64,000 nucleotides of DNA from Streptomyces sp. NBC_00536. Lineage in GTDB: Bacteria; Actinomycetota; Actinomycetes; Streptomycetales; Streptomycetaceae. Made by a program: the position numbers and the translations under genes. Of the stretch, positions 1-64,000 are shown piece by piece. The notes beneath the pieces were generated by a model, which worked only from the letters and a program-made list of their open reading frames with translations, was not told where the DNA came from and did no database searches. The first letter of the stretch is position 1. Each line of letters begins with the position of its first letter. The stretch lies in contig NZ_CP107819.1 of NCBI RefSeq assembly GCF_036346295.1, forward strand, positions 2,108,001-2,172,000. The letters are read 5' to 3'.

Positions 1-1
1 G

Positions 2-163
2 CTGCCCCGGCATGACACGGCGGCCGAGAAGGTCTTCGCCGGCACGGGAGGCGGGACGCTCGGGCCGTTCTTCGCACCGGAGCTGCGCGCGGGCCGGAGC
101 GCGAAATCCGCGGCGGGGGCCTTGCCCGGCATACCGGCCCGAAACCAGTGGCCCGAGGGCTGA
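2..163 (+). CDS. 3' end of an unrecognised gene (partial)
   Basis: An open frame enters from the left edge and ends at TGA 161-163. Its 53 visible codons nearly all end in G or C, which is the Streptomyces coding signature, so it is probably the tail of a real gene. The readable peptide contains GTGGGTLGPFFAPEL and ends NQWPEG. I do not recognise a family, and no domain can be assigned from this fragment. It lies 21 bases upstream of the ATP-grasp gene on the same strand, so the two could be co-transcribed. Confidence 0.5.
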   Translation: MPRHDTAAEKVFAGTGGGTLGPFFAPELRAGRSAKSAAGALPGIPARNQWPEG

Positions 164-184
164 AGGTTCCGTAGCGTCTCGATC

Positions 185-1090
185 ATGCCGACGCCTGTCC
201 TGTACTGCCGTGACGCATTGAAACCGCGAAGCGTGGACGCGCACTTCGCGCCGGAAGCGCGGGAGGTGCGCGCCCGGGGCGGAACGGTGGGGCTGATCGA
301 CCACGACACGCTGCTGCGGGGCGACGCGCAGCAGGCCGTGGCACTCGTACCGGCCGGACTGGGAAACGTCTGGTACCGGGGCTGGATGATTCCCGGCGAC
401 CGATATGCCGCGTTGGCTGCGGCGCTGAGCCGGCGTGGCACCGAGTTGCTCGTCTCACCCGAGCAGTACCGGACCGCCCACGAACTGCCGGGCTGGTATG
501 CGACGTTCGCCGAGATCACACCCGCCAGCGTGTGGCGCCCCACCGAGCCCGGTGAGGTGCTGACCGCCGACGACCTGACGGCTCTCACCGAGCCGCTGCC
601 GCCGGGTGCGGGGATCGTGAAGGACTACGTCAAATCCCGCAAGCACGAGTGGGAGCAGGCGTGCTTCATTCCCGATCTCGCCCGTGCCGGGGAGCTGACA
701 CGCGTGGTGCAGCGCTTCGTGGAGCTACAAGAGGAGTCCCTGACCGGTGGGGTCGTCGTCCGCGCCTTCGAGACGTTCCCGAAGCTGGAGTCCGTCGCGG
801 CCGAAGTGCGCGTGTGGTGGCTGGATGGTGAACCCGGGCTGCTGACGCCCCATCCGGACAGCCCGTTCGGGCGCGGGCTGGTGCCCGACCTCGATCACAT
901 CGGGCCGGCGGTGCGGCGCCTGGGGTGCAGGTTCGTCACGACCGACGTGGCCCTGCGCTCGGACGGGGTGTGGCGGGTCGTCGAAGTCGGCGACGGCCAG
1001 GTCAGCGATCTGCACCGGTCCGCCGACCTGAGCGCATTCGCCGCGCTCCTGATCGACCCCCCGGCGGCCGGGGCGGCTCACTCCAGATAG
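185..1090 (+). CDS. ATP-grasp domain protein (DUF4343/R2K-like)
   Basis: This 301-residue protein resembles the ATP-grasp families annotated as DUF4343 or R2K clade. Visible landmarks are KDYVKSRKHEWEQACF (about 145-160), the GGVVVRAFE strand (about 188-196), EVRVWWLDGE, and the C-terminal metal/ATP-binding segment VVEVGDGQVSDL near residue 265. ATP-grasp enzymes ligate carboxylates to amines through acyl-phosphates; R2K members are thought to modify proteins or peptides, but no substrate can be read here. The ATG at 185 is the only good start and its Shine-Dalgarno is weak. The TAG stop at 1088-1090 is followed in the same frame by a decapitated MarR gene, which suggests a recombination junction at the 3' end. 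Confidence 0.75.
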   Translation: MPTPVLYCRDALKPRSVDAHFAPEAREVRARGGTVGLIDHDTLLRGDAQQAVALVPAGLGNVWYRGWMIPGDRYAALAAALSRRGTELLVSPEQYRTAHELPGWYATFAEITPASVWRPTEPGEVLTADDLTALTEPLPPGAGIVKDYVKSRKHEWEQACFIPDLARAGELTRVVQRFVELQEESLTGGVVVRAFETFPKLESVAAEVRVWWLDGEPGLLTPHPDSPFGRGLVPDLDHIGPAVRRLGCRFVTTDVALRSDGVWRVVEVGDGQVSDLHRSADLSAFAALLIDPPAAGAAHSR

Positions 1091-1396
1091 AACGACAACC
1101 TCGCCGACGGCCAGGGCCGGACCGTGTCCGAGCTCGGCGCTGCCGTGGGCACCCGCCCCACCACGCTGACCAGCATCCTGGACCGCCTGGAACGGCGCGG
1201 CCACATCACCCGCGGCACCCGCCCGGGAGACCGCCGCGCGGTGCTCATCGAGCTCACCGCCTCCGGGCGGGTGGCCGCGGCCACGATCCGCGAGGCCGTC
1301 ACCGGTCTGGAGCGCCGCGCGCTCCAGGGCCAGCCGGCCGAGGCGATCGCCGCGCTGCGCGCCGCCCTGCAAGCCCTGACCGAGGTGTCCTCATGA
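1091..1396 (+). pseudogene. MarR-family regulator, 5'-truncated
   Basis: The reading frame that opens directly after the ATP-grasp stop codon encodes the wing and C-terminal helix of a MarR regulator: LADGQGRTVSELGAAVG, then the recognition helix region TLTSILDRLERRGHI and the wing RGTRPGDRRAVLIELT. The usual N-terminal dimerisation helix (about 40-50 residues) is missing. Translation could begin at GTG 1124, giving 90 residues against about 140-160 for an intact family member. The ATGA at its end overlaps the SUKH gene start, so it may still be translated and coupled to that gene. DNA binding as a normal dimer is doubtful. Confidence 0.65.
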
Positions 1397-1965
1397 CCAC
1401 CCGGCCCGCCGGCTTCGACGCGCTGATGACCGAAGTGACCGGGGCCGGGTGCCGGTTGCCGAGCGCGCTGTGGCTGCCATATGACGCGAGTTCTCTCGCG
1501 CGCCTGGGTGTGGGCGGCGAGGCCGTGTCCGGGCTGGTCGAGCGGGGGTTGCCGGCCGACTGCAATCGCATGTTCGTACGGGACTCGGGTCGGGAGCTGG
1601 AGGTCCGCGACCTTCCGCCCGGTCGGGCTGCGTTCCTCGGTGTGTTCGAGGACGGCGTCAGCACGTACTGGCTGCTGATCGACAGCGGTGAAGTGTGGAT
1701 GGTCCGCGGCCATGAAGGCGATGGGGATCAGCAGTACGGGCTGGTCAACTCTTCGGTTGCTGGTCTGCAGAACGTCCTGGAGGTGTGGGAGGCGTTCGCC
1801 TCCTCGGGAAAGAGCGATGCGGACGACGACTACGAGGACTACGTCGAAGACGTGATGGAGCGGGCCCGGCAGAGCGATCCGAAGGTGTTCGAGGATGAAG
1901 AGGCCTGGTGGTCACGCGTTTTCGAGGAAGTCGAGCTCGGAGTCCTGGTCCCGGAAGAGCTATAG
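1393..1965 (+). CDS. SUKH-type (SUKH-4-like) protein
   Basis: The 190-residue product has the features of the SUKH superfamily, many of whose members are immunity proteins of polymorphic toxin systems. Visible segments are a PSALWLPYDASSLARLG N-terminal motif, a FVRDSGRELEVRDLPPG strand pair, the central WLLIDSGEVWMV, and an acidic C-terminus (DADDDYEDYVEDVMER). The ATG at 1393 overlaps the stop of the MarR remnant by four bases. No toxin gene is adjacent, so the immunity role is inference from the family. It sits in a patch of gene fragments and IS debris, consistent with accessory DNA. Confidence 0.65.
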   Translation: MTTRPAGFDALMTEVTGAGCRLPSALWLPYDASSLARLGVGGEAVSGLVERGLPADCNRMFVRDSGRELEVRDLPPGRAAFLGVFEDGVSTYWLLIDSGEVWMVRGHEGDGDQQYGLVNSSVAGLQNVLEVWEAFASSGKSDADDDYEDYVEDVMERARQSDPKVFEDEEAWWSRVFEEVELGVLVPEEL

Positions 1966-1980
1966 CCGAGGACGCGGTGG

Positions 1981-2136
1981 TCACGGGCGGAGCCGCAGTC
2001 GGATCGCCGCGACCGTGACCGCCCCATGGAAGACGCGGGCCCGCTTGTCGTAGCGGATGGCGACCGCACGGAACGTCTTGAGCCGGTTGATGGTGCGCTC
2101 GACCTCATTGCGGCGCCGGTAGACCGTTCGATCCGG
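1981..2136 (-). pseudogene. IS5-family transposase, C-terminal remnant
   Basis: Read on the minus strand, about 51 codons encode the C-terminal end of an IS5-family DDE transposase: VYRRRNEVERTINRLK (carrying the catalytic Glu region), then FRAVAIRYDKRARVF and a tail ending RLRLRP before the TGA at 1981-1983. Homology stops abruptly near 2136 and the rest of the transposase is absent, so this is a dead fragment. It shows that a mobile element once sat between the SUKH gene and the truncated cation-efflux gene. Confidence 0.75.
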
Positions 2137-2389
2137 CCCTCTGCATCAGCGTTCACCTGGCCATGGTTGTGCCATGCGGACGCAGTGGGCCCCCGGCCCC
2201 CAGAGTGGCCCGGTGAGTGCGGGAGTGCGTCCCGTCGACGAGCGTGCCGAAGCACGATCGTTCGCGGAGGGTGTTCGGCGGTTCGTGGCCGGATTCCCGC
2301 CCATCTCGGCCAGAGGCCGCCGCTGGCCGCCGACCGTCCGGCGACCGCCGGCCCGCGGTCCGTACACGGGCAGGACACGCGAGACGGCC

Positions 2390-2605
2390 ACGGCCTGGTC
2401 GGCGCTGGCCCGCCGAATACGGCTGCTGGTCGCGGCCGCCATCACCTACAACGCCATCGAGGCAATCGTCGCGATCACCGCCGGGACGATCACCTCCTCC
2501 ACCGCGCTGATCGGTTTCGGCCTGGACTCGGTCATCGAGGTGTCCTCGGCCGCCGCGGTCGCGTGGCATGCGCTCCGGGCACTCGCCCCGCCGGACACGG
2601 CCTAG
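2390..2605 (+). pseudogene. Cation diffusion facilitator, N-terminal fragment
   Basis: The frame encodes ARRIRLLVAAAITYNAIEA, then VAITAGTITSSTALIGFGLDSVIEVSSAAAVAW in consecutive stretches. This is the first part of a CDF-type cation efflux protein (transmembrane helices 1-2 with the conserved GFGLDS motif). The frame stops at TAG 2603-2605, about 70 residues in, whereas intact CDF proteins run to about 200-320 residues. No convincing start codon with a ribosome site precedes it, although the frame is open back to 2174. Its stop overlaps the stop of the convergent kinase-MFS gene inside CCTAGG. A 3'-deleted pseudogene is the best explanation. Confidence 0.65.
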
Positions 2606-5190
2606 GCCTGGTCGGTGGGCCTGGTCGTGATCAGGAGGGCGGCCAGGAGGGCTGCGAGCAGGGTGGCGCCGCAGGACCACCAGAGGGTGGTGGCGTAGCC
2701 GTGCTGCAGTTCCCGGGCGAGCTGTGAGGGCAGCACGGACGCGGCGCGCGCGCCGGTCACGCGGGACGCGATCGTGGTGCTGAGCACGGCCGCACCGATC
2801 GACCCGCCGAGTTGCTGGGCGGCTGTGATGACTCCCGAGGCGCCTCCGGAGTGCTGTACGGCGGTACCGGTCGTGACGGCGAGGAGCGAGGGGACGGCCA
2901 GGCCGGAGCCGAGGCCGGCGATGAGGCTGCCGGACAGGGCCAGCGTCATGTAGCCGCTGTCGATCGCGAGACCGGCCAGCAGCGCCAGGCCGAGGGCCGT
3001 GAGCACCAGGCCCGCCACGATCAGGACGCGCGGCGCCGCACGGCGCATCAGCCGGGGGGTGATCAGGGTGGCGGTGAGGGCGGTCGCCGCGACCATGGGC
3101 AGCAGGTTCAGCCCGGCGTCGAGCGGGGAGGCGCCGTGGACGAATTGCAGGTAGAAGGTCATGGCCGCGAGGAAGGTGAAGAGGCCGACACCGCCCAGAG
3201 CCATGGCGAGGAAGGCGCCGACGCGGTTGCGGTCCACCGGGAGCACCGGGTGGGACGTGCTGCTCTGCCACCAGGCGAAGGCCACGAGCAGCAGGACGCC
3301 GCCGCCGAACTGGAGCAGGAGCAGCGGGGTGAGGGACCAGCCGCTCGGCTGGGCGCCGACCAGGCCGAAGGTCAGGGCGGTCAGGCCCGCGGAGCCGAGG
3401 ACGGCGCCGACCGGGTCGGGGCGGGCCCCGGTGGTGCCCGGGCGGTCGTGCACCAGGGTGAGCACGCCGACCAGGGCGATCACGGCGAGGACGACGCCGG
3501 AGTAGAAGGTCCAGCGCCAGCTCATGCTCTCGACGAGCCAGCCGCTCGTGCACAGGCCGAGGACCGAACCGCTGCCGACGACCGTGGCGTACACGCCGAA
3601 GGCCCGGCCGCGTTCCTTCGGGTCGGTGAAGCCGCCGGCCACCAGGGACAGTGCGGAGGCGGACAGCAGCGCGCCGAAGACGCCCTGCAGGGCACGGGCC
3701 CACTCCAGCGTGCCCACGTCACCGGCCGCGCCGCCGAGGGCGCAGGCCGCCGCGAAGCCGACGACACCGGCGATCAGCATCCGCTTGCGGCCCACCAGGT
3801 CGGCGAGGTGGCCGCCGAGCAGCAGCAGCGCGCCGAAGGCGAGGGCGTAGGCGTTGCCCATTCCGCTCAGGTCCTTGGCGGCCAGGTGCAGTTGGACCTG
3901 GAGGGTGGGGAGGATGATGCCGAGGCCCGACACCTGGAGCAGCACCATCAGCTGGGCCAGGGCGATGACGGCCAGGCCCCACCAGCGCCGGGGGTGCGGG
4001 GGTCCCGGCTCCTGGAGGGAGCCCGGGGAGGCGGTGGCGGACCAGGCGCCGGGGACCGGGCCCGGCGGCGGGCCGAAGCCCTGCCCGGGGATCAGCGGCG
4101 AGGGGGCCGTGGGGGCGTAGGCGGGCGGCGGGGGCAGCGGGGGCGCGTACGGCTGGGCCGACGCGACGCGGGGGTCGGGCCGCGCGGCGGGCGCTTCGGC
4201 CACGGCTCCGGCGGGCGCTTCTCCCACGGCTGCGGCGGGCGCGAAGTCCAGCAGTTCGGCGGCGTGCCGCCCGAGCTGGGCCAGGACCGCGCCGGGCAGC
4301 CATTCCCCGGCCTGGTCGGTCGCCGTGCGCGCGGCCACCTCCTCGGGGGTGGGCCGCTGGGCGGGGTCCTTGTGCAGGCAGGAGCGGACGAGCTCGACGA
4401 GCGACTCCGGTACGCCGGTCAGGTCGGCCTCCTCCTCCGCGATCCGGAAGAGGTGGGCGTTCAGCCCGGTGCCGGTCGCGCCGAAGAGCAGCCGCCCGGT
4501 GGACGCGTAGACGAGGACGGCGCCCAGGCAGAAGACATCGCTGGCGGGGGTGAGTTCGAGGCCGCGGACCTGTTCCGGCGACATGAAGCCCGGGGATCCG
4601 ATCAGCATGCCGGTGTGGGTGTGCAGGCTGTCCCCGGCCAGGCTGTCCATCGCCCGCGCGATCCCGAAGTCGATGACGCGCGGGGCGTCGACGGTGACGA
4701 GGACGTTGGAGGGCTTGAGGTCCCGGTGGATCAGACCGGCGTCGTGCACGGCGCGCAGGGCGAGGGCGAGCCGGTTGGCGAGGGTGCGGACCGAGTGCTC
4801 GGGCAGTGGGCCGAAGTCCTGGGCGACCACGGTCTGCAGGTCGGGGCCCGGGATGTACTGGGTCGCCACCCACGGGATGGCGGCCTCGGGGTCGGCGTCG
4901 AGCACGGCCGCCGTCCAGCTGCCGCCCACCCGCCGCGCGGCGGCCACTTCGCGCGCGAAGCGCTTGCGGAATTCGGGGTTCCCGGCGAACTCGGCCTGCA
5001 CCACCTTCACGGCCACGGTGCGTCCGCCCTCGGAGCGGCCCAGATAGACCAGGCCCATGCCGCCCGCGCCCAGTCGGGCGATCAGGCGGTAGGGCCCTAT
5101 ACGGGTCGGGTCTTCGGCGATCAGCTGGTCCACGGGAGAAAGATAGTCCAACTCTCCAACGGGACAAGGCCCGTCCGGTGATTGACGCAC
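2602..5190 (-). CDS. Ser/Thr protein kinase - MFS transporter fusion
   Basis: One uninterrupted 862-codon frame joins two complete modules. Residues about 30-290 are a PknB-type kinase with the glycine loop RLGAGGMGLVYLG, VAVK lysine 62, catalytic loop HRDLKPSN (Asp157), DFG (Asp174), and GSPGFMSPEQ in place of APE. A proline- and alanine-rich linker (about 300-398) follows. Residues about 400-862 are a DHA2-like MFS transporter with many hydrophobic helices and the cytoplasmic motif ADLVGRKR. The TM1 acidic motif typical of DHA2 exporters is replaced by LQVSGLGIILP. GTG 5190 is the longest start; GTG 5133, just before DQLIAEDPTRIGPYRL, fits kinase family length better. It lies 58-115 bases downstream of pyruvate kinase on the same strand. 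Substrate unknown; a kinase tethered to its transporter is inferred. Confidence 0.85.
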   Translation of the reverse strand: MRQSPDGPCPVGELDYLSPVDQLIAEDPTRIGPYRLIARLGAGGMGLVYLGRSEGGRTVAVKVVQAEFAGNPEFRKRFAREVAAARRVGGSWTAAVLDADPEAAIPWVATQYIPGPDLQTVVAQDFGPLPEHSVRTLANRLALALRAVHDAGLIHRDLKPSNVLVTVDAPRVIDFGIARAMDSLAGDSLHTHTGMLIGSPGFMSPEQVRGLELTPASDVFCLGAVLVYASTGRLLFGATGTGLNAHLFRIAEEEADLTGVPESLVELVRSCLHKDPAQRPTPEEVAARTATDQAGEWLPGAVLAQLGRHAAELLDFAPAAAVGEAPAGAVAEAPAARPDPRVASAQPYAPPLPPPPAYAPTAPSPLIPGQGFGPPPGPVPGAWSATASPGSLQEPGPPHPRRWWGLAVIALAQLMVLLQVSGLGIILPTLQVQLHLAAKDLSGMGNAYALAFGALLLLGGHLADLVGRKRMLIAGVVGFAAACALGGAAGDVGTLEWARALQGVFGALLSASALSLVAGGFTDPKERGRAFGVYATVVGSGSVLGLCTSGWLVESMSWRWTFYSGVVLAVIALVGVLTLVHDRPGTTGARPDPVGAVLGSAGLTALTFGLVGAQPSGWSLTPLLLLQFGGGVLLLVAFAWWQSSTSHPVLPVDRNRVGAFLAMALGGVGLFTFLAAMTFYLQFVHGASPLDAGLNLLPMVAATALTATLITPRLMRRAAPRVLIVAGLVLTALGLALLAGLAIDSGYMTLALSGSLIAGLGSGLAVPSLLAVTTGTAVQHSGGASGVITAAQQLGGSIGAAVLSTTIASRVTGARAASVLPSQLARELQHGYATTLWWSCGATLLAALLAALLITTRPTDQA

Positions 5191-5248
5191 CTCGGCGCCC
5201 CACCGGACAGGCGGACCCTCCCCTTATCGCACCACGTACCGCACCGCG

Positions 5249-6676
5249 CTAGCGCACCGCGTCGCCGATGTGGTGGATCCGCACGAGGTTGGTCGAGCCG
5301 GTGACACCGGGGGGCGAGCCCGCGGTGATCACGACCACGTCGCCGGGTTCGCAGCGGCCGATGCGCAGGAGTTCTTCCTCGACCTGGGCGACCATCGCGT
5401 CGGTGGAGTCGACGTGCGGGCCGAGGAAGGTCTCCACGCCCCAGGTGAGGTTGAGCTGGGAGCGGGTGGCCGGGTCCGGGGTGAAGGCGAGGAGCGGGAT
5501 GGGCGAGCGGTAGCGGGAGAGGCGGCGGACGGTGTCCCCGCTCTGGGTGAAGGCGACGAGGAACTTGGCGCCGAGGAAGTCGCCCATCTCGGCGGCGGCG
5601 CGCGCGACGGCCCCGCCCTGGGTGCGCGGCTTGTTCCGCTCGGTGAGCGGCGGCAGGCCCTTGGCGAGGATGTCCTCTTCGGCGGCCTCGACGATGCGGG
5701 CCATGGTGCGGACCGTCTCGACCGGGTACTTCCCGACGCTGGTCTCGCCGGAGAGCATGACGGCGTCGGTCCCGTCGATGACGGCATTGGCGACGTCGGA
5801 CGCTTCGGCGCGCGTGGGGCGGGAGTTGTCGATCATCGAGTCGAGCATCTGCGTGGCCACGATGACGGGCTTCGCGTTGCGCTTGGCGAGCTTCACCGCG
5901 CGCTTCTGCACGATCGGGACCTGCTCCAGGGGCATTTCGACGCCGAGGTCGCCGCGCGCCACCATGATGCCGTCGAAGGCCGCGACGATGTCGTCGATGT
6001 TCTCGACGGCCTGCGGCTTCTCGATCTTGGCGATGACGGGGAGGCGCCGGCCTTCCTCGTCCATGATGCGGTGGACGTCCTCGATGTCGCGGCCGCTGCG
6101 TACGAAGGAGAGCGCGATGACGTCGGCGCCGGTGCGCAGGGCCCAGCGGAGGTCGTCGATGTCCTTTTCCGACAGGGCGGGTACGGAGACGGCGACGCCG
6201 GGGAGGTTGAGTCCCTTGTGGTCGGAGACCATGCCGCCCTCGACGACGAGGGTGCGCACGCGCGGGCCGTCGACCCCGGTGACTTCGAGGGTGACGCGGC
6301 CATCGTCGACGAGGATGCGCTCGCCGGTGGTGACGTCGTGGGAGAGGCCCTTGTAGGTGGTGCCGCAGGTGTGGCGGTCGCCCTCGTGGTCCTCGACGGT
6401 GATGGTGAACTCGTCGCCGCGTTCAAGGAGTACGGGGCCTTCACGGAAGCGGCCGAGGCGAATCTTCGGACCTTGAAGGTCGGCGAGGATTCCGACGCTG
6501 CGGCCGGTTTCGTCGGAGGCCTTGCGCACCCGGTGGTAACGCTCCTCGTGTTCGGCGTAGGTGCCGTGGCTGAGGTTGAAGCGGGCGATGTCCATTCCGG
6601 CTTCGACCAGGGCTTTGATCTGGTCGTATGAGTCGGTTGCGGGGCCCAGGGTACATACGATTTTCGCTCGGCGCAT
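5249..6676 (-). CDS. pyk: Pyruvate kinase
   Basis: The 475-residue product converts phosphoenolpyruvate and ADP to pyruvate and ATP in glycolysis. Signature segments are MRRAKIVCTLGPATDS at the start, FNLSHGTYAEHEERY, ILADLQGPKIRLGRF, the active-site lysine motif VIAKIEKPQAVENID, MVARGDLGVEMP and ATQMLDSMIDNSRPTRAE. The length matches bacterial pyruvate kinases. I chose ATG 6676 because family homology begins there; the frame extends about 40 codons further upstream without homology. No strong Shine-Dalgarno is visible. The kinase-MFS gene follows on the same strand, and a perfect hairpin upstream separates pyk from the SIMPL gene. Confidence 0.96.
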   Translation of the reverse strand: MRRAKIVCTLGPATDSYDQIKALVEAGMDIARFNLSHGTYAEHEERYHRVRKASDETGRSVGILADLQGPKIRLGRFREGPVLLERGDEFTITVEDHEGDRHTCGTTYKGLSHDVTTGERILVDDGRVTLEVTGVDGPRVRTLVVEGGMVSDHKGLNLPGVAVSVPALSEKDIDDLRWALRTGADVIALSFVRSGRDIEDVHRIMDEEGRRLPVIAKIEKPQAVENIDDIVAAFDGIMVARGDLGVEMPLEQVPIVQKRAVKLAKRNAKPVIVATQMLDSMIDNSRPTRAEASDVANAVIDGTDAVMLSGETSVGKYPVETVRTMARIVEAAEEDILAKGLPPLTERNKPRTQGGAVARAAAEMGDFLGAKFLVAFTQSGDTVRRLSRYRSPIPLLAFTPDPATRSQLNLTWGVETFLGPHVDSTDAMVAQVEEELLRIGRCEPGDVVVITAGSPPGVTGSTNLVRIHHIGDAVR

Positions 6677-6776
6677 GGGCTGAGCGTATGCCCCTACCGG
6701 GGAGTAGAGAATTGGTTCCGGGTGTCCACTCAACAACCGTTGGGCAAAACCTTGTTGACATTTATTGAATGTGCGC

Positions 6777-6800
6777 GGGGGTGCTCCGATGAGCACCCCC
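6777..6800 (-). terminator. Perfect 10-bp hairpin, likely terminator of the SIMPL gene
   Basis: GGGGGTGCTC (6777-6786) and GAGCACCCCC (6791-6800) form a perfect 10-bp stem around the tetraloop CGAT. It sits 32 bases beyond the stop of the minus-strand SIMPL gene and about 100 bases before the pyk start. There is no U-tract, as is common for Streptomyces terminators. Confidence 0.7.
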
Positions 6801-6832
6801 GGAGGCCGCCGGGAAACCGGCGGACGAGTGCG

Positions 6833-7555
6833 TCAGAGCCGCGGAGGGGTCATCGTGAAGCGGGCGTTCACCTGGGCGTAGACGGTCTGCCGCTGGGGTT
6901 CGAGATCGAGGGCGGGCGCGTGTTCCTCGGGGGCGCCGCCATAGGCCATGGAGCGCATGGCGCTGCCGGGGGCGGCCATCATGCGCGGTCCGGCGTCCTC
7001 GGCCCCGAGGTCGGCGAGTTCGACCAGGGCGGCGAGGCGGGCGCCGAGGGCTTCGGCGTATTCGCGGGCCCGCTTGACGGCTTCGAGCACGGCCTGCCGA
7101 CGGGCCTGGCCGTGGGCGGGCGAGTCCGGGCGCAGCGCCCACCAGGGTCCGTCCACACGGGTGAGTTCGAGGTCGGCGAGGCGGGTGGTGAGTTCACCCA
7201 GGGCGGTGAAGTCGCAGAGTTCGGCGGTGATGACGACCCGGCCGTGGTAAGCGCGGACGCGTTCGCCGCGCCCCTGGCGGGTGAGTTCGGGGGTGATCGA
7301 GAAGGCTCCGGTTTCGAGCTTCTCCACGGGGTCGCCGTAGCTCTTGACCAGGTCCAGGACCGCATTGTTGCGCCGGGTGAGGTCTTCGAGGGCGGCCCGG
7401 CGGTCGACGCCCCGGGCGCTGACCGTGATGCCGATGCGGGCGATCTCGGGGTCGACCTCAATGCGGGCTTCGCCGCGCACGGCGACCCGGGGGACGTCGG
7501 GGGTGCCGTAGGGCTGGTGGGTTCCGTCGGGCTGGGGCGTTGCGTCGTCGGTCAT
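6833..7555 (-). CDS. SIMPL (DUF541) domain protein
   Basis: The 240-residue protein carries a SIMPL/DUF541 domain: VPRVAVRGEARIEVDPEIA, then IGITVSARG, the helix DLTRRNNAVLDLVKSYG, and the FSITPEL strand, ending with YAQVNARFTM. The family is widespread, often secreted or membrane-associated, and functionally ill-defined; some members are linked to oxidative stress or outer-surface assemblies. This copy has no clear signal peptide (it starts MTDDATPQPDGTHQPYG) and appears cytoplasmic. It is a single gene between a terminator hairpin and the divergent 5'-nucleotidase gene; the 174-bp gap between them carries a tandem repeat. Confidence 0.8.
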   Translation of the reverse strand: MTDDATPQPDGTHQPYGTPDVPRVAVRGEARIEVDPEIARIGITVSARGVDRRAALEDLTRRNNAVLDLVKSYGDPVEKLETGAFSITPELTRQGRGERVRAYHGRVVITAELCDFTALGELTTRLADLELTRVDGPWWALRPDSPAHGQARRQAVLEAVKRAREYAEALGARLAALVELADLGAEDAGPRMMAAPGSAMRSMAYGGAPEEHAPALDLEPQRQTVYAQVNARFTMTPPRL

Positions 7556-7643
7556 GGTTTCACTCTCGCACTGTCGCCCGTTCGGGGCTGGTCATCGGAT
7601 CGAAACCTGACAGGGGTGTTGCCGTCGCCGCCGACCGGTCAGA

Positions 7644-7669
7644 ATCTACGCGCGTTATCTACGCGCGTT
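7644..7669 (+). promoter_or_regulatory. Tandem 13-bp repeat before the 5'-nucleotidase gene
   Basis: ATCTACGCGCGTT occurs twice head-to-tail (7644-7656 and 7657-7669), followed by a degenerate third copy (ACCGCGCGCAT). Each unit contains the palindrome ACGCGCGT. It lies 60-86 bases upstream of the 5'-nucleotidase ATG, a position suited to an operator. It does not match the GTTCACC-type PHO box known from Streptomyces, and its regulator is unknown. Confidence 0.5.
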
Positions 7670-7729
7670 ACCGCGCGCATTGTTGGCGCCTCACAGGGCA
7701 ACAGGGCACGCCTCACAAGGGGAGATGGC

Positions 7730-9523
7730 ATGGCGTTCGACCGCAGGACGTTTCTGGGGACCACGGCGGCGACGGGAGCCGCGGTGGCGTTGACGGGGGC
7801 CACGACCACCCCGGCCGCCGCCGCGCAGCAGTCCCGGCCGCCGCGGACGTACGCGTTCACGGTGATGGGGACCACCGACCTGCACGGAAATGTCTTCAAC
7901 TGGGACTACTTCACGGACAAGGAGTTCGACGACAAGGCGCACAATGACGTCGGCCTGGCGAAGATCTCCACGCTGGTGAACCAGGTCCGCGAGGAGAAGG
8001 GCCGCGGCAACACCCTGATGATCGACGCGGGCGACACGATCCAGGGCACACAACTGTCGTACTACTACGCCAAGGTGGACCCGATCACGGCGCGCCGCGG
8101 TCCGGTGCACCCGATGGCGCAGGCGATGAACGCGATCGGTTACGACGCGGCGGCGCTGGGCAATCACGAATTCAATTACGGCATTCCGGTGCTGCGGAAG
8201 TTCGAGGAGCAGTGCGACTTCCCGCTGCTCGGGGCGAACGCGCTGGACGCGAAGACGCTGCGCCCGGCCTTCCCGCCGTACAGCATGCACCGGTTGTGCA
8301 CGCCGCACGGTCCGGACGTGAAGGTGGCGGTGCTGGGTCTGACGAATCCGGGGATCGCGATCTGGGACAAGGCCAACGTGCAGGGGAAGATGACCTTCCC
8401 CGGTCTGGAGGAGCAGGCGGCGAAGTACGTGCCGCGGCTGCGTTCGCTGGGCGCCGACGTGGTGATCGTCTCGGCGCACTCGGGGTCGAGCGGTACGTCG
8501 AGCTACGGGGACCAGCTGCCCTACATCGAGAACGCGGCCGCCCTGGTGGCCGAGCAGGTGCCGGGGATCGACGCGATCCTGGTGGGCCACGCGCACACGG
8601 AGATCCCGGAGTACCGGGTGAAGAACAAGGCGACCGGCAAGGACGTGGTGCTGTCCGAGCCGCTCAAGTGGGGCCAGCGCCTGACCCTGTTCGACTTCGA
8701 GCTGACCTGGGCGAAGGGCCGCTGGTCGGTGGCCAAGGTCGCGGCGCGGGTGCTGAACTCCAACACCGCGGCGGAGGACCCGAAGATCGTCCGGCTGTTG
8801 TCGGACGAGCACCGCAAGGTGGTGGCGTACGTCAACCAGGTGATCGGCACCTCGACGCAGGCGATGTCCTCGGCGGACGGCCCGTTCAAGGACGTCGCGA
8901 TCATCGACCTGATCAGCCACGTGCAGGTGGAGACGGTGAAGACGGCGCTGGCGGCGACGGAGTGGGCGGCGCTGCCGGTCCTCTCGCAGGCCTCGTGCTT
9001 CTCGCGGACGGCGGCGATCCCGGCGGGCCAGGTGACGATCAAGGACGCGGCGGGCCTGTACCCGTTCGAGAACACCCTCGAAGCGCGGCTGCTGACCGGC
9101 GCGCAGCTGAAGGACTACCTGGAGTTCTCGGCGAAGTACTACGCGCGGACGGCGCCGGGTGACCCGGTGGACCCGGCGAAGCTGACGAACGCGGAGAACA
9201 TCCCGGACTACAACTACGACGCGGTGTACGGCGTGACCTACGACATCGACATCGCGCAGCCCGCCGGCTCGCGGATCACCGGGCTGTCCTTCCAGGGCAA
9301 GCCCGTGGACCCGGCGGCGCAGTTCGTCCTGGCGGTCAACAACTACCGGGCCTCGGGCGGCGGCAACTTCCCGCACGTGCCGAAGGCCAAGCAGCTGTGG
9401 GCCAACTCGGAGGAGATACGCAACACCATCATCCAGTGGGTGAAGGCGAAGGGCACCGTCGACCCGGCGCAGTTCGCGTCGGTGGACTGGAAGCTGACGC
9501 GGGCCGGGGTGCCGGTGTTCTAG
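7730..9523 (+). CDS. Tat-exported 5'-nucleotidase / cyclic phosphodiesterase
   Basis: The 597-residue protein starts with a twin-arginine signal (DRRTFLGTTAATGAAVALTG) ending near an Ala-rich cleavage site, so it is exported folded. The metallophosphatase domain shows all family motifs: TDLHGNV, DAGDTIQGT, LGNHEFNYG, VIVSAHSG and GHAHTEIPE. The 5'-nucleotidase C-terminal domain follows (VAIIDLISHVQVE, SQASCFSR, YPFENTLEARLLTG). Such enzymes release phosphate and nucleosides from extracellular nucleotides or UDP-sugars. ATG 7730 is chosen because AAGGGGAG lies just upstream. It is a single transcription unit ending in a strong shared terminator. The tandem repeat upstream may control it. Confidence 0.9.
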   Translation: MAFDRRTFLGTTAATGAAVALTGATTTPAAAAQQSRPPRTYAFTVMGTTDLHGNVFNWDYFTDKEFDDKAHNDVGLAKISTLVNQVREEKGRGNTLMIDAGDTIQGTQLSYYYAKVDPITARRGPVHPMAQAMNAIGYDAAALGNHEFNYGIPVLRKFEEQCDFPLLGANALDAKTLRPAFPPYSMHRLCTPHGPDVKVAVLGLTNPGIAIWDKANVQGKMTFPGLEEQAAKYVPRLRSLGADVVIVSAHSGSSGTSSYGDQLPYIENAAALVAEQVPGIDAILVGHAHTEIPEYRVKNKATGKDVVLSEPLKWGQRLTLFDFELTWAKGRWSVAKVAARVLNSNTAAEDPKIVRLLSDEHRKVVAYVNQVIGTSTQAMSSADGPFKDVAIIDLISHVQVETVKTALAATEWAALPVLSQASCFSRTAAIPAGQVTIKDAAGLYPFENTLEARLLTGAQLKDYLEFSAKYYARTAPGDPVDPAKLTNAENIPDYNYDAVYGVTYDIDIAQPAGSRITGLSFQGKPVDPAAQFVLAVNNYRASGGGNFPHVPKAKQLWANSEEIRNTIIQWVKAKGTVDPAQFASVDWKLTRAGVPVF

Positions 9524-9534
9524 TGCTGTGGCCC

Positions 9535-9565
9535 GGGAGGGGGCGCGGATACCGCGCCCCCTCCC
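9535..9565. terminator. Bidirectional terminator hairpin, 14-bp stem
   Basis: GGGAGGGGGCGCGG (9535-9548) pairs perfectly with CCGCGCCCCCTCCC (9552-9565) around the loop ATA. It lies between the convergent 5'-nucleotidase and N-hydroxylase genes, 11 bases past each stop codon, so it can end both transcripts. Confidence 0.85.
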
Positions 9566-9575
9566 CCGCCCCGCC

Positions 9576-10991
9576 TCAGGGGTGTTCGACCAGCGGCAGC
9601 AGCGCGCCGGGGACCCTCGGGCGGGCGGCTTCGCGCTGTTCGAGGCCGAAGGAGGTGAAGGCGGTACGGGCGGGCTGCGGGTAGGGGTCCTTGCCCGTCA
9701 GGGTGTTGAGGATCGTGGCGCTGCGGTGGGCGGCCAGCCCGAGGTCGGGGGCGCCGACGCCGTGGGTGTGCCGTTCGCCGTTCTGGACGTAGACGGTCCC
9801 GGTGACGGTCGGGTCGAGCTTCATCCGGTACCGGTCGTCGATGCGCGGACGGCCCGAGGAGTCCTTGCGCATGTACGGGTCGAGGCCGGCCAGGAGCTGC
9901 CCGAGGGGGCGTTCGCGGTAGCCGGTGGCGAGGACGACGGCGTCGGTGGTGAGCCGGGAGCGGGTGCCCTGCTCCAGGTGTTCGAGGTGGAGTTCGACCT
10001 TGGTGGTCGCGACCCGGCCCGCGGTGCGGACGCTGACCCCGGGGGTGAGGACGGCGTCGGGCCAGCCGCCGTGCAGGGTGCGCCGGTACAGCTCGTCGTG
10101 GATCGCGGCGATGGTGTCGGCGTCGATGCCCTTGTGGAGCTGCCACTGCGCGGGCAGCAGCTTGTCCCGTACGGGCTCGGGGAGGTCGTGGAAGTAGCGG
10201 GTGTAGTCGGGGGTGAAGTGCTCCAGGCCCAGTTTGGAGTACTCCATGGGGGCGAAGGAGGGGGTGCGGGCGAGCCAGGTGAGGCGTTCGCGGCCGGCGG
10301 GGCGGGCGCGCAGCAGGTCGAGGAAGACCTCGGCGCCGGACTGGCCCGAGCCGATGACGGTGACGTGTTCCGCGCCGAGGATCCGCTGCCGGTTGTCGAG
10401 GTAGTCGGCGGAGTGGATCACGGGGACGGTGGGGGCGTCGGCGAGGGGGCGCAGGGGTTCGGGGACGTAGGGGGCGGTACCGATGCCCAGCGCGAGGTTG
10501 CGGGTGTAGGTGCGGCCGAGGGCTTCGGCCTCGCCGTCGGCGTCGAGCTGGGTGAAGTCGACTTCGAAGAGGCTGCGTTCGGGGTTCCAGCGGACGGCGT
10601 CGACCTGGTGGCCGAAGTGCAGGCCGGGGAGCTGGCCCGCGACCCAGCGGCAGTAGGCGTCGTACTCGGCGCGCTGGATGTGGAAGCGCTCGGCGAAGTA
10701 GAAGGGGAAGAGCCGTTCCTTGTGCTTGAGGTAGTTCAGGAACGTCCAGGGGCTGGCCGGGTCGGCGAGGGTGACGAGGTCCGCGAGGAAGGGGACCTGG
10801 AGGGTGGCGCCGTCGATGAGGAGGCCGGGGTGCCAGGTGAAGTCGCGGCGCTGGTCGTAGAAGGCGGTGGCGAGGCCGCCGTCGGAGAACTCCTGCTGCT
10901 GGAGGCCGTGCGCGAGGGCGGCGAGGGAGAGGTTGAAGGGGCCGATGCCGATTCCGACGAGGTCATGGGGTGCTTCGAGTGGGGCGGTCAT
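9576..10991 (-). CDS. Lysine/ornithine/diamine N-hydroxylase (DesB/IucD-like)
   Basis: The 471-residue product is a class B flavin N-monooxygenase that hydroxylates the terminal amine of lysine, ornithine or a diamine during hydroxamate siderophore synthesis. Visible motifs are the FAD site GIGIGPFNLSLA, the substrate segment WHPGLLIDGATLQVPFL, the NADPH site VIGSGQSGAEV, and the C-terminal ATGYRERPL. The segment LFPFYFAERFHI closely resembles DesB-type enzymes as I remember them. Its ATG overlaps the decarboxylase stop by four bases (ATGA), so the two are translationally coupled. No siderophore synthetase or acyltransferase gene follows: the operon ends at the terminator at 9535-9565. The exact amine substrate is unknown. 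Confidence 0.85.
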   Translation of the reverse strand: MTAPLEAPHDLVGIGIGPFNLSLAALAHGLQQQEFSDGGLATAFYDQRRDFTWHPGLLIDGATLQVPFLADLVTLADPASPWTFLNYLKHKERLFPFYFAERFHIQRAEYDAYCRWVAGQLPGLHFGHQVDAVRWNPERSLFEVDFTQLDADGEAEALGRTYTRNLALGIGTAPYVPEPLRPLADAPTVPVIHSADYLDNRQRILGAEHVTVIGSGQSGAEVFLDLLRARPAGRERLTWLARTPSFAPMEYSKLGLEHFTPDYTRYFHDLPEPVRDKLLPAQWQLHKGIDADTIAAIHDELYRRTLHGGWPDAVLTPGVSVRTAGRVATTKVELHLEHLEQGTRSRLTTDAVVLATGYRERPLGQLLAGLDPYMRKDSSGRPRIDDRYRMKLDPTVTGTVYVQNGERHTHGVGAPDLGLAAHRSATILNTLTGKDPYPQPARTAFTSFGLEQREAARPRVPGALLPLVEHP

Positions 10992-12427
10992 CGGTGGGTG
11001 CTGCCTTCCAGGAGGGTCAGGAGGGTGGCGAGGTCCCCTGTGGTGGTGTGGGGGTTGAGCAGGGTGGCTTTGAGCCAGAAGCGGCCGTCGGCGGTGGCGC
11101 GGCCGAGGACGGCGCGGCCTTCGAGGAGGAGGGTGCGGCGGATCCCGGCGAGCCGGGCGTCGTCGGTGGGGACGGGCCGGAAGAGGACGGTGCTGATGGT
11201 GGGGGGTGCGTGGAGCTCGAAGCCGGGGTGGGCGTCGATGAGGCGGGCGAGCTGCCGGGCGGCGTCGCAGGTGCCGTCGATGAGCCGGGCGAGGCCGTCG
11301 CGGCCGAGTGAGCGCAGGGTGACGGCGATCTTGAGGATGTCGGGGCGGCGGGTGGTGCGCAGGGAGCGGCCGAGCAGGTCGGGCAGGCCCGCTTCGGTGT
11401 CGTCGGTGGCGTTGAGGTAGTCGGCCTGGTGCGCGAGGGGGGCCAGCAGGGCGCTGTCGGGGACGGCGAGGAGCCCGGCGGCGACCGGCTGCCAGCCGAG
11501 TTTGTGCAGGTCGAGGGTGATGGACCGGGCGCGGCCGAGGCCGTGCAGGAGGGGGCGGTGGCGGGGGCTGAGGGCGAGCGTGCCGCCGTACGCGGCGTCG
11601 ACGTGGAGGTCGGCGCCACGGCGCTCACAGACGTCGGCGAGGGCGTCGAGGGGGTCGATGAGTCCGGCGTCGGTGGTGCCCGCGGTGGCGGTGACCAGGA
11701 CCGGTCCGGGCCGGGTGCGGGCGGCCCGGGTGAGGGCGGCATCGAGGTCGGCGGGGTGCAGGGTGCCGCTGGGGGTGGGGATCGCGGTGGCCGGGGGGAG
11801 GCCGAGGAGCCAGGCGGAGCGGGGGACGGAGTGGTGGGCGTTGGCGCCGTGCAGGACGGTGAGCGGGCCCTCGTCCCGGTGGCGTTCGCGGGCCAGCAGC
11901 AGGGCGAGCTGGTTGGCTTCGGTGCCGCCGGTGGTGACGAGGGCGTCGGGGCGCGGGGTGTCGTACAGCTCTGCGGCGAGGGCGCGGGTGAGGAGCGCTT
12001 CGATCACGGAGGCGGCGGGGGCCTGGTCCCAGGAGTCCAGCGACGGGTTCAGGGCGCTGGCGGCGAGGTCGGCCGCGGCGGCGACGGCGAGCGGCGGTCC
12101 GTGCAGGTGGGCCGCGCACAGCGGGTCGGCGGGGTCGGCGGCGCCCGCGGCGAGGGTGTGGACGAGGGTGCGCAGGGCTTCGTGGTCACCGTGGCCGTGC
12201 GCGGGCAGTACGTCGCCCAGCGCGGCGCTGACCCTGGCCGCGACGGCGTCGGGGCCGCCCGCGGGGAGGGGGCCGCCGCGGGCGGCGGCGCCGGTGGTGA
12301 GGGCGTCGAGGACGGTGTCGAGGAGGGGCCGCAGCGCGTCGGCGCCCCCGCTGCCGCCCGCGAGCGGGGGCAGCGGGGGCGGGGTGCCGTGCGGTGGAGT
12401 CGTGCGGGTCGTCACGCGGGTCCTCAC
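10988..12427 (-). CDS. PLP-dependent group II decarboxylase
   Basis: The 479-residue protein is a pyridoxal-phosphate decarboxylase of the diaminobutyrate/lysine/aromatic amino acid group. Motifs are SLDSWDQAPAASVIEALL, VTTGGTEANQLALLLAR, HVDAAYGGTLALS and the cofactor lysine segment LDLHKLGWQPVAAG. In siderophore loci, such enzymes make cadaverine or putrescine for the N-hydroxylase encoded next. The frame opens at GTG 12427, but GTG 12415 (residue 5) has GAGGA six bases upstream and is the better start. It overlaps the downstream hydroxylase by four bases. I see no TTAGGTTAGGCT-type iron box in the 150-bp gap upstream. It could supply a diamine for a siderophore built elsewhere. Confidence 0.82.
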   Translation of the reverse strand: MRTRVTTRTTPPHGTPPPLPPLAGGSGGADALRPLLDTVLDALTTGAAARGGPLPAGGPDAVAARVSAALGDVLPAHGHGDHEALRTLVHTLAAGAADPADPLCAAHLHGPPLAVAAAADLAASALNPSLDSWDQAPAASVIEALLTRALAAELYDTPRPDALVTTGGTEANQLALLLARERHRDEGPLTVLHGANAHHSVPRSAWLLGLPPATAIPTPSGTLHPADLDAALTRAARTRPGPVLVTATAGTTDAGLIDPLDALADVCERRGADLHVDAAYGGTLALSPRHRPLLHGLGRARSITLDLHKLGWQPVAAGLLAVPDSALLAPLAHQADYLNATDDTEAGLPDLLGRSLRTTRRPDILKIAVTLRSLGRDGLARLIDGTCDAARQLARLIDAHPGFELHAPPTISTVLFRPVPTDDARLAGIRRTLLLEGRAVLGRATADGRFWLKATLLNPHTTTGDLATLLTLLEGSTHR

Positions 12428-12577
12428 GGAAGCTGGGCGGGGCGCGGGGCGCGGCCCCGCCGGGCCCCGCCCGGTACAACGATCCGACCCGAATGGGGTA
12501 ACCGCCGGGGTTTGTCCGGTGGTTGTTTTTCACCCGCCGGTCAGCCGCCGGTCAGCCGCCGGCCCGTTGGACGCCCG

Positions 12578-15097
12578 TCAGTCGGCCGCCGGTCCGCTCC
12601 GTACGCGCAGGGCGCGCGCGAGGTCGTCGAGCTGGTCGATGAGCTTGCGGCGGAGCAGCGGGATGGGCTCGCCCTGGTCGAGGCAGTCCTGTCCGGCGCG
12701 GAGGTTGTCCTGGTCGATGGCGTGGACGGGGAAGGCGTAGCGGCCGACGGCTTCGGCGATGGCGGGGCCGCGGCGGGCGGTGAGGCCGAGGGCCTCGGGG
12801 TAGAAGCGGGGCACGTAGGCGTGCAGGAGTTCGGCCTGTTCGGGCTGCCAGAAGCCCTGGGCGGTGGCGGAGAACAGGTAGTTGGACAGCGTGTCGTCGT
12901 GGAACATCCGGTCCCAGGCGGCCTGCTTGGTGTCGGCGTCGGGGAGGGCCGCGCGGCAGCGGGCGGCGCCTTCCTCGCCGGTGGCGCTGGGGTCGGCGGC
13001 GAGCGCGGCGTCGATGGCGCCCTCGCCGACGGCGCCGAGGGCGGCGAGCCGGCCGAGGACGCGCCAGCGCAGTTCGGGGTCGAGTTCGGGTCCGCCGGGG
13101 ACGGTGCCGTCGGCGAGCCAGGCGGCGATGGTGTCGGGCTGGGTGGCGCTGTCGATGAAGGTGCGGACGGCGGCGAGGCGCAGTCCGGGTTCGGCGCCGT
13201 CCTCGGTGCGCCGGATGAGGGCGCGGGTGAGGGAGGTGAGGGTGGCGAGCGCCGCGGTGCGCTCGGCGGCGGGCAGGTAGCGGTCGGCGATGTGGGCGCG
13301 GGCGAAGCCGAGGACGCTCTGCACGATGGCGAGGTCGCCTTCGCGCGGGAGGTGGGCGGCGGCGGCCGCGAGGTAGGCGGCGGGCGGGAGTTCGCCGTCG
13401 CGGACCATGTCGCGGGCGGCGTTCCAGATGATGCTGCGGGTGAGGGCGTCGGGGATGCCGGAGAGGGCGCGCAGCGCGGTGTCCCAGGAGCCGGGGTCGA
13501 GGCGGACCTTGGCGTAGCTGAGGTCGCCGTCGTTGAGGAGGAGCAGGGCGGGGCGGGGGCCGACGCCGGAGATGACCTCGCCGGTGGGGAGGTCGAGGTC
13601 GAGCAGGACGCGCTGTTCGAGGACGCCGTCCTCGCCGGGTACGTCGTCGTAGGCGCCGATGGCGATGTGGTGGGGGCGGCTGCCCTGCCGGTCGACGGTG
13701 AGGGTCCAGCCGTCGGCGCCGTCCTCGACGCGCGGGACGAGGGTGTCGGTGCCGGTGGTGCGCAGCCAGGTGTCGGCCCAGGTGTGGACGTCGCGTCCGG
13801 TGTGGGCGGCGAGGGAGTCCACGAAGTCGGCGAGGGAGGCGTTGGCGAACTTGTGCCGCTGGAAGTGGGTGTTGATCCCGGCGAGGAAGTCCTTCTCGCC
13901 GAGCCAGGCGACGAGCTGGCGCAGGGCGGAGGCGCCCTTGGCGTAGGAGATGCCGTCGAAGTTGAGGAGGGCGGAGGCGGTGTCGGGGACGGCCTCGGGG
14001 TCGGGGGCGACGGGGTGGGTGGAGGGCCGCTGGTCGGCGTCGTAGCCCCAGGCCTTGCGGGCGAGGCCGAAGTCGGTCCAGGCGCCGGTGAAGCGGGTGG
14101 CCTCGGTGAGGATCTGGTAGCCCATGTATTCGGCGAAGGACTCGTTCAGCCAGATGTCGTCCCACCAGCGCAGGGTGACGAGGTCACCGAACCACATGTG
14201 GGCCATTTCGTGGGCGATGACCACGGCGCGCCACTGGCGTTCGGTGTCGGTGACGGCGGAGCGGTAGATGTACTCGTCGCGGAAGGTGACCAGGCCGGGG
14301 TTCTCCATGGCGCCCGCGTTGAACTCGGGGACGAAGGCCTGGTCGTAGGAGTCGAAGGGGTAGGGCTCGGTGAACTTCTCGTGGTAGCGGTCGTAGCAGT
14401 CCGTGGTGATGCCGAGGATCTCCTCGGCATCGGCGTCGAGGTGGGGCGCGAGGGACTGCCGGCAGTGCACGGCGAAGGGCAGCCCGGCGTGTTCGGTGCG
14501 GATGGTGTGCCAGGGGCCCGCGGCGACCGCGGCGAGGTAGGTGGAGATGACGGGGGTGGGCGCGGACTTCCAGATTCCGGCGCCGTCCGCGTCGCGCTGC
14601 CCGGTCCGCTCGGTGGTCCCGTTGGCGATGACGCTCCAGTGGGCGGGCGCGGTGACGGTGAATTCGAAGACGGCCTTGAGGTCGGGCTGGTCGAAGGCGG
14701 GCAGCACGCGCTGCACGTCGTCCAGGAACATCTGGCTGTAGACGTACGTCTCCCCGTCCGCCGGGTCGGTGAAGCGGTGGAGGCCTTCGCCGGTGCGGGA
14801 GTACCGCATCGCCGCCTCGACGCGCAGCTCGTGGGGGCCCTCGGCGAGCCCGGTGAGCGGGAGCCGGTTGCCGGTCAGTGCGGCGGGGTCGAGCGGGCTG
14901 CCGTCGAGCACGGCGGAGCGCAGTTCCTCCGGCTTCAGCTCCACGAAGGTGTCACCGGCGGCGCGGGCGCTGAACCGGATGACGGTGGTGGAGTCGAAGG
15001 TGTCGTCTCCCCGGGTGAGGTCGAGGGCGACGGCGTAGTGGTGGACGTCGAGGAGGGCGGCTCGGGTCTGCGCTTCGTTGCGCGTCAGTGCGGACAT
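12578..15097 (-). CDS. pepN: Aminopeptidase N (M1 zinc metallopeptidase)
   Basis: About 839 residues, the normal size for actinobacterial PepN, a cytoplasmic aminopeptidase that trims N-terminal residues from peptides. The substrate-anchoring GAMEN occurs as FNAGAMENPGLVTFRD, and the zinc site HEMAHMWFGDLVTLRWWDD continues to IWLNESFAEYMGY, giving HExxH plus the distal Glu. The C-terminal ERAP1-like helical domain is intact. The start MSALTRNEAQTRAALL at 15097 is preferred; an ATG three codons upstream (15106) is possible. It follows chorismate mutase on the same strand with a gap of about 80 bases. Confidence 0.95.
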   Translation of the reverse strand: MSALTRNEAQTRAALLDVHHYAVALDLTRGDDTFDSTTVIRFSARAAGDTFVELKPEELRSAVLDGSPLDPAALTGNRLPLTGLAEGPHELRVEAAMRYSRTGEGLHRFTDPADGETYVYSQMFLDDVQRVLPAFDQPDLKAVFEFTVTAPAHWSVIANGTTERTGQRDADGAGIWKSAPTPVISTYLAAVAAGPWHTIRTEHAGLPFAVHCRQSLAPHLDADAEEILGITTDCYDRYHEKFTEPYPFDSYDQAFVPEFNAGAMENPGLVTFRDEYIYRSAVTDTERQWRAVVIAHEMAHMWFGDLVTLRWWDDIWLNESFAEYMGYQILTEATRFTGAWTDFGLARKAWGYDADQRPSTHPVAPDPEAVPDTASALLNFDGISYAKGASALRQLVAWLGEKDFLAGINTHFQRHKFANASLADFVDSLAAHTGRDVHTWADTWLRTTGTDTLVPRVEDGADGWTLTVDRQGSRPHHIAIGAYDDVPGEDGVLEQRVLLDLDLPTGEVISGVGPRPALLLLNDGDLSYAKVRLDPGSWDTALRALSGIPDALTRSIIWNAARDMVRDGELPPAAYLAAAAAHLPREGDLAIVQSVLGFARAHIADRYLPAAERTAALATLTSLTRALIRRTEDGAEPGLRLAAVRTFIDSATQPDTIAAWLADGTVPGGPELDPELRWRVLGRLAALGAVGEGAIDAALAADPSATGEEGAARCRAALPDADTKQAAWDRMFHDDTLSNYLFSATAQGFWQPEQAELLHAYVPRFYPEALGLTARRGPAIAEAVGRYAFPVHAIDQDNLRAGQDCLDQGEPIPLLRRKLIDQLDDLARALRVRSGPAAD

Positions 15098-15178
15098 GCG
15101 CCCCATGCTGCCAAAACGACGGCGCGCGCCACAGGGCCGAGGGGCCCGGGCGCGCGCGACGCGGCGACGGGGCGTCGG

Positions 15179-15511
15179 CTACGCGTCGGTGTCCTCGCCC
15201 GCGGCGATCGTCTCGTGGTGCCGGATGACCTCGGCGATGATGAAGTTGAGGAGCTTCTCGGCGAAGGCCGGGTCGAGTTTGGCGTTCTCGGCGAGCTGGC
15301 GGAGCCGGGCGATCTGGCTGGCCTCGCGGTTCGGGTCGGCCGGCGGCAGCTGGTGCTTGGCCTTGAGGTGGCCGACCTGCTGGGTGCACTTGAAACGTTC
15401 GGCGAGCATGTGCACCACGGCCGCGTCGATGTTGTCGATGCTGTCCCGCAGCCGCGCCAGTTCCTCACGGACGTTCTCGTCGATGCCGCTGTCGATGTCG
15501 CTGTTCGTCAT
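15179..15511 (-). CDS. Chorismate mutase (AroQ class)
   Basis: A 110-residue single-domain AroQ chorismate mutase, converting chorismate to prephenate for phenylalanine and tyrosine synthesis in the cytoplasm. The three-helix fold is evident: LARLRDSIDNIDAAVVHMLAERFK (first helix, with catalytic Arg and the second Arg region), then VGHLKAKHQLPPADPNRE, and the third helix FAEKLLNFIIAEVIRHHE. The ATG at 15511 is 11 bases after the stop of the histidine kinase gene, so it probably belongs to that operon and precedes pepN. Linking a central aromatic enzyme with a sensor pair is a positional observation only. Confidence 0.92.
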   Translation of the reverse strand: MTNSDIDSGIDENVREELARLRDSIDNIDAAVVHMLAERFKCTQQVGHLKAKHQLPPADPNREASQIARLRQLAENAKLDPAFAEKLLNFIIAEVIRHHETIAAGEDTDA

Positions 15512-15522
15512 GGTTCCCGAGC

Positions 15523-16719
15523 TTACGTGGCTGGTGGGACGGGGTCTTCGGCCGCTCGGCCAGTGAGACGGCTGGTGAAGGGGAGGATCGCGGTGACCAG
15601 CCAGCCGCCTTCGGGGGCGCGGCCCGCGCTGAGGGTGCCGCCCATGGCCTCGGCGCGTTCGGTCATGCCCGCGAGGCCGTAACCGCCGCCGCGGGCCTGT
15701 TCGGAGAGCCTGGCGGGGCGGCCGCCGTCGTCCGCGACGCGGACTTCGAGGCCGGTACGGACGGTGCGCAGGCCGATCCGGACGGCGGTGGCGGTGGCCG
15801 CGTGCTTGCCGATGTTGGTGAGGGCTTCGAGGACGATGCGGTGGGCGGTGGCGGCGACATCGCCGGGGAGGGTATCGGCGAGGCCCTGTTCGATGTAGAG
15901 GACGACGGGCGGGCCGGTGACGGAGAACCGGGTGGCGAGTTCGCGGATGTCGTCGAGGCCCGCGACGGGGGCGGTGCCGGGTCCCCCGTCGTCCTCGCGG
16001 AGCACGGTGACGAGGCGGCGCATGGAGCCGAGGGCCTCGTCACCGGCGGTTTCGATGCGGCCGAGGATCTCGGCGGCGCGTTCGGCGGAGACGTTGGTGA
16101 AGCGGGCGGCGCGGGCCTCGACGACGATGCCGGTGACGTGGTGGGCGACCAGGTCGTGGAGTTCGCGGGCGAGTTCCAGACGTTCGGCGGTTCGGACGGC
16201 GCGCACCTCGCGGCGGCGCTGGACGGCCTGGAGGCGCAGCAGCAGGGAGTAGGCGGTGACGACGACCGCGAGGACGGAGAAGAGGAGGGTGAAGCGGCCG
16301 GGGTCGGAGTCCCGGACGGGCACGGCCATGCAGCCGAGGCCGAGGACCGGCCCGAGGACGGCCGCGGTACGGGCGGGAGTGCGCAGGAGTACGCCGCTGA
16401 GCAGGACCAGGAGCGCTATGGCCTCGCCCGCGCCCCAGACCTTGATGGGGTCGTTGACGAAGATGAGGAAGCCGGTGGCGGACCAGGTCACGGCGGCGGC
16501 GAACGAGGCGCGCGGGACGAGGCCGATCCCGGGCCAGGGCGCCGCGCTGAGGCAGACGAGGACCCCGGAGGCCAGGATCACGGCGTGCGGGACGGTGGGC
16601 TGGCGGGTCAGGACGGCGGCCTCGAAGCTGACGAGCCCGAGGAGCAGCAGGGTGAGCCCGACCCGGATCCGGGCCGCGGCCTGCGGATGCCGCCGCGACC
16701 AGCTGGCGAGCGGGCTCAC
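15523..16719 (-). CDS. Sensor histidine kinase (HisKA_3, NarL-type)
   Basis: The 398-residue protein has four to five hydrophobic segments in the first 165 residues. The dimerisation/phosphoacceptor box ARELHDLVAHHVTGIVVEA follows (His near residue 190), then a HATPase domain with HRIVLEALTNIGKHA (N box) and the GGGYGLAGMTERAEAMGG G box. It autophosphorylates and passes phosphate to the LuxR-type regulator encoded immediately upstream; GTG 16719 overlaps the regulator's stop by four bases. There is no large extracellular sensor loop, so the stimulus is probably membrane-borne or intracellular. Chorismate mutase follows 11 bases downstream. Confidence 0.92.
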   Translation of the reverse strand: MSPLASWSRRHPQAAARIRVGLTLLLLGLVSFEAAVLTRQPTVPHAVILASGVLVCLSAAPWPGIGLVPRASFAAAVTWSATGFLIFVNDPIKVWGAGEAIALLVLLSGVLLRTPARTAAVLGPVLGLGCMAVPVRDSDPGRFTLLFSVLAVVVTAYSLLLRLQAVQRRREVRAVRTAERLELARELHDLVAHHVTGIVVEARAARFTNVSAERAAEILGRIETAGDEALGSMRRLVTVLREDDGGPGTAPVAGLDDIRELATRFSVTGPPVVLYIEQGLADTLPGDVAATAHRIVLEALTNIGKHAATATAVRIGLRTVRTGLEVRVADDGGRPARLSEQARGGGYGLAGMTERAEAMGGTLSAGRAPEGGWLVTAILPFTSRLTGRAAEDPVPPAT

Positions 16720-17372
16720 GCCGTGCTCGCCGCCAGGCCGCTCTCCCAGGCCCAGGCCGCGATCTCGACCCGGTTGCGGGCGTCGAGCTTGGCCTGGACG
16801 TTGGCCAGATGGGTCTTCACGGTGGAGAGGGACACGTACAGCTCGGCGGCGATCTCGGCGTTCGTCATACCGCGGGCGAGGCAGCGTACGACGTCCACCT
16901 CGCGCTCGGTGAGCGGTTCGGCGGGGCGCCGGGCGGCCACGGCGGCGGGGGTGCGGGGGGCCATTTCGCGCAGCAGCCGCACGGTGATGGCGGGCGAGAC
17001 GAGGGAGTCTCCGACGGCCGCCGCGCGGACCGCTTCAACCAGCATGGCCGGACTCGCGTCTTTGAGGAGGAAGCCCGAGGCGCCGCCGTGGAGCGCCGCG
17101 TGGACGTACTCGTCGAGGTCGAAGGTGGTGACGATGACGATGCGCGGTTTGTCGCGTCCGGCGAGTCGCCGGGTGACTTCGAGGCCGTCGAGGCGGGGCA
17201 TGCGGATGTCGAGGAGGAGCACGTCGGGCCGGTGTTCCTCGACCGCGAGGAGCGCGGCCTCGCCGTCGACCACATCGGCGAGCACCTCGATGTCGGGCTG
17301 GCTCTCCAGGATCATCCGGAATCCGGTTCTGACCATCTCCTGGTCGTCCGCGATGACCACACTGATCGCCAT
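16716..17372 (-). CDS. NarL/LuxR-type response regulator
   Basis: The 218-residue protein has a receiver domain (ISVVIADDQEMVRTGFRMIL with acidic pair Asp9-Asp10, phosphoacceptor Asp55 in LLLDIRMPRLDG, and Lys in FLLKDASP). A C-terminal LuxR helix-turn-helix follows (LTEREVDVVRCLARGMTNAEIA, then STVKTHLANVQAKL). I chose ATG 17372 because the receiver begins there; the frame stays open about 100 codons further upstream without homology. It is the first gene of the operon with its cognate kinase, sharing a GTGA overlap. The target genes cannot be read from the sequence. Confidence 0.93.
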   Translation of the reverse strand: MAISVVIADDQEMVRTGFRMILESQPDIEVLADVVDGEAALLAVEEHRPDVLLLDIRMPRLDGLEVTRRLAGRDKPRIVIVTTFDLDEYVHAALHGGASGFLLKDASPAMLVEAVRAAAVGDSLVSPAITVRLLREMAPRTPAAVAARRPAEPLTEREVDVVRCLARGMTNAEIAAELYVSLSTVKTHLANVQAKLDARNRVEIAAWAWESGLAASTA

Positions 17373-17545
17373 GCCGTGCCTGCCCCACTGTCGCCCGTCG
17401 CCGCTGGACCCTTCCCATGGGACCGGGGCGCGTGTCGGACCGCAACCGCACAGCGGACCGCGGGGAGGCGACCGCGGGGCGGGGACGGCGCTGTGCCGGC
17501 CTCGCGGTACTGCGCTCGACCTTACGTACATATGGGGCGAAGGGC

Positions 17546-17586
17546 CTCGTCCTTCCGGCCGCATCCCGCACGGCCGGAAGGACGAG
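17546..17586 (-). terminator. Perfect 15-bp hairpin after the protease gene
   Basis: CTCGTCCTTCCGGCC (17546-17560) pairs with GGCCGGAAGGACGAG (17572-17586) around an 11-nt loop. It lies about 50 bases downstream of the minus-strand trypsin-like protease gene, with a hexanucleotide repeat between, and upstream of the response regulator. It fits a terminator for the protease. Confidence 0.75.
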
Positions 17587-17600
17587 AGTCGGTGCTGGTC

Positions 17601-17634
17601 TGGATCTGGATCTGGATCTGGATCTGGATCTGGA

Positions 17635-17636
<2 letters not shown>
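17601..17636. repeat. (TGGATC)6 hexanucleotide tandem repeat
   Basis: Six perfect head-to-tail copies of TGGATC abut and slightly overlap the stop codon of the minus-strand protease gene. A second hexamer array, GGGTCC followed by four GGGTCT units (18405-18434), lies in the 5' coding end of the same gene, where it encodes alternating Gln-Thr and Arg-Thr residues. Confidence 0.9.
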
Positions 17637-18885
<1,249 letters not shown>

Positions 18886-18957
18886 GAGGCTGAAGTGGCC
18901 CAGTTCACCGGCGAGGCCGAGACGGCTCAGGCAGGACAGGCTGTCCGAGGAGGACGG

Positions 18958-19806
18958 ATGACGAAGAGCAGCGGGGGCGGCAGCCGGAACAGCCCCATCA
19001 GGCACGGCTTCCCGCACCTCACCACCATCCGCAGCGCGCTGAGCGCCCTGCACCGCCGCCTGTCGACCACCGGCATCCACGCGTACGCAACGGCCTTCGC
19101 CCCCACCGACGCCGCCTTCCCCGACACCGACGACCTGCACCTCGGCGCCCACCGCGTGGCCTCCGCCATGGTCCGCCACTTCCGGCTCCCCGACGCCCGG
19201 ATGATCATCAGCTTCCGGGAGATGGAGCACGCGGCCACCGTCGAACTCACCGCCGGGCCCGAGTACTTCATCGAGGTCAACGACCGCTTCCGCACGCACC
19301 GGCGCGATCTGGCCGCCGCCCTCTCGCACGAGGTCACGCACGTCCTGCTGCACCGCCTCGGCCTCGGTTTTCCCGACACCGCCGACAACGAGATCCTCAC
19401 CGACACCGCCGCCGCCTACCTCGGGGCGGGCTGGCTGCTGCTGGACGCCTACCGCGAGGACGCGCTCACCCACCAGAAGCTCGGCTATCTGACCCCGGAG
19501 GAGTTCGGGTACGTACTCGCCAAGCGCGGGGAGTTGCTGGGTGAGGACCTCTCAACCTGGTTCACCAGCCCCCAGGCGTACGAGGCTTACGTACGCGGAC
19601 GCGAGGAGGCCCGCCGGGACTGGCGCCGGGCCCCGCTGGCCGGGGCGGGCCTGCTGGAGCGGCGGCGCTATGCGAGGGACAAGCGGGCCGGGCAGCCGGT
19701 CAGTTTCCCCTGCCCGGTGTGCGGGCAGCGGCTGCGCGTCCCGGTGCGCGGGCGGCTGCGGGCGCGCTGCGGGGTGTGCCACACGGTGCTGGAGTGCGAC
19801 ACCTGA
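18958..19806 (+). CDS. Putative zinc metallopeptidase with C-terminal zinc ribbon
   Basis: The 282-residue protein has a zincin motif HEVTHVLLHRLGLGFPDTADNE: HExxH followed by an acidic segment that could supply the third ligand. The C-terminus carries a CPVCGQ/CGVC four-cysteine zinc ribbon separated by a basic stretch. No signal peptide is visible, so it is probably cytoplasmic. ATG 18958 is chosen for its excellent Shine-Dalgarno GAGGAGGA four bases before it. The substrate is unknown; the ribbon suggests nucleic-acid or protein docking. It is monocistronic, with a small GC hairpin just beyond the stop. Confidence 0.7.
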   Translation: MTKSSGGGSRNSPIRHGFPHLTTIRSALSALHRRLSTTGIHAYATAFAPTDAAFPDTDDLHLGAHRVASAMVRHFRLPDARMIISFREMEHAATVELTAGPEYFIEVNDRFRTHRRDLAAALSHEVTHVLLHRLGLGFPDTADNEILTDTAAAYLGAGWLLLDAYREDALTHQKLGYLTPEEFGYVLAKRGELLGEDLSTWFTSPQAYEAYVRGREEARRDWRRAPLAGAGLLERRRYARDKRAGQPVSFPCPVCGQRLRVPVRGRLRARCGVCHTVLECDT

Positions 19807-19813
19807 GCCGCAA

Positions 19814-19830
19814 CCCCGGCCCGGCCGGGG
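19814..19830 (+). terminator. Short GC hairpin after the metallopeptidase gene
   Basis: CCCCGGCC (19814-19821) and GGCCGGGG (19823-19830) are perfect inverted repeats around one base, eight bases beyond the stop at 19806. Steric limits mean the real stem is probably 6-7 bp. Weak terminator candidate. Confidence 0.4.
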
Positions 19831-19875
19831 CCACATGCCTCCGCAGCCTCCCCCGCAGCCCCCGCCGCACCCGGC

Positions 19876-20055
19876 TCACGCGTCCGAGCACCCGCATCCG
19901 CACCCGTCACCCCCGCCCCCGCAGCCGTCGCCGTCCTCATCGCCCGGCCCGCGCAGCGGAGGGCTGCCCCGGCTCCGGCTCGCCAGCCAGCCGAGCACGA
20001 AGAAGGCGACGAACGACGCCAGGACACCCCACATGATGATGGCGTTCGTGCTCAT
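19876..20055 (-). CDS. Small membrane protein with Gly/Cys-rich tail
   Basis: A 59-codon frame reads MSTNAIIMWGVLASF, then VAFFVLGWLAS (one transmembrane helix), a basic SRSRG stop-transfer, and a tail rich in Asp, Gly and Cys (DGDGCGGGGDGCGCGCSDA). The helix followed by positive charge predicts an N-out or simple anchored peptide with a cytoplasmic tail. The tail, with four cysteines spaced by glycine, could bind metal. GC-rich third positions support coding. I do not recognise a named family. It lies convergent to the metallopeptidase gene and divergent from the CAP protein gene. Confidence 0.55.
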   Translation of the reverse strand: MSTNAIIMWGVLASFVAFFVLGWLASRSRGSPPLRGPGDEDGDGCGGGGDGCGCGCSDA

Positions 20056-20189
20056 GTGCGGGGTGTGCCCGGCCGCCCGCCCCGGAACACCCCCCTCCGC
20101 GGCTTCCGCCGAGCGGATCCTCCCCGAAGGGGCGACAATGATCTCATCGCCCCTCTGACCTTCGGTGAAAATCCACGTCGAGGTGTTCG

Positions 20190-22103
20190 ATGAAACCGAA
20201 CTCTTTCGCGACGGCGGTTGCGCTTCTCTGTGGCCTTTTCATGACGGGCCCGACCTCGGCCGTTTCCGCATACGCACTCACGGCTTCAGGGCCTGCTTCA
20301 GATGTGAAATCCCCCGAGAAGTCACCCACATGCCCTTCACAGAACGCTCCGCCCGGCACGGGCTCGCAGATAAGCGACGCCGACGCCGCCAATATCGTCC
20401 GTGCGCACAACGACGCACGCCGCGAGGCCATCCAAAAATTCCATCCCGGCCTTCCGCTGGTTTCTGTGACATGGGATGCCAAGCTCGCCTGTGACGCGCA
20501 GGCTTGGGCCGATGACCCCGCATCCAGCCAGGGCGGCGGGCTCCACCACAGCAGCCGTGCCACGAATGGCAACGAGGGCGAGAACCTTTTCAACGCTTTC
20601 CCCGGGCCGGCGCAGCCCATGATGGCACTGGACCCCTCAGTGGGCTTCAGCTGGATATCCGAGAAAGCCAAGTTCGACGCCGACACTAACGCCCCGGTCA
20701 ACAGCAACTCGGCCTCCGGAACCAATTTCCACGCATGGGGTCATTACTCCCAGATGGTGTGGATGGCCCCCGAGTCGCCCACCACCACGGTCGGTTGTGG
20801 CGTGAAGGAAGACGTACCCGTGGCGAACAGCACGGGGTGGATTCTGGTCTGCCGGTACAGCGCCGCAGGCAACATCAACACGCAGCGGGCCATTCCGACC
20901 GGCGGCGGCCCGGTTCCACCGGCACCGTCATCCAAAGCGCCCTTCCGTGGCACCAGCGCTGTGTCGCAGCGGGATGGTCATCTGGACGTCTTCTGGATCG
21001 GCCCCGACGGCTCCGTCAGAACCGACTGGTGGGACGGCGCCAACGCAGCAGGCGCCTGGTCCGGCCACACCTCCTTCAACATCGCACCCCCCAACAGCGC
21101 AGCCCCCAACTCAGCGATTACCACCGTGTCCCAGAAAGCCGGCCACCTGGACGTCTTCTGGATCGGCCCCGACGGCTCCGTCAGAACCGACTGGTGGGAC
21201 GGCGCCAACGCAGCAGGCGCCTGGTCCGGCCACACCTCCTTCAACATCGCACCCCCCAACAGCGCGGCCCCCAACTCAGCCATCAGCGCCGTGTCCCAGA
21301 AGGACGGCCACCTCGACGTCTTCTGGATCGGCCCCGACGGCTCGATCAGAACCGACTGGTGGGACGGCGGCAATGCAGCCGGCGCCTGGGCTGGCCACGG
21401 CTCCTTCAACATCGCACCGGCCAACAGCGCAGCCCCCACATCAGGAATCACCACCGTGTCGCAGCGGGATGGTCATCTGGATGTGTTCTGGGTCGGCCCC
21501 GACGGCTCCGTGAGAACCGACTGGTGGGACGGCGGCAGCGCAGCAGGCGCCTGGGGCGGACATGGCTCCTTCAACATCGCCCCCGCCAACAGCGCGGCCC
21601 CCAATTCAGCGATAACCACCGTGTCCCAGAAAGCCGGCCACCTCGACGTCTTCTGGATCGGCCCCGACGGCTCCGTCAGAACCCACTGGTGGGACGGCGC
21701 CAATGCAGCCGGCGCCTGGGCAGGCCATGGCTCCTTCAACATCGCACCGGCCAATAGCGCGGCCCCCACATCAGGAATCACCACCGTGTCCCAGAAAAAC
21801 GGCCACCTGGACGTCTTCTGGATCGGCCCCGACGGCTCCGTCAGAACCCACTGGTGGGACGGCGGCAGCGCAGCAGGCGCCTGGTCCGGCCACGGCTCCT
21901 TCAACATCGCACCCCCCAACAGCGCCACCCCCAACTCAGCGATCAGCGCCGTATCCCAGAAAGAAGGCCACCTCGACGTCTTCTGGATCGGCACCGACGG
22001 ATCCATCGGAACCGACTGGTGGGACGGCGCCAGCGCAGCAGGCGCCTGGTCCGGCCACGGCTCCTTCAACATCGCACCCCCCAACAGCGCAGCCCCGCAG
22101 TAG
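20190..22103 (+). CDS. Secreted CAP (SCP/PR-1) protein with seven propeller-like repeats
   Basis: The 637-residue protein starts with a signal peptide (MKPNSFATAVALLCGLFM). A CAP domain follows at about residues 65-230: VRAHNDARREA, LHHSSRATNGNEGENLF, HYSQMVWMAP and GCGVKE, giving the His/Glu set of the CAP cavity. From about residue 258 there are seven tandem 55-residue repeats (HLDVFWIGPDGSVRT, DWWDG, AAGAWSGH, SFNIAP). Seven Trp-rich repeats fit a seven-bladed beta-propeller of the PLL/fucose-lectin kind, so it may bind glycans. ATG 20190 has GAGGTG upstream. The next frame starts 15 bases after the stop. Ligand and role are unknown. Confidence 0.85.
   Translation: MKPNSFATAVALLCGLFMTGPTSAVSAYALTASGPASDVKSPEKSPTCPSQNAPPGTGSQISDADAANIVRAHNDARREAIQKFHPGLPLVSVTWDAKLACDAQAWADDPASSQGGGLHHSSRATNGNEGENLFNAFPGPAQPMMALDPSVGFSWISEKAKFDADTNAPVNSNSASGTNFHAWGHYSQMVWMAPESPTTTVGCGVKEDVPVANSTGWILVCRYSAAGNINTQRAIPTGGGPVPPAPSSKAPFRGTSAVSQRDGHLDVFWIGPDGSVRTDWWDGANAAGAWSGHTSFNIAPPNSAAPNSAITTVSQKAGHLDVFWIGPDGSVRTDWWDGANAAGAWSGHTSFNIAPPNSAAPNSAISAVSQKDGHLDVFWIGPDGSIRTDWWDGGNAAGAWAGHGSFNIAPANSAAPTSGITTVSQRDGHLDVFWVGPDGSVRTDWWDGGSAAGAWGGHGSFNIAPANSAAPNSAITTVSQKAGHLDVFWIGPDGSVRTHWWDGANAAGAWAGHGSFNIAPANSAAPTSGITTVSQKNGHLDVFWIGPDGSVRTHWWDGGSAAGAWSGHGSFNIAPPNSATPNSAISAVSQKEGHLDVFWIGTDGSIGTDWWDGASAAGAWSGHGSFNIAPPNSAAPQ
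20961..22100 (+). repeat. Seven 165-bp coding repeats
   Basis: Units begin at 20961, 21126, 21291, 21456, 21621, 21786 and 21951, each at a GTGTCC/GTGTCG/GTATCC codon pair and exactly 165 bp apart; the last is cut short by the stop codon. Units 1 and 2 are identical over more than 100 bases, which suggests recent unequal recombination or gene conversion. Confidence 0.95.
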
Positions 22104-22117
22104 CGCAGGGAGGGTCC

Positions 22118-23191
22118 ATGGCGACTGTCGAGAACAGAACCACTGGTGAACCGGCTTTCCACGGATTGTCCGACGGCGACAGCATCGCGGTCTTCGGCCA
22201 GGGCGGATCCGTAGGCGTCCGCGGAGACGGCGGCACGTGGCACGGCGTCGCCGGCATCAGTTCGAGCACGACCGGAGGCGCCGGGGTCCACGGCAGCAAC
22301 ACCGGGGCGAGAACAAGGCCGACGGCTCGGGAGTCGTCGGGCAGAGCCTCAACGGCGCGGGCGTGTTCGGCACCAGCAAGCACGGTCCCGCAGGAGTGTT
22401 CCAGGGGAGGGTGGCGGTCAACGGCGACCTCGAAGTCACCGGGGACATCCGGCTCGTCGGCGGCGACCTCGCCGAGCTCTTCGAGACGCGGCCCGCGGCC
22501 GCCTGCGAACCGGGCACCCTCATGAGCCTCGACGAGGACGGCCGGATCGCACCGAGCGACCGCGCCTACGACAAGAGGGCCATCGGGATCGTCGCCGGAG
22601 CCGGCACCTACCGGCCGGGGATGATCCTCGACTCCGGATGCGGTGAGGGCGCCCGGCCCATCGCCATGGTGGGCAAGACCTACTGCCGGGTCGACGCCTC
22701 CTTCGGGGCGATCGAGGTGGGCGACCTCCTCACCTCGTCCCCGACCCCGAGGACCCCGACGAAGTCTGGATCGAGTTCCCGACCGGCCCCGTCACCGGCC
22801 CCATGGACGGCCGCGCGGTCCGGGAAGTCGACCTGCCCGCGAACGTGGTCCAGCGGTACGCCGGCACCGTGCTGGGCGGCTCCGTGGCAACATTTTCTGG
22901 GGGCCGGTGGACCAGCCCCGGCTCCACACCCACAACATCGTTCCGCACGGGGCGAACTACTCGGGGACGTTCACCACGGACCAGCCGCTGCGGCCCCGTA
23001 CGGCGTACCGGTTCACCGTGCAGGTCACCAACGGCTTCGAGCACCGGACCGTCCCGTCCGAGGCCACCGTCACCAGCGCCGCGAACATCATCTCGGTGCG
23101 CCAGTTCCTCGGCGCGAGCGGGGTTCCCACCCCAACCGGCCTGCGCGGCCCCCTGCACGGCGCGCACAGCCTGCGAGGCGCCATGGGCTGA
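22118..23191 (+). pseudogene. Tail-fibre-like gene, multiply frameshifted
   Basis: ATG 22118 follows GGGAGGG and opens MATVENRTTGEPAFHGLSD, with glycine-rich GVHGSNTG-type repeats. Near 22312 the coding frame shifts by one base and continues as GVVGQSLNGAGVFGTSKHG, AVNGDLEVTGDIRLVGGDLA and GAIEVGDLLTSSPTP. This is an end module I remember from actinobacterial tail-fibre or peptidase-G2-like hypothetical proteins. Near 22740 the frame changes again to VWIEFPTGPVTGPMDGRAV, and near 22890 to PVDQPRLHTHNIVPHGANYS, ending at TGA 23191. Either three indels broke one gene or fragments were joined. It follows the CAP gene closely and may have been its operon partner. Confidence 0.6.
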
Positions 23192-23413
23192 CGTCCAAAA
23201 AAAGCTCGGGCGATGGACAACATGATGGGCCGGCTGCGGTTCAGCGAGTGGGTGTAGTGGGTAGTGATACCCCGTCGCATGAGTGGACACCGGACCCGAC
23301 CTCCCGCCAGGGGGCCGGGTCCGGTCCGTTTGCCCGGGCCGTCACATTCGGCCGCCGGGATCCGTCAGTGAGGTGGCACCGACCCACCGGTGGACCGACG
23401 GAAGGACATCACC

Positions 23414-23800
23414 ATGCTGACCAACATCATGTACGTCACGCTCTACGTCACCGACCAGGACCGCGCGCTGAGCTTCTACACGGAGCAGCTCGGCCTGGAG
23501 AAGCGCATCGACTACCCGGGACCCGACGGCCGCTTCCTCACCGTGGCCGTCCCGGGCAGCCCGGTGGAACTCATCCTGTGGTCCCACGCGGCGGCCGCGG
23601 GCCAGCCGGCCGAGGTGGTGCCGAACACCACGCCCGGCCCGGTCATCCTCGAATCGGACGACCTGCTGGAGGACTTCAAGGTGCTCCGCGACCGCGGGGT
23701 CACCTTCGACCGGGCTGAACCGGAGTCGTACCCGTACGGCGTCCGCATCGAGGCCGTGGACCCCGACGGCAACCGCATCTCCCTGCGCCAGCGCGGCTAG
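23414..23800 (+). CDS. VOC-family (glyoxalase/bleomycin-resistance fold) protein
   Basis: The 128-residue protein has the paired beta-alpha-beta-beta-beta units of the vicinal oxygen chelate fold: MYVTLYVTDQDRALSFYTEQLGL, VELILWSH, PVILESDDLLEDFKVLRDRGV and AVDPDGNRISLRQ. Members include dioxygenases, glyoxalases and drug-binding resistance proteins. The terminal Glu of many metal-binding members is replaced here by the DGNRISL pattern, so catalytic activity is uncertain. ATG 23414 has GAAGGA upstream. Its stop overlaps that of the convergent DUF397 gene by two bases. Confidence 0.85.
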   Translation: MLTNIMYVTLYVTDQDRALSFYTEQLGLEKRIDYPGPDGRFLTVAVPGSPVELILWSHAAAAGQPAEVVPNTTPGPVILESDDLLEDFKVLRDRGVTFDRAEPESYPYGVRIEAVDPDGNRISLRQRG

Positions 23801-24057
23801 AGAGCCTCGACGAAGGCCGCGAAGGCGGTGCGGCCGACGGTGAACACGGGGCCGTTCGGGACCTTGGAGTCCCGAACGGCCACGAGGTGTGGCTGGGGGG
23901 CGACCTCGACGCAGTCGCCGCCAGTGTTGCCGCTGTACGAAGCCTTGCGCCAGGCGGCGGGGCCGAGCGGGGCGCATTCGACGCAGTCGCCGCCACCGGA
24001 GCCGCTGTACGACGCCTTACGCCATTGCGCACCCGCCAGGTTCAGGGTGGTATCCAT
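23797..24057 (-). CDS. DUF397 protein with duplicated motif
   Basis: The 86-residue protein contains two copies of the DUF397 signature: WRKASYSGSGGGDCVECAP and WRKASYSGNTGGDCVEVAP, followed by VAVRDSKVPNGPVFTV. DUF397 proteins are small partners encoded next to XRE/DUF5753 regulators in Streptomyces and can act with them as antagonist pairs in developmental control (BldB/WhiJ-type systems). Normal members carry one motif; this one has two in tandem, the second complete. Its ATG lies inside the 3' end of the XRE gene (41-bp overlap), so translation is coupled. Confidence 0.9.
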   Translation of the reverse strand: MDTTLNLAGAQWRKASYSGSGGGDCVECAPLGPAAWRKASYSGNTGGDCVEVAPQPHLVAVRDSKVPNGPVFTVGRTAFAAFVEAL

Positions 24058-24865
24058 AGCGCTCCTCCACTACTCGGGCAATAAGTGCCGCCGAGTCCTC
24101 CACTGAGAGCGCGTCGGCCTGCAAGCGAGCGTAACCGACCGAACGCTCCTTGATCACTTGCGGGTTGGCGGTCATGTGCCCGATGTCGTAGCTCTCGGCG
24201 TAGAAGAGGTCAGGGTCACTATCGAAGCGCAGGAGGTTGAACGACCCACGAGTTGCGCTGTGTTGGCCGGTCGAGAAGGGAAGCACCTGGATCTGCAGCC
24301 ACTGCCGGTCACGGAAGGTCAACAGGTGGCGGAGTTGCTCTCGCATCACGTCCCGGCCTCCGACCTCCCGGAGCAGCGTCGCCTCGTCCAGCACGACCCA
24401 GACCGCAGGCGGGCACTCCTGATCCAGGATGCGCTGCCGGTCCAACCGGGCCGCGACGAGGTCGTCGAGGTTCTTGGGCCGGTCGGCGCCCAGCACCGCG
24501 CGCGCGTAGGCCTCCGTCTGCAGCAGCCCGTACACCACCTGAGCCTGGTAGGTGGAGATGTACGCCGCCCTCGCCTCCAGCTTGGCGTACGCCTGGAACC
24601 AGGACGGCAGCTGGCTCCTCAATACCAGCCCCACCAGGCGGCCGAACTGCCCATCCGTGCCCAGCGCCACATCCACCCGGTCCGAGAATTCCCGGGTCGG
24701 GATCCTCCGGGTGGTCTCGATCTGCCCGACCAGGGACCCGGTGCAGTAGATGATGTCGCCGAGTTCCGTCTGCTTCAGCCCGGCAGCCTCCCGCAGACGC
24801 CGTAGCTCTGCGCCGTAGTAGTCCAGCGGAGAGGCGTCGGGATCGAGTTCGCGAATACAGACCAT
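24017..24865 (-). CDS. XRE-family regulator with DUF5753 domain
   Basis: The 282-residue protein has an N-terminal helix-turn-helix (LRRLREAAGLKQTELGDIIYC, then LVGQIETTRRIPT). A C-terminal DUF5753 effector domain follows (AYISTYQAQVVYGLLQTEAYARAVL, VWVVLDEATLLREVGG and QVLPFSTGQHSATRGSF). This is the WhiJ-like architecture that Streptomyces uses in many paralogous pairs with DUF397 proteins; the DUF397 gene overlaps its 3' end. It probably binds DNA near its own promoter. Start ATG 24865 is followed closely by homology (LDYYGAELRRL). Confidence 0.9.
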   Translation of the reverse strand: MVCIRELDPDASPLDYYGAELRRLREAAGLKQTELGDIIYCTGSLVGQIETTRRIPTREFSDRVDVALGTDGQFGRLVGLVLRSQLPSWFQAYAKLEARAAYISTYQAQVVYGLLQTEAYARAVLGADRPKNLDDLVAARLDRQRILDQECPPAVWVVLDEATLLREVGGRDVMREQLRHLLTFRDRQWLQIQVLPFSTGQHSATRGSFNLLRFDSDPDLFYAESYDIGHMTANPQVIKERSVGYARLQADALSVEDSAALIARVVEERYGYHPEPGGCAMA

Positions 24866-24976
24866 GGGCGGTCACCCCCAAGTACACGCCGTGCGGCGTA
24901 CGTTCCGGTCAGCGACCGAGCGTAACGACCCCACCGCACCCCGGTACCGGAAACCGGGCAACCGCCCACCAACGGG

Positions 24977-25636
24977 TTACGCCCTCGGCGCCGGGCAGAC
25001 CTGCCAGGCCAGGTGGTAGAGCGTGTTCACGCTCGCGTCCGTGGAGTCCATGGCCATGAAATTGGTCGAGGTCGGGCTGGACGTCCCGGCGTTCACGCGC
25101 AGCTCCGTGTTGATGTTGAAGTTGCGCTGCTCGCCACAGGGGGCCCAGACCAGGTCGGAGTACTCGGTCTTGTCGGTCGACTGCCAGTTGTCGTCCAGCG
25201 GGCCCGTGAACTGGTGGCTGCGCTGGGTCGTCTGCGGCATGCCCTGGAAGTAGTAGCCCGCGCGTTCCTGCCCCGACGCGCCGCGCTGGAGGGAGGCGAA
25301 GCCGCGGTAGTCGGCCTGGACGATCGCGTAGGTGAAGCCGGACGGCACGTGCACGCGCAGGTTGAGCTGGCAGTTCTTGCGGAAGGCGGTGGGCGGGGCG
25401 CCAGGGCCGACCTGGGCGAGGTACTCGCTGTAGGTGACCGTGAAGGCCGTGTTGTCCGGCGCGACGGCGACCTGCGCGGTGCCTTCGCGGCAGCCGGAGC
25501 CGTTGACGGTGGCGAGTTCGATCACGATCTTGTCGGGCGGGACGGTGATCGGTGTCGCGTGGGCCGGGGCCGCGGTGACGAGCAGCGCGGCGGTCGCCGC
25601 GGCGGCGAGCAGGGTTCGGGACAGGGAAGGAGACAT
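24977..25636 (-). CDS. Secreted DUF4360 protein (copy 1)
   Basis: The 219-residue protein has a classical signal peptide (LLAAAATAALLVTAAPAHA) and a DUF4360 domain: NGSGCREGTAQVAVAPDN, FTVTYSEYLAQVGPG, FRKNCQLNLRVHVPSG, YAIVQADYRGFASLQ and the paired late cysteines WAPCGEQRNFNINTELR and WQVCPAP. It is extracellular and of unknown function; the conserved cysteines probably form disulphides. AGGAG lies upstream of ATG 25636. A paralogue (25678-26334) directly precedes it with a 41-base gap, so the pair forms a tandem duplication in one operon. Confidence 0.88.
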   Translation of the reverse strand: MSPSLSRTLLAAAATAALLVTAAPAHATPITVPPDKIVIELATVNGSGCREGTAQVAVAPDNTAFTVTYSEYLAQVGPGAPPTAFRKNCQLNLRVHVPSGFTYAIVQADYRGFASLQRGASGQERAGYYFQGMPQTTQRSHQFTGPLDDNWQSTDKTEYSDLVWAPCGEQRNFNINTELRVNAGTSSPTSTNFMAMDSTDASVNTLYHLAWQVCPAPRA

Positions 25637-25677
25637 CGATGTCACTCCTGGCCGTGAGGTGGTGGTACGGGCGGGTT

Positions 25678-26334
25678 TCAGGCGGCCGGACACTGCTTCC
25701 ACTCGAAGTGGTAGACGGTGTTGACGCTGCCGTCCGTCGAATCCATGCTCATGAAGTTCAGGGTCTGCGGGCTGGACGTGCCCGCGTAGACGCGGAGTTC
25801 GGTGTTGACGTTGAGGATGCGGTCCTCGCCGCAGGCGGCCCAGACGAGGTCGGCGTAACCGGTCTGGTCGCTGGACTGCCAGTTGTCCGAGTACGGGCCC
25901 CCGAACTGGTGGGTCGTACGGGCCGTCTGTGAGGCGCCCTGGAAGTAGTACCCGGCGCGCTCCTGCCCGTAGGCGCCGCGCTGGAGGCTGGCGAAGCCGC
26001 GGTAGTCGGCGCGGGCGATGGCGTAGGTGAAGCCCTGGGGGACGTGGACCCGTAGGGCGAGCTGGCAGTTCTTGCGGAATTCCGTGCCGCCCGCGCCCGC
26101 TCCGGTCTGGGCGAGGTAGTCGCTGTAGGTGACGGTGAAGGCGGTGTTGTCGGGCGAGGCGGCGACATCGGCCGTACCCAGGGGGCAGCCGGAGCCGTTC
26201 GCCCCGACCACCTCCACGGTGACCCGGCCGGGTGGCACGTAGGCGGTGTCGTCGGCCTGGGCGGTGGCGCTGGGGACGGCCACGGCCGTCAGGGTCAGGG
26301 CCGCGGCCCCGAGGGCCAGTCTGCGCAGGGGCAT
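25678..26334 (-). CDS. Secreted DUF4360 protein (copy 2)
   Basis: This 218-residue paralogue of the downstream gene shares the order NGSGCPLGTADVAASPDN, FTVTYSDYLAQTG, FRKNCQLALRVHVPQG, YRGFASLQRGAYGQERAGYY and NFMSMDSTDGSVNTVYH. It is clearly a duplication, with much of the sequence identical. The signal peptide is LGAAALTLTAVAVPSATA. ATG 26334 has GGAG eight bases upstream. It is first in the two-gene unit. About 31-51 bases upstream lies a pair of CGGATCCG palindromes that may form its operator. Confidence 0.88.
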   Translation of the reverse strand: MPLRRLALGAAALTLTAVAVPSATAQADDTAYVPPGRVTVEVVGANGSGCPLGTADVAASPDNTAFTVTYSDYLAQTGAGAGGTEFRKNCQLALRVHVPQGFTYAIARADYRGFASLQRGAYGQERAGYYFQGASQTARTTHQFGGPYSDNWQSSDQTGYADLVWAACGEDRILNVNTELRVYAGTSSPQTLNFMSMDSTDGSVNTVYHFEWKQCPAA

Positions 26335-26364
26335 GTCCGGTACTCCGTCCGGTGGGTGCGCGTA

Positions 26365-26385
26365 CGGATCCGGAATGCGGATCCG
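26365..26385 (-). promoter_or_regulatory. Paired CGGATCCG palindromes upstream of the DUF4360 genes
   Basis: CGGATCCG occurs at 26365-26372 and 26378-26385, 13 bp apart, within GGATCCGGAATGCGGATCC. The surrounding gap 26335-26758 (424 bp) otherwise holds only C-rich sequence with no coding signal that I trust. The pair is a candidate operator for the minus-strand DUF4360 unit. Confidence 0.35.
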
Positions 26386-26758
26386 CCTTGGGCATGCACA
26401 TGCCACCACGGCGGGGTCGGCCCGGTAAGGACGGGATACGGACAACGCCCCCGCCCCCGGCCCATCCCCGCCCCCCTGGCCCGAACCCACGCCTCCGCTC
26501 CCCGCCCGGACCTCCCCATCAGCGCACCACCCCGAGCCCGGGTCCGCCCCTCCCCCGGGAATGTCCGGAACCAAGGAGCGGTCCCCCAACTCCGCCAAAC
26601 GGAGTGGCTCTTGATGCGATGGGGGGTGGCTCCGACTTTCGCCCAAGACCCCACCGCCGCCTACGAGCGGAGACCGTACGACCGCGTCGAGCAGAGCCAG
26701 AAGCCGGCCGAGGCGAGCAGTGTGACCAGTCCGGATGACGGCACGTCATGATGACTGC

Positions 26759-28453
26759 ATGACAGACGAATCGATCGGCCCGCGCGCCATCGCCGACAGC
26801 TACCTCAACCAGGTTGCGGCGCACGACCCGCTGGAAGCCGCGTGGCTGGGCCTGCACCCGGGCGACGAGCGGCAGCCGGACCTCTCGCCGGAGGGCTTCG
26901 AGGCCCACGCCGAAATCGCCCGCCGTGCCCTCGCCGCCCTCGATGCCGCCCCGGTGACGGTCGACCCCGCCGAGCAGGCCTGTGCCCGGCTGCTGCGGGA
27001 GCGTCTCACCGCCGAGCTCGCCGTGCAGGACTCCGGTGACAACTTCCGCCAGCTGCGCGCGATCGGTGCACACGTCCACCAGGTGCGCGACATCTTCACC
27101 TTCATGCCCACCGCCACCGACGAGGACTGGGCCGCCGTGGCCGGAAGGCTGCGCAATCTCCCCGGTGCGCTCGACGGCTACCGGACGACCATCACCGAGG
27201 GGATCTCCCGCGATTTGCTCGCCGCTCCTCGGCAGGTGGCCGTGGTCATCAGCCAGCTCACCGCCTGGACCGGACAGACGGCTGGACGGCAGGCGGGCGG
27301 CGGCGGCGCCGGTTGGTTCGCCGACTTCGTCGCGGACGGCCCCGAGTCGCTGCGCACCGAACTGGACACCGCCGCCCTACGAGCCACCGCCGCAGTCGCG
27401 GAGTTCCGGGATTGGATGCGGGATACCTACGCCCCCGCCGCCGCCCGCACGCCGGACGCCGTCGGCCGCGAGCGCTACCTGCGCGCCGTCCGCTACTGCA
27501 CCGGTGCCGACCTCGACCTGGACGAGGCCTACGAGTGGGCCTGGAGCGAGTTCCACGGGACGCTTGCCGAGATGCGGATCGAGGCCGACCGCGTCCTGCC
27601 CGGCTCGACTCCTCTGGAAGCCATGCACCACCTTGAGCAGCACGGCCACGCGGTCAAGGGCGAGGAGGGCATCCGCGACTGGCTGCAGCGGATCATGGAC
27701 GAGGCGATCGACGCCCTCGACGGCCACCACTTCGACTTCGCCGACCCGATACGCAAGGTCGAGTCCCTGATCGCACCTGCAGGGAGCGTCGGGGGGCCCT
27801 ACTACTCGGGCCCCAGCCTCGACTTCAGCCGCCCCGGCCGGACCTACCTGCCCACCCTCGGCCGGGAGTCCTTCCCGACCTGGCAGCTCGTCAGCACCTG
27901 GTACCACGAGGGCGTGCCCGGCCACCACCTGCAGCTCGCCCAGTGGGTCGCCATGGCCGACCGGCTGAGCCGCTACCAGGCCACGCTGGGCATCGTCAGC
28001 GCCAACATCGAGGGCTGGGCACTGTACGCCGAGCGGCTCATGGACGACCTGGGGTACTTCGCCGACCCGGGCTATCGCATGGGCTTCCTGGACGAGCAGA
28101 TGCTGCGGACCATCCGGGTGATCATCGACATCGGCATGCACCTGCGCCTCACCATCCCCGCCGACTCCGGCTTCCACCCCGGCGAGCGCTGGACTCCGGC
28201 GCTGGCCACGGAGTTCATGGCCACCTACAACGGCACCCCCGCCGAGGAGCGGATCGGCCAGATCGACCGTTACCTGGGCTGGCCGGGCCAGGCCATCGGA
28301 TACAAGCTCGGCGAACGCGCCTGGCTGGCGGGTCGAGAAGCCGCCCAGCGGCGCCAGGGGGCCTCCTTCGACCTCAAGACCTGGCACATGAAGGCGCTCT
28401 CCCAGGGTTCCCTGGGCCTCGACGATCTGGTCGACAACCTCGCGGCGCTGTAG
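26759..28453 (+). CDS. DUF885 family protein (putative metallo-carboxypeptidase)
   Basis: The 564-residue protein belongs to the DUF885 family, many of whose members resemble zinc carboxypeptidases. The key motif is [16 protein letters not shown] (HExxxGHH-like zinc site), followed by [17 protein letters not shown], which supplies the downstream Glu, and [15 protein letters not shown] near the end. There is no signal peptide, so it is cytoplasmic. ATG 26759 starts [16 protein letters not shown]; an in-frame ATG 24 bases upstream at 26735 is possible. It is monocistronic. Substrate preference is unknown. Confidence 0.85.
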
Positions 28454-28464
28454 CCCCGACGCGG

Positions 28465-28622
28465 GGCTTCGGCGTAGTCGCGGGCGGTGTGCCGGAGTCG
28501 GCGGCCATGTTCGTTCTGCCGGCCAGGCGGAGGGCGCCGATGGCGAGGTTGCGCCAGGTGGCCATTGCGCGAGGTGCGGTGCCGGTCCGCAACGTCTTCG
28601 GCGAACGTCACATCCCTGGGCA
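28465..28622 (-). pseudogene. ISAs1-type transposase, C-terminal remnant
   Basis: Minus-strand fragments match the C-terminal end of ISAs1-family transposases as I remember it: RDVTFAED, then [23 protein letters not shown] and AGRTNMAAD, then [11 protein letters not shown]. They lie in three different frames, so at least two small indels have occurred. Only about 50 of about 370 codons survive. Confidence 0.65.
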
Positions 28623-28750
28623 CCGGCAACCACTCGGGGTGGTTCAGCTACGCGCCCACCAAGGGTGACGTGCGGGTGCAGCCGTTCAGCAAGAACCAGA
28701 CCCTGACGGGCAAGTTCTACCCGCTCCGGCACATCCACGTGGACGGCTGA
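28620..28750 (+). pseudogene. C-terminal tail of an unrecognised protein
   Basis: A plus-strand frame reads GNHSGWFSYAPTKGDVRV, QPFSKNQTLTGKF and YPLRHIHVDG before TGA 28748-28750, with good third-position GC. No plausible start exists in the frame that is not inside the IS remnant. It appears to be the severed end of a gene cut by the ISAs1 element. I cannot name its family. Confidence 0.4.
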
Positions 28751-28770
28751 GCCGACGCCAAACCAGCCTG

Positions 28771-28946
28771 CCCGGTGTTTGAGGGCCGCCTCATCAGCCC
28801 GCCCGGCGTTTGAGGGCCCCGGCCCGGGGGCCGATTCCAGCCTGCCCGGCGTTTGAGGGCCCGCCGGAGGCGACGCCAGCCCCGTACAACGGGTGCGCCT
28901 CAAACGCCGGGCGGCTCTGCCCTCCGGGGGCGCCTCAAACGCCGGC
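28771..28946. repeat. Intergenic repeat cluster
   Basis: Five copies of the CCCGGCGTTTGAGGG / GCCTCAAACGCCGGC core lie at 28771-28785, 28802-28816, 28845-28859, 28897-28911 and 28932-28946, the last two inverted. They belong to the same family as the 18607-18885 and 42414-42654 clusters. They sit beyond the stop of the steroid-locus SDR gene and may form stable hairpins. Confidence 0.85.
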
Positions 28947-28986
28947 GAGGCTGGGGGTGGCCTGGCGGGGCTGGCGCGGCCGTGCG

Positions 28987-29895
28987 CTACCGGGCCCCGT
29001 ACACCGGGTGCGGGGGCTCGGAGGCGGAGAGGAGTTTCGCGGCCGCCTCGCCCGCTTCCGCGGGGGTCCAGCGGGACCCGCGGTCGGCGGTGGGGCCCGG
29101 GCGCCAGCCCTCCATTACGGTGATACGGCCGCCTTCTGATTCGAAGACTCGGCCCGTGACCCCCGCCGAGGCGTCGGAGCCGAGCCACACCACCAGCGGG
29201 GAGACGTTCTCCGGGGCCATCGCGTCGAAGGCTCCGGGGAGAGGGGCCGCCATGGTGTCCGCGAAGGCCGCCTCCGTCATCCTCGTCCGCGCCGCCGGGG
29301 CTATCGCGTTGACCTGGACCCCGTACCGCCCCATCTCCGCCGCCGCGACCAGGGTCAGGCCGAGGATCCCCGCCTTGGCCGCGCTGTAGTTGCCCTGGCC
29401 GACGGAGCCCAGCAGCCCGGCCCCGGACGAGGTGTTGACGACCCGGGCCGCCACCTCGCGGCCCGCCTTGGACTCGGCCCGCCAGTGCGCCGCCGCGTGC
29501 TTGAGCGGCAGGAAGTGCCCCTTCACGTGGACCCGCATGACCGCGTCCCAGTCGTCCTCGTCCAGGTTCACGAGCATCCGGTCCCGCAGGAACCCGGCGT
29601 TGTTGACCAGCGTGTCGAGCCGCCCGAAGGCGTCGAGCGCGCACTCGACCAGCGAGGCCGCGCCCCCGGCCGTCGCGATGTCCCCGCCGTGGGCCACCGC
29701 CTCGCCGCCCAGCGCGCGGATCTCCGCCACCACCAGCGCGGCCGGGCTGTCCGGCCCCGGCAGGCCGTCGAGGCCGACCCCGAGGTCGTTGACGACGACC
29801 CGCGCCCCCTCCGCCGCGAAGGCCAGCGCGTGGGCCCGGCCCAGCCCCCGCCCCGCGCCCGTCACGATCACTACCCGGTCAGCGGCAATGCCCAT
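28987..29895 (-). CDS. SDR oxidoreductase of the steroid ring C/D locus
   Basis: The 302-residue short-chain dehydrogenase has the cofactor motif VTGAGRGLGRAHALAFA, NNAGFLRDRML and the active-site Tyr/Lys in GQGNYSAAKAGILGLT with a preceding Ser in VNTSSGAG. The extended form (VVNDLGVGLDG, then ARTRMTEAAF and VTGRVFESEGGRI) resembles the hydroxyacyl-CoA dehydrogenase-type SDRs near echA20 in mycobacterial KstR2 loci (Rv3548c-like). It probably oxidises a hydroxyacyl-CoA intermediate of HIP degradation. It follows the other SDR gene by one base and shares its divergent promoter. Confidence 0.85.
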   Translation of the reverse strand: MGIAADRVVIVTGAGRGLGRAHALAFAAEGARVVVNDLGVGLDGLPGPDSPAALVVAEIRALGGEAVAHGGDIATAGGAASLVECALDAFGRLDTLVNNAGFLRDRMLVNLDEDDWDAVMRVHVKGHFLPLKHAAAHWRAESKAGREVAARVVNTSSGAGLLGSVGQGNYSAAKAGILGLTLVAAAEMGRYGVQVNAIAPAARTRMTEAAFADTMAAPLPGAFDAMAPENVSPLVVWLGSDASAGVTGRVFESEGGRITVMEGWRPGPTADRGSRWTPAEAGEAAAKLLSASEPPHPVYGAR

Positions 29896-29896
29896 G

Positions 29897-30706
29897 TCAG
29901 TTCTCCTTGGTGTCCGTGTTCGTGTCCTTGTTTGCGGTGGCGGCGTCCAGGAAGGCGGGGCGTTCGCCGCCGCCGTGCAGCAGCAGGCTCGCGCCGCTCA
30001 CGTACGCGGCTCGGTCGGAGGCCAGGAAGACGGCCGCCGCGCCCACGTCGGAGGGTTCGGCGAGGCGGCCGAGCGGGACGGTGGCGCCGACGGCCGCGAT
30101 CCCGCTCTCGTCCCCGTAGTGCAGGTGGGACAGTTCGGTGCGGACCATGCCCAGCACCAGGGTGTTGACGCGTACGTCGGGGGCCCATTCGACGGCCATC
30201 GAGCGGGCCAGGTTCTCCAGCCCGGCCTTCGCGGCCCCGTAGGCGGCGGTGCCCGGCGAGGGGCGGGTGCCGCTGACGCTGCCGATCATGACCACCGAGC
30301 CGCCTGCCGAGCCGCCCGCCGGGCCGCCCGCCTCCCGCAGGAACGGGTACGCGGCGAGCGAGGCGGTCATCGGGGCGGTCAGGTTGAGGGCGAGGACCCG
30401 CGCGTGCCGTTCCGCCTCGCCCTCGCCGAGCAGCCGGTAGGGGGTGCCGCCCGCGTTGTTGACCAGGCAGTCGAGGCGCCCGTACCGCTCGGCGACGGCC
30501 GCGAAGAACTCCCCCACCGCCGCCGGATCGCGCAGGTCGAGGGCCTGGAAGAGGGCCTCGCGACCGTCCGCCACCACCGGCTCGTCCGGGGGGCGGCGGG
30601 CGCATACGACGACCCGCGCGCCCGCCGCGAGGAACGACCGGGCGATCCCGGCGCCGACGCCCCGGGTGCCGCCGGTGACGACGACGACCCTCCCGTCCAG
30701 CTCCAT
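29897..30706 (-). CDS. SDR oxidoreductase of the steroid ring C/D locus
   Basis: The 269-residue short-chain dehydrogenase has VVVTGGTRGVGAGIARSFL, NNAGGTPYRLL, VMIGSVSGTRPSPGTAAYGAAKAG (Ser, Tyr, Lys) and YVSGASLLLHGGG. It resembles the Rv3549c-type SDR paired with echA20 in KstR2 loci. Its C-terminus NKDTNTDTKEN is encoded by a GTGTCC-like hexamer array (about 29910-29933), an oddity shared with other genes here. It starts at ATG 30706, 56 bases from the divergent echA20 start, with a KstR2-like palindrome between. Confidence 0.85.
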   Translation of the reverse strand: MELDGRVVVVTGGTRGVGAGIARSFLAAGARVVVCARRPPDEPVVADGREALFQALDLRDPAAVGEFFAAVAERYGRLDCLVNNAGGTPYRLLGEGEAERHARVLALNLTAPMTASLAAYPFLREAGGPAGGSAGGSVVMIGSVSGTRPSPGTAAYGAAKAGLENLARSMAVEWAPDVRVNTLVLGMVRTELSHLHYGDESGIAAVGATVPLGRLAEPSDVGAAAVFLASDRAAYVSGASLLLHGGGERPAFLDAATANKDTNTDTKEN

Positions 30707-30727
30707 GGGCTGCTACCTTCCTCCCCT

Positions 30728-30741
30728 AACAAACGTTTGGT
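30728..30741. promoter_or_regulatory. KstR2-like operator between SDR genes and echA20
   Basis: AACAAACGTTTGGT matches the mycobacterial KstR2 site AnCAAGnnCTTGnT except that each half reads CAAA/TTTG. Its 10-bp core CAAACGTTTG is a perfect palindrome. It lies 22 bases from both divergent start codons. A sister site is at 40262-40275, and a kstR2-like gene is present at 38721-39335. Confidence 0.75.
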
Positions 30742-30762
30742 GGAAAGGTAGCTGATCCGCTC

Positions 30763-31509
30763 ATGGGTGTCTCCACCTCAAGCCCCGGCAAGGGCATCGC
30801 ACTCGTCACAGTCGACTACCCACCGGTCAACGCCCTGCCCGTACAAGGCTGGTACGACCTCGCCGACGCCCTGCGCGCCGCGGGCCGCGACCCCGAGGTC
30901 CGCTGCGTGGTCCTGGCCGCCGAGGGCCGCGGCTTCAACGCGGGCGTCGACATCAAGGAGATGCAGCGCGACACCGGGCACGGCGCGCTCATCGGCGCCA
31001 ACCGCGGCTGCTACGAGGCCTTCGCGGCCGTGTACGAATGCGAGGTCCCGGTGGTCGCCGCCGTGCACGGCTTCTGCCTGGGCGGCGGCATCGGCCTGGT
31101 CGGCAACGCGGACGCGATCGTCGCCGGCGACGACGCCACCTTCGGGCTGCCGGAGCTGGACCGGGGCGCGCTCGGCGCGGCCACCCACCTGTCCCGGCTG
31201 GTCCCCCAGCACCTGATGCGCGCCCTGTACTACACCTCGCGCACCGCGACGGCCGCCGAACTGCACGCGCACGGCTCGGTGTGGAAGGTGGTTCCGCCGG
31301 GCGCCCTGCGCGCGGCGGCCCTGGAGCTGGCCGCCGAGATCGCGCTCAAGGACGGCTATCTGATCCGCCTGGCCAAGGCGGCGATCAACGGCATCGACCC
31401 CGTGGACGTGCGGCGCAGCTACCGCTTCGAGCAGGGCTTCACCTTCGAGGCCAATCTCAGCGGGGTCGCCGACCGGGTCCGCGACACCTTCGGAGGCGAG
31501 GAGCGCTGA
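30763..31509 (+). CDS. echA20: EchA20-type ring D hydrolase (crotonase fold)
   Basis: The 248-residue crotonase-family protein carries the EchA20 pattern: RGFNAGVDIKEMQ, HGFCLGGGIGLVGNADAIVA, DDATFGLPELDRGALGAATHLSRL and YRFEQGFTFEANLSGVAD. In mycobacteria and rhodococci EchA20 hydrolyses steroid ring D of HIEC-CoA during HIP catabolism. The sequence matches that subfamily far better than generic enoyl-CoA hydratases. It is the first gene of the plus-strand unit echA20-ipdA-ipdB-ipdC, and its stop overlaps the ipdA start (TGATG). The KstR2-like palindrome lies just upstream. Confidence 0.9.
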   Translation: MGVSTSSPGKGIALVTVDYPPVNALPVQGWYDLADALRAAGRDPEVRCVVLAAEGRGFNAGVDIKEMQRDTGHGALIGANRGCYEAFAAVYECEVPVVAAVHGFCLGGGIGLVGNADAIVAGDDATFGLPELDRGALGAATHLSRLVPQHLMRALYYTSRTATAAELHAHGSVWKVVPPGALRAAALELAAEIALKDGYLIRLAKAAINGIDPVDVRRSYRFEQGFTFEANLSGVADRVRDTFGGEER

Positions 31510-32381
31510 TGAGCGACAAGACCGACAAGATCATGTCCCCCGAAGAGGTGGTCGGGCGGCTGCGCAGCGGAATGACGGTCGGGATCGGCGGCTGGGGTTC
31601 GCGCCGCAAGCCGATGGCCCTGGTCAGAGCACTGCTCCGGTCCGAGATCACCGATCTCACCGTGATCTCCTACGGCGGGCCCGACGTCGGCCTGCTGGCC
31701 GCGGCCGGGAAGATCCGCAAGCTGGTGGCCGCCTTCACCACCCTCGACTCCATCCCCCTCGAACCCCACTTCCGGGCCGCCCGCGAACGCGGCGCCTTCG
31801 ACCTCACCGAGATCGACGAGGCCATGTTCATGTGGGGCCTGACCGCCGCCGCGAACCGGCTGCCCTTCCTCCCCGTCCGGGCCGGCCTCGGCTCCGACGT
31901 GATGCGGGTCAACCCCGAGCTGCGCACGGTCACCTCCCCCTACGCCGACGGCGAGGAGTTCGTCGCCGTACCCGCCCTGCGCATGGACGCGGCCCTGGTC
32001 CACGTGAACCGCGCCGACCGCGCGGGCAACGGCCAGTACCTGGGCCCCGACCCGTACTTCGACGACCTCTTCTGCGAGGCAGCCGACACGGCGTACGTCT
32101 CCTGCGAACGCCTCGTCGAGACCGCCGAGCTGACCCGCGCGGCCGCCCCGCAGACCCTGCTGATCAAGCGGCACTCGGTCACCGGGGTCGTCGAGACCCC
32201 GCACGGCGCGCACTTCACCACCTGCGCCCCCGACTACGAGCGCGACGAGCCCTTCCAGAAGGCGTACGCCGCCGCGGCCGCCGATCCGGCCGCCTGGGCG
32301 GAGTTCACCGCCCGCTTCCTGTCCGGCAACGAGAAGGCCTACCAGTCCGCCGTCCAGGCCTGGCACGAGGAGCAGCAGTGA
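31509..32381 (+). CDS. ipdA: IpdA, COCHEA-CoA hydrolase subunit alpha
   Basis: The 290-residue protein is the alpha subunit of a class I CoA-transferase-fold heterodimer. MTVGIGGWGSRRKPMALVRAL, DLTVISYGGPDVGLLAAAGK, DEAMFMWGLTAAANRLPFLP and RAGLGSDVM are typical of IpdA. With IpdB it performs the hydrolytic opening of steroid ring C in HIP degradation (established for Mycobacterium and Rhodococcus). ATG 31509 overlaps the echA20 stop; its own stop overlaps the ipdB GTG. It lacks a recognisable CoA-transferase catalytic Glu motif of the SxENG type, as expected for IpdAB-like hydrolases. Confidence 0.9.
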   Translation: MSDKTDKIMSPEEVVGRLRSGMTVGIGGWGSRRKPMALVRALLRSEITDLTVISYGGPDVGLLAAAGKIRKLVAAFTTLDSIPLEPHFRAARERGAFDLTEIDEAMFMWGLTAAANRLPFLPVRAGLGSDVMRVNPELRTVTSPYADGEEFVAVPALRMDAALVHVNRADRAGNGQYLGPDPYFDDLFCEAADTAYVSCERLVETAELTRAAAPQTLLIKRHSVTGVVETPHGAHFTTCAPDYERDEPFQKAYAAAAADPAAWAEFTARFLSGNEKAYQSAVQAWHEEQQ

Positions 32382-33142
32382 CGACCCCAGCGACAGCAGC
32401 GACTTCCGCGGCCACCCGCGCCGACCACTGCGTGATCGCCTGCGCCGAGGCCTGGCGGGACAACGGCGAGGTGCTCGCGAGCCCCATGGGCCTGATCCCC
32501 TCCATCGGCGCCCGGCTCGCCCGCCGCACCTTCTCCCCCGACCTGCTGCTGACCAACGGCGAGGCGTTCCTGGTCGGCCCGGACGGGGCCATCGAGGGCT
32601 GGCTGCCCTACCGCCAGCACCTGGCCATGGTCACCGGCGGCAAGCGGCACGTGATGATGGGCGCGAGCCAGATCGACCGGTTCGGGAACCAGAACATCTC
32701 CTGCATCGGCGACTGGGAGCAGCCCGCCCGGCAGCTGCTCGGCGTGCGCGGGGCCCCCGTCAACACCCTGAACAATCCGGTGAGTTACTGGATCCCCAAG
32801 CACTCCTCGCGGGTGTTCGTGGAGCGCGTGGACATGGTCTCGGGCGTGGGCTACGACCGCGCCGCCGCGGCGGGCCCCTCCGCGACCCGCTTCCACCGCA
32901 TCCCGCGCGTGGTGACCAACCTCGGCGTGTTCGACTTCGAGACCCCGGACCGCTCGATGCGGATCGCCTCCCTGCACCCGGGGGTGACGGTCGAGGAGGT
33001 CCGCGCGGCCACCGGCTTCGACCTCACGGGGATCAGCGAGGGGGAATGCGCGTACACCCGCGAGCCGACCGCCGCCGAACTGCGCCTGATCCACGAGGAA
33101 CTCGACCCGCGCGCCACCCGCCTGCGCGAGGTGCCCGCGTAA
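32378..33142 (+). CDS. ipdB: IpdB, COCHEA-CoA hydrolase subunit beta
   Basis: The 254-residue beta subunit shows DHCVIACAEAWRDNGEVLASP, PDLLLTNGEAFLVG, MMGASQIDRFGNQNISCIGD, NTLNNPVSYWIPKHSSRVF and VVTNLGVFDFE, all characteristic of IpdB. It forms the ring C-opening hydrolase with IpdA. GTG 32378 overlaps the ipdA stop (GTGA) and has GAGGAG upstream. The TAA stop overlaps the ATG of a 19-codon leader frame before ipdC (TAATG). Confidence 0.9.
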   Translation: MTTPATAATSAATRADHCVIACAEAWRDNGEVLASPMGLIPSIGARLARRTFSPDLLLTNGEAFLVGPDGAIEGWLPYRQHLAMVTGGKRHVMMGASQIDRFGNQNISCIGDWEQPARQLLGVRGAPVNTLNNPVSYWIPKHSSRVFVERVDMVSGVGYDRAAAAGPSATRFHRIPRVVTNLGVFDFETPDRSMRIASLHPGVTVEEVRAATGFDLTGISEGECAYTREPTAAELRLIHEELDPRATRLREVPA

Positions 33143-33201
33143 TGGAGGCCGCGATGGAGGCCTCGATGGACACCGTGACGGAGACCGGATGGAGACCGTG
33201 A
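33142..33201 (+). CDS. 19-codon leader frame between ipdB and ipdC
   Basis: ATG 33142 overlaps the ipdB stop (TAATG) and opens MEAAMEASMDTVTETGWRP, ending at TGA 33199-33201, which itself overlaps ATG 33201 of ipdC (TGATG). The DNA is built from near-repeats of ATGGAGGCC/ATGGAGACC, so several start codons and GGAG ribosome-site elements alternate. It would pass ribosomes from ipdB to ipdC. It could equally be a by-product of repeat expansion. Confidence 0.4.
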   Translation: MEAAMEASMDTVTETGWRP

Positions 33202-34250
33202 TGGAGACCGCCCTCACCAAGCTCGTCGGCATCGAGCACCCCATCGTCCAGACCGGCATGGGCTGGGTCGCGGGCCCGCGCCTGGTGTCCGCCGCCGCCA
33301 ACGCCGGCGCGCTCGGCATCCTGGCCTCCGCCACGATGACCGTCGACCAGCTGCGCAGCGCGGTGCAGGAGGTCAAGTCCCGTACGCAGGCACCCTTCGG
33401 GGTCAATCTGCGCGCGGACGCCGGGGACGCGGCCGAGCGGGCGCAGCTGATCATCGACGAGGGGGTGCGCGTCGCGTCCTTCGCGCTCGCGCCGTCCAGG
33501 GAGCTGATCGCGCGGCTCAAGGACGCGGGCGTGGTGGTCATCCCGTCCATCGGGGCGCGCCGGCACGCGGAGAAGGTCGCGGCCTGGGGCGCGGACGCCG
33601 TGATCGTGCAGGGCGGGGAGGGCGGCGGGCACACCGGGGACGTGGCCACGACCGTACTGCTGCCGCAGGTCGTGGACGCGGTGGACATCCCGGTGATCGC
33701 CGCGGGCGGCTTCCGCGACGGGCGCGGTCTGGTCGCCGCCCTCGCCTTCGGGGCGGCGGGCATCGCGATGGGCACCCGGTTCCTGCTGACCTCCGATTCG
33801 ACCGTCCCGGACCCGGTCAAGGCGCGCTACCTCGCGGCGGGCGTCAAGGACGTCACGGTGACGACGGCCGTGGACGGGCTGCCGCACCGGATGCTGCGCA
33901 GCGAGCTGGTCATCTCCCTGGAGCGGGCGGGCCGTACCCGGGCGCTGGCCAAGGCGGTCCGGCACGCGGCGGCCTTCCGCCGGATCTCGGGGCTGAGCTG
34001 GCCGCAGATGGTCCGCGACGGGCTCGCGATGAAACACGGCAAGGACCTGTCCTGGAGCCAGGTCCTGCTCGCCGCCAACACCCCCATGCTCCTCAAGGCG
34101 TCCATGGTCGAGGGCCGTACGGACCTCGGCGTCATGGCATCCGGCCAGGTCGCGGGCGTGATCGAGGACCTTCCGTCCTGTGCGGAACTCGTCGCCCGCG
34201 TCATGGCCGAGGCACACGCAGTGCTCCGCGCCCTGCCTCCGGCAGGGTGA
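33201..34250 (+). CDS. ipdC: IpdC, flavin-dependent steroid acyl-CoA oxidoreductase (NMO fold)
   Basis: The 349-residue nitronate monooxygenase-fold flavoprotein reads ALTKLVGIEHPIVQTGMGWVAG, GALGILASATMTVDQL, VIVQGGEGGGHTGDVATTVLLP, IPVIAAGGFRDGRGL, MGTRFLLTSDSTVPD and SGQVAGVIEDLPSCAEL. This is the IpdC pattern (Rv3553-like). IpdC introduces a double bond in the 5-hydroxy-HIP-CoA branch. ATG 33201 is chosen because it lies in the TGATG coupling site; ATG 33189 is four codons upstream. Last gene of the echA20-ipdABC unit. Confidence 0.9.
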   Translation: METALTKLVGIEHPIVQTGMGWVAGPRLVSAAANAGALGILASATMTVDQLRSAVQEVKSRTQAPFGVNLRADAGDAAERAQLIIDEGVRVASFALAPSRELIARLKDAGVVVIPSIGARRHAEKVAAWGADAVIVQGGEGGGHTGDVATTVLLPQVVDAVDIPVIAAGGFRDGRGLVAALAFGAAGIAMGTRFLLTSDSTVPDPVKARYLAAGVKDVTVTTAVDGLPHRMLRSELVISLERAGRTRALAKAVRHAAAFRRISGLSWPQMVRDGLAMKHGKDLSWSQVLLAANTPMLLKASMVEGRTDLGVMASGQVAGVIEDLPSCAELVARVMAEAHAVLRALPPAG

Positions 34251-34280
34251 TCCCCCTTCTCCCCCTCAGGAGTCGCATCG

Positions 34281-35240
34281 ATGAGCCGTGCCCGAATCCG
34301 CCTGGCGGCGACCGGAGTGCTTCTCTCCGCGCTCGCCGTCGGCACCCTGCCCGTCGGCGCCGCGTACGCCGCGCCGACGGCCACCGCCCGGCACCAGCAG
34401 CACCCGTACCCGTACCCGTACCCGTACCAGCAGCAGCTGGCGGAAACGATCCGCCAGATCCCCCTCCAGGGCGCGGTCAACGTCCGTGACATCGGCGGGT
34501 ACCGCACCCTCCTCGGCGGCCAGGTCCGCCAGGGCCTCGTCTACCGTTCCGACGCGCTGAGCAAGCTGACCGACGCGGACCTCACCACGGTCTCCGGTCT
34601 CGGCCTCACGAAGGTCGTCGATTTCCGCATCCCCATGGAACTCCAGTACGACGGCGCCGACCGGCTGCCCGCCGGGCTGACCCCCACGTCGCGCCAGGTC
34701 AGCGACCTGGGCCTGTACGGGACCCTGGTCGGCGCCATCGCCACCGGCGACCCGGTCAAGCAGGAGCAGATCCTCGGCGGCGGCCGCGCCGAGGCCTACA
34801 TGCGCGACATCTACCGCACCTTCGTCACCAGCCCCGACAGCCGGGCGCAGTTCGCGGCGACCCTGCGGGAGATCGCGGACGGCGCGCAGGGACCGCTGCT
34901 CTACCACTGCACCTCCGGCAAGGACCGGACGGGCTGGATGAGCTACGTCCTCCTGCGGGCCCTGGCCGTGCCGCAGCCCACGGCCGAGCGCGACTACCTG
35001 GCCTCGAACACCTTCCGCGCGGCGTACGACGCCCAGGTCCGGGCGGGGCTCAAACAGTCCGGCCGGATGCAGAACCCGGACCTGCTGATCCCGCTCCAGG
35101 AGGTCCGCCAGGACTACCTGGACTCGGCGACGGCGCAGCTGGAGGCCGACTACGGGAGCTTCTACGGCTATCTGACGGACGGCCTCGGGCTGGACCTGAA
35201 GACCCTGGCGAAGCTCCAGACGAAGCTGGTCCGGTCGTAG
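34281..35240 (+). CDS. Secreted tyrosine phosphatase (Y_phosphatase3/PtpB-like)
   Basis: The 319-residue protein has a signal peptide (LAATGVLLSALAVGTLPVGAAYA) and the dual-specificity/tyrosine phosphatase motif HCTSGKDRTGW (HCx5R). It also shows AVNVRDIGGYRTLLGG and LVYRSDALSKLTDADL, the family N-terminal signature. Just after the signal cleavage site it carries HPYPYPYPYQQQ, encoded by four CCCGTA hexamers (34403-34426). AGGAG precedes ATG 34281. It lies 30 bases after ipdC but has no evident link to steroid catabolism. A 19-bp-stem terminator follows. Confidence 0.9.
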   Translation: MSRARIRLAATGVLLSALAVGTLPVGAAYAAPTATARHQQHPYPYPYPYQQQLAETIRQIPLQGAVNVRDIGGYRTLLGGQVRQGLVYRSDALSKLTDADLTTVSGLGLTKVVDFRIPMELQYDGADRLPAGLTPTSRQVSDLGLYGTLVGAIATGDPVKQEQILGGGRAEAYMRDIYRTFVTSPDSRAQFAATLREIADGAQGPLLYHCTSGKDRTGWMSYVLLRALAVPQPTAERDYLASNTFRAAYDAQVRAGLKQSGRMQNPDLLIPLQEVRQDYLDSATAQLEADYGSFYGYLTDGLGLDLKTLAKLQTKLVRS

Positions 35241-35257
35241 GACCCGGCCGGGAACGC

Positions 35258-35298
35258 GAGAACGCCGGGCAGCGCATCATGCGCTGCCCGGCGTTCTC
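35258..35298. terminator. Bidirectional terminator, 19-bp perfect stem
   Basis: Positions 35258-35276 pair perfectly with 35280-35298 around the loop TCA; the arm begins GAGAACGCCGGG. It lies between the convergent phosphatase (+) and DEAD-box helicase (-) genes, 18-20 bases beyond each stop. Confidence 0.92.
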
Positions 35299-35318
35299 GT
35301 CGTACAGGTACTGGATCG

Positions 35319-37010
35319 TCAGGCGCTGGGACGGCCCGAACCGGCGCCGCCGCCGGTCGCGCGGCGACGGCCCTGGCCGAAGCCCTGGCTCGCGCCCTGG
35401 GCGCCGCCACCGGTGCGGGTGCGGGCGGACGCGCCGCCCGCCGCGCCGGAGCCACCGCTGCGGCGGCCCTGGCCACCGGCGGCGGAGCCGCCGGAGGGCG
35501 CGGAGACGCCGGCCGTGCCGCGGGCGCGGCGCGGACGCTCGCCCGAGCCCGACGCGGAACCGGAGCCGGCGCCCTGCGGGCCGCCGGAGCGACGGCGCGC
35601 GCCCTGGCCGCCACCGCTCTTGGTGCCGGTGCGGGGCTTGGCCGGGGTGGGCTGCGGCACCTCCATCACGACGGGGATGCCGGAGGGCACGCGGGCGCCG
35701 GTGAGGCGGACCAGTTCCTCGTCCGAGGAGCGGATCTGCGCGGTGCGGGGGTTGATGCCCGCGTCCGACATGAGCCGGGTCATCTCGCGCTTCTGCTCGG
35801 GCAGGACCAGCGTGATCACGCTGCCGGACTCACCGGCGCGGGCGGTACGGCCGCCGCGGTGCAGGTAGTCCTTGTGGTCGGTCGGCGGGTCCACGTTGAC
35901 GACGAGGTCGAGGTCGTCGATGTGGATGCCGCGGGCCGCGACGTTGGTGGCGACCAGGGCGGTCACCTCGCCCGTCTTGAACCAGTCGAGGGTGCGGTTG
36001 CGCTGCGGCTGCGAGCGGCCGCCGTGCAGGCCGGAGGCGCGGACGCCGTCCGCGAGGAGCTTCTTGACCATGCGGTCGACCCCGCGCTTGGTGTCGACGA
36101 ACATGATCACCCGGCCGTCGCGAGCGGCTATACGCGTCGCCACGGCCTTCTTGTCGGTCTCGTCCATGACGTACAGGACGTGGTGCTCCATCGTGGTGAC
36201 GGCGCCGGCCGACGGGTCCACGGAGTGCGAGACCGGGTCGTCCAGGAACATCTTGACCAGTTTGTCGACGTTCTTGTCCAGGGTCGCGGAGAAGAGCATC
36301 CGCTGACCGCCGGGCTCGACCTGCTTGAGCAGCGCGGTGACCTGCGGCATGAAGCCCATGTCGGTCATCTGGTCGGCTTCGTCGAGGACCGTGATCGAGA
36401 CCTGGTCGAGGGTCGCGTCGCCGCGCTCGATGAGGTCCTTCAGGCGGCCGGGGGTGGCGACGAGGACCTCGGCGCCGCGGCGCAGGGCGCCGGACTGCCG
36501 GTTGATCGACATGCCGCCGACGACGGTGGTGATGCGCAGGTTCACGGCGGTGGCGTACGGCGTCAGCGCGTCCGTCACCTGCTGGGCCAGCTCACGGGTC
36601 GGTACGAGGACCAGCGCGAGCGGCGCCTTCGGCTGGGCGCGGCGGCCGGCCGTACGGGCCAGCAGGGCCAGGCCGAAGGCGAGGGTCTTGCCGGAGCCGG
36701 TGCGCCCGCGGCCGAGGAGGTCACGGCCCGCGAGGGAGTTCGGGAGGGTGGAGGCCTGGATCGGGAACGGCTCGGTGACACCCTGCGCGGCGAGGGTCTT
36801 CAGCAGCGCGGCGGGCATGTCGAGGTCCGCGAAGGCGGCCACCGGGGGGAGGGCCGGAGCGATCGGGTCCGGCATGGTGAATTCCTGCGGCCGGGCAGGC
36901 TGGGCGGAACCGCCCTTGGGCCGGCCGCCGCCAGCCTTCGGACGTCCCTGAGCAGCACCCCGACCCCTGACGGGACGGCGGCTGGGACGTGCGGAGCTGG
37001 AGCTGGTCAT
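35319..37010 (-). CDS. DEAD-box RNA helicase
   Basis: The 563-residue helicase has all core motifs: Q-motif region EPFPIQASTLP, Walker A GRTGSGKT, PTRELAQQ, VATPGRLKDLI, VLDEADQM (DEAD), FSATLDKNV, ALVATNVAARGIHIDDLD and YLHRGGRTARAG. The N-terminus (about 1-45) and especially the last about 130 residues are basic, Gly/Ser/Arg-rich low-complexity tails (GGGQGARRRSGG) that probably bind RNA. ATG 37010 has GGAGG upstream. The cold-shock protein gene lies directly upstream on the same strand with a 99-base gap, so the pair may be a cold-response RNA-remodelling unit. Confidence 0.93.
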   Translation of the reverse strand: MTSSSSARPSRRPVRGRGAAQGRPKAGGGRPKGGSAQPARPQEFTMPDPIAPALPPVAAFADLDMPAALLKTLAAQGVTEPFPIQASTLPNSLAGRDLLGRGRTGSGKTLAFGLALLARTAGRRAQPKAPLALVLVPTRELAQQVTDALTPYATAVNLRITTVVGGMSINRQSGALRRGAEVLVATPGRLKDLIERGDATLDQVSITVLDEADQMTDMGFMPQVTALLKQVEPGGQRMLFSATLDKNVDKLVKMFLDDPVSHSVDPSAGAVTTMEHHVLYVMDETDKKAVATRIAARDGRVIMFVDTKRGVDRMVKKLLADGVRASGLHGGRSQPQRNRTLDWFKTGEVTALVATNVAARGIHIDDLDLVVNVDPPTDHKDYLHRGGRTARAGESGSVITLVLPEQKREMTRLMSDAGINPRTAQIRSSDEELVRLTGARVPSGIPVVMEVPQPTPAKPRTGTKSGGGQGARRRSGGPQGAGSGSASGSGERPRRARGTAGVSAPSGGSAAGGQGRRSGGSGAAGGASARTRTGGGAQGASQGFGQGRRRATGGGAGSGRPSA

Positions 37011-37109
37011 GCGGGAAAGCCCTCCTGGAACCGGCAGAAACAAGCGACGTAACAACACACAGGCCGGGGCCCGCACCTCACGGTGCGGACCCCGGCCGTG
37101 CGAAGAGCG

Positions 37110-37313
37110 TCAGGCAGGCAGGATGTTCTCGGCCTGCGGGCCCTTCTGGCCCTGGGTGACCTCGAAGGACACGCGCTGGCCCTCCTGGAGCTCACGGAAG
37201 CCCTGGGTGGCGATGTTCGAGTAGTGCGCGAAGACGTCCGGGCCGCCGCCGTCCTGCTCGATGAAGCCGAAGCCCTTTTCCGAGTTGAACCACTTCACGG
37301 TGCCAAGTGCCAT
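37110..37313 (-). CDS. Cold-shock protein (CspA family)
   Basis: The 67-residue protein is a single cold-shock domain: [20 protein letters not shown] (RNP1 KGFGFI), [10 protein letters not shown] (RNP2 DVFAHY) and GPQAENI. It binds single-stranded RNA/DNA and melts secondary structure. ATG 37313 has GGAG seven bases upstream. The frame is open another 45 codons upstream but without homology. Its leader (to about 37460) contains an intrinsic-terminator-like hairpin with a T-run, suggesting attenuation or the end of the upstream fadA6 transcript. The DEAD-box helicase gene follows. Confidence 0.95.
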
Positions 37314-37373
37314 TTTTAAATCTCCTGAATAGGTGGCAAGGGCCCCATCCGGAGAATGCCGGAAACAATAAAA

Positions 37374-37401
37374 GCGCCTGAGGAGCAATCCCGTCAGGCG
37401 C
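37374..37401 (-). terminator. Hairpin with T-run in the csp leader
   Basis: Read on the minus strand, GCGCCTGA (37401-37394) and TCAGGCGC (37381-37374) form an 8-bp stem with a 12-nt loop, followed by TTTTATTGTTT. This is a textbook intrinsic terminator, unusual in Streptomyces. It lies 61 bases before the csp ATG and 142 bases after the fadA6 stop, so it either ends the fadA6 operon or attenuates csp. Confidence 0.7.
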
Positions 37402-37542
37402 ACATAAAGTTCATGGGTACCACAACTGCAACGTCTCCAACGTACCACAGGAAGGCCGGGGATCTTCGCCGCGAGTGTGTGACCAACATCGCTGTGTCGC
37501 GCCCCGGCGGGCCGCCGGGGCGCGCGGGCGGTCGGAGCGCGG

Positions 37543-38700
37543 TCAGAGCCGTTCGATGATGGTCACGTTGGCCTGACCTCCGCCTTCGCACATCGTCTGG
37601 AGTCCGTAGCGGCCCCCGGTGCGCTCCAGCTCGTGCAGCAGCGTCGTCATCAGCTTGACCCCGGTGGCCCCCAGCGGGTGCCCCAGGGCGATCGCTCCGC
37701 CGTTGACGTTCACCCGTTCGGGATCCGCTCCGGTCGCCTTCAGCCAGGCGAGGACCACCGGCGCGAAGGCCTCGTTGATCTCCACCAGGTCGATGTCGGC
37801 CAGCGACATCCCGGTCTTCTTCAGTGCGTACGCCGTCGCGGGGATCGGTGCGGACAGCATCCGGATGGGGTCCTCGCCGCGGACCGAGAGGTGGTGGATG
37901 CGGGCGCGCGGGGTGAGGCCGTGTTCGGCGACGGCCCGCTCCGAGGCGATGAGCATCGCGGCGGCGCCGTCGGAGACCTGGGAGGAGACGGCCGCGGTGA
38001 TGGTGCCGCCCTCCACGACGGGCTTCAGGCCCGCCATCTTCTCCAGGGTGGTGTCCCGGCGCGGGCCCTCGTCGGTGCGGACGTCCCCGTAGGCGACGGT
38101 CTCGCGCGCGAAACGGCCCTCGTCGATGGCGCGCAGCGCCCGCTGGTGCGAGCGCAGGGCGAACTCCTCCATGTCGAGGCGGGAGATCCCCCACTTCTCG
38201 GCGATCAGCTGGGCGCCGTGGAACTGGTTGACGGGGGCGTCGCCGTAGCGGGCGCGCCAGCCCGCGGAGCCCGCGTAGGGGCCCTCGGTGAGGCCGAGCG
38301 GTTCGGCGGCCTGCCGGGAGGCGAAGGCGATCGGGATCATCGACATGTTCTGGGTGCCGCCCGCGACCACCAGGTCCTGGGTGCCGGACAGGACGCCCTG
38401 CGCCGCGAAGTGGACGGCCTGCTGGGAGGAGCCGCACTGGCGGTCGACGGTGACGCCGGGGACCTCCTCGGGCAGCCCCGCGGCCAGCCACGCGGTCCGG
38501 GCGATGTCACCGGCCTGCGGGCCCACCGTGTCGAGGCAGCCGAAGACCACGTCCTCGACGGCGGCCGGGTCCACCCCGGACCGCTCCATGAGGGCCTTGA
38601 GGACATGGGCGCCGAGGTCCGCCGGGTGGACCCCGGACAGGCCTCCCTTGCGGCGGCCCACGGGGGTGCGTACCGCGTCGACTATGTAGGCCTCGGGCAT
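37543..38700 (-). CDS. fadA6: FadA6-type thiolase (acetyl-CoA acetyltransferase)
   Basis: The 385-residue thiolase has the acylation Cys in [16 protein letters not shown], the [15 protein letters not shown] motif, [17 protein letters not shown] and the C-terminal [11 protein letters not shown] with its proton-relay Cys. In KstR2 loci FadA6 cleaves the beta-ketoacyl-CoA formed after ring C opening. The C-terminus [16 protein letters not shown] matches steroid-type thiolases. ATG 38700 lies 20 bases after the TetR stop on the same strand, so the order ipdF-kstR2-fadA6 forms a unit. Confidence 0.9.
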
Positions 38701-38720
38701 CGGGACTCCTTGGTGAGGGT

Positions 38721-39335
38721 TCAGGTACGGAGCGCGATCCCGTCCAGGACCATCGAGAGGTACTGGCGGGCGATCTCCTCGGGGCTGTGCTGGCCGCCCG
38801 GCCGGTACCAGGACGCCGCCACCCACACCGTGTCGCGCACGAAGCGGTAGGTGAGGCGGATGTCCAGGTCGGCGCGGAAGACCTCGGCGGCGACCCCCCG
38901 CTCCAGCGTCCCCAGCCACGCCTTCTCGAATTTGACCTGCGAGTCCGAGAGGTAGTGGAAGCGGGGCTGCGCGGACAGGTGCCGGGCCTCCTTCTGGTAG
39001 ATCGCGACGGCGGCGCGGTGCCGGTCGATCTCCCGGAAGGATTCGGTGACGAGGGCCTCGATGGTCTCCCTGGGGCCGAGCCCGGCGTCGAGCACGGTGT
39101 CGTAGCCCTGCCACAGCTCGTTCAGGAAGGTCGAGAGGATCTCGTCCAGCATCGATTCCTTGGAATCGAAGTGGTAGTAGAGGCTGCCGGCGAGCATCCC
39201 GGCGGCGTCGGCGATCTTGCGGACGGTGGTGGCGTTGTAGCCCTGGGCGGCGAAGACCTCGGCGGCTACGGCGAGGAGTTCCCGCCGGCGTTCCGGCGAG
39301 GCCGTCACCTGCTGCTTCTTCTGGTTCGTTGGCAC
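38721..39335 (-). CDS. kstR2: KstR2-like TetR repressor
   Basis: The 204-residue TetR protein has the helix-turn-helix AAEVFAAQGYNATTVRKIAD, then AAGMLAGSLYYHFDSKESML. Its effector domain matches KstR2 as I remember it: IYQKEARHLSAQPRFHYLSD, ADLDIRLTYRFVRDTVWVA and WYRPGG. KstR2 is induced by HIP-CoA and represses HIP catabolic genes. Two palindromes of its site type (30728-30741, 40262-40275) sit in the two divergent promoter regions of this locus. It lies between ipdF and fadA6 on the same strand. Confidence 0.88.
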   Translation of the reverse strand: MPTNQKKQQVTASPERRRELLAVAAEVFAAQGYNATTVRKIADAAGMLAGSLYYHFDSKESMLDEILSTFLNELWQGYDTVLDAGLGPRETIEALVTESFREIDRHRAAVAIYQKEARHLSAQPRFHYLSDSQVKFEKAWLGTLERGVAAEVFRADLDIRLTYRFVRDTVWVAASWYRPGGQHSPEEIARQYLSMVLDGIALRT

Positions 39336-39418
39336 GCGCCCATTGTGGTCCCCGTGGTTCCCGTGGTCCTACGCCGTCCTGAGCCGCCCCTTGCCGTCCC
39401 TTGCCGCCCTACGCCGTC

Positions 39419-40207
39419 CTACGCGTGCTGGCTGCTGACCGATACGGTCTCGCCGGTCATGTACGACGCGTAGCCGCTGGCCAGGAACACGATGACGTTG
39501 GCGACCTCCCACGGCTCGGCGTAGCGCCCGTAGGCCTCCCGCGCCGTCAGCTCGTCCAGGAGTTCCGCGCTGGTGACCTTCACCAGGTGCGGGTGCATGG
39601 CGAGGCTGGGGGCGACCGCGTTGATCCGTACGCCGAACTCCGCGGCCTCCAGGGCCGCGCAGCGGGTCAGCGCCATCACCCCGGCCTTGGCGGCGGCGTA
39701 GTGGGCCTGGCCGCTCTGGGCGCGCCAGCCGATGACGGAGGCGTTGTTGACGATCACCCCGCCGTTGCCCGCCGCCCGGAGCGAGCGCAGGGCGGCGCGG
39801 GTGCAGCGGAAGGTGCCGTTCAGGGTGACGTCGAGGACCCTGGTCCACTGCTCGTCGGTCATGTCGACGAGGGCGGCGGTACCGCCCAGACCGGCGTTGT
39901 TGACGACGATGTCCAGGCCGCCGTGGGTGCGTTCGGCGAGCGTGAACAGGGCCGTGACCTGCTCCTCGTCGGTGACGTCGCAGGGCAGGGAGGTGACCCG
40001 GTCGGCGCCGAACTCGGCGGCGAGCGCCTCCTCGGTCTCCTTGAGGCGGCGGGCGTGCGCGTCGCCGATGACGATACGGGCCCCCTCCTCCAGGAAGCGG
40101 CGGGCGGTGGCCCCGCCGATCCCGGCCCCGGCCGCCGCGGTGATCACGGCCGCGCGGTCCGTCAGCAGCCCGTGCCCGGCGACGTACCGGGGAGCGGTGG
40201 CGTTCAT
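39419..40207 (-). CDS. ipdF: IpdF, SDR reductase of HIP-CoA
   Basis: The 262-residue SDR reads VAGHGLLTDRAAVITAAAGAG, IGGATARRFLEEGARIVI, NNAGLGGTAALVDMTDEQW, VNNASVIGWRAQSGQAHYAAAKAG and ALEAAEFGVRINAVAPSLA, ending VSVSSQHA. This closely follows the IpdF (Rv3559c) pattern, including the modified TAAAGAGIG cofactor loop and SxxGWRAQ. IpdF reduces the 5-oxo group of HIP-CoA. ATG 40207 has AAGGAGGT upstream. It is first of the minus-strand unit and diverges from fadE, sharing the 40262-40275 operator. Confidence 0.9.
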   Translation of the reverse strand: MNATAPRYVAGHGLLTDRAAVITAAAGAGIGGATARRFLEEGARIVIGDAHARRLKETEEALAAEFGADRVTSLPCDVTDEEQVTALFTLAERTHGGLDIVVNNAGLGGTAALVDMTDEQWTRVLDVTLNGTFRCTRAALRSLRAAGNGGVIVNNASVIGWRAQSGQAHYAAAKAGVMALTRCAALEAAEFGVRINAVAPSLAMHPHLVKVTSAELLDELTAREAYGRYAEPWEVANVIVFLASGYASYMTGETVSVSSQHA

Positions 40208-40261
40208 GCACGGACCTCCTTGCGGAACTCCTCGACGCTGCTCATGGGCGTACGTTAACCT

Positions 40262-40275
40262 ACCAAACACTTGTT
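40262..40275. promoter_or_regulatory. KstR2-like operator between ipdF and fadE
   Basis: ACCAAACACTTGTT matches AnCAAGnnCTTGnT at all but one fixed position (CAAA for CAAG in one half). The wider arms CCTACCAA (40259-40266) and TTGTTAGG (40271-40278) are complementary except one base. It lies 18 bases before the fadE start, so repressor binding would block RNA polymerase. The 20-bp context resembles that of 30725-30744. Confidence 0.78.
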
Positions 40276-40293
40276 AGGGAAGGATGTTCCGGG

Positions 40294-41439
40294 ATGGACC
40301 TGACCCACACACCCGAAGTGACCGCGTTCCGGGCCAAGGCCCGCGCCTGGCTGCGCGCCAACGTCCCCGACGCGCCGCTCCCCTCGCTGGAGACCGCCGA
40401 GGGCTTCGCCGCGCACCGGGAATGGGAGGCGCGCCTGGCCGCCGACCGCTGGTCGGTGGTGTCCTGGCCCGAGGAGTACGGCGGCCGGGGCGCGGACATC
40501 GTGAAGTGGCTGGTCTTCGAGGAGGAGTACTTCGCCGCCGGGGCGCCCGGCCGGGTCTCGCAGAACGGCATCAACCTCCTCGCCCCCACCCTCTTCGACC
40601 ACGCGAGCCCCGAGCAGCGGGCCCGCGTCCTGCCCCCGATGGCGAGCGGCGAGGTGATCTGGGCGCAGGCCTGGTCGGAGCCCGAGTCCGGCTCCGACCT
40701 CGCCTCCCTGACGTCCCGCGCGGAGCGCACGGACGGCGGCTGGCTGCTGTCGGGGCAGAAGACCTGGTCCTCGCGGGCCGCCTTCGCGGACCGCGCCTTC
40801 GGCATCTTCCGCACGGACCCGGAGGCCGCGAAACCCCACCAGGGGCTGACCTACCTGATGTTCGGGCTGCGGGCGCCGGGGGTGACCGTACGGCCCATCG
40901 GGCGCCTCGACGGGAAGCCCGCCTTCGCCGAACTGTTCCTGGACCGGGTGTTCGTCCCCGACGAGGACGTGATCGGCGAGCCGGGGCAGGGCTGGCGGAT
41001 CGCGATGTCCACGACGGGCAACGAGCGCGGGCTCACCCTGCGCTCCCCCGGCCGCTTCCTGGCCGCGGCGGACCGTCTCACCCGGTTGTGGCGGGAGCGG
41101 GCCGACCCGGCCGACACGGCGCTGCGCGACCGGGTCGCCGACGCCGTGATCGGGGCGCGCGCCTACGAACTGTTCACCTGGACCAACGCCTCCCGGTTCG
41201 CGGCGGGCCAGACGATCGGCGCCGAGTCCAGCCTGAACAAGGTGTTCTGGAGCGAATACGACATCGCCCTGCACGAGAGCGCGCTGGACCTGCTCGGCGC
41301 GGACGGGGAACTCGCCGACGGGCCGTGGGCGGAGCCGTGGATCTTCTCGCTGGCCGGGCCGGTCTACGCGGGCACCAACGAGATCCAGCGCGACATCATC
41401 GCCGAGCGGCTGCTCGGCCTCCCGAAGGGCCGCCGCTGA
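40294..41439 (+). CDS. Acyl-CoA dehydrogenase, large subunit (FadE30-like)
   Basis: The 381-residue acyl-CoA dehydrogenase shows WPEEYGGRGADIVKWLVFEEE, WAQAWSEPESGSDLASL (FAD/substrate loop), GQKTWSSRAAFADRAFGIF and the C-terminal YAGTNEIQRDIIAERLLGLP. Flavin-dependent alpha-beta desaturation of a steroid side chain or ring fragment CoA ester is expected; next to ipdF, the FadE30 role (5-hydroxy-HIP-CoA) is likely. Position in the KstR2 locus supports it. The ATG 40294 follows GGAAGGA. Its stop overlaps the next gene (TGATG), so the two may form an alpha-beta heteromer. Confidence 0.85.
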   Translation: MDLTHTPEVTAFRAKARAWLRANVPDAPLPSLETAEGFAAHREWEARLAADRWSVVSWPEEYGGRGADIVKWLVFEEEYFAAGAPGRVSQNGINLLAPTLFDHASPEQRARVLPPMASGEVIWAQAWSEPESGSDLASLTSRAERTDGGWLLSGQKTWSSRAAFADRAFGIFRTDPEAAKPHQGLTYLMFGLRAPGVTVRPIGRLDGKPAFAELFLDRVFVPDEDVIGEPGQGWRIAMSTTGNERGLTLRSPGRFLAAADRLTRLWRERADPADTALRDRVADAVIGARAYELFTWTNASRFAAGQTIGAESSLNKVFWSEYDIALHESALDLLGADGELADGPWAEPWIFSLAGPVYAGTNEIQRDIIAERLLGLPKGRR

Positions 41440-42437
41440 TGCGCTTCCTGCCGACCGACGAGCAGTCGGACTTCACCCGCACCCTGCGCGGTCTGCTGGC
41501 CGCCGCGGCCGTCCCCGCCGTCGTACGGTCCTGGTCCGCCGGGGCGTACGGGCCCGGCCGGGCCCTGTGGACCCGGCTCGCGGACACCGGACTGTTCGCG
41601 CTGGCCGCGCCGCAGGAGTACGAAGGCCTCGGCGCCCTCCCGGTGGAACTGGCCCTGGGCTTCGTGGAACTGGGCCGCGCGGCGGTGCCGGGGCCGCTGG
41701 CGGAGACGGTGGGGGCGGTGGTGCTGCTGTCGGAGCTGGGGGACGGGGCCCTGGCCAAACGCTTCCTCCCGGCCCTCCTCTCGGGCGAGGCACTGGCCAC
41801 GGTGGTCCTGGCGGACGGCGGCCCGTACGCGGTGGACGCCTCGGCCACCGACCACACCTTCACGGTGTCGGCGACCGGCGAACTACGCCTCGCGGCACCC
41901 GGGCCGGTGTCGGAACTGGCCTCCCTGGACCCCGCCCGGCACCTCTCGCGCCCCGCCCCCGGAGGCGAACTCCTGGCCACGGGCCCCCGGGTGACGGCGG
42001 CGGCCGCTGTGGCCCTCCACTGGGCCCGGCTCATGACTGCGGCGCAGAGCCTGGGCGTGGGTGAGGCGCTGCTCGCCCGGACCGTGGAGTACGCGAAGCA
42101 GCGCACGCAGTTCGGGGTGCCGATCGGGTCCTTCCAGGCGGTGAAGCACCGCCTGGCGGACACCCTCCTCGCCCTGGAGTTCGCCCGGCCGCTGGTGTGG
42201 GCCGCGGCCCTGAGCCTGGCCCCCTGGGAGATCGCCGCCGCGAAGGTCTCCGCCGGGGAGGCGGGCTACCGGGCGGCCCTGTCGGCCCTCCAACTCCACG
42301 GCGCGGTCGGCTACACCGAGGAACTCGACCTCTCCCTCTGGCTCCGCAAAGCCCGCCCCCTCCGCGACGCCTGGGGCTCCCCGTCAACCTGCCGAGCGGA
42401 GGTCCTGACCCCGGCCCTCAATCGCCGGACGGGCTGA
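41439..42437 (+). CDS. Acyl-CoA dehydrogenase, small subunit (FadE32/33-like)
   Basis: The 332-residue protein is a shorter acyl-CoA dehydrogenase of the kind that pairs with a longer subunit in actinobacterial steroid catabolism. It shows LFALAAPQEYEGLGALPVELAL, FVELGRAAVPGPLAET, EALLARTVEYAKQRTQFGVPIGSFQAVKH and LQLHGAVGYTEELDLSLWLRK, but the central substrate loop is weak. ATG 41439 overlaps the upstream stop. The C-terminal codons and stop are formed by the first copy of an intergenic repeat (42414-42428), so the native C-terminus may have been replaced. Confidence 0.85.
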   Translation: MRFLPTDEQSDFTRTLRGLLAAAAVPAVVRSWSAGAYGPGRALWTRLADTGLFALAAPQEYEGLGALPVELALGFVELGRAAVPGPLAETVGAVVLLSELGDGALAKRFLPALLSGEALATVVLADGGPYAVDASATDHTFTVSATGELRLAAPGPVSELASLDPARHLSRPAPGGELLATGPRVTAAAAVALHWARLMTAAQSLGVGEALLARTVEYAKQRTQFGVPIGSFQAVKHRLADTLLALEFARPLVWAAALSLAPWEIAAAKVSAGEAGYRAALSALQLHGAVGYTEELDLSLWLRKARPLRDAWGSPSTCRAEVLTPALNRRTG

Positions 42438-42654
42438 AAATGCCCGGCATACCCAGCCTCGCCGGCGTTTGAGGCGCGGGTCTGGGCGGAGCCCAGGACG
42501 ACGGCCCGCGGCCGAGCACCAACGTCGCCTGCGGCTGGGCGTCCCGGGCTCCGCCCGGACCCGGTCCTCAAACGCCGGACGGGCTGAAAATGCCCACCTC
42601 CAGCCCCGCCGGAGGAACGGCAGCGGCCACCCCAGCCCCGCCGGCGTTTGAGGC
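42414..42654. repeat. Intergenic repeat cluster
   Basis: Cores of the GCCGGCGTTTGAGGC family occur at 42414-42428, 42461-42475, 42564-42578 and 42640-42654, in alternating orientation. Pairs of longer blocks share GACGGGCTGAAAATGCCC and GGCCGCGGGCCGTC-like arms. The gap 42438-42723 holds nothing else I can support. Confidence 0.85.
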
Positions 42655-42723
42655 GCGGGTCTGGGCAGAGCCCAGGACGACGGCCCGCGGCCGGGCACCC
42701 CAGGGCTCCGCCAGGACACGGCC

Positions 42724-43095
42724 TCAGGCAGCGGCCCGGCGGTGGTACGTCGCGGCCGCCGTGTTGAGGACGACGACCCCGGCGAAGCAACCGGCCGCCA
42801 CCCCACCCGCCAGCGCGAGCAGCGCAGCGGCCCCCGCCCCGAACACCACCGCCTTGACGCCGAGTTGCGCGGCCAGCGGTACGGACCACCGGGCCTTGGG
42901 CGCCGCGAAGGCGCCCCACAGCACGGCGGCCCCGAGCGGAGCGACCACCGCCAGGGCCACGGCTCCGCCGACCGGCAGGTCACGCGTCGCGCCCCACCAG
43001 CCGAGCAGGACGAGGGCCACGACCTCCAGCAGGAAGGCGAGGCCCTCGTTGACGAGGAAGAGCGGGCGGGCCCGGCGGCGGGCGGTCGAGGACAT
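42724..43095 (-). CDS. DUF2568 small integral membrane protein
   Basis: The 123-residue protein has four hydrophobic segments (FLLEVVALVLLGWWGA, ALAVVAPLGAAVLWGAF, QLGVKAVVFGAGAAALL and GGVAAGCFAGVVVLNTA). The opening VNEGLAFLLE and the motif WGAFAAPKARWSVP are typical of DUF2568 (YrdB-like) proteins. It is an inner-membrane protein of unknown function. It is the last gene of a minus-strand run; the methyltransferase gene lies 21 bases upstream of its ATG at 43095. The third-codon GC is strongly biased, supporting coding. Confidence 0.8.
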   Translation of the reverse strand: MSSTARRRARPLFLVNEGLAFLLEVVALVLLGWWGATRDLPVGGAVALAVVAPLGAAVLWGAFAAPKARWSVPLAAQLGVKAVVFGAGAAALLALAGGVAAGCFAGVVVLNTAAATYHRRAAA

Positions 43096-43116
43096 GCGGC
43101 CACGATGACCCCTGGT

Positions 43117-43869
43117 TCAGGTCCGGGCAAGGCACAGGGTGGTCACGTATTCCTCCGTCACCGTCCCGTCGGGGAAGCGGCCGAGCAGCAGGGCACGCTC
43201 CGCGTCGAAGAACTCCCCGGCGACCCCGGGGCCCAGGACCAGGAAGGCGGAGTGACTGGCCAGGTTGGCGAGGTGCGTATCGAGGGGGATCCGGCGCGAC
43301 CAGCGGACCTCCCGGGTGGTGAAGGGGAGTTCGGCAGGGAGGCCACGCGGGGCGATGCCCGGCTCCGCGGAGAAGAGGGCCGCCACCCGCCGGTCCTGGG
43401 CGTCGATCCAGGGGACGGACACGTCCAGGTCGTTCCACCACAGGGCGAGCGCCCCGCCGGGCCTCAGCACCCGCCGCGCCTCGGGGACGGACCGGGCGGG
43501 GTCGGTCCAGTGCCAGGCCTGGGCGTAGGTGAGGAGGTCGACGGAGCCGTCGGCCAGCGGCAGCCGGTCCCCGTCCCCCCGGACCAGCGGTATCCCGGGA
43601 CGCGCCCGGCGGAATTCGGCCGCCATCCCGTCACCCGGCTCGACGCCGACGACCCGCGCCCCGCGCGCCTCCAGCAGCGCGCTGGCGATCCCGGTCCCGG
43701 CGCCCACGTCGGCGACCCGCGCCCCGTCCAGCGGCCGCCCGGCCAGCTCCTCGACGGCGTCGAACAACTCCGCCGGATACCCGGGCCGGTTGGCCCCGTA
43801 GAGCACGGCGGCGGCATCGAAGGAACGGGCCCGGGCCCGGACGTGGTCATCGCTCGGTGAGGTGGTCAT
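43117..43869 (-). CDS. Class I SAM-dependent methyltransferase
   Basis: The 250-residue protein has the SAM motif I VADVGAGTGIASALLEARGARVVGVEPG, written here as VADVGAGTGIAS and VVGVEPGDGM. Motif II is DGSVDLLTYAQAWHWTDP, and RRVLRPGGALALWWNDLD follows. It resembles the broad UbiE/COQ5-like or Methyltransf_11 group acting on small molecules. No signal or membrane segment. The start ATG 43869 lies seven bases after the stop of the gene for the 115-residue hypothetical protein upstream, so the two are probably one operon. Substrate unknown. Confidence 0.85.
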   Translation of the reverse strand: MTTSPSDDHVRARARSFDAAAVLYGANRPGYPAELFDAVEELAGRPLDGARVADVGAGTGIASALLEARGARVVGVEPGDGMAAEFRRARPGIPLVRGDGDRLPLADGSVDLLTYAQAWHWTDPARSVPEARRVLRPGGALALWWNDLDVSVPWIDAQDRRVAALFSAEPGIAPRGLPAELPFTTREVRWSRRIPLDTHLANLASHSAFLVLGPGVAGEFFDAERALLLGRFPDGTVTEEYVTTLCLART

Positions 43870-43876
43870 CGCCCCA

Positions 43877-44224
43877 TTATTCGCGGAACGCGTGCACGAC
43901 CTCGATCTTCCCCACGAGGTGGGCGTTGAACTCGGGCAGCTCCTCGGCCGGGACCCACAGCTCCAGGATCGTCTCCCCGCCCGCCTGCTGGACCGGGTAC
44001 CGGGCGAGGAACTCCGTGTCCACCTCGAAGCGGGTCACGAAGCCCGCCCCGTCGTGCTTGACGTTCCAGTCGCGGGCGATCCGGATCGCGTAGTCCTCGT
44101 TCAGGACCGGGTAGAAGATCGGCTGTTCGGGCAGCCGCGGCGGCCAGGCCCGCCAGTCGGCCGCGGCCACCAGCTCCAGCTCGACCGGCCCGGTCGGCCG
44201 CCACAAGGTTGTCGTAGTCGTCAT
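43877..44224 (-). CDS. Conserved 115-residue protein of unknown function
   Basis: The sequence LWRPTGPVELELV, RAWPPRLPEQPIFYPVLNEDYA, IRIARDWNVKHDGAGFVTRF, EVDTEFLARYPVQQAGG and LWVPAEELPEFNAHLVGKIEV belongs to a conserved actinobacterial family. I remember it being annotated as ADP-ribosylation/crystallin J1, although it shows none of the ADP-ribosylglycohydrolase metal motifs. I would treat that label as unsafe. ATG 44224 is preferred because homology starts there. It precedes the methyltransferase gene by seven bases. Confidence 0.75.
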   Translation of the reverse strand: MTTTTTLWRPTGPVELELVAAADWRAWPPRLPEQPIFYPVLNEDYAIRIARDWNVKHDGAGFVTRFEVDTEFLARYPVQQAGGETILELWVPAEELPEFNAHLVGKIEVVHAFRE

Positions 44225-44291
44225 CCCGCGACGATAGAAGGGGTCCGGGCCAGCCACTCGGCCGCCCCCGCGAGCCCCGCGCCCGCGCCGC

Positions 44292-45029
44292 TCACTGGGT
44301 GGTCATCCCGCCGTCGACGGTGAACTCCGCGCCCGTGATGTAGGCGGAGGCGTCCGAGCACAGGAACCGCACCAGCTCGCCGACCTCCTCCGGGCGCCCC
44401 ATCCGCCCCAGCGGCAGGTGTGACCAGTCCCGGCCCTCCACCGCCCGGGCGACCATCGGCGTGTCGATCGCGCCCGGGTGCACGGAGTTGACCCGGATCC
44501 CGTCCCCGGCCAGGTCGAGGGCGGCCGACCGGGTCAGCCCGCGCAGGGCGAACTTGGTGGAGCCGTAAGCCGCGTGGCCGGGTATCCCGACCAGGCCGGC
44601 GGTGGAGGAGATGTTCACGATGGACCCGCCCCCGGCCGCGCGCAGCAGCGGGGCCACCGCCTGGATGCCGAGGAAGGGGCCCAGGAGGTTGACCCGGAGC
44701 AACTCTTCGAAGCCTTCGGCGCTCTGCTGTTCCACGTGGGCGGTGCGCCACAGGGCCGCGTTGTTGACCAGGGCCGAGACGGTTCCGTACGCGGCCACCG
44801 CGGCCCGCGTCACCCCGGCCCAGCTCTCGGCGTCGGCCACGTCGTGGCGTACGTACAGGCCTTGGCCGCCCAGCGACGCGGCGACCTCGCGGCCCTCGTC
44901 CTCGCGAATGTCGGTGACGACGACCCGCGCGCCCGCCTCCGCGCACAGCCGGGCCTCGGCCGCGCCCTGGCCGCGTCCGGCGCCGGTGATGACGACGACC
45001 TTTCCGTCCAGTGCGATCAGCGCTCCCAC
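44292..45029 (-). CDS. SDR oxidoreductase, hydroxysteroid dehydrogenase-like
   Basis: The 245-residue SDR has VVITGAGRGQGAAEARLCA, NNAALWRTAHVEQQSAEGF, IVNISSTAGLVGIPGHAAYGSTKFALRGL split into SIVNISSTAGLVG and AAYGSTKFALRG, and RVNSVHPGAIDTPM. It ends with ITGAEFTVDGGMTTQ. The pattern resembles the 3-alpha/20-beta-hydroxysteroid dehydrogenase of Streptomyces and related enzymes. GTG 45029 has GGAGGG upstream. It diverges from a PadR regulator across a 123-bp gap with an AT-rich palindrome, so it is probably PadR-controlled. A steroid or xenobiotic alcohol is a plausible substrate. Confidence 0.8.
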   Translation of the reverse strand: MGALIALDGKVVVITGAGRGQGAAEARLCAEAGARVVVTDIREDEGREVAASLGGQGLYVRHDVADAESWAGVTRAAVAAYGTVSALVNNAALWRTAHVEQQSAEGFEELLRVNLLGPFLGIQAVAPLLRAAGGGSIVNISSTAGLVGIPGHAAYGSTKFALRGLTRSAALDLAGDGIRVNSVHPGAIDTPMVARAVEGRDWSHLPLGRMGRPEEVGELVRFLCSDASAYITGAEFTVDGGMTTQ

Positions 45030-45057
45030 GGCTCAGCCCTCCAGTGCGCATCACAAC

Positions 45058-45079
45058 TATTCTGATTAGGAATATTTCT
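45058..45079. promoter_or_regulatory. AT-rich palindromes between SDR and PadR genes
   Basis: TATTC (45058-45062) and GAATA (45070-45074) flank seven bases, and AGGAATATTTCT (45068-45079) is itself palindromic apart from one pair. In a very GC-rich gap this AT-rich block is a likely operator/promoter for the divergent genes. Confidence 0.5.
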
Positions 45080-45152
45080 AGCAGGCATACATGACAGGGG
45101 GAAGAGCGGCGCCGGGACCGGTCGCATTCCGTGCGGTCATAGACTGCGGACC

Positions 45153-45767
45153 GTGGCAGACGAGACGAACAGGCGCGCGCTTCCCGCGACCAGCTGGGCG
45201 GTGCTCGGGCTGCTCTCCTTCGGGGAGGAGCTGTCCGGCTACGACCTGAAGAAGTGGTCGGACCGGTCGCTCACGTTCTTCTACTGGAGCCCGTCCTTCA
45301 GCCAGATCTACAGCGAGCTGAAGCGCCTGGAGAAGGCGGGTTACGCCACCTCGCGCCTGGTCGCGCAGGAGACCGGCACCCGCGACAAGCGGGTGTACCG
45401 GATCACGGACGAGGGCATGGAGGCCGTGCGCACCTGGGCCCGCGAGGCCCCCGTCGACCCGCCCGTCCTCAAGCACGGGCCGATGCTGCGGCTGTGGCTG
45501 GGGCACCTGCTGGAGCCGGAGCAGATGCGCGAAGTGCTGGCGCGGCACCAGGAGTTCGCGGAGCAGATGCGCCTGCGGGCGGTCGCCGACGTCGAGGTCG
45601 CCAAGGACGAGGCGGCGTGGGCCCACCCCGCGCTCACCCTCAAGTGGGCCGAGCGGTACTACGCCTCCGAGCGCGACCTCGCCGCCGCCATGCTGGAGGA
45701 CATCGAGGCACTGGAGGCGGCCCGGGCGGCCGCCAGGGCGGACGCCGCGCCCCGCTCCGGCGGCTGA
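45153..45767 (+). CDS. PadR-family transcriptional regulator
   Basis: The 204-residue protein has the PadR winged helix (TSWAVLGLLSFGEELSGYDLKK, FSQIYSELKRLEKAGYATSRL and TGTRDKRVYRITDEGMEAVR). A C-terminal helical dimerisation domain follows (VLKHGPMLRLWLGHLL, LARHQEFAEQMRLRAVAD). PadR regulators typically repress the adjacent gene and release DNA on binding a phenolic or drug-like ligand. GTG 45153 is the start, with a weak ribosome site. It is divergent from the SDR gene; the VWA protein gene follows 15 bases downstream. Confidence 0.9.
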   Translation: MADETNRRALPATSWAVLGLLSFGEELSGYDLKKWSDRSLTFFYWSPSFSQIYSELKRLEKAGYATSRLVAQETGTRDKRVYRITDEGMEAVRTWAREAPVDPPVLKHGPMLRLWLGHLLEPEQMREVLARHQEFAEQMRLRAVADVEVAKDEAAWAHPALTLKWAERYYASERDLAAAMLEDIEALEAARAAARADAAPRSGG

Positions 45768-45782
45768 AGTACCCTCGGGGCC

Positions 45783-46523
45783 ATGACCGGCAGTGCGATC
45801 GATCTGCGCAAGATGGAAGAAACCGCTCCGGCGCTCGTCAGCCTGTACAAGAGCGCCGGGGTCTCGCTGCGCAAGCACGGCCTGGACGGTCAGCGGGCGG
45901 CGGTCTACCTGGTACTGGATTACTCCGGCTCGATGCGCCCGTACTACGCCGACGGCACGGTGCAGGCCTTCGCGGACCGGGTGCTCGGGCTGTCCGCGCA
46001 CCTGGACGACGACGGCCGGGTCCCGGTGGTCTTCTTCTCCACGGACATCGACGCCGTCGCGGAGATCTCACTGGAGCGGCACGCGGGCGAGGTGGACCGG
46101 ATCGTCGCGGGCCTCGGGCACATGGGCAAGACGGCCTACCACGCGGCGATGGACGCGGTCATCGACCACTACCTGGAGAGCGGGTCCACAGCCCCCGCCC
46201 TGGTGGTCTTCCAGACGGACGGCGGCCCGCTGAACAAGACGGCGGCGGAGCGCTACCTGTGCAAGGCGGCCCGGCTGCCGCTGTTCTGGCAGTTCGTCGG
46301 CTTCGGGAACACCCACAGCACCCAGTTCGACTTCCTGCGCAAGCTGGACGAGCTGCCGGTGCCGCAGGCCCGCGTCGTCGACAACGCGGGCTACTTCCAC
46401 GCCGGGGAGGACCCGCGCGCGGTGCCGGACGGGCAGTTGTACGACCGGCTGGTGGCGGAGTTCCCGTCGTGGCTGGCGGCGGCCCGTACGGCGGGCATCG
46501 TGGCGCCCGCGTCGCGCGCCTGA
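45783..46523 (+). CDS. VWA domain protein, TerF-like
   Basis: The 246-residue protein is a von Willebrand A domain with an intact metal-ion-dependent adhesion site: VYLVLDYSGSMRPYY (DxSxS), then GKTAYHAAMDAVIDHY (distal Thr) and VFQTDGGPLNKTAAERYL (Asp). The N-terminal segment LRKMEETAPALVSLYKSAGVSLRKHGL is typical of TerF/TerY-type proteins of tellurium-resistance and stress complexes. Ter proteins act in cytoplasmic chemical-stress modules, but no terD or terC gene is next to it. ATG 45783. It lies between the PadR and PPOX genes on the same strand. Confidence 0.85.
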   Translation: MTGSAIDLRKMEETAPALVSLYKSAGVSLRKHGLDGQRAAVYLVLDYSGSMRPYYADGTVQAFADRVLGLSAHLDDDGRVPVVFFSTDIDAVAEISLERHAGEVDRIVAGLGHMGKTAYHAAMDAVIDHYLESGSTAPALVVFQTDGGPLNKTAAERYLCKAARLPLFWQFVGFGNTHSTQFDFLRKLDELPVPQARVVDNAGYFHAGEDPRAVPDGQLYDRLVAEFPSWLAAARTAGIVAPASRA

Positions 46524-46559
46524 GCCGGTGTCATCGCCGGCAGGCGCTTTCATGGCGGT

Positions 46560-47063
46560 ATGACGACGAACAACTGGGCGCACTTCGAACAGGCCGAGCC
46601 GGAACTCGCCGAGGCGGTCCGGACCCGCTTCGGGCAGTACGCGCACCACGTCCTGGCGACCCTGCGCAAGGACGGCTCACCGCGGGTCAGCGGGCTCAAC
46701 ACCACCTTCCGGGGCGGTGAGCTGTGGCTCGGGATGATGCCGGGGTCCATGAAGGCCCTGGACCTGCGGCGCGACCCGCGGTTCGCGCTGCACACCAATC
46801 CGGGCGCGGACGAGGCTATGCCCGACGGGGACGTACGGATCTCCGGGCGGGCCGTGGAGATCCTCGACCCGCCCGAGCTGCACCGGTTCGCCGAGGAGTC
46901 AGGCGAGCCGCCGCACCCCTCGCACCTGTTCCGCGTGGAGCTGGCCGAGGTGGTCCACACCGGGATCGACGGCGACGACCTGGTGGTCCGCGTCTGGACC
47001 CCGGCCGACGGGCTGCGCACGATCCGCCGGGGGAACGACGACGAGCCCGCCCGGGAGGCGTGA
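46560..47063 (+). CDS. PNPOx-like flavin/F420-dependent protein
   Basis: The 167-residue protein has the split-barrel FMN/F420-binding fold of the pyridoxamine 5'-phosphate oxidase family: HHVLATLRKDGSPRVSGLNTTF, LWLGMMPGSMKALDLRRDPRFAL and GDVRISGRAVEIL. Actinobacterial members bind F420 or heme and reduce diverse substrates; this one cannot be assigned. ATG 46560 is 36 bases after the VWA stop. The last 165 bases are overlapped on the other strand by the C-terminal tail frame of the DUF1906 gene, so this gene's frame has the better claim to that stretch. Confidence 0.85.
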   Translation: MTTNNWAHFEQAEPELAEAVRTRFGQYAHHVLATLRKDGSPRVSGLNTTFRGGELWLGMMPGSMKALDLRRDPRFALHTNPGADEAMPDGDVRISGRAVEILDPPELHRFAEESGEPPHPSHLFRVELAEVVHTGIDGDDLVVRVWTPADGLRTIRRGNDDEPAREA

Positions 47064-48536
47064 GGACCGGTCGCCGTCGGGGTCATCGGCCTCGTCGTCG
47101 GCGTCGTCACTGTCCGGGGCGGTGACCGGGGCCGGGGCGGTGACCGGGGCCGGGGCGGTGACCGGGGCCGGGACCGGGACCGGGACCGTCTCGGGGGCGG
47201 TTCCGGTCCCGGGGAGGGTGATCGCGGCCGGGTTCACGTCGACCCGGTTGCGGTCGATGTTGATGGTCACGCCGTCGTAGGTCTCGTCGTGGTCGCCCTG
47301 GTACTGGTGGGCGCGGCGGCGCCCGCTCCACTGCCCGCTGCGCGCGGGCAGGCCCAGGTCGGAGTCCGAGACCGAGGCGCGGCCGTTCCAGGCCGCGGCC
47401 CACACGACGTCGGGGACGGCGCGCCCGGTGCGCGCGTATTCGGCGCTGAGCGCCTTCATCCCCGAACCGGCCGCGAGGTAGGCGGCGGCGCGGTAGCCGA
47501 GGGCGTGCAGCCGTTCGGTCCAGGCGCCGATGTAGGCGACCACCGGCCGGTCCCAGGTGGCCCGGTCGGTGTAGTTCTCCAGGTCGTTGTAGAGGACGGT
47601 GCCCGCGCCCAGGCCCAGCGAGCGGGCGGCCGAGGCGGCGCCGTCGGCGGCCGCCCGGCCCTGCGCGGCCGCGCTGTCCGGGTCGGTGGACAGCCCGGTG
47701 GAGGCGCTGTGCCAGGGCTGGCGGCCCACCCAGATCGGCATCAGGTGCCACCGGGCGCCCTGCCGCTTCACCCAGGCGGCGGTCAGCTGCGGCTGGGCGC
47801 AGGCGCGGGAGCCGCCGCCGATGTAGATGCCGACGGCCCCGAACGGGGATTCGTCGCGCCAGCCGTCCATGGTGGCCTGGCGGGGGGCCGTACAGGCGTC
47901 GAAGCCCTCCCCGGTGTAAGCGCCCGGGGTGACCGAGGCCCCCGGCCGGGGCACGGGCCGGACGGCGGGCGGACCGGGGTGGCCGGGGTGGCCCGGGGGG
48001 CCCGGGTCGTCGCCCTGGCTCCCGACCACGCGCGCGCTCTCGATCACCGCGCGGACCGTGGCGGCCGTGTCGCCGTAGGAGGCGGTGGCCATCACCCCGG
48101 ACTGGGCGAAGGAGTAGCGGAGTTCGTTGCTGGGCGTGCGGGGCGCGGCGGCGGGCAGCGCGGTGCCCACCGGTACCTCCACGGTGGGGATGTCGGCCCG
48201 CTGCGGGGCGTCCTGTACGGGCTCCAGGTGCAGGGTGTCGGCGCGGTCCACGACCGCCCGGCCCGCGCATTCGCCCTGCGGCCCGGCGTGGCCGACGTAC
48301 AGCGTGGGCAGGTCCAGGCGCACGCAGGCGTCGGGGTGGCGCTCGAGGTCGACGACCCGCCAGGTCGCGGGGAAGGTGAAGCGCAGCCCGCGGTAGTCGT
48401 AGGAGCGGCCGGGCCCGGGACCGGGCCCCTCGTCGGCGGCGGCGACCGGCCCGAGCGGGGTCAGCGCGAGGGCGACCCCGCAGGCGGAGGCCAGCAGCCG
48501 GCGCATGACCATGACATTCGACATGACTCGCGACAT
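46899..48536 (-). CDS. Secreted DUF1906 glycoside hydrolase-like protein
   Basis: The 545-codon frame has a signal peptide (MRRLLASACGVALALTPLG) and a beta-rich N-terminal region (YDYRGLRFTFPATWRVVDLE). A DUF1906 domain (Rv2525c-like, GH25-like barrel) follows at about 205-415: GFDACTAPRQATMDGW, AVGIYIGGGSRACAQPQLT, MPIWVGRQPW, YNDLENYTD and YQGDHDETYDGVTINIDRN. The tail contains three PAPVTA repeats. After about residue 475 the frame runs antisense through the PNPOx gene to 46899; a shorter protein ending within the repeat is more likely. TATACA seven bases before ATG 48536 suggests leaderless transcription. It is probably an extracellular cell-wall protein. Confidence 0.8.
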   Translation of the reverse strand: MSRVMSNVMVMRRLLASACGVALALTPLGPVAAADEGPGPGPGRSYDYRGLRFTFPATWRVVDLERHPDACVRLDLPTLYVGHAGPQGECAGRAVVDRADTLHLEPVQDAPQRADIPTVEVPVGTALPAAAPRTPSNELRYSFAQSGVMATASYGDTAATVRAVIESARVVGSQGDDPGPPGHPGHPGPPAVRPVPRPGASVTPGAYTGEGFDACTAPRQATMDGWRDESPFGAVGIYIGGGSRACAQPQLTAAWVKRQGARWHLMPIWVGRQPWHSASTGLSTDPDSAAAQGRAAADGAASAARSLGLGAGTVLYNDLENYTDRATWDRPVVAYIGAWTERLHALGYRAAAYLAAGSGMKALSAEYARTGRAVPDVVWAAAWNGRASVSDSDLGLPARSGQWSGRRRAHQYQGDHDETYDGVTINIDRNRVDVNPAAITLPGTGTAPETVPVPVPAPVTAPAPVTAPAPVTAPDSDDADDEADDPDGDRSSRLPGGLVVVPPADRAQPVGRGPDADHQVVAVDPGVDHLGQLHAEQVRGVRRLA

Positions 48537-48608
48537 GACGCTGTGTATACAGGTGCCGCGGCCTCCCGGAGATCCGGCGAGGCCGCGACCGCCCGGCTAA
48601 CTACCCGC

Positions 48609-48683
48609 CTGGTCCTGCTCCCGGTCCCGGTCCTACTCCTGGTCCTACTCCTGGTCCCGGTCCTCGTCCTGCTCCTGGTCCTG
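48609..48683. repeat. Hexamer-like CCTGGT/CCCGGT repeat at a gene end
   Basis: Degenerate units of GGTCCT/GGTCCC run across the stop codon of the minus-strand repeat-protein gene (48645). Inside the gene they encode FQDQEQDEDRDQE; beyond the stop they continue for about 36 bases. Confidence 0.75.
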
Positions 48684-49757
48684 GAACGCGGGCAGCTCGA
48701 AGACCCGAGTCCTGCCCGCGTCGTCCATCAGCTCGACCAGGGGCAGGACCAGTTCCCACAGGTCCCGCTTGTCGACCTCGCGCACGAGCGCGTCCAGTTC
48801 GCCGTCGCCCAGCAGGGCGGCGGTGTCGGCGACCACCTGGCGCCCGTCCTCGGGCAGTACGCCGACCAGCGGCAGAAACTCCCCCCACAGGCCCGTCCCC
48901 ACCACGGCCCGGACCACTCCGCGCAACACTTCGGGCGCGCGCAGCGCCTCCAGCCGGGCGACCGCCGTACGGTCCTCCTCCCCCAGCAGCGCGACGAGCG
49001 GCAGCAGCGCCTCCCACAGCCCGCGCTCGTGGGTCGCCCGGACCAGCGAATCCAGGGCCGGGGCGTCCAGCCGGGCCGTCAGCTGGGCGATCCGTTCGCG
49101 CTGTTCGCCGCTGACCATCGCGGCGACGCCGAGGGCCTCCTCCCACAGCCCGCCCGCCGCGGCCGCCCGGACCACGCCCGCGAGCCGCTCGTCACCGATC
49201 AGCCGCAGGATCTGCGGCAGCCGCTCGGGCAGGTCGACGTAGAACCCGGTCCGCAGGACCGCCTCGTCGTCGACCTGTTCGAGGATCCGGGAAAGCGCCC
49301 GGTCGCGCAGGTGGCCGACGAAGCGGCCCATGGTGAGGAAGTCGGCCGACTCGGCGAGCGTGACGGCGATGCGGACGACGAGCCCCTCGTCGAGCCGGTC
49401 GACCACCCCCGCGATCCGCCGGGGGTCCAGGTGGGCGCAGGACTCGGCGGTGAAGGCCACCGGGAGCTTCTCGATGATGTCGGCGGCCCGCCCGGGATCC
49501 AGCCGGCCCGCGACCGCCGCGGCGAGCCGGGGGCCGAGCGCCTTCTGCGAGATGGCGGCGGCCACCGCGGCGGGCACCAGCTTGGTCGCGGCGGCGATCC
49601 GGTCGAGCATCTCGGGCGCCCCGTCATAGAGCACGGCGGTGACCTGCTCCCGGAACCGGCGCACGTCCCCGGCGGGCAGCGCCTCCAGGAACCGCAGCGC
49701 CCCGGGATCCCCCTCCCCCAGCAGCCGCGCGACCTTCTCCACCTCGGCGCGGCTCAC
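48645..49757 (-). CDS. Helical-repeat protein, MgtE_N-like
   Basis: The 370-residue protein is a string of helical repeats with motifs such as LDPGRAADIIEKLPVAF, LDPRRIAGVVDRLDEGLVVRIA and VRAAAAGGLWEEALGVAAMV, then RATHERGLWEALLPLVALLG. The first part resembles the MgtE_N/HEAT-like superhelix of magnesium transporters; there is no transmembrane channel domain. It may be a cytoplasmic scaffold. The GTG 49757 overlaps the stop of a 73-residue protein gene (GTGA). The C-terminus is acidic and encoded by a hexamer array. Function unknown. Confidence 0.65.
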   Translation of the reverse strand: MSRAEVEKVARLLGEGDPGALRFLEALPAGDVRRFREQVTAVLYDGAPEMLDRIAAATKLVPAAVAAAISQKALGPRLAAAVAGRLDPGRAADIIEKLPVAFTAESCAHLDPRRIAGVVDRLDEGLVVRIAVTLAESADFLTMGRFVGHLRDRALSRILEQVDDEAVLRTGFYVDLPERLPQILRLIGDERLAGVVRAAAAGGLWEEALGVAAMVSGEQRERIAQLTARLDAPALDSLVRATHERGLWEALLPLVALLGEEDRTAVARLEALRAPEVLRGVVRAVVGTGLWGEFLPLVGVLPEDGRQVVADTAALLGDGELDALVREVDKRDLWELVLPLVELMDDAGRTRVFELPAFQDQEQDEDRDQE

Positions 49758-49975
49758 CGGAACAGCACCTTGCGCACGGCGCCCCGAGCGAGCGCGGGCA
49801 CCAGCTTCAGCGCCTCCTCGGCCGCCTCCCCCAACCCGGCGGCCCGCCGCTCCCGCTCCCCCCGCACCGCGTCGGCGAGCCGCCCCAACTCCCCACCACT
49901 CAGCCCGGCAAACACCCCGGGCGGCCCGTCCCCCCGCAACTCCGCACCCAGCCTGGCGAATTCCTCAGCACCCAC
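49754..49975 (-). CDS. Small helical protein paired with the repeat protein
   Basis: GTG 49975 has GGAGG seven bases upstream and gives a 73-residue protein: VGAEEFARLGAELRGDG, FAGLSGGELGRLADAVRGER and EEALKLVPALARGAVRKVLF. It is amphipathic, ending with a basic C-terminal helix. I do not recognise a family. Its stop overlaps the downstream GTG start by four bases, so the two products are made together and may bind each other. An upstream start at 50017 lacks a ribosome site. Confidence 0.6.
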   Translation of the reverse strand: MGAEEFARLGAELRGDGPPGVFAGLSGGELGRLADAVRGERERRAAGLGEAAEEALKLVPALARGAVRKVLFR

Positions 49976-50128
49976 GGGACGACCTCCCACGACGGCGACA
50001 CCACGACAACGGCTCACCCCCGAGCCTGATCCCGCTTTGACTAATAGTCAATACTCGCGGGTAGCGCCCGTACGGAGGCCGCCGAACCGCAACCTCGCCC
50101 ACGGCCCCGGCACCCCGCACGAGGGTCT

Positions 50129-50429
50129 GTTGCGTTGCTGCCGCTGGGCAAGAAGCCGGGGTGGCCGCCGACGTGGACGCGTCGGCAGTTGATCGACGGC
50201 ATACGCCGGCGGACCAGGACTGGTGCGCCGTGGCGGGACGTTCCGGCGTTCGCGCGGCGGATTGACCACCAAGTTGCACCTGGCGGTCGAGCAGGGTCAG
50301 AAGCCGCTCTAGCTCCTCGTCACCGCCTGGCAGCTGAAGAGGCACCGCGCGGTGGCGACGGCATACGACAAGCCGGCTGTCCGCTACGAAGCGACCGTAC
50401 TGGTCGCTGCCATCAATGAGTGGTCGTGA
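50129..50429 (+). pseudogene. IS5-family transposase remnant
   Basis: Three pieces of an IS5 transposase lie in different frames: LLPLGKKPGWPPTWTRRQLI and RRRTRTGAPWRDVP (N-terminus), GLTTKLHLAVEQGQKPL (middle, followed by TAG), and RHRAVATAYDKPAVRY with AAINEWS and TGA 50427-50429 (C-terminus). The catalytic core has been deleted. Confidence 0.8.
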
Positions 50430-50504
50430 CAAGCACCAGAGCGGGGCGGAAGGTTCCGGGAAAACCCTTCGGGGACATCGCTACTGACCTGCCACCCTGG
50501 TGAG

Positions 50505-51164
50505 ATGCTGCTCAAACTGACCGGCTCCAGCTGTTCGGGCAAGACCACGCTCGCCTACTCCGTGGGCGAGCGGCTGGGGCGGATTGCCGTGCACGACTTC
50601 GACGAGCTCGGCGTACCGGAAGGCGCCGATCGCCAGTGGCGAAACCGCATGACCGAGATGTGGGTGCGTCGCGCGCTGGAATACCAGGCCCGCGGAGTCG
50701 ACCTCCTGCTGACCGGGCAGTCCCCGCTGGGAGAGGTCCTGGCCAGCCCCTCCGCCCCGTTGCTGGATGGCATCGCGGTCTGTCTGGTCGACGTGTCCGA
50801 CGAGGCCCGGCGCGACAGGCTCACCAAGCGCGACTCGGACCGATGGGACGCTCCGGCCGTCGACGCCTTCCTCGGCTGGGCCGCCTGGCACCGCAAGCAC
50901 GCCGAGGATCCCCGATCCCGACCCGACGTCATCATCGACGACAGCTGGCCCCGCATGGCCTGGCACCGCTGGACCGGGTGGACCGCCGACGATCCGCGAT
51001 GGTGCACCCACCTGCTCGACACCACGGACCAGCCTGTCGCGGAATCCGTAGATCAGGTTGAGCACTGGGTGACCGAACAGCGCGACACGCTCCGATCCGG
51101 CCGCCTCCCCCTGTCGCGGGGCTGGTCAGACCAGACGGCCGCCCCAGTCGACCACGACTCCTGA
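50505..51164 (+). CDS. P-loop kinase-like ATPase
   Basis: The 219-residue protein starts with a Walker A motif (LKLTGSSCSGKTTLAYSVGE) and has HDFDELGVPEGADRQWRN (DxD, substrate-binding), QSPLGEVLASPSA and LVDVSDEARRDRLTKRDSDRWD, the lid with Arg residues. It resembles AAA/uridine-kinase-like small-molecule phosphotransferases; substrate unknown. ATG 50505 follows GGTGAG. It lies between the inverted repeats of a decayed IS, next to the transposase remnant, which suggests recent acquisition. The frame is intact and its codon use is normal for Streptomyces. Confidence 0.75.
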   Translation: MLLKLTGSSCSGKTTLAYSVGERLGRIAVHDFDELGVPEGADRQWRNRMTEMWVRRALEYQARGVDLLLTGQSPLGEVLASPSAPLLDGIAVCLVDVSDEARRDRLTKRDSDRWDAPAVDAFLGWAAWHRKHAEDPRSRPDVIIDDSWPRMAWHRWTGWTADDPRWCTHLLDTTDQPVAESVDQVEHWVTEQRDTLRSGRLPLSRGWSDQTAAPVDHDS

Positions 51165-51211
51165 TCCACTTTCGCAACAGGCCCGAGTAGGGCCGGTGCG
51201 AAAATGGAGCC

Positions 51212-51367
51212 ATGCGCGGTCCGCACCACTCCACCCGTCTCACACCCACCTCACTCGCGGCTTGGCGCGAGGAGGTGTCGGCGGCCCTCTCCGCCCTGAC
51301 CCGCGGATTCGAGGAGAAGCACGGCTACGCCCCAGGGGAGAATGCGATCCATCCCTCCCGAGCCTGA
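51212..51367 (+). CDS. 51-residue hypothetical protein
   Basis: ATG 51212 (GGAG just upstream) opens MRGPHHSTRLTPTSLAAWRE, EVSAALSALTRGFEEKHGYA and PGENAIHPSRA before TGA 51365-51367. The segment AWREEVSAALSAL is amphipathic and third positions are GC-rich, so it may be a real small gene, or the 5' part of a broken one: the next frame reads NGLAEFLDLLRRSVHRF. No family recognised. Confidence 0.35.
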   Translation: MRGPHHSTRLTPTSLAAWREEVSAALSALTRGFEEKHGYAPGENAIHPSRA

Positions 51368-51459
51368 CGAACGGCCTCGCCGAGTTCCTTGACCTCCTGC
51401 GACGCTCGGTCCACCGATTCAACGACACGGGACAGCCCGGCCTCGCGTAGGCCGCCGGC

Positions 51460-51648
51460 TCACCGTTCGGACGGGTCGGCCCAGTGCGCAACGTGGTATG
51501 CAGCATCAGGCGATCCCTGGGAAACACCCGGACCGGCCGGAACTCGGAAGGCCACGCGAACAGTCTTGCCGACCGATTCGTCCTCCACGGTGAACTCGTC
51601 GGCAAGTACCGAAGCGATCCACAGCCCCCGGCCGGACAGCGCGTCAGG
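51460..51648 (-). pseudogene. ATP-binding (anti-sigma-like) protein, C-terminal fragment
   Basis: The minus-strand frame contains GRGLWIASVLADEFTVEDES and GKTVRVAFRVPAGPG. This resembles the C-terminal end of HATPase_c_2-type ATP-binding regulators of Streptomyces (GRGL motif, then the GKTV strand). The N box and the rest of the domain are absent, so it is a fragment. It is antisense to the low-value frame that precedes the UTRA gene. Confidence 0.5.
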
Positions 51649-51858
51649 GGCGGCGCTCCGGAGCGCCGGAACCCCTCCCGGGAAAGGTCTGCTGCCGAGA
51701 AAAGGACATGCCCACCCCACCGTCTTGACGCTGAGCCTTCAAGGCCACACAGGCCGTGCGCTATTTGCGAACTCCAGCAAGGTTGCGCCCCTGAGTCTAC
51801 GCCCACTCGTCGCATAGCGTGGGACCCGCAAAGCCGGACAGGGGCAGCGGAGGGCAGC

Positions 51859-52401
51859 ATGAGCGAAGGCCAGTGGACCAGTGCGTCGGCGCCATATCTG
51901 ACGCCCCGTGCCGAAGGCGAGCCGGATGCCTGGACCGCCGAGGCCGCGGCCCGGGGGCGCGTGGGCGGGCAGCGCATCCTGTACGCCGAGGAGGAGCCCG
52001 CGTCGGACGAGGTCGCGCGGATGCTGGGCGTCCCCGTCGCGGGGAGGGTCGTACGGCGTCGGCGGATCATCGAACTGGACGGTGTCCCCCGCGAGTTGAC
52101 GGACACCTACTACCCCGCCGCGATCGCGGCCGGGACCCCGCTCGCGTCCACCGCGAAGATCCGCGGCGGAGCGGTCACCCTGCTCGCCGCGCTGGGGCAC
52201 GTCGGCGTACGGGTGGTGGAGGAGGTCACGGCGCGGCTGCCGACGGAAGAGGAGCGCGGCCACCTGCGCAGCGCGCCGGGCGAACCGGTGCTCCTCGTCT
52301 CCCGGGTCACCCTGGACGCGGCCGACCGCCCCCTCCAGGCCGACGTGATGGTCATGCCCGCGGACCGCGCACAGCTGCGCTACGAGACCAGGATCGGATG
52401 A
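51859..52401 (+). CDS. UTRA-domain protein lacking a DNA-binding domain
   Basis: The 180-residue protein reads YLTPRAEGEPDAWTAEAAARG, DEVARMLGVPVAGRVVRRRR, GVPRELTDTYYPAAIAAGT and VEEVTARLPTEEERGHL. This is a complete UTRA ligand-binding domain of HutC/GntR regulators, but no winged helix precedes it. ATG 51859 follows GGAGGG. Its ATGA overlap with the next gene, a complete GntR-UTRA regulator whose UTRA half is clearly homologous (SYYPLGIALGTALAEARKIKGG), suggests a partner or heterodimeric co-sensor. It is not a fragment of the neighbour. Confidence 0.75.
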   Translation: MSEGQWTSASAPYLTPRAEGEPDAWTAEAAARGRVGGQRILYAEEEPASDEVARMLGVPVAGRVVRRRRIIELDGVPRELTDTYYPAAIAAGTPLASTAKIRGGAVTLLAALGHVGVRVVEEVTARLPTEEERGHLRSAPGEPVLLVSRVTLDAADRPLQADVMVMPADRAQLRYETRIG

Positions 52402-53177
52402 CGTTGCCCAGCCCCGAGGAACAGCCGCTCGACCAGCGCCCGCTCCACGTCCGCATCGCCGCCGACCTCCGGGACGAGATCCTGAACGGCGACCTGGCTC
52501 CCGGCGCGAAGCTGCCGTCCACGGTCCACCTGAAGGCCCGGTTCGACGCTTCGAGCGCGACCGTCCAGAAGGCGTTGGGACTCCTCAAGGACGAGCGGCT
52601 CGTCATCGGACGCGCGGGTTCGGGGGTGACGGTACGGGAGCACCAGCAGCGGACGATCCGCCCCGCGGCCTCCCTCGCGCTGTCATCCGGCGACGACCCC
52701 TACCCCTGGCTCACCGACGCCGCGGGACCCGGCGCCCACGCGGTCAGCACGCTCGTGGAGGTGCGCGAGGTGACGCCGCCCGCCGATGTCGCCGCAGCGC
52801 TCGGGCTCCGGGACGGCGAGCACGCGGTGCTGCGACGCCAGGTGCTGCGGATCGACGGCGAACCGGCCGAACTGGTCTGCTCCTACTACCCCTTGGGCAT
52901 CGCACTCGGCACCGCGCTCGCCGAGGCCCGCAAGATCAAGGGCGGCACACCCACTCTCCTGACCGGACTCGGCTTTCCGCCCCGACTGAGCGTCGACCGG
53001 GTATCGGCCCGCATCCCCACCCAGGAGGAGCACCGCGCGCTGGGGCTGACGAGCGACCTGCCGGTGCTCCGCACCCTGAGGACGGTCTTCAGCGACGACC
53101 GGCGCCCGGTCGAGGTGACCGTCATGGTCAAGTCGGGCCACCTGTACGAGCTGCGGTACGAGTTCTCGCCCGCCTGA
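52398..53177 (+). CDS. GntR-family regulator (HutC/UTRA type)
   Basis: The 259-residue regulator has the winged helix RPLHVRIAADLRDEILNGDLA, PGAKLPSTVHLKARFDAS and ATVQKALGLLKDERLVIGRAGSG split over residues about 10-75. A UTRA effector domain from about 105 follows (AELVCSYYPLGIALGTAL, LTGLGFPPRLSVDRVSARIP). It probably autoregulates and senses a small ligand. ATG 52398 overlaps the UTRA-only gene by four bases. A terminator hairpin at 53204-53238 separates it from the convergent gltD. Confidence 0.88.
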   Translation: MTLPSPEEQPLDQRPLHVRIAADLRDEILNGDLAPGAKLPSTVHLKARFDASSATVQKALGLLKDERLVIGRAGSGVTVREHQQRTIRPAASLALSSGDDPYPWLTDAAGPGAHAVSTLVEVREVTPPADVAAALGLRDGEHAVLRRQVLRIDGEPAELVCSYYPLGIALGTALAEARKIKGGTPTLLTGLGFPPRLSVDRVSARIPTQEEHRALGLTSDLPVLRTLRTVFSDDRRPVEVTVMVKSGHLYELRYEFSPA

Positions 53178-53203
53178 CGCCGCCCGCCCCCGGGCATGCC
53201 ACA

Positions 53204-53238
53204 GCGCCCGCCTTCCCTGGTCGGAGACTGGCGGGCGC
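53204..53238. terminator. Hairpin between GntR and gltD genes
   Basis: GCGCCCGCC (53204-53212) and GGCGGGCGC (53230-53238) are 9-bp inverted repeats around a 17-nt loop, between the convergent GntR and gltD genes. Further G/C-rich repeats (CCTCCCGCGGAGGGAGG) follow at about 53281-53330, adding to the barrier. Confidence 0.65.
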
Positions 53239-53343
53239 CGTGTCAGAGTTCCGTACGCCGTTGTACGGACCGTGTGAGGGCCTCCCGCGGAGGGAGGGGT
53301 AATGACGGACCGGTGGTCCCTCCCCGGAGGGAGGGGCCGGTGG

Positions 53344-54804
53344 TTACACCATCAGCGAGCGGTCCGTCGGCTTGACCGGGTACGGGAGGGTGCTCGCGCC
53401 GGTCAGGAAGCGGTCCACGCCGCGGGCCGCGGAGCGGCCCTCGGCGATGGCCCACACGATCAGGGACTGGCCGCGGCCCGCGTCGCCGGCGACGAAGACG
53501 CCGTCCACGTTGGTCGCGTAGGAGGCGTCCCGCGCCACGTTGCCGCGCGCGTCCAGCTCCAGGCCGAACTGCTCCACCAGGCCGTTGGCCTGGTCCGTGC
53601 CGGTGAAGCCCATCGCGAGGGTGACCAGCTGGGCCGGGAGGACGCGCTCGGTGCCCTCCTTCTGGACGAGCTTGCCGTCCTCGAAGGCCACCTCGACCAG
53701 GTGCAGCGACTGGACGTTGCCGTCCTCGTCGCCCTCGAAGTGGGTGGTGGAGACGGAGTAGATCCGCTCGCCGCCCTCCTCGTGGGCCGAGGTGACCTTG
53801 TACAGCATGGGGAAGGTCGGCCACGGCTGGCCGGCGGGCCGGTCCTCGGAGGGACGCGGCATGATCTCCAGCTGGGTGACCGAGGCCGCGCCCTGGCGGT
53901 GGGCGGTGCCCACGCAGTCCGCGCCGGTGTCGCCGCCGCCGATGACGACGACGTGCTTGCCCGCGGCGGTGATGGGGGGCGCCACGAAGTCGCCCTCCTG
54001 CACCTTGTTCGAGAGCGGCAGGTACTCCATCGCGAAGTGGATGCCGTTCAGGTCGCGGCCCGGGACCGGGAGGTCGCGGGAGACCGTGGCACCGGCCGCG
54101 ATGACGACCGCGTCGTAGCGGCGGCGCAGCCCGTCGGCCGGGATGTCCCGGCCGATCTCGACGCCCGTACGGAACTTGGTGCCCTCCGCGCGCATCTGCT
54201 CGATGCGGCGGTTGATGTGCACCTTCTCCATCTTGAACTCGGGGATGCCGTACCGCAGCAGGCCGCCGATGCGGTCGGCGCGCTCGTACACGGCGACCGT
54301 GTGACCGGCCCGCGTCAGCTGCTGGGCGGCGGCGAGTCCCGCCGGGCCCGAGCCGATGACGGCGACGGTCTTGCCGGAGAGGCGGTCCGGGGGCTGCGGG
54401 GTGACGTCGCCGTTGTCCCACGCCTTGTCGATGATCGAGACTTCGACGTTCTTGATGGTGACGGCGGGCTGGTTGATGCCGAGCACGCACGCCGACTCGC
54501 AGGGAGCCGGGCACAGCCGCCCGGTGAACTCCGGGAAGTTGTTCGTGGCGTGCAGGCGCTCGGACGCGGCGGTCCAGTCCTCGCGGTACGCGAAGTCGTT
54601 CCACTCGGGGATCAGGTTCCCGAGCGGGCAGCCGTTGTGGCAGAACGGGATGCCGCAGTCCATGCAGCGCCCGGCCTGCTTGCTGATGATCGGCAGCAGC
54701 GAGCCCGGGACGTAGACCTCGTTCCAGTCCTTCAGCCGCTCGGCGACGGGACGGGAACAGGCGGTCTCGCGGGGGGTGGTGAGGAAGCCCTTCGGGTCAG
54801 CCAT
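53344..54804 (-). CDS. gltD: Glutamate synthase, small subunit
   Basis: The 486-residue subunit has the N-terminal 4Fe-4S cluster region [17 protein letters not shown] and [13 protein letters not shown], the FAD site [15 protein letters not shown] and the NADPH site [15 protein letters not shown]. It passes electrons from NADPH to the large subunit for glutamate synthesis from glutamine and 2-oxoglutarate. ATG 54804 overlaps the gltB stop by eight bases, so it is translated with gltB. Length and motif order are normal. Confidence 0.97.
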
Positions 54805-57800
54805 GGGTCGCCGCCTCCATCATCTTCTCGGTGGTCTCGGACTCGGAGAGTCCGGCCCGCTCAGCGGCGTCCTTGGCGGCGAGCACTGCCTTGTACGTGG
54901 TGGGGATGATCTTGCTGAAGCGGTCCACCGAGACGGACCAGTCAGCGAGGAGCTTGGCGGCCACGGTCGAGCCGGTCTCCTCCTCGTGGCGGCGCACCAC
55001 ATCGTGCAGCCACTGCTTGTCGGTGTCGGACAGGTCGGTCTCGACCGCGCCCGCGTTGCCGACGTTGACGTTGCAGGGGTCGAGGTCGATGACGTACGCG
55101 ACGCCGCCCGACATGCCGGCCGCGAAGTTACGGCCCGTCTCGCCGAGCACCACGGCCTGGCCACCGGTCATGTACTCGCAGCCGTGGTCGCCCACGCCCT
55201 CCGAGACGACCAGGGCACCGGAGTTGCGGACGCAGAAGCGCTCGCCGGTGCGGCCGCGCAGGAACATCTCGCCGCCGGTCGCGCCGTAGCCGATGGTGTT
55301 GCCCGCGATGGTCGAGTACTCGGCCAGGTGGTCGGCGCCGCGGTCCGGGCGGACCACGATCCGGCCGCCGGAGAGGCCCTTGCCGACGTAGTCGTTGGCG
55401 TCGCCCTCCAGCCGCAGCGTGACACCGCTCGGCAGGAAGGCGCCGAAGGACTGGCCGGCCGAACCCGTGAAGGTGAGGTCGATGGTGTCGTCGGGCAGGC
55501 CCGCGCCGCCGAACCGCTTGGTGACCTCGTGGCCGAGCATGGTGCCGACGGTCCGGTTGATGTTGCGGATCGCGACCCGTGCGCGGACCGGCAGGGCGGC
55601 CTCGGCGCTCGGGGCGTTCAGCGCGTCGGCGGCCAGCCGGATCAGCTCGTTGTCGAGGGCCTTGGCCAGACCGTGGTCCTGCTCGATGACGGCGTGGCGG
55701 ACCGCGCCCTCGGCCAGCTCGGGCACGTGGAAGAGCGGGTCCAGGTCGAGGCCCTGGGCCTTCCAGTGCGCGACGGCCTTGGTGGTGTCGAGGAGTTCGG
55801 CGTGGCCGACGGCCTCCTCGATCGTACGGAAGCCCAGCTCGGCGAGCAGCTCGCGCACCTCCTCCGCGATGAACTCGAAGAAGTTCACGACGAATTCGGG
55901 CTTGCCGGAGAACCGCTCGCGCAGCACCGGGTTCTGCGTGGCGATGCCGACGGGGCAGGTGTCGAGGTGGCAGACGCGCATCATGACGCAGCCGGAGACG
56001 ACGAGCGGCGCGGTCGCGAAACCGAACTCCTCGGCGCCGAGGAGCGCGGCGATGATGACGTCGCGGCCGGTCTTCAGCTGTCCGTCGGTCTGGACGACGA
56101 TACGGTCGCGCAGGCCGTTGAGCAGCAGCGTCTGCTGGGTCTCGGCGAGGCCGAGCTCCCAGGGACCGCCCGCGTGCTTGAGGGAGGTGAGCGGGGAGGC
56201 GCCCGTACCGCCGTCGTGGCCGGAGATGAGGACGACGTCCGCGTGCGCCTTGGAGACACCGGCGGCGACGGTGCCGACACCGACCTCGGAGACCAGCTTC
56301 ACGTGGATGCGGGCCGCCGGGTTGGCGTTCTTGAGGTCGTGGATCAGCTGAGCCAGGTCCTCGATGGAGTAGATGTCGTGGTGCGGCGGCGGGGAGATCA
56401 GACCGACGCCCGGGGTGGAGTGCCGGGTCTTGGCGACCCACGGGTAGACCTTGTGGCCGGGCAGCTGGCCGCCCTCGCCGGGCTTGGCGCCCTGCGCCAT
56501 CTTGATCTGGATGTCGTCCGCGTTGACCAGGTACTCGCTGGTGACGCCGAAGCGGCCGGAGGCGACCTGCTTGATCGCCGAGCGGCGGGCCGGGTCGTAC
56601 AGGCGGTCCGGGTCCTCGCCGCCCTCACCGGTGTTGGACTTGGCGCCCAGCTGGTTCATGGCGATGGCGAGGGTCTCGTGAGCCTCGCTGGAGATGGATC
56701 CGTACGACATGGCGCCGGTGGAGAAGCGCTTGACGATGTCGGCGACCGACTCGACCTCGTCGATCGAGATGGACGGGCGGGCGCCGGAGCCCTCGCCGCC
56801 GTTCTCACCCGTCTTGAAGCCGAAGAGCCCGCGGAGCGTCATCAGCCGCTCGGACTGCTCGTTCACCCGGTCCGTGTACTGCTTGAAGATGTCGTACCGG
56901 CGGTTGCGGGTGGCGTGCTGGAGGCGGAACACCGTGTCCGGGTCGAACAGGTGCGGCTCGCCCTCGCGGCGCCACTGGTACTCGCCGCCGATGTCCAGCG
57001 CGCGGTGCGCCGGGGCGATGCCGGAGGCCGGGTACGCCTTGGCGTGGCGCGCGGCCACCTCCTTGGCGATGACGTCCAGGCCGGCGCCGCCGATCTTGGT
57101 GGCGGTGCCGCTGAAGTACGTACCCACGAAGTCGTCGTTGAGGCCGATGGCCTCGAAGACCTGGGCGCCGCGGTAGGAGGCGACCGTGGAGATACCCATC
57201 TTGGACATGACCTTCAGGACGCCCTTGCCGAGCGCGTAGATCAGGTTCTTGATGGCCTGCTCGGGCTCCAGGTCCGACAGGAAGGTGCCCGCGCGCAGCA
57301 GGTCCTCGACGGACTCCATCGCCAGGTACGGGTTGACCGCGGCCGCGCCGTAGCCGATGAGCAGGGCGACGTGGTGGACCTCGCGGACGTCACCGGCCTC
57401 TATCAGCAGCCCCACCTGGGTGCGCTGCTTGGTGGCGATGAGGTGGTGGTGGACCGCGGAGGTGAGCAGCAGCGAGGGGATCGGCGCGTGCTCGGCGTCG
57501 GAGTGCCGGTCCGACAGGACGATCAGGCGGGCACCGTTCTCGATGGCGGCGTCGGCCTCGGCGCGGATCTCCGCGATCCGCGCGGCGAGCGCCTCGCCGC
57601 CGCCCGAGACCCGGTAGAGGCCCGAGAGGGTGGCGGCCTTCATGCCGGACATGTCGCCGTCGGCGTTGATGTGGACGAGCTTGGCCAGCTCGTCGTTGTC
57701 GATCACCGGGAAGGGCAGGGTGACGCTGCGGCACGACGCGGAGGTCGGCTCCAGCAGGTTGCCCTCGGGGCCCAGGGAGGACAGCAGCGAGGTGACGAGC

Positions 57801-59422
57801 TCCTCGCGGATGGCGTCCAGCGGCGGGTTGGTGACCTGCGCGAAGAGCTGGGTGAAGTAGTCGAAGAGCAGCCGGGGGCGCTCGGACAAGGCCGCGATCG
57901 GCGAGTCCGTGCCCATGGAACCGAGCGGCTCGCCGCCGGTCCGGGCCATCGGCGCCAGGATGACCTTCAGCTCTTCCTCGGTGTACCCGAAGGTCTGCTG
58001 GCGGCGGGTGACCGAGGCGTGGGTGTGCACGATGTGCTCGCGCTCGGGGAGGTCCTCCAGCTCGATCTCACCGGCTTCGAGCCACTCGGCGTACGGCGCC
58101 GCGCCCGCGAGGTCTGCCTTGATCTCGTCGTCTTCGATGATCCGCTTCTGGGCGGTGTCGACGAGGAACATCTTGCCGGGCTGCAGGCGGCCCTTGCGGA
58201 CGACCTTGGCCGGGTCGATGTCGAGGACGCCGACCTCGGAGCCCAGGACGACGAGGCCGTCGTCGGTGACCCAGTAGCGGCCGGGGCGCAGACCGTTGCG
58301 GTCGAGGACCGCGCCGACCTGGGTGCCGTCGGTGAAGGTGACGCAGGCCGGGCCGTCCCAGGGCTCCATCAGCGTGGAGTGGTACTGGTAGAAGGCGCGG
58401 CGGTCGGGGTCCATCGAGGTGTGGTTCTCCCACGCCTCGGGGATCATCATCAGCACGCTGTGCGGGAGCGAACGGCCGCCGAGGTGGAGCAGCTCCAGGA
58501 CCTCGTCGAAGGACGCCGAGTCGGAGGCGTCGGGGGTGCAGATCGGGAAGATCCGCTCCAGCGCGCCCTCTCCGAAGGCCTCTGAAGCCAGCTGGGACTC
58601 GCGGGCCTTCATCCAGTTGCGGTTGCCCTTGACCGTGTTGATCTCGCCGTTGTGCGCGACGAAGCGGTACGGGTGGGCGAGCGGCCAGGACGGGAAGGTG
58701 TTCGTCGAGAACCGCGAGTGGACCAGGGCGAGCGTCGAGGCGAAGCGACGGTCGGAGAGGTCCGGGAAGAAGGGCTCCAGCTGGCCGGTGGTCAGCATGC
58801 CCTTGTAGACGATGGTGCGGGCGGACAGCGACGGGAAGTAGACGCCCGCCTCGCGCTCGGCGCGCTTGCGCAGCACGAACGCCTTGCGGTCCAGCTCGAT
58901 GCCGGTGCTGCCGTTGCTCACGAAGAGCTGCGAGAACGCCGGCATGGTGGCGCGGGCGCCGTTGCCGAGCAGGTCGGGGGCGACCGGCACCTCGCGCCAG
59001 CCGAGCACGGTGAGGTGCTCCTCGGCGGCGATGGCCTCGATCTGCTCCACGGCGACGGCCTGTGCGGGGCCGTCGGCGGGGAGGAATGCGATGCCGACGG
59101 CGTAGGCGCCGGCCTCGGGAAGCTCGAATCCGGCCACCTCGCGCAGGAACGCGTCGGGGACCTGGCAGAGGATTCCGGCGCCGTCGCCCGAATCGGGCTC
59201 GGAGCCGGTGGCGCCGCGGTGCTCGAGGTTCCGCAGTACGGTCAGCGCCTGCTCGACCAGCGTGTGGCTGGCCTCGCCGGTGAGGTTGGCCACGAAACCG
59301 ACGCCGCAGGCGTCGTGCTCGTTGCGCGGGTCGTACATGCCCTGCTGGGCGGGGCGACCGTCCATGGGCGACCAGGCGGTGGTGCTGGGGCCGGTCGCGG
59401 AGTGCGTGGATGCGGAACGCAT
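54797..59422 (-). CDS. gltB: Glutamate synthase, large subunit
   Basis: The 1541-residue large subunit carries the glutaminase domain with propeptide ending before the catalytic Cys in [16 protein letters not shown]. The FMN/central domains follow with [41 protein letters not shown] and the 3Fe-4S motif [17 protein letters not shown]-terminal GXGXG beta-helix with repeats such as [16 protein letters not shown] is present. It performs the main ammonia-assimilating transfer. ATG 59422 has GGGAG upstream and follows a long leader containing candidate regulatory repeats. It overlaps gltD by eight bases. Confidence 0.97.
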
Positions 59423-59480
59423 CGGGACTCCCGTCGTCGTCGTGGCATATGCATAGCCGAGGGACGACGTTGGCCCTCTG

Positions 59481-59500
59481 CGAAATTTCGTGCAGGTTAC
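59481..59500 (-). promoter_or_regulatory. GlnR-box-like site overlapping a palindrome upstream of gltB
   Basis: On the minus strand GTAAC, six bases, GAAAT matches the half-box gTnAC-n6-GaAAc of Streptomyces GlnR. It overlaps the palindrome CGAAATTTCG (59481-59490). It lies about 60-80 bases before the gltB ATG, where an activator or repressor could act. A second half-box was not found at the canonical spacing. Confidence 0.4.
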
Positions 59501-59592
59501 ATGATGGCGGCAATCCCGGGAACCGGATATCGCGTTCCAGCATGCGGACACTGCGCGAAACGGAAAGAGGGGACCTACGCGGGCGAATACGC

Positions 59593-59702
59593 GAGGCGGA
59601 AGTCCCTGCGCGGAGGCGGAAGTCCCGTGCGGGCCGGGCATCATTGCCCAACCGCCCTACACCTCATGCCCGCCGGACATGCGATCGAAACCGATCGAAA
59701 CC
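59593..59702. repeat. Two direct repeats in the gltB upstream region
   Basis: GAGGCGGAAGTCCC occurs at 59593-59606 and 59613-59626, a 20-bp period (two helix turns). GATCGAAACC occurs twice in tandem at 59683-59702. Both lie in the 350-bp gap 59423-59772 between gltB and the convergently placed end of the VIT gene; no gene is visible there. Confidence 0.6.
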
Positions 59703-59772
59703 GGCGAGTAATGAACCAGCCATGAACTACTTATGCTGCTTACTGCATAGTGTCTCACCCTTCGGGGGGTGG

Positions 59773-60504
59773 TCAGCCTACGACGCCACCGATCCACGTG
59801 CCCAGGATGTACGTCACACCCGCCGCCGCGCCACCCAGGAGCAGCTGGCGCAGGCCGCTGTACCACCACGACCGGGCGGTGACCCGGGAAACGACCGCAC
59901 CGCACAGGAACAGACCCACCAGCGCCAGCAGCACCGCGGGCCACAGCGCGGTCGCGCCGAGCAGGTACGGCAGTACGGGCAGCAGCGCGCCCAGCGCGAA
60001 GGCGCCGAACGACGAGACCGCGGCGACCAGCGGCGAGGGCAGGTCGTCCGGGTCGATGCCCAGCTCCTCGCGGGCGTGGATCTCCAGCGCCTGCTCGGGG
60101 TCGCGGGACAGCTGCATCGCGACCTCGCGGGCGAGGGACGGGTCGACCCCGCGCGAGACGTACAGCTCGGCCAGCTCCTCCATCTCGTCGACGGGGTGCT
60201 TCTTCAGCTGCTGGCGCTCGATGTCCAGCTCGGCGAGGACCAGCTCCCGCTGGGAGGCGACCGAGGTGTACTCACCGGCCGCCATCGAGAACGCGCCCGC
60301 GGCCAGGCCCGCGAGCCCGGTGATGACGATGGTCTGCGTCGCGACCGCACCGCCCGCCACACCGGTCATCAGGGCGAGGTTGGAGACCAGTCCGTCCATG
60401 GCACCGAAGACGGCCGGGCGCAGCCAGCCACCGTTGACGTCACGGTGGGTGTGGTTGTCGCGGTGGGCCCCGTGCAGCGGCGCTTCGGTGTCGATAATGG
60501 ACAT
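59773..60504 (-). CDS. VIT1/CCC1-family iron/manganese transporter
   Basis: The 243-residue membrane protein has WLRPAVFGAMDGLVSNLALM, GLAGLAAGAFSMAAGEYTSVASQREL (the Met/Glu metal path) and LSRDPEQALEIHAREELGID, the cytoplasmic metal-binding helix. Two late transmembrane helices include PLVAAVSSFGAFALGALLPVLPY. Members move Fe2+ or Mn2+ into vacuoles or out of cells. ATG 60504 has GGGGAG upstream. The C-terminus ends beside the gltB upstream region; the ADP-ribosylglycohydrolase genes diverge from it. Confidence 0.9.
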   Translation of the reverse strand: MSIIDTEAPLHGAHRDNHTHRDVNGGWLRPAVFGAMDGLVSNLALMTGVAGGAVATQTIVITGLAGLAAGAFSMAAGEYTSVASQRELVLAELDIERQQLKKHPVDEMEELAELYVSRGVDPSLAREVAMQLSRDPEQALEIHAREELGIDPDDLPSPLVAAVSSFGAFALGALLPVLPYLLGATALWPAVLLALVGLFLCGAVVSRVTARSWWYSGLRQLLLGGAAAGVTYILGTWIGGVVG

Positions 60505-60785
60505 GTGGCGTAACTCCCCAATTGCGTGTGAATGGGCGCGCGTGAGTACGGCACGGGAATGCCCGGGCCATGTGCAGGCACCCACTCCCCCTGAACACCT
60601 CGAAACTACGCACGATTTCTGGGCTCCGCCAGCAAGGTAGGCCGTACTTACCAGGGCTTTCGTCCCTCGGCGACCGGGTGACGGGAGGGTTCGACGGGTG
60701 TTTCGCGGCAACCGACAAACCCGATGCCATGGCACAAATCCCCCATGGGCTCATCATGAGTTCCACCAAGTGGAGAGGCGCGCCC

Positions 60786-61820
60786 ATGGAGCTGATTGCA
60801 TCCAATCCGCGGTCGCATCCGGAGTCGCATCCGCAGGCAGGTCCGGAGCCGGGCCTACGGGTCGTACTGGACCGGGCGCGGGGTGCCCTGCTCGGTCTCG
60901 CGGTGGGCGACGCGCTGGGCGCTCCGGCGGAGAACATGAAGCCGTCCGAGATCCGGGCCAAGTGGGGCCGTATCGAAGGCTTCGTGTCGGACGACCCGGC
61001 CGGTACGGACGACACCGAGTACGCGATCTTCTCCGGCCTGCTGCTGGCCCGGCACGGGTCGGCGCTCACCGTCGCGCACGTCGAACGGGCCTGGCACCAC
61101 TGGATCGCGGACCTGGACGAAGGCCCCTTCCGGGGCGCGGGCTTCTCGGAGCGCGGCACCCTGGAGAACCTGCGGCGGGGGCTCGCCGCGCCGATCTCCG
61201 CGCAGCACCGGCACGCGTGGTCGGACGGACTGGCCATGCGGGCCGCCCCGTTCGGGGTCTTCGCGGCCGGACGCCCCGCCGAGGCCGCCCGGCTCGTCGC
61301 GATCGACGGCTCCGTCAGCCACGACGGCGAGGGCATCTACGGCGGCCAGGCCGTCGCGGCGGGCGTGGCCGCGGCCATGGCGGGCGGATCCCCGGCCTCG
61401 GTGGTCTCCGCGGCCCTGTCCGTCATCCCCTCGGACTCCTGGACCGCCCGCTCCCTGCGCCGGGCCGTGACCGCCGCCCCGCGCGGCGAACGGGCGGTGC
61501 GCTCCGCGGTGGTCATCGGCGGCTACCCGTGGACGGACCTGGCGCCGGAGGCGGTGGGCCTGGCCTTCGGCGCCTTCGCCTCGTGCGGCGGGGACTTCGC
61601 GGGCTCCGTCCTGACCGCCGTCAACATGGGCCGCGACGCCGACACCACGGCGGCCGTCGCGGGCGCCCTGGCCGGCGCGCTGTCCGGAGCCGCCGCCATC
61701 CCCGCCGCGTGGTCCTCGGTGATCGGCCCGGTCCGGGGCAGCTGCCTGCCCTCGATGCGGGGCTACCACGTCCTGGACATCGCGGACCTCCTCACCCCGG
61801 AAACCGAGCCCCCCAGATGA
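60786..61820 (+). CDS. ADP-ribosylglycohydrolase (first of three)
   Basis: The 344-residue protein has the DraG/ARH fold with RARGALLGLAVGDALGAPAE, GTDDTEYAIFSGLLLARHG (first Asp pair for Mg2+) and AVNMGRDADTTAAVAGALAG (DxDT second metal motif). It should remove ADP-ribose from proteins or small molecules. ATG 60786 has GGAGAGG upstream. The N-terminus contains a small repeat SHPESHP from hexamer-like DNA. The ATGA overlap with the second gene makes a coupled trio. Confidence 0.92.
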   Translation: MELIASNPRSHPESHPQAGPEPGLRVVLDRARGALLGLAVGDALGAPAENMKPSEIRAKWGRIEGFVSDDPAGTDDTEYAIFSGLLLARHGSALTVAHVERAWHHWIADLDEGPFRGAGFSERGTLENLRRGLAAPISAQHRHAWSDGLAMRAAPFGVFAAGRPAEAARLVAIDGSVSHDGEGIYGGQAVAAGVAAAMAGGSPASVVSAALSVIPSDSWTARSLRRAVTAAPRGERAVRSAVVIGGYPWTDLAPEAVGLAFGAFASCGGDFAGSVLTAVNMGRDADTTAAVAGALAGALSGAAAIPAAWSSVIGPVRGSCLPSMRGYHVLDIADLLTPETEPPR

Positions 61821-63301
61821 CCACCCCGCTCTCCCCGCCCCCACCCACCGACCCCCCGCGCCCAGACCTGGAACGGCTCCCCGGTACGGACCCGGGCGCG
61901 GGCCCGGAACGGGGCGCGGGCCCGGTACCGGCCCCGGCGGACGCCCGTCTCGCGGGCACGGATCAGGCCCAGGCGGACGTCTGCCCCGCGGGCGCCCGCT
62001 CCGGCGAGCCGGGCACGGTCGTCGGGCATCCCCGGGCGGCCACCCCGGACGGTCTCACGGCCGGGGCCCGCGCGGAGGACCGTACGGCCGAGGACGGACC
62101 CGGGGCCACGACCGGGCCGCAGGCCCCGGCCGGGGCCGGGCCGGACGGCGGGGGTGATGGGGGGCGGCGGATCGAGGGGTTGCTGCTCGGGCTCGCCGCG
62201 GGGGACGCGGCCGGGTGGCCCGCCGCCCGGCACCGGGCCAGCCGGATGCCCGAGTGGACCCGCCGCCTCACCCGCGAGCTGGACACCTTCGCCGAGCAGA
62301 ACGCCACCACCACCCTCCCCGTCCCCATCGCCCTCAACCAGCCCCCCGAACCCCTGCGCCTCGGCCCGAGCGACGACGCCGAGTGGGCGGCCTTCGCCGC
62401 CGAGTCCGTGCTCACCGCCGCCGGCGCGCTGCTGAGCGATCTGAGCCGCTCCCGCCGGATGCGGGCCGCCATCGACCTGGCCTGGAACGCCCTGGCCAGC
62501 GAGGTCGCGGCGGCCGCCGACCGGGCCCCCGAGGTCGAGTCGGCGGTGCTGCCGCTGCGCGCGCGGATCTCCGTACGCGCGGGCCTCGGCAATCTCGCCG
62601 CCGGACTGCGCCCGCCCGCCACGGGCCACGACAACCCGCACTACTTCGACGACGCCGCCTGCGTCCGGGCCTGCGTCCTCGCGGTCGTCCACCCCGGGGA
62701 CCCGGAGGCGGCCGCCGACCTCGCCGAGTTCGACGCCCGCTACACCCAGGACGGCGACGGCGTGCACGGCGCCCGCGCGATGGCCGCCGCCATCGCCACC
62801 GCCCTGGCGGGGGCGGGTACGGACGCCGCCGTGGACGCCGCGCTCGGCCGGCTCCCCGCCGGAACCGAGATCGGCCGCAACGCCCGGCACGCCGTCGCGC
62901 TCGCCCGCGCGAACCCCGACGGCGGCGCCTTCGCCATCGTGCCGCTGCTGGAGCACCAGATCGTGGACCACGTCTACAGCTACGGCATCGCCGCCGCCGA
63001 GACCGTCCCCGTCGCCCTGGCCCTGACCACCGCCGCCCGCGGCCGGGTCGCCGAAGCGGTACCGGCGGCGGCCTGCCTGTCCCGGGTCGCGGACTCGGCC
63101 CCCGCCCTCGCCGGGGCGCTGACCGGCGCCCTCGGCGGCGGCGACTCGATCGCGCCGGCCTGGCGCGACGCCTGCCGCATCCTGTCGGGCTGCGCGCTGC
63201 CCCGCCTCGCCGGTACCGACCTCGTGGCACTCGCCGCCCTGCTCGCGCGTACGGAACTCACCTCACCCAAGACCCACAGCACCCACCACCCCAGGGGATG
63301 A
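61817..63301 (+). CDS. ADP-ribosylglycohydrolase homologue with altered metal sites
   Basis: The 494-residue protein has a Gly/Pro/Ala-rich N-terminal extension of about 110 residues. A degenerate ARH fold follows: RIEGLLLGLAAGDAAGWP, GPSDDAEWAAFAAESVL (in place of TDDT), HGARAMAAAIATALAG and SRVADSAPALAGALTGALGG (in place of RDADTTAA). The conserved Asp residues that bind Mg2+ are largely replaced, so it may be inactive, regulatory or bind ADP-ribose without hydrolysis. ATG 61817 overlaps the first gene by four bases. It ends eight bases before the third gene. Confidence 0.85.
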   Translation: MTTPLSPPPPTDPPRPDLERLPGTDPGAGPERGAGPVPAPADARLAGTDQAQADVCPAGARSGEPGTVVGHPRAATPDGLTAGARAEDRTAEDGPGATTGPQAPAGAGPDGGGDGGRRIEGLLLGLAAGDAAGWPAARHRASRMPEWTRRLTRELDTFAEQNATTTLPVPIALNQPPEPLRLGPSDDAEWAAFAAESVLTAAGALLSDLSRSRRMRAAIDLAWNALASEVAAAADRAPEVESAVLPLRARISVRAGLGNLAAGLRPPATGHDNPHYFDDAACVRACVLAVVHPGDPEAAADLAEFDARYTQDGDGVHGARAMAAAIATALAGAGTDAAVDAALGRLPAGTEIGRNARHAVALARANPDGGAFAIVPLLEHQIVDHVYSYGIAAAETVPVALALTTAARGRVAEAVPAAACLSRVADSAPALAGALTGALGGGDSIAPAWRDACRILSGCALPRLAGTDLVALAALLARTELTSPKTHSTHHPRG

Positions 63302-63308
63302 TTCGGAC

Positions 63309-64000
63309 ATGACCCTCACTCTTGAGGACCGGGCGGCCGGCTGCCTGGTCGGCGCGGCCGTCGGGGACGCGCTCGGCGGCCCGGTGGAGGGCTGGTCCCC
63401 GGACCAGATCGTGGAACGGCACGGCGGCCGGGTGCACGGCATCGTCGGCCCCTGGTACGAGGACTGGCGCACCGCGCGCCCGATCGCGCCGTATCACAAG
63501 GGCGACGGCCACGTCACGGACGACACCTTGATGGCGCACGCGCTGGTACGCGTCTACGAGGCGGTACGCGACCACCTGGACGCCTACGCGGTCGCCGACC
63601 ACCTCGTCCCCGACCTGATGACGCGGCCGCGCTGGATCCCGGAACTGGAGGCCGAGGCCCTGCCCCTGCAACGGATCTTCCTCGCCGAGAAGTGGATCGT
63701 GACCCGGCTCCACTACGGGCACGTGGACCCGCGCGAGGCGGGCAGCGGCAACATCGTCAACTGCGGGGCCGCGATGTACATGGCGCCGGTCGGCATCGTC
63801 AACGCGGGCAATCCGGCGGGTGCCTACGCGGAGGCGCTGGACATCGCGGGCGCCCACCAGTCGTCGTACGGGCGGGAGGCCGCCGGGGTGTTCGCGGCGG
63901 CGGTGGCGGCGGCGTGCGCGCCGGGGGCGACGGCTGCCTCGGTGGTCGCTGCGGCGCTCTCCCTGTCCAAGGACGGCACCCGGTCCGCGATCGCGGCGGT
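63309..64000 (+). CDS. ADP-ribosylglycohydrolase (third, cut off by window end)
   Basis: ATG 63309 opens MTLTLEDRAAGCLVGAAVGD, then ALGGPVEGWSPDQIVERH. The first metal motif is intact as HVTDDTLMAHALVRVYEA, followed by GSGNIVNCGAAMYMAPVGIV and ALDIAGAHQSSYGREAAGVF. The frame is open to the right edge, so only about 230 residues are seen and the C-terminal DxDT motif lies outside. AGGGGATG-like sequence precedes the start, and the second gene ends seven bases before. This copy should be active, unlike the middle one. Confidence 0.92.
   Translation, partial: MTLTLEDRAAGCLVGAAVGDALGGPVEGWSPDQIVERHGGRVHGIVGPWYEDWRTARPIAPYHKGDGHVTDDTLMAHALVRVYEAVRDHLDAYAVADHLVPDLMTRPRWIPELEAEALPLQRIFLAEKWIVTRLHYGHVDPREAGSGNIVNCGAAMYMAPVGIVNAGNPAGAYAEALDIAGAHQSSYGREAAGVFAAAVAAACAPGATAASVVAAALSLSKDGTRSAIAA

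Follow-up and report, generated by a model that had tools for sequence, protein, structure and literature searches.

A Streptomyces-centred family of AfsK-like Ser/Thr kinases fused to an MFS carrier that possibly acts as a ligand sensor, with one clade cut to about nine helices

To our knowledge, the signals of most Ser/Thr kinases in Streptomyces coelicolor are unknown. The species is credited with 44 such kinases in the passage of PMC3924187 that counts them. AfsK, a Ser/Thr kinase of Streptomyces secondary metabolism, carries PQQ repeats at its C-terminus, according to the portion of PMC1262709 dealing with it, and excerpts of the same survey ascribe to another S. coelicolor Ser/Thr kinase (gi 21223285) a transport-derived extracellular solute-binding domain. 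Sensor kinases of the CbrA type, in which transporter and kinase are one polypeptide, are described in sections of PMC7096432 and PMC7918813: CbrA binds histidine and also transports it, the autokinase appears to be modulated by the SLC5 domain, and none of the activities is significantly affected by transported histidine (sections of PMC7096432). A family whose name implies a kinase-MFS fusion, Sensor Kinase-MFS (TCDB 2.A.1.34), has one member in the excerpt of Table 7 of PMC3924187, apparently in the S. coelicolor column. In the open-access literature we found no title, abstract or passage describing a Ser/Thr kinase-MFS fusion, and the terms 'MFS' and 'facilitator' had 0 occurrences in the main texts of the prokaryotic kinase surveys PMC1262709 and PMC2877116. 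NCBI does use the label 'bifunctional serine/threonine protein kinase/MFS transporter', which is an annotation name only; the open-access search found no study of proteins so named.

The window, a stretch of 64,000 nucleotides from Streptomyces sp. NBC_00536, contains a gene of this type on its minus strand. One frame runs from 5190 to 2602 over 862 codons, beginning with a GTG and containing no internal stop. The GTG at 5133 is the probable start, because the database copy of the protein (P0001) is 843 residues long, which places the gene at 2602..5133; residue numbers throughout refer to the 862-residue frame. Pfam recognizes Pkinase at residues 34-286 with 127 bits (cut-off 31.7) and MFS_1 at residues 409-800 with 141 bits (cut-off 33.4), in line with the preliminary description, which had proposed a complete kinase and a complete MFS transporter in one frame joined by a Pro/Ala-rich linker. 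The window frame is confirmed as a true fusion of a Ser/Thr kinase, a Pro/Ala-rich linker and a DHA2-type MFS domain, with both halves complete. A pyruvate kinase gene lies upstream on the same strand. At its other end the fusion gene is convergent with a 143-aa plus-strand ORF (2174-2605), the two sharing the palindrome CTAG at 2602-2605, in which TAG is the stop of each; a Pfam search with this ORF gave no match.

The kinase half (residues 34-286; 4333..5091, minus strand) is AfsK-like, and its catalytic residues are intact: GAGGMG at 41-46, Lys62, the catalytic loop HRDLKPSN at 155-162 (4705..4728, minus strand) and DFG at 174-176, the same elements that had been read from the window before. 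The Gly loop, Lys, HRD and DFG are kept in all 120 best protein matches, one of which (P0001) is the window's own, and simple patterns for these four elements hold in 37/37 fusion loci, L004 being read across its stop. With all catalytic residues present, the domain is predicted to be an active Ser/Thr kinase. The earlier label 'PknB-type' is loose, since the best NCBIfam match of the domain is AfsK, with 289 bits (288.8) against 168 for PASTA kinases. The AfsK profile NF053615 is matched over positions 1-319 of 809 only, and 288.8 bits is below its cut-off of 1300. A PADLOC search, run without curated cut-offs, matched 32 families (25 shown) on kinase and linker, including the PD-T4-6 kinase; such matches are generic, as any kinase of this sort would give.

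A linker rich in Pro, Ala and Gly (residues 320-400; 3991..4233, minus strand; 25 Pro, 18 Ala and 9 Gly in 81 residues) leads into a DHA2-type MFS domain (residues 402-853; 2632..3987, minus strand). AlphaFold2, run with 61 sequences, predicted 14 helices in the MFS part, with pLDDT values of 79-96 in most ten-residue blocks; the kinase part of the model was poor (pLDDT below 60 in most blocks) and was left unused. Foldseek returned EfpA as the first match of the MFS model (target TM-score 0.87) and QacA as the next different protein (0.80). The window scores 152.2 bits against TIGR00711 (DHA2), below the cut-off of 230.2. As regards DHA2 membership, the 14-helix MFS fold and motif A are present and the Asp of the first transmembrane helix (TM1) is absent.

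A full-length protein search matched 4181 proteins, with 7990 candidates scored, and the details given here come from the best 120 of the 4181. All 120, including P0001, carry both Pkinase and MFS_1, and several (e.g. P0028 and P0041) bear the NCBI name cited above. The five nearest relatives are 72-77% identical across 97-98% of the query, and chance joining is excluded because conservation runs the full length in relatives. In a scan of one genome per species, at least 583 stretches matched and 547 were confirmed, of which the best 80 were taken as 79 loci. The fusion is present in 37 of these 79 best loci; the others comprise one kinase-OpuAC gene (L035), one standalone MFS gene (L078) and 40 loci in which no MFS match accompanies the listed kinase frames, contig ends truncating some of them. 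Streptomyces accounts for 75 of the 79 by record titles, and the fusion also occurs in records of Streptacidiphilus (L007), Kitasatospora (L036) and Microtetraspora (L033), as well as in a protein named from Peterkaempfera (P0089). Three genomes have two different copies each: ISL-43 (L004, L021), ADI95-17 (L005, L016) and sk2.1 (L011, L017). These counts supply the conservation across species that the preliminary description had named as a check, do not support its impression that such fusions are few, and contradict the possibility that the homologues are always two separate genes. Two of the 37 fusion loci are disrupted, one by a stop inside the kinase (L004:8034-10586) and the other by a frame change in the second MFS half (L031:7476-10121), which is present downstream in another frame. 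A further locus, L038:7674-12067, has a tandem pair of related kinases, 72-74% identical to that of the window, in which Pfam recognizes nothing beyond the kinase domain.

A separate search for standalone pumps gave 3286 matches, and of the best 120 of these, 117 are pumps 46-50% identical to the window MFS. The remaining three, P0121, P0149 and P0160, resemble fusions: annotated as MFS proteins starting at TM1, they are placed among the fusions at three tree positions, as expected of fusions that are broken or have a misassigned start, or of genuine fissions. The standalone matches belong mostly to one close clade (mean identity 0.886), so representatives of less than 75% identity were compared, namely 50 full fusions (window included), 33 fusions with half an MFS domain and 18 standalone pumps; the pumps consist of one member of the closest clade, L078 and 16 from plasmid records, so that diverse controls are few. 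In the MFS tree, covering about residues 409-687, one branch (SH-aLRT 98) has the 18 standalone pumps on one side and the 83 fusion representatives with the three fusion-like proteins on the other. In the kinase tree (74 rows), a branch with SH-aLRT 94 (not starred) divides 22 other kinases from the fusions and L035. Both are quick searches with branch support by SH-aLRT only. Neither tree supports the idea that one kinase captured different MFS pumps several times independently. A test for domain swapping by recombination found 9 of 120 fusions in which, over the MFS part, the partner nearest in the kinase trailed the partner nearest in the MFS by more than 10 points.

The two halves have changed to very different extents, with mean pairwise identities of 0.889 for the kinase, 0.560 for the MFS part and 0.532 for the linker (1500 random pairs from 121 fusions, counting both the window and its database copy). 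We favour the reading of a receptor-like, AfsK-like kinase that has recruited the MFS part as a sensor or input domain over that of a self-regulated pump, at a confidence just short of an even balance. The protein would be a membrane-bound Ser/Thr kinase whose C-terminal, DHA2-derived MFS part serves as a transceptor-like sensory domain. A ligand that binds the MFS bundle, or a switch in the state of that bundle, would act across the flexible linker to alter the kinase on the cytoplasmic side, which in turn would phosphorylate both itself and proteins further down the pathway. This reading is favoured because the kinase is kept (0.89) while the MFS part is free to vary (0.56), the DHA2 signature is eroded, a clade with half the MFS domain exists and L035 has OpuAC in place of MFS. 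We infer sensing, coupling across the linker, the loss of proton-coupled export in the window subclade and any target of the kinase. Counting against an input domain, for 41 of the 83 sites fixed in at least 17/18 standalone pumps, 90% or more of the 50 fusions retain the residue. The fast change of the MFS part could also be plain relaxation. Inner and outer helix halves gave values of 0.96 and 1.43 in the fusions versus 1.38 and 1.24 in the 18 diverse standalone pumps, and the comparison was dropped as proof of sensing: the faster change of the outer halves is no evidence for it, because the closest standalone clade shares it proportionally (0.245 inner versus 0.335 outer, n = 117), with a ratio like that of the fusions.

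The rival that survives best is a working transporter regulated in cis, whose fused kinase phosphorylates the cytoplasmic loops of its own MFS part, or the linker, and so gates transport; we regard this as unlikely, though far from negligible. It draws on the completeness of both domains, on the 14 helices with EfpA and QacA as best fold matches, and on the residues that full-length fusions have kept. The segment GGHLADLVGRKR (residues 459-470; 3781..3816, minus strand), which we take to be the MFS motif A, retains its Asp464 in 50/50 full-length representatives, the window included (25/33 in the half-MFS group and 17/18 in standalone pumps), so the fold still looks constrained. A strict regular expression for motif A is false in five half-MFS loci and in L040. 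Column 419 in TM1 is the sole membrane-core column that is acidic in at least 17/18 standalone pumps, and it is still acidic in 26/50 full-length representatives, because of which some of the fusions may, on sequence grounds, function as transporters.

Set against regulation in cis is the state of the same residue in the window, where TM1 reads LLQVSGLGIILP, compared with LDATIVNIALP in the closest standalone relatives. The codon of Gln419 (3934..3936, minus strand) occupies what we take to be the site of the 'TM1 Asp motif' of DHA2, and the absence of Asp from the first helix, reported from the window alone, is upheld by the alignment of representatives, in which Asp419 is found in 17/18 standalone pumps, 17/50 full fusions and 32/33 half-MFS proteins. 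The window shares its Gln419 with all five of its nearest relatives; over all rows, the 130 full fusions have D in 37, E in 35 and Q in 38, the 54 half-MFS proteins D in 52 and E in 2, and the standalone search D in 119/120 (the best 120 of 3286). Losing the TM1 carboxylate is expected to impair proton coupling in DHA2 pumps. Other positions have been eroded as well: Asn424 in TM1 is kept in 18/18 standalone pumps, 18/50 full fusions and 13/33 half-MFS proteins; Pro511 in 18/18, 34/50 and 0/33; and Asn565 in 17/18, 6/50 and 0/33, respectively. Altogether, 19 of the 83 standalone-fixed sites are kept in fewer than 60% of the 50 fusions, and the window differs at 20 of the 83.

The half-MFS clade weighs further against a pump controlled by its own kinase, since it retains the kinase without a complete transporter. 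Five loci (L014, the gene lying at L014:7899-10007, L019, L020, L021 and L033) end after the equivalent of the ninth helix, and the next 1500 bases downstream contain no second MFS half in any of the five. In a search with L014, 54 of the best 120 matches, its own protein included (P0241-P0294), are half-MFS proteins of 608-673 aa, which stop at a nearly identical place, usually after a final hydrophobic stretch. Draft assembly does not account for this, because some of them (P0242, P0255, P0269 and P0274) sit on contigs longer than 7 Mb. Their MFS parts form one clade with SH-aLRT 100 (33 representatives), supported less well in the kinase tree (72, 15 rows). The model of P0242, of low confidence overall (mean pLDDT 57.9), contains about nine helices long enough to span the membrane. 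A nine-helix protein should by itself be an incomplete MFS carrier, so that in this clade the kinase persists without a complete one. The erosion of the DHA2 signature together with this sister clade weakens the suggestion of the preliminary description that fusion puts transport under direct phosphorylation control, and its alternative, a coupling of substrate flux to signalling, fits better if taken to include a ligand; the fusion itself, both halves and the catalytic site stand as described.

A second rival, to which we assign a slightly lower probability again, is that the MFS part is a mere membrane anchor under relaxed selection, from which the kinase receives no signal. Uncorrected Nei-Gojobori dN/dS is high in the N part of the MFS domain (median 0.79 against 0.15 in the kinase; 325 pairs from 25 fusion loci and the window), although these values are inflated in high-G+C DNA, so that the contrast alone was used. 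The persistence of half-MFS forms can be taken in the same sense, as can a still shorter plasmid copy from Streptomyces sp. NBC_00212 (L081:5001-6689; 562 aa), which comprises the kinase and about the first six MFS helices and matches residues 1-587 of the 843-aa protein. Genomic context can be read in the same way: with ORFs overlapping the fusion set aside, nothing in the first 13 kb of the window had a match in the sequences flanking 38 loci (thresholds E 1e-25 and 100 bits), so no window neighbour recurs beside these copies to indicate a substrate, and no conserved operon partner was found among them. The most widely shared flank sets are one ORF in five loci (L003, L005, L011, L025 and L036) and other kinases in five loci. 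Against an anchor, Gly459, Gly467 and Gly503 are fixed in 50/50 full fusions and 33/33 half-MFS proteins, the motif A Asp is invariant in the full-length set, and one helix would suffice, yet about nine or fourteen are kept. The TM1 residue is Asp or Glu in 33/33 half-MFS proteins, which argues against a neutral remnant.

The last alternative, a sequencing or gene-calling artefact joining two adjacent genes, has next to no probability: P0121, P0149 and P0160 are indeed annotated as if the MFS part were separate, but they sit among the fusions in the tree, and independent genomes rule out both an artefact and a one-genome fusion.

Returning to the sensor or input-domain reading, a kinase joined to a carrier would give a direct handle on signals, because the input probably enters through the membrane half, whose relatives bind small molecules. 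In the half-MFS clade nature has in effect carried out a deletion experiment that tells 'carrier' and 'receptor' apart, and whether the membrane part transports, senses or anchors thereby becomes testable in laboratory Streptomyces. Full-length members would have lost much of the standalone pump signature, and the half-MFS clade would have kept the acidic TM1 residue and the kinase. We put forward, tentatively and with the balance tilting somewhat against it, a Streptomyces-centred family of receptor Ser/Thr kinases whose ligand sensor is a converted MFS carrier, cut in one clade to about nine helices. The half-MFS kinase clade (54 proteins) and the OpuAC variant locus are new in this analysis.

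Among the systems with which the window protein can be compared, the NCBI 'bifunctional' proteins share its architecture and are of similar length, and it is a protein of that kind. The Sensor Kinase-MFS family of TCDB is likened to it by name alone. AfsK is the best NCBIfam match for the kinase, far below the cut-off, and differs in what follows, as the window protein has no PQQ match in Pfam and ends in MFS_1 instead. EfpA, QacA and the TIGR00711 pumps resemble its C-terminal half in fold and sequence, whereas the window falls below the TIGR00711 cut-off and has lost the TM1 Asp and other standalone-fixed residues. The S. coelicolor kinase gi 21223285 has a plan similar to that of L035:8001-10061 (Streptomyces sp. 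CBMA152), in which a kinase 80% identical to the window's is followed by an apparent membrane segment and OpuAC, a glycine-betaine binding domain (226 bits, cut-off 21.2). That kinase carries a binding protein, whereas the window kinase is joined to a polytopic carrier, and the support from OpuAC for the input-domain reading is limited to this single locus, which has a long branch in the kinase tree. CbrA likewise has its transporter domain covalently joined to a kinase, but combines a histidine kinase with an N-terminal transporter of the SSS/SLC5 fold, whereas the window combines Pkinase with MFS_1; by analogy, this precedent would support neither a pure sensor nor a pure transporter reading. 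If the input-domain reading is true, the family would stand beside transceptors and CbrA as their equivalent among Ser/Thr kinases, and its half-carriers would serve as receptors.
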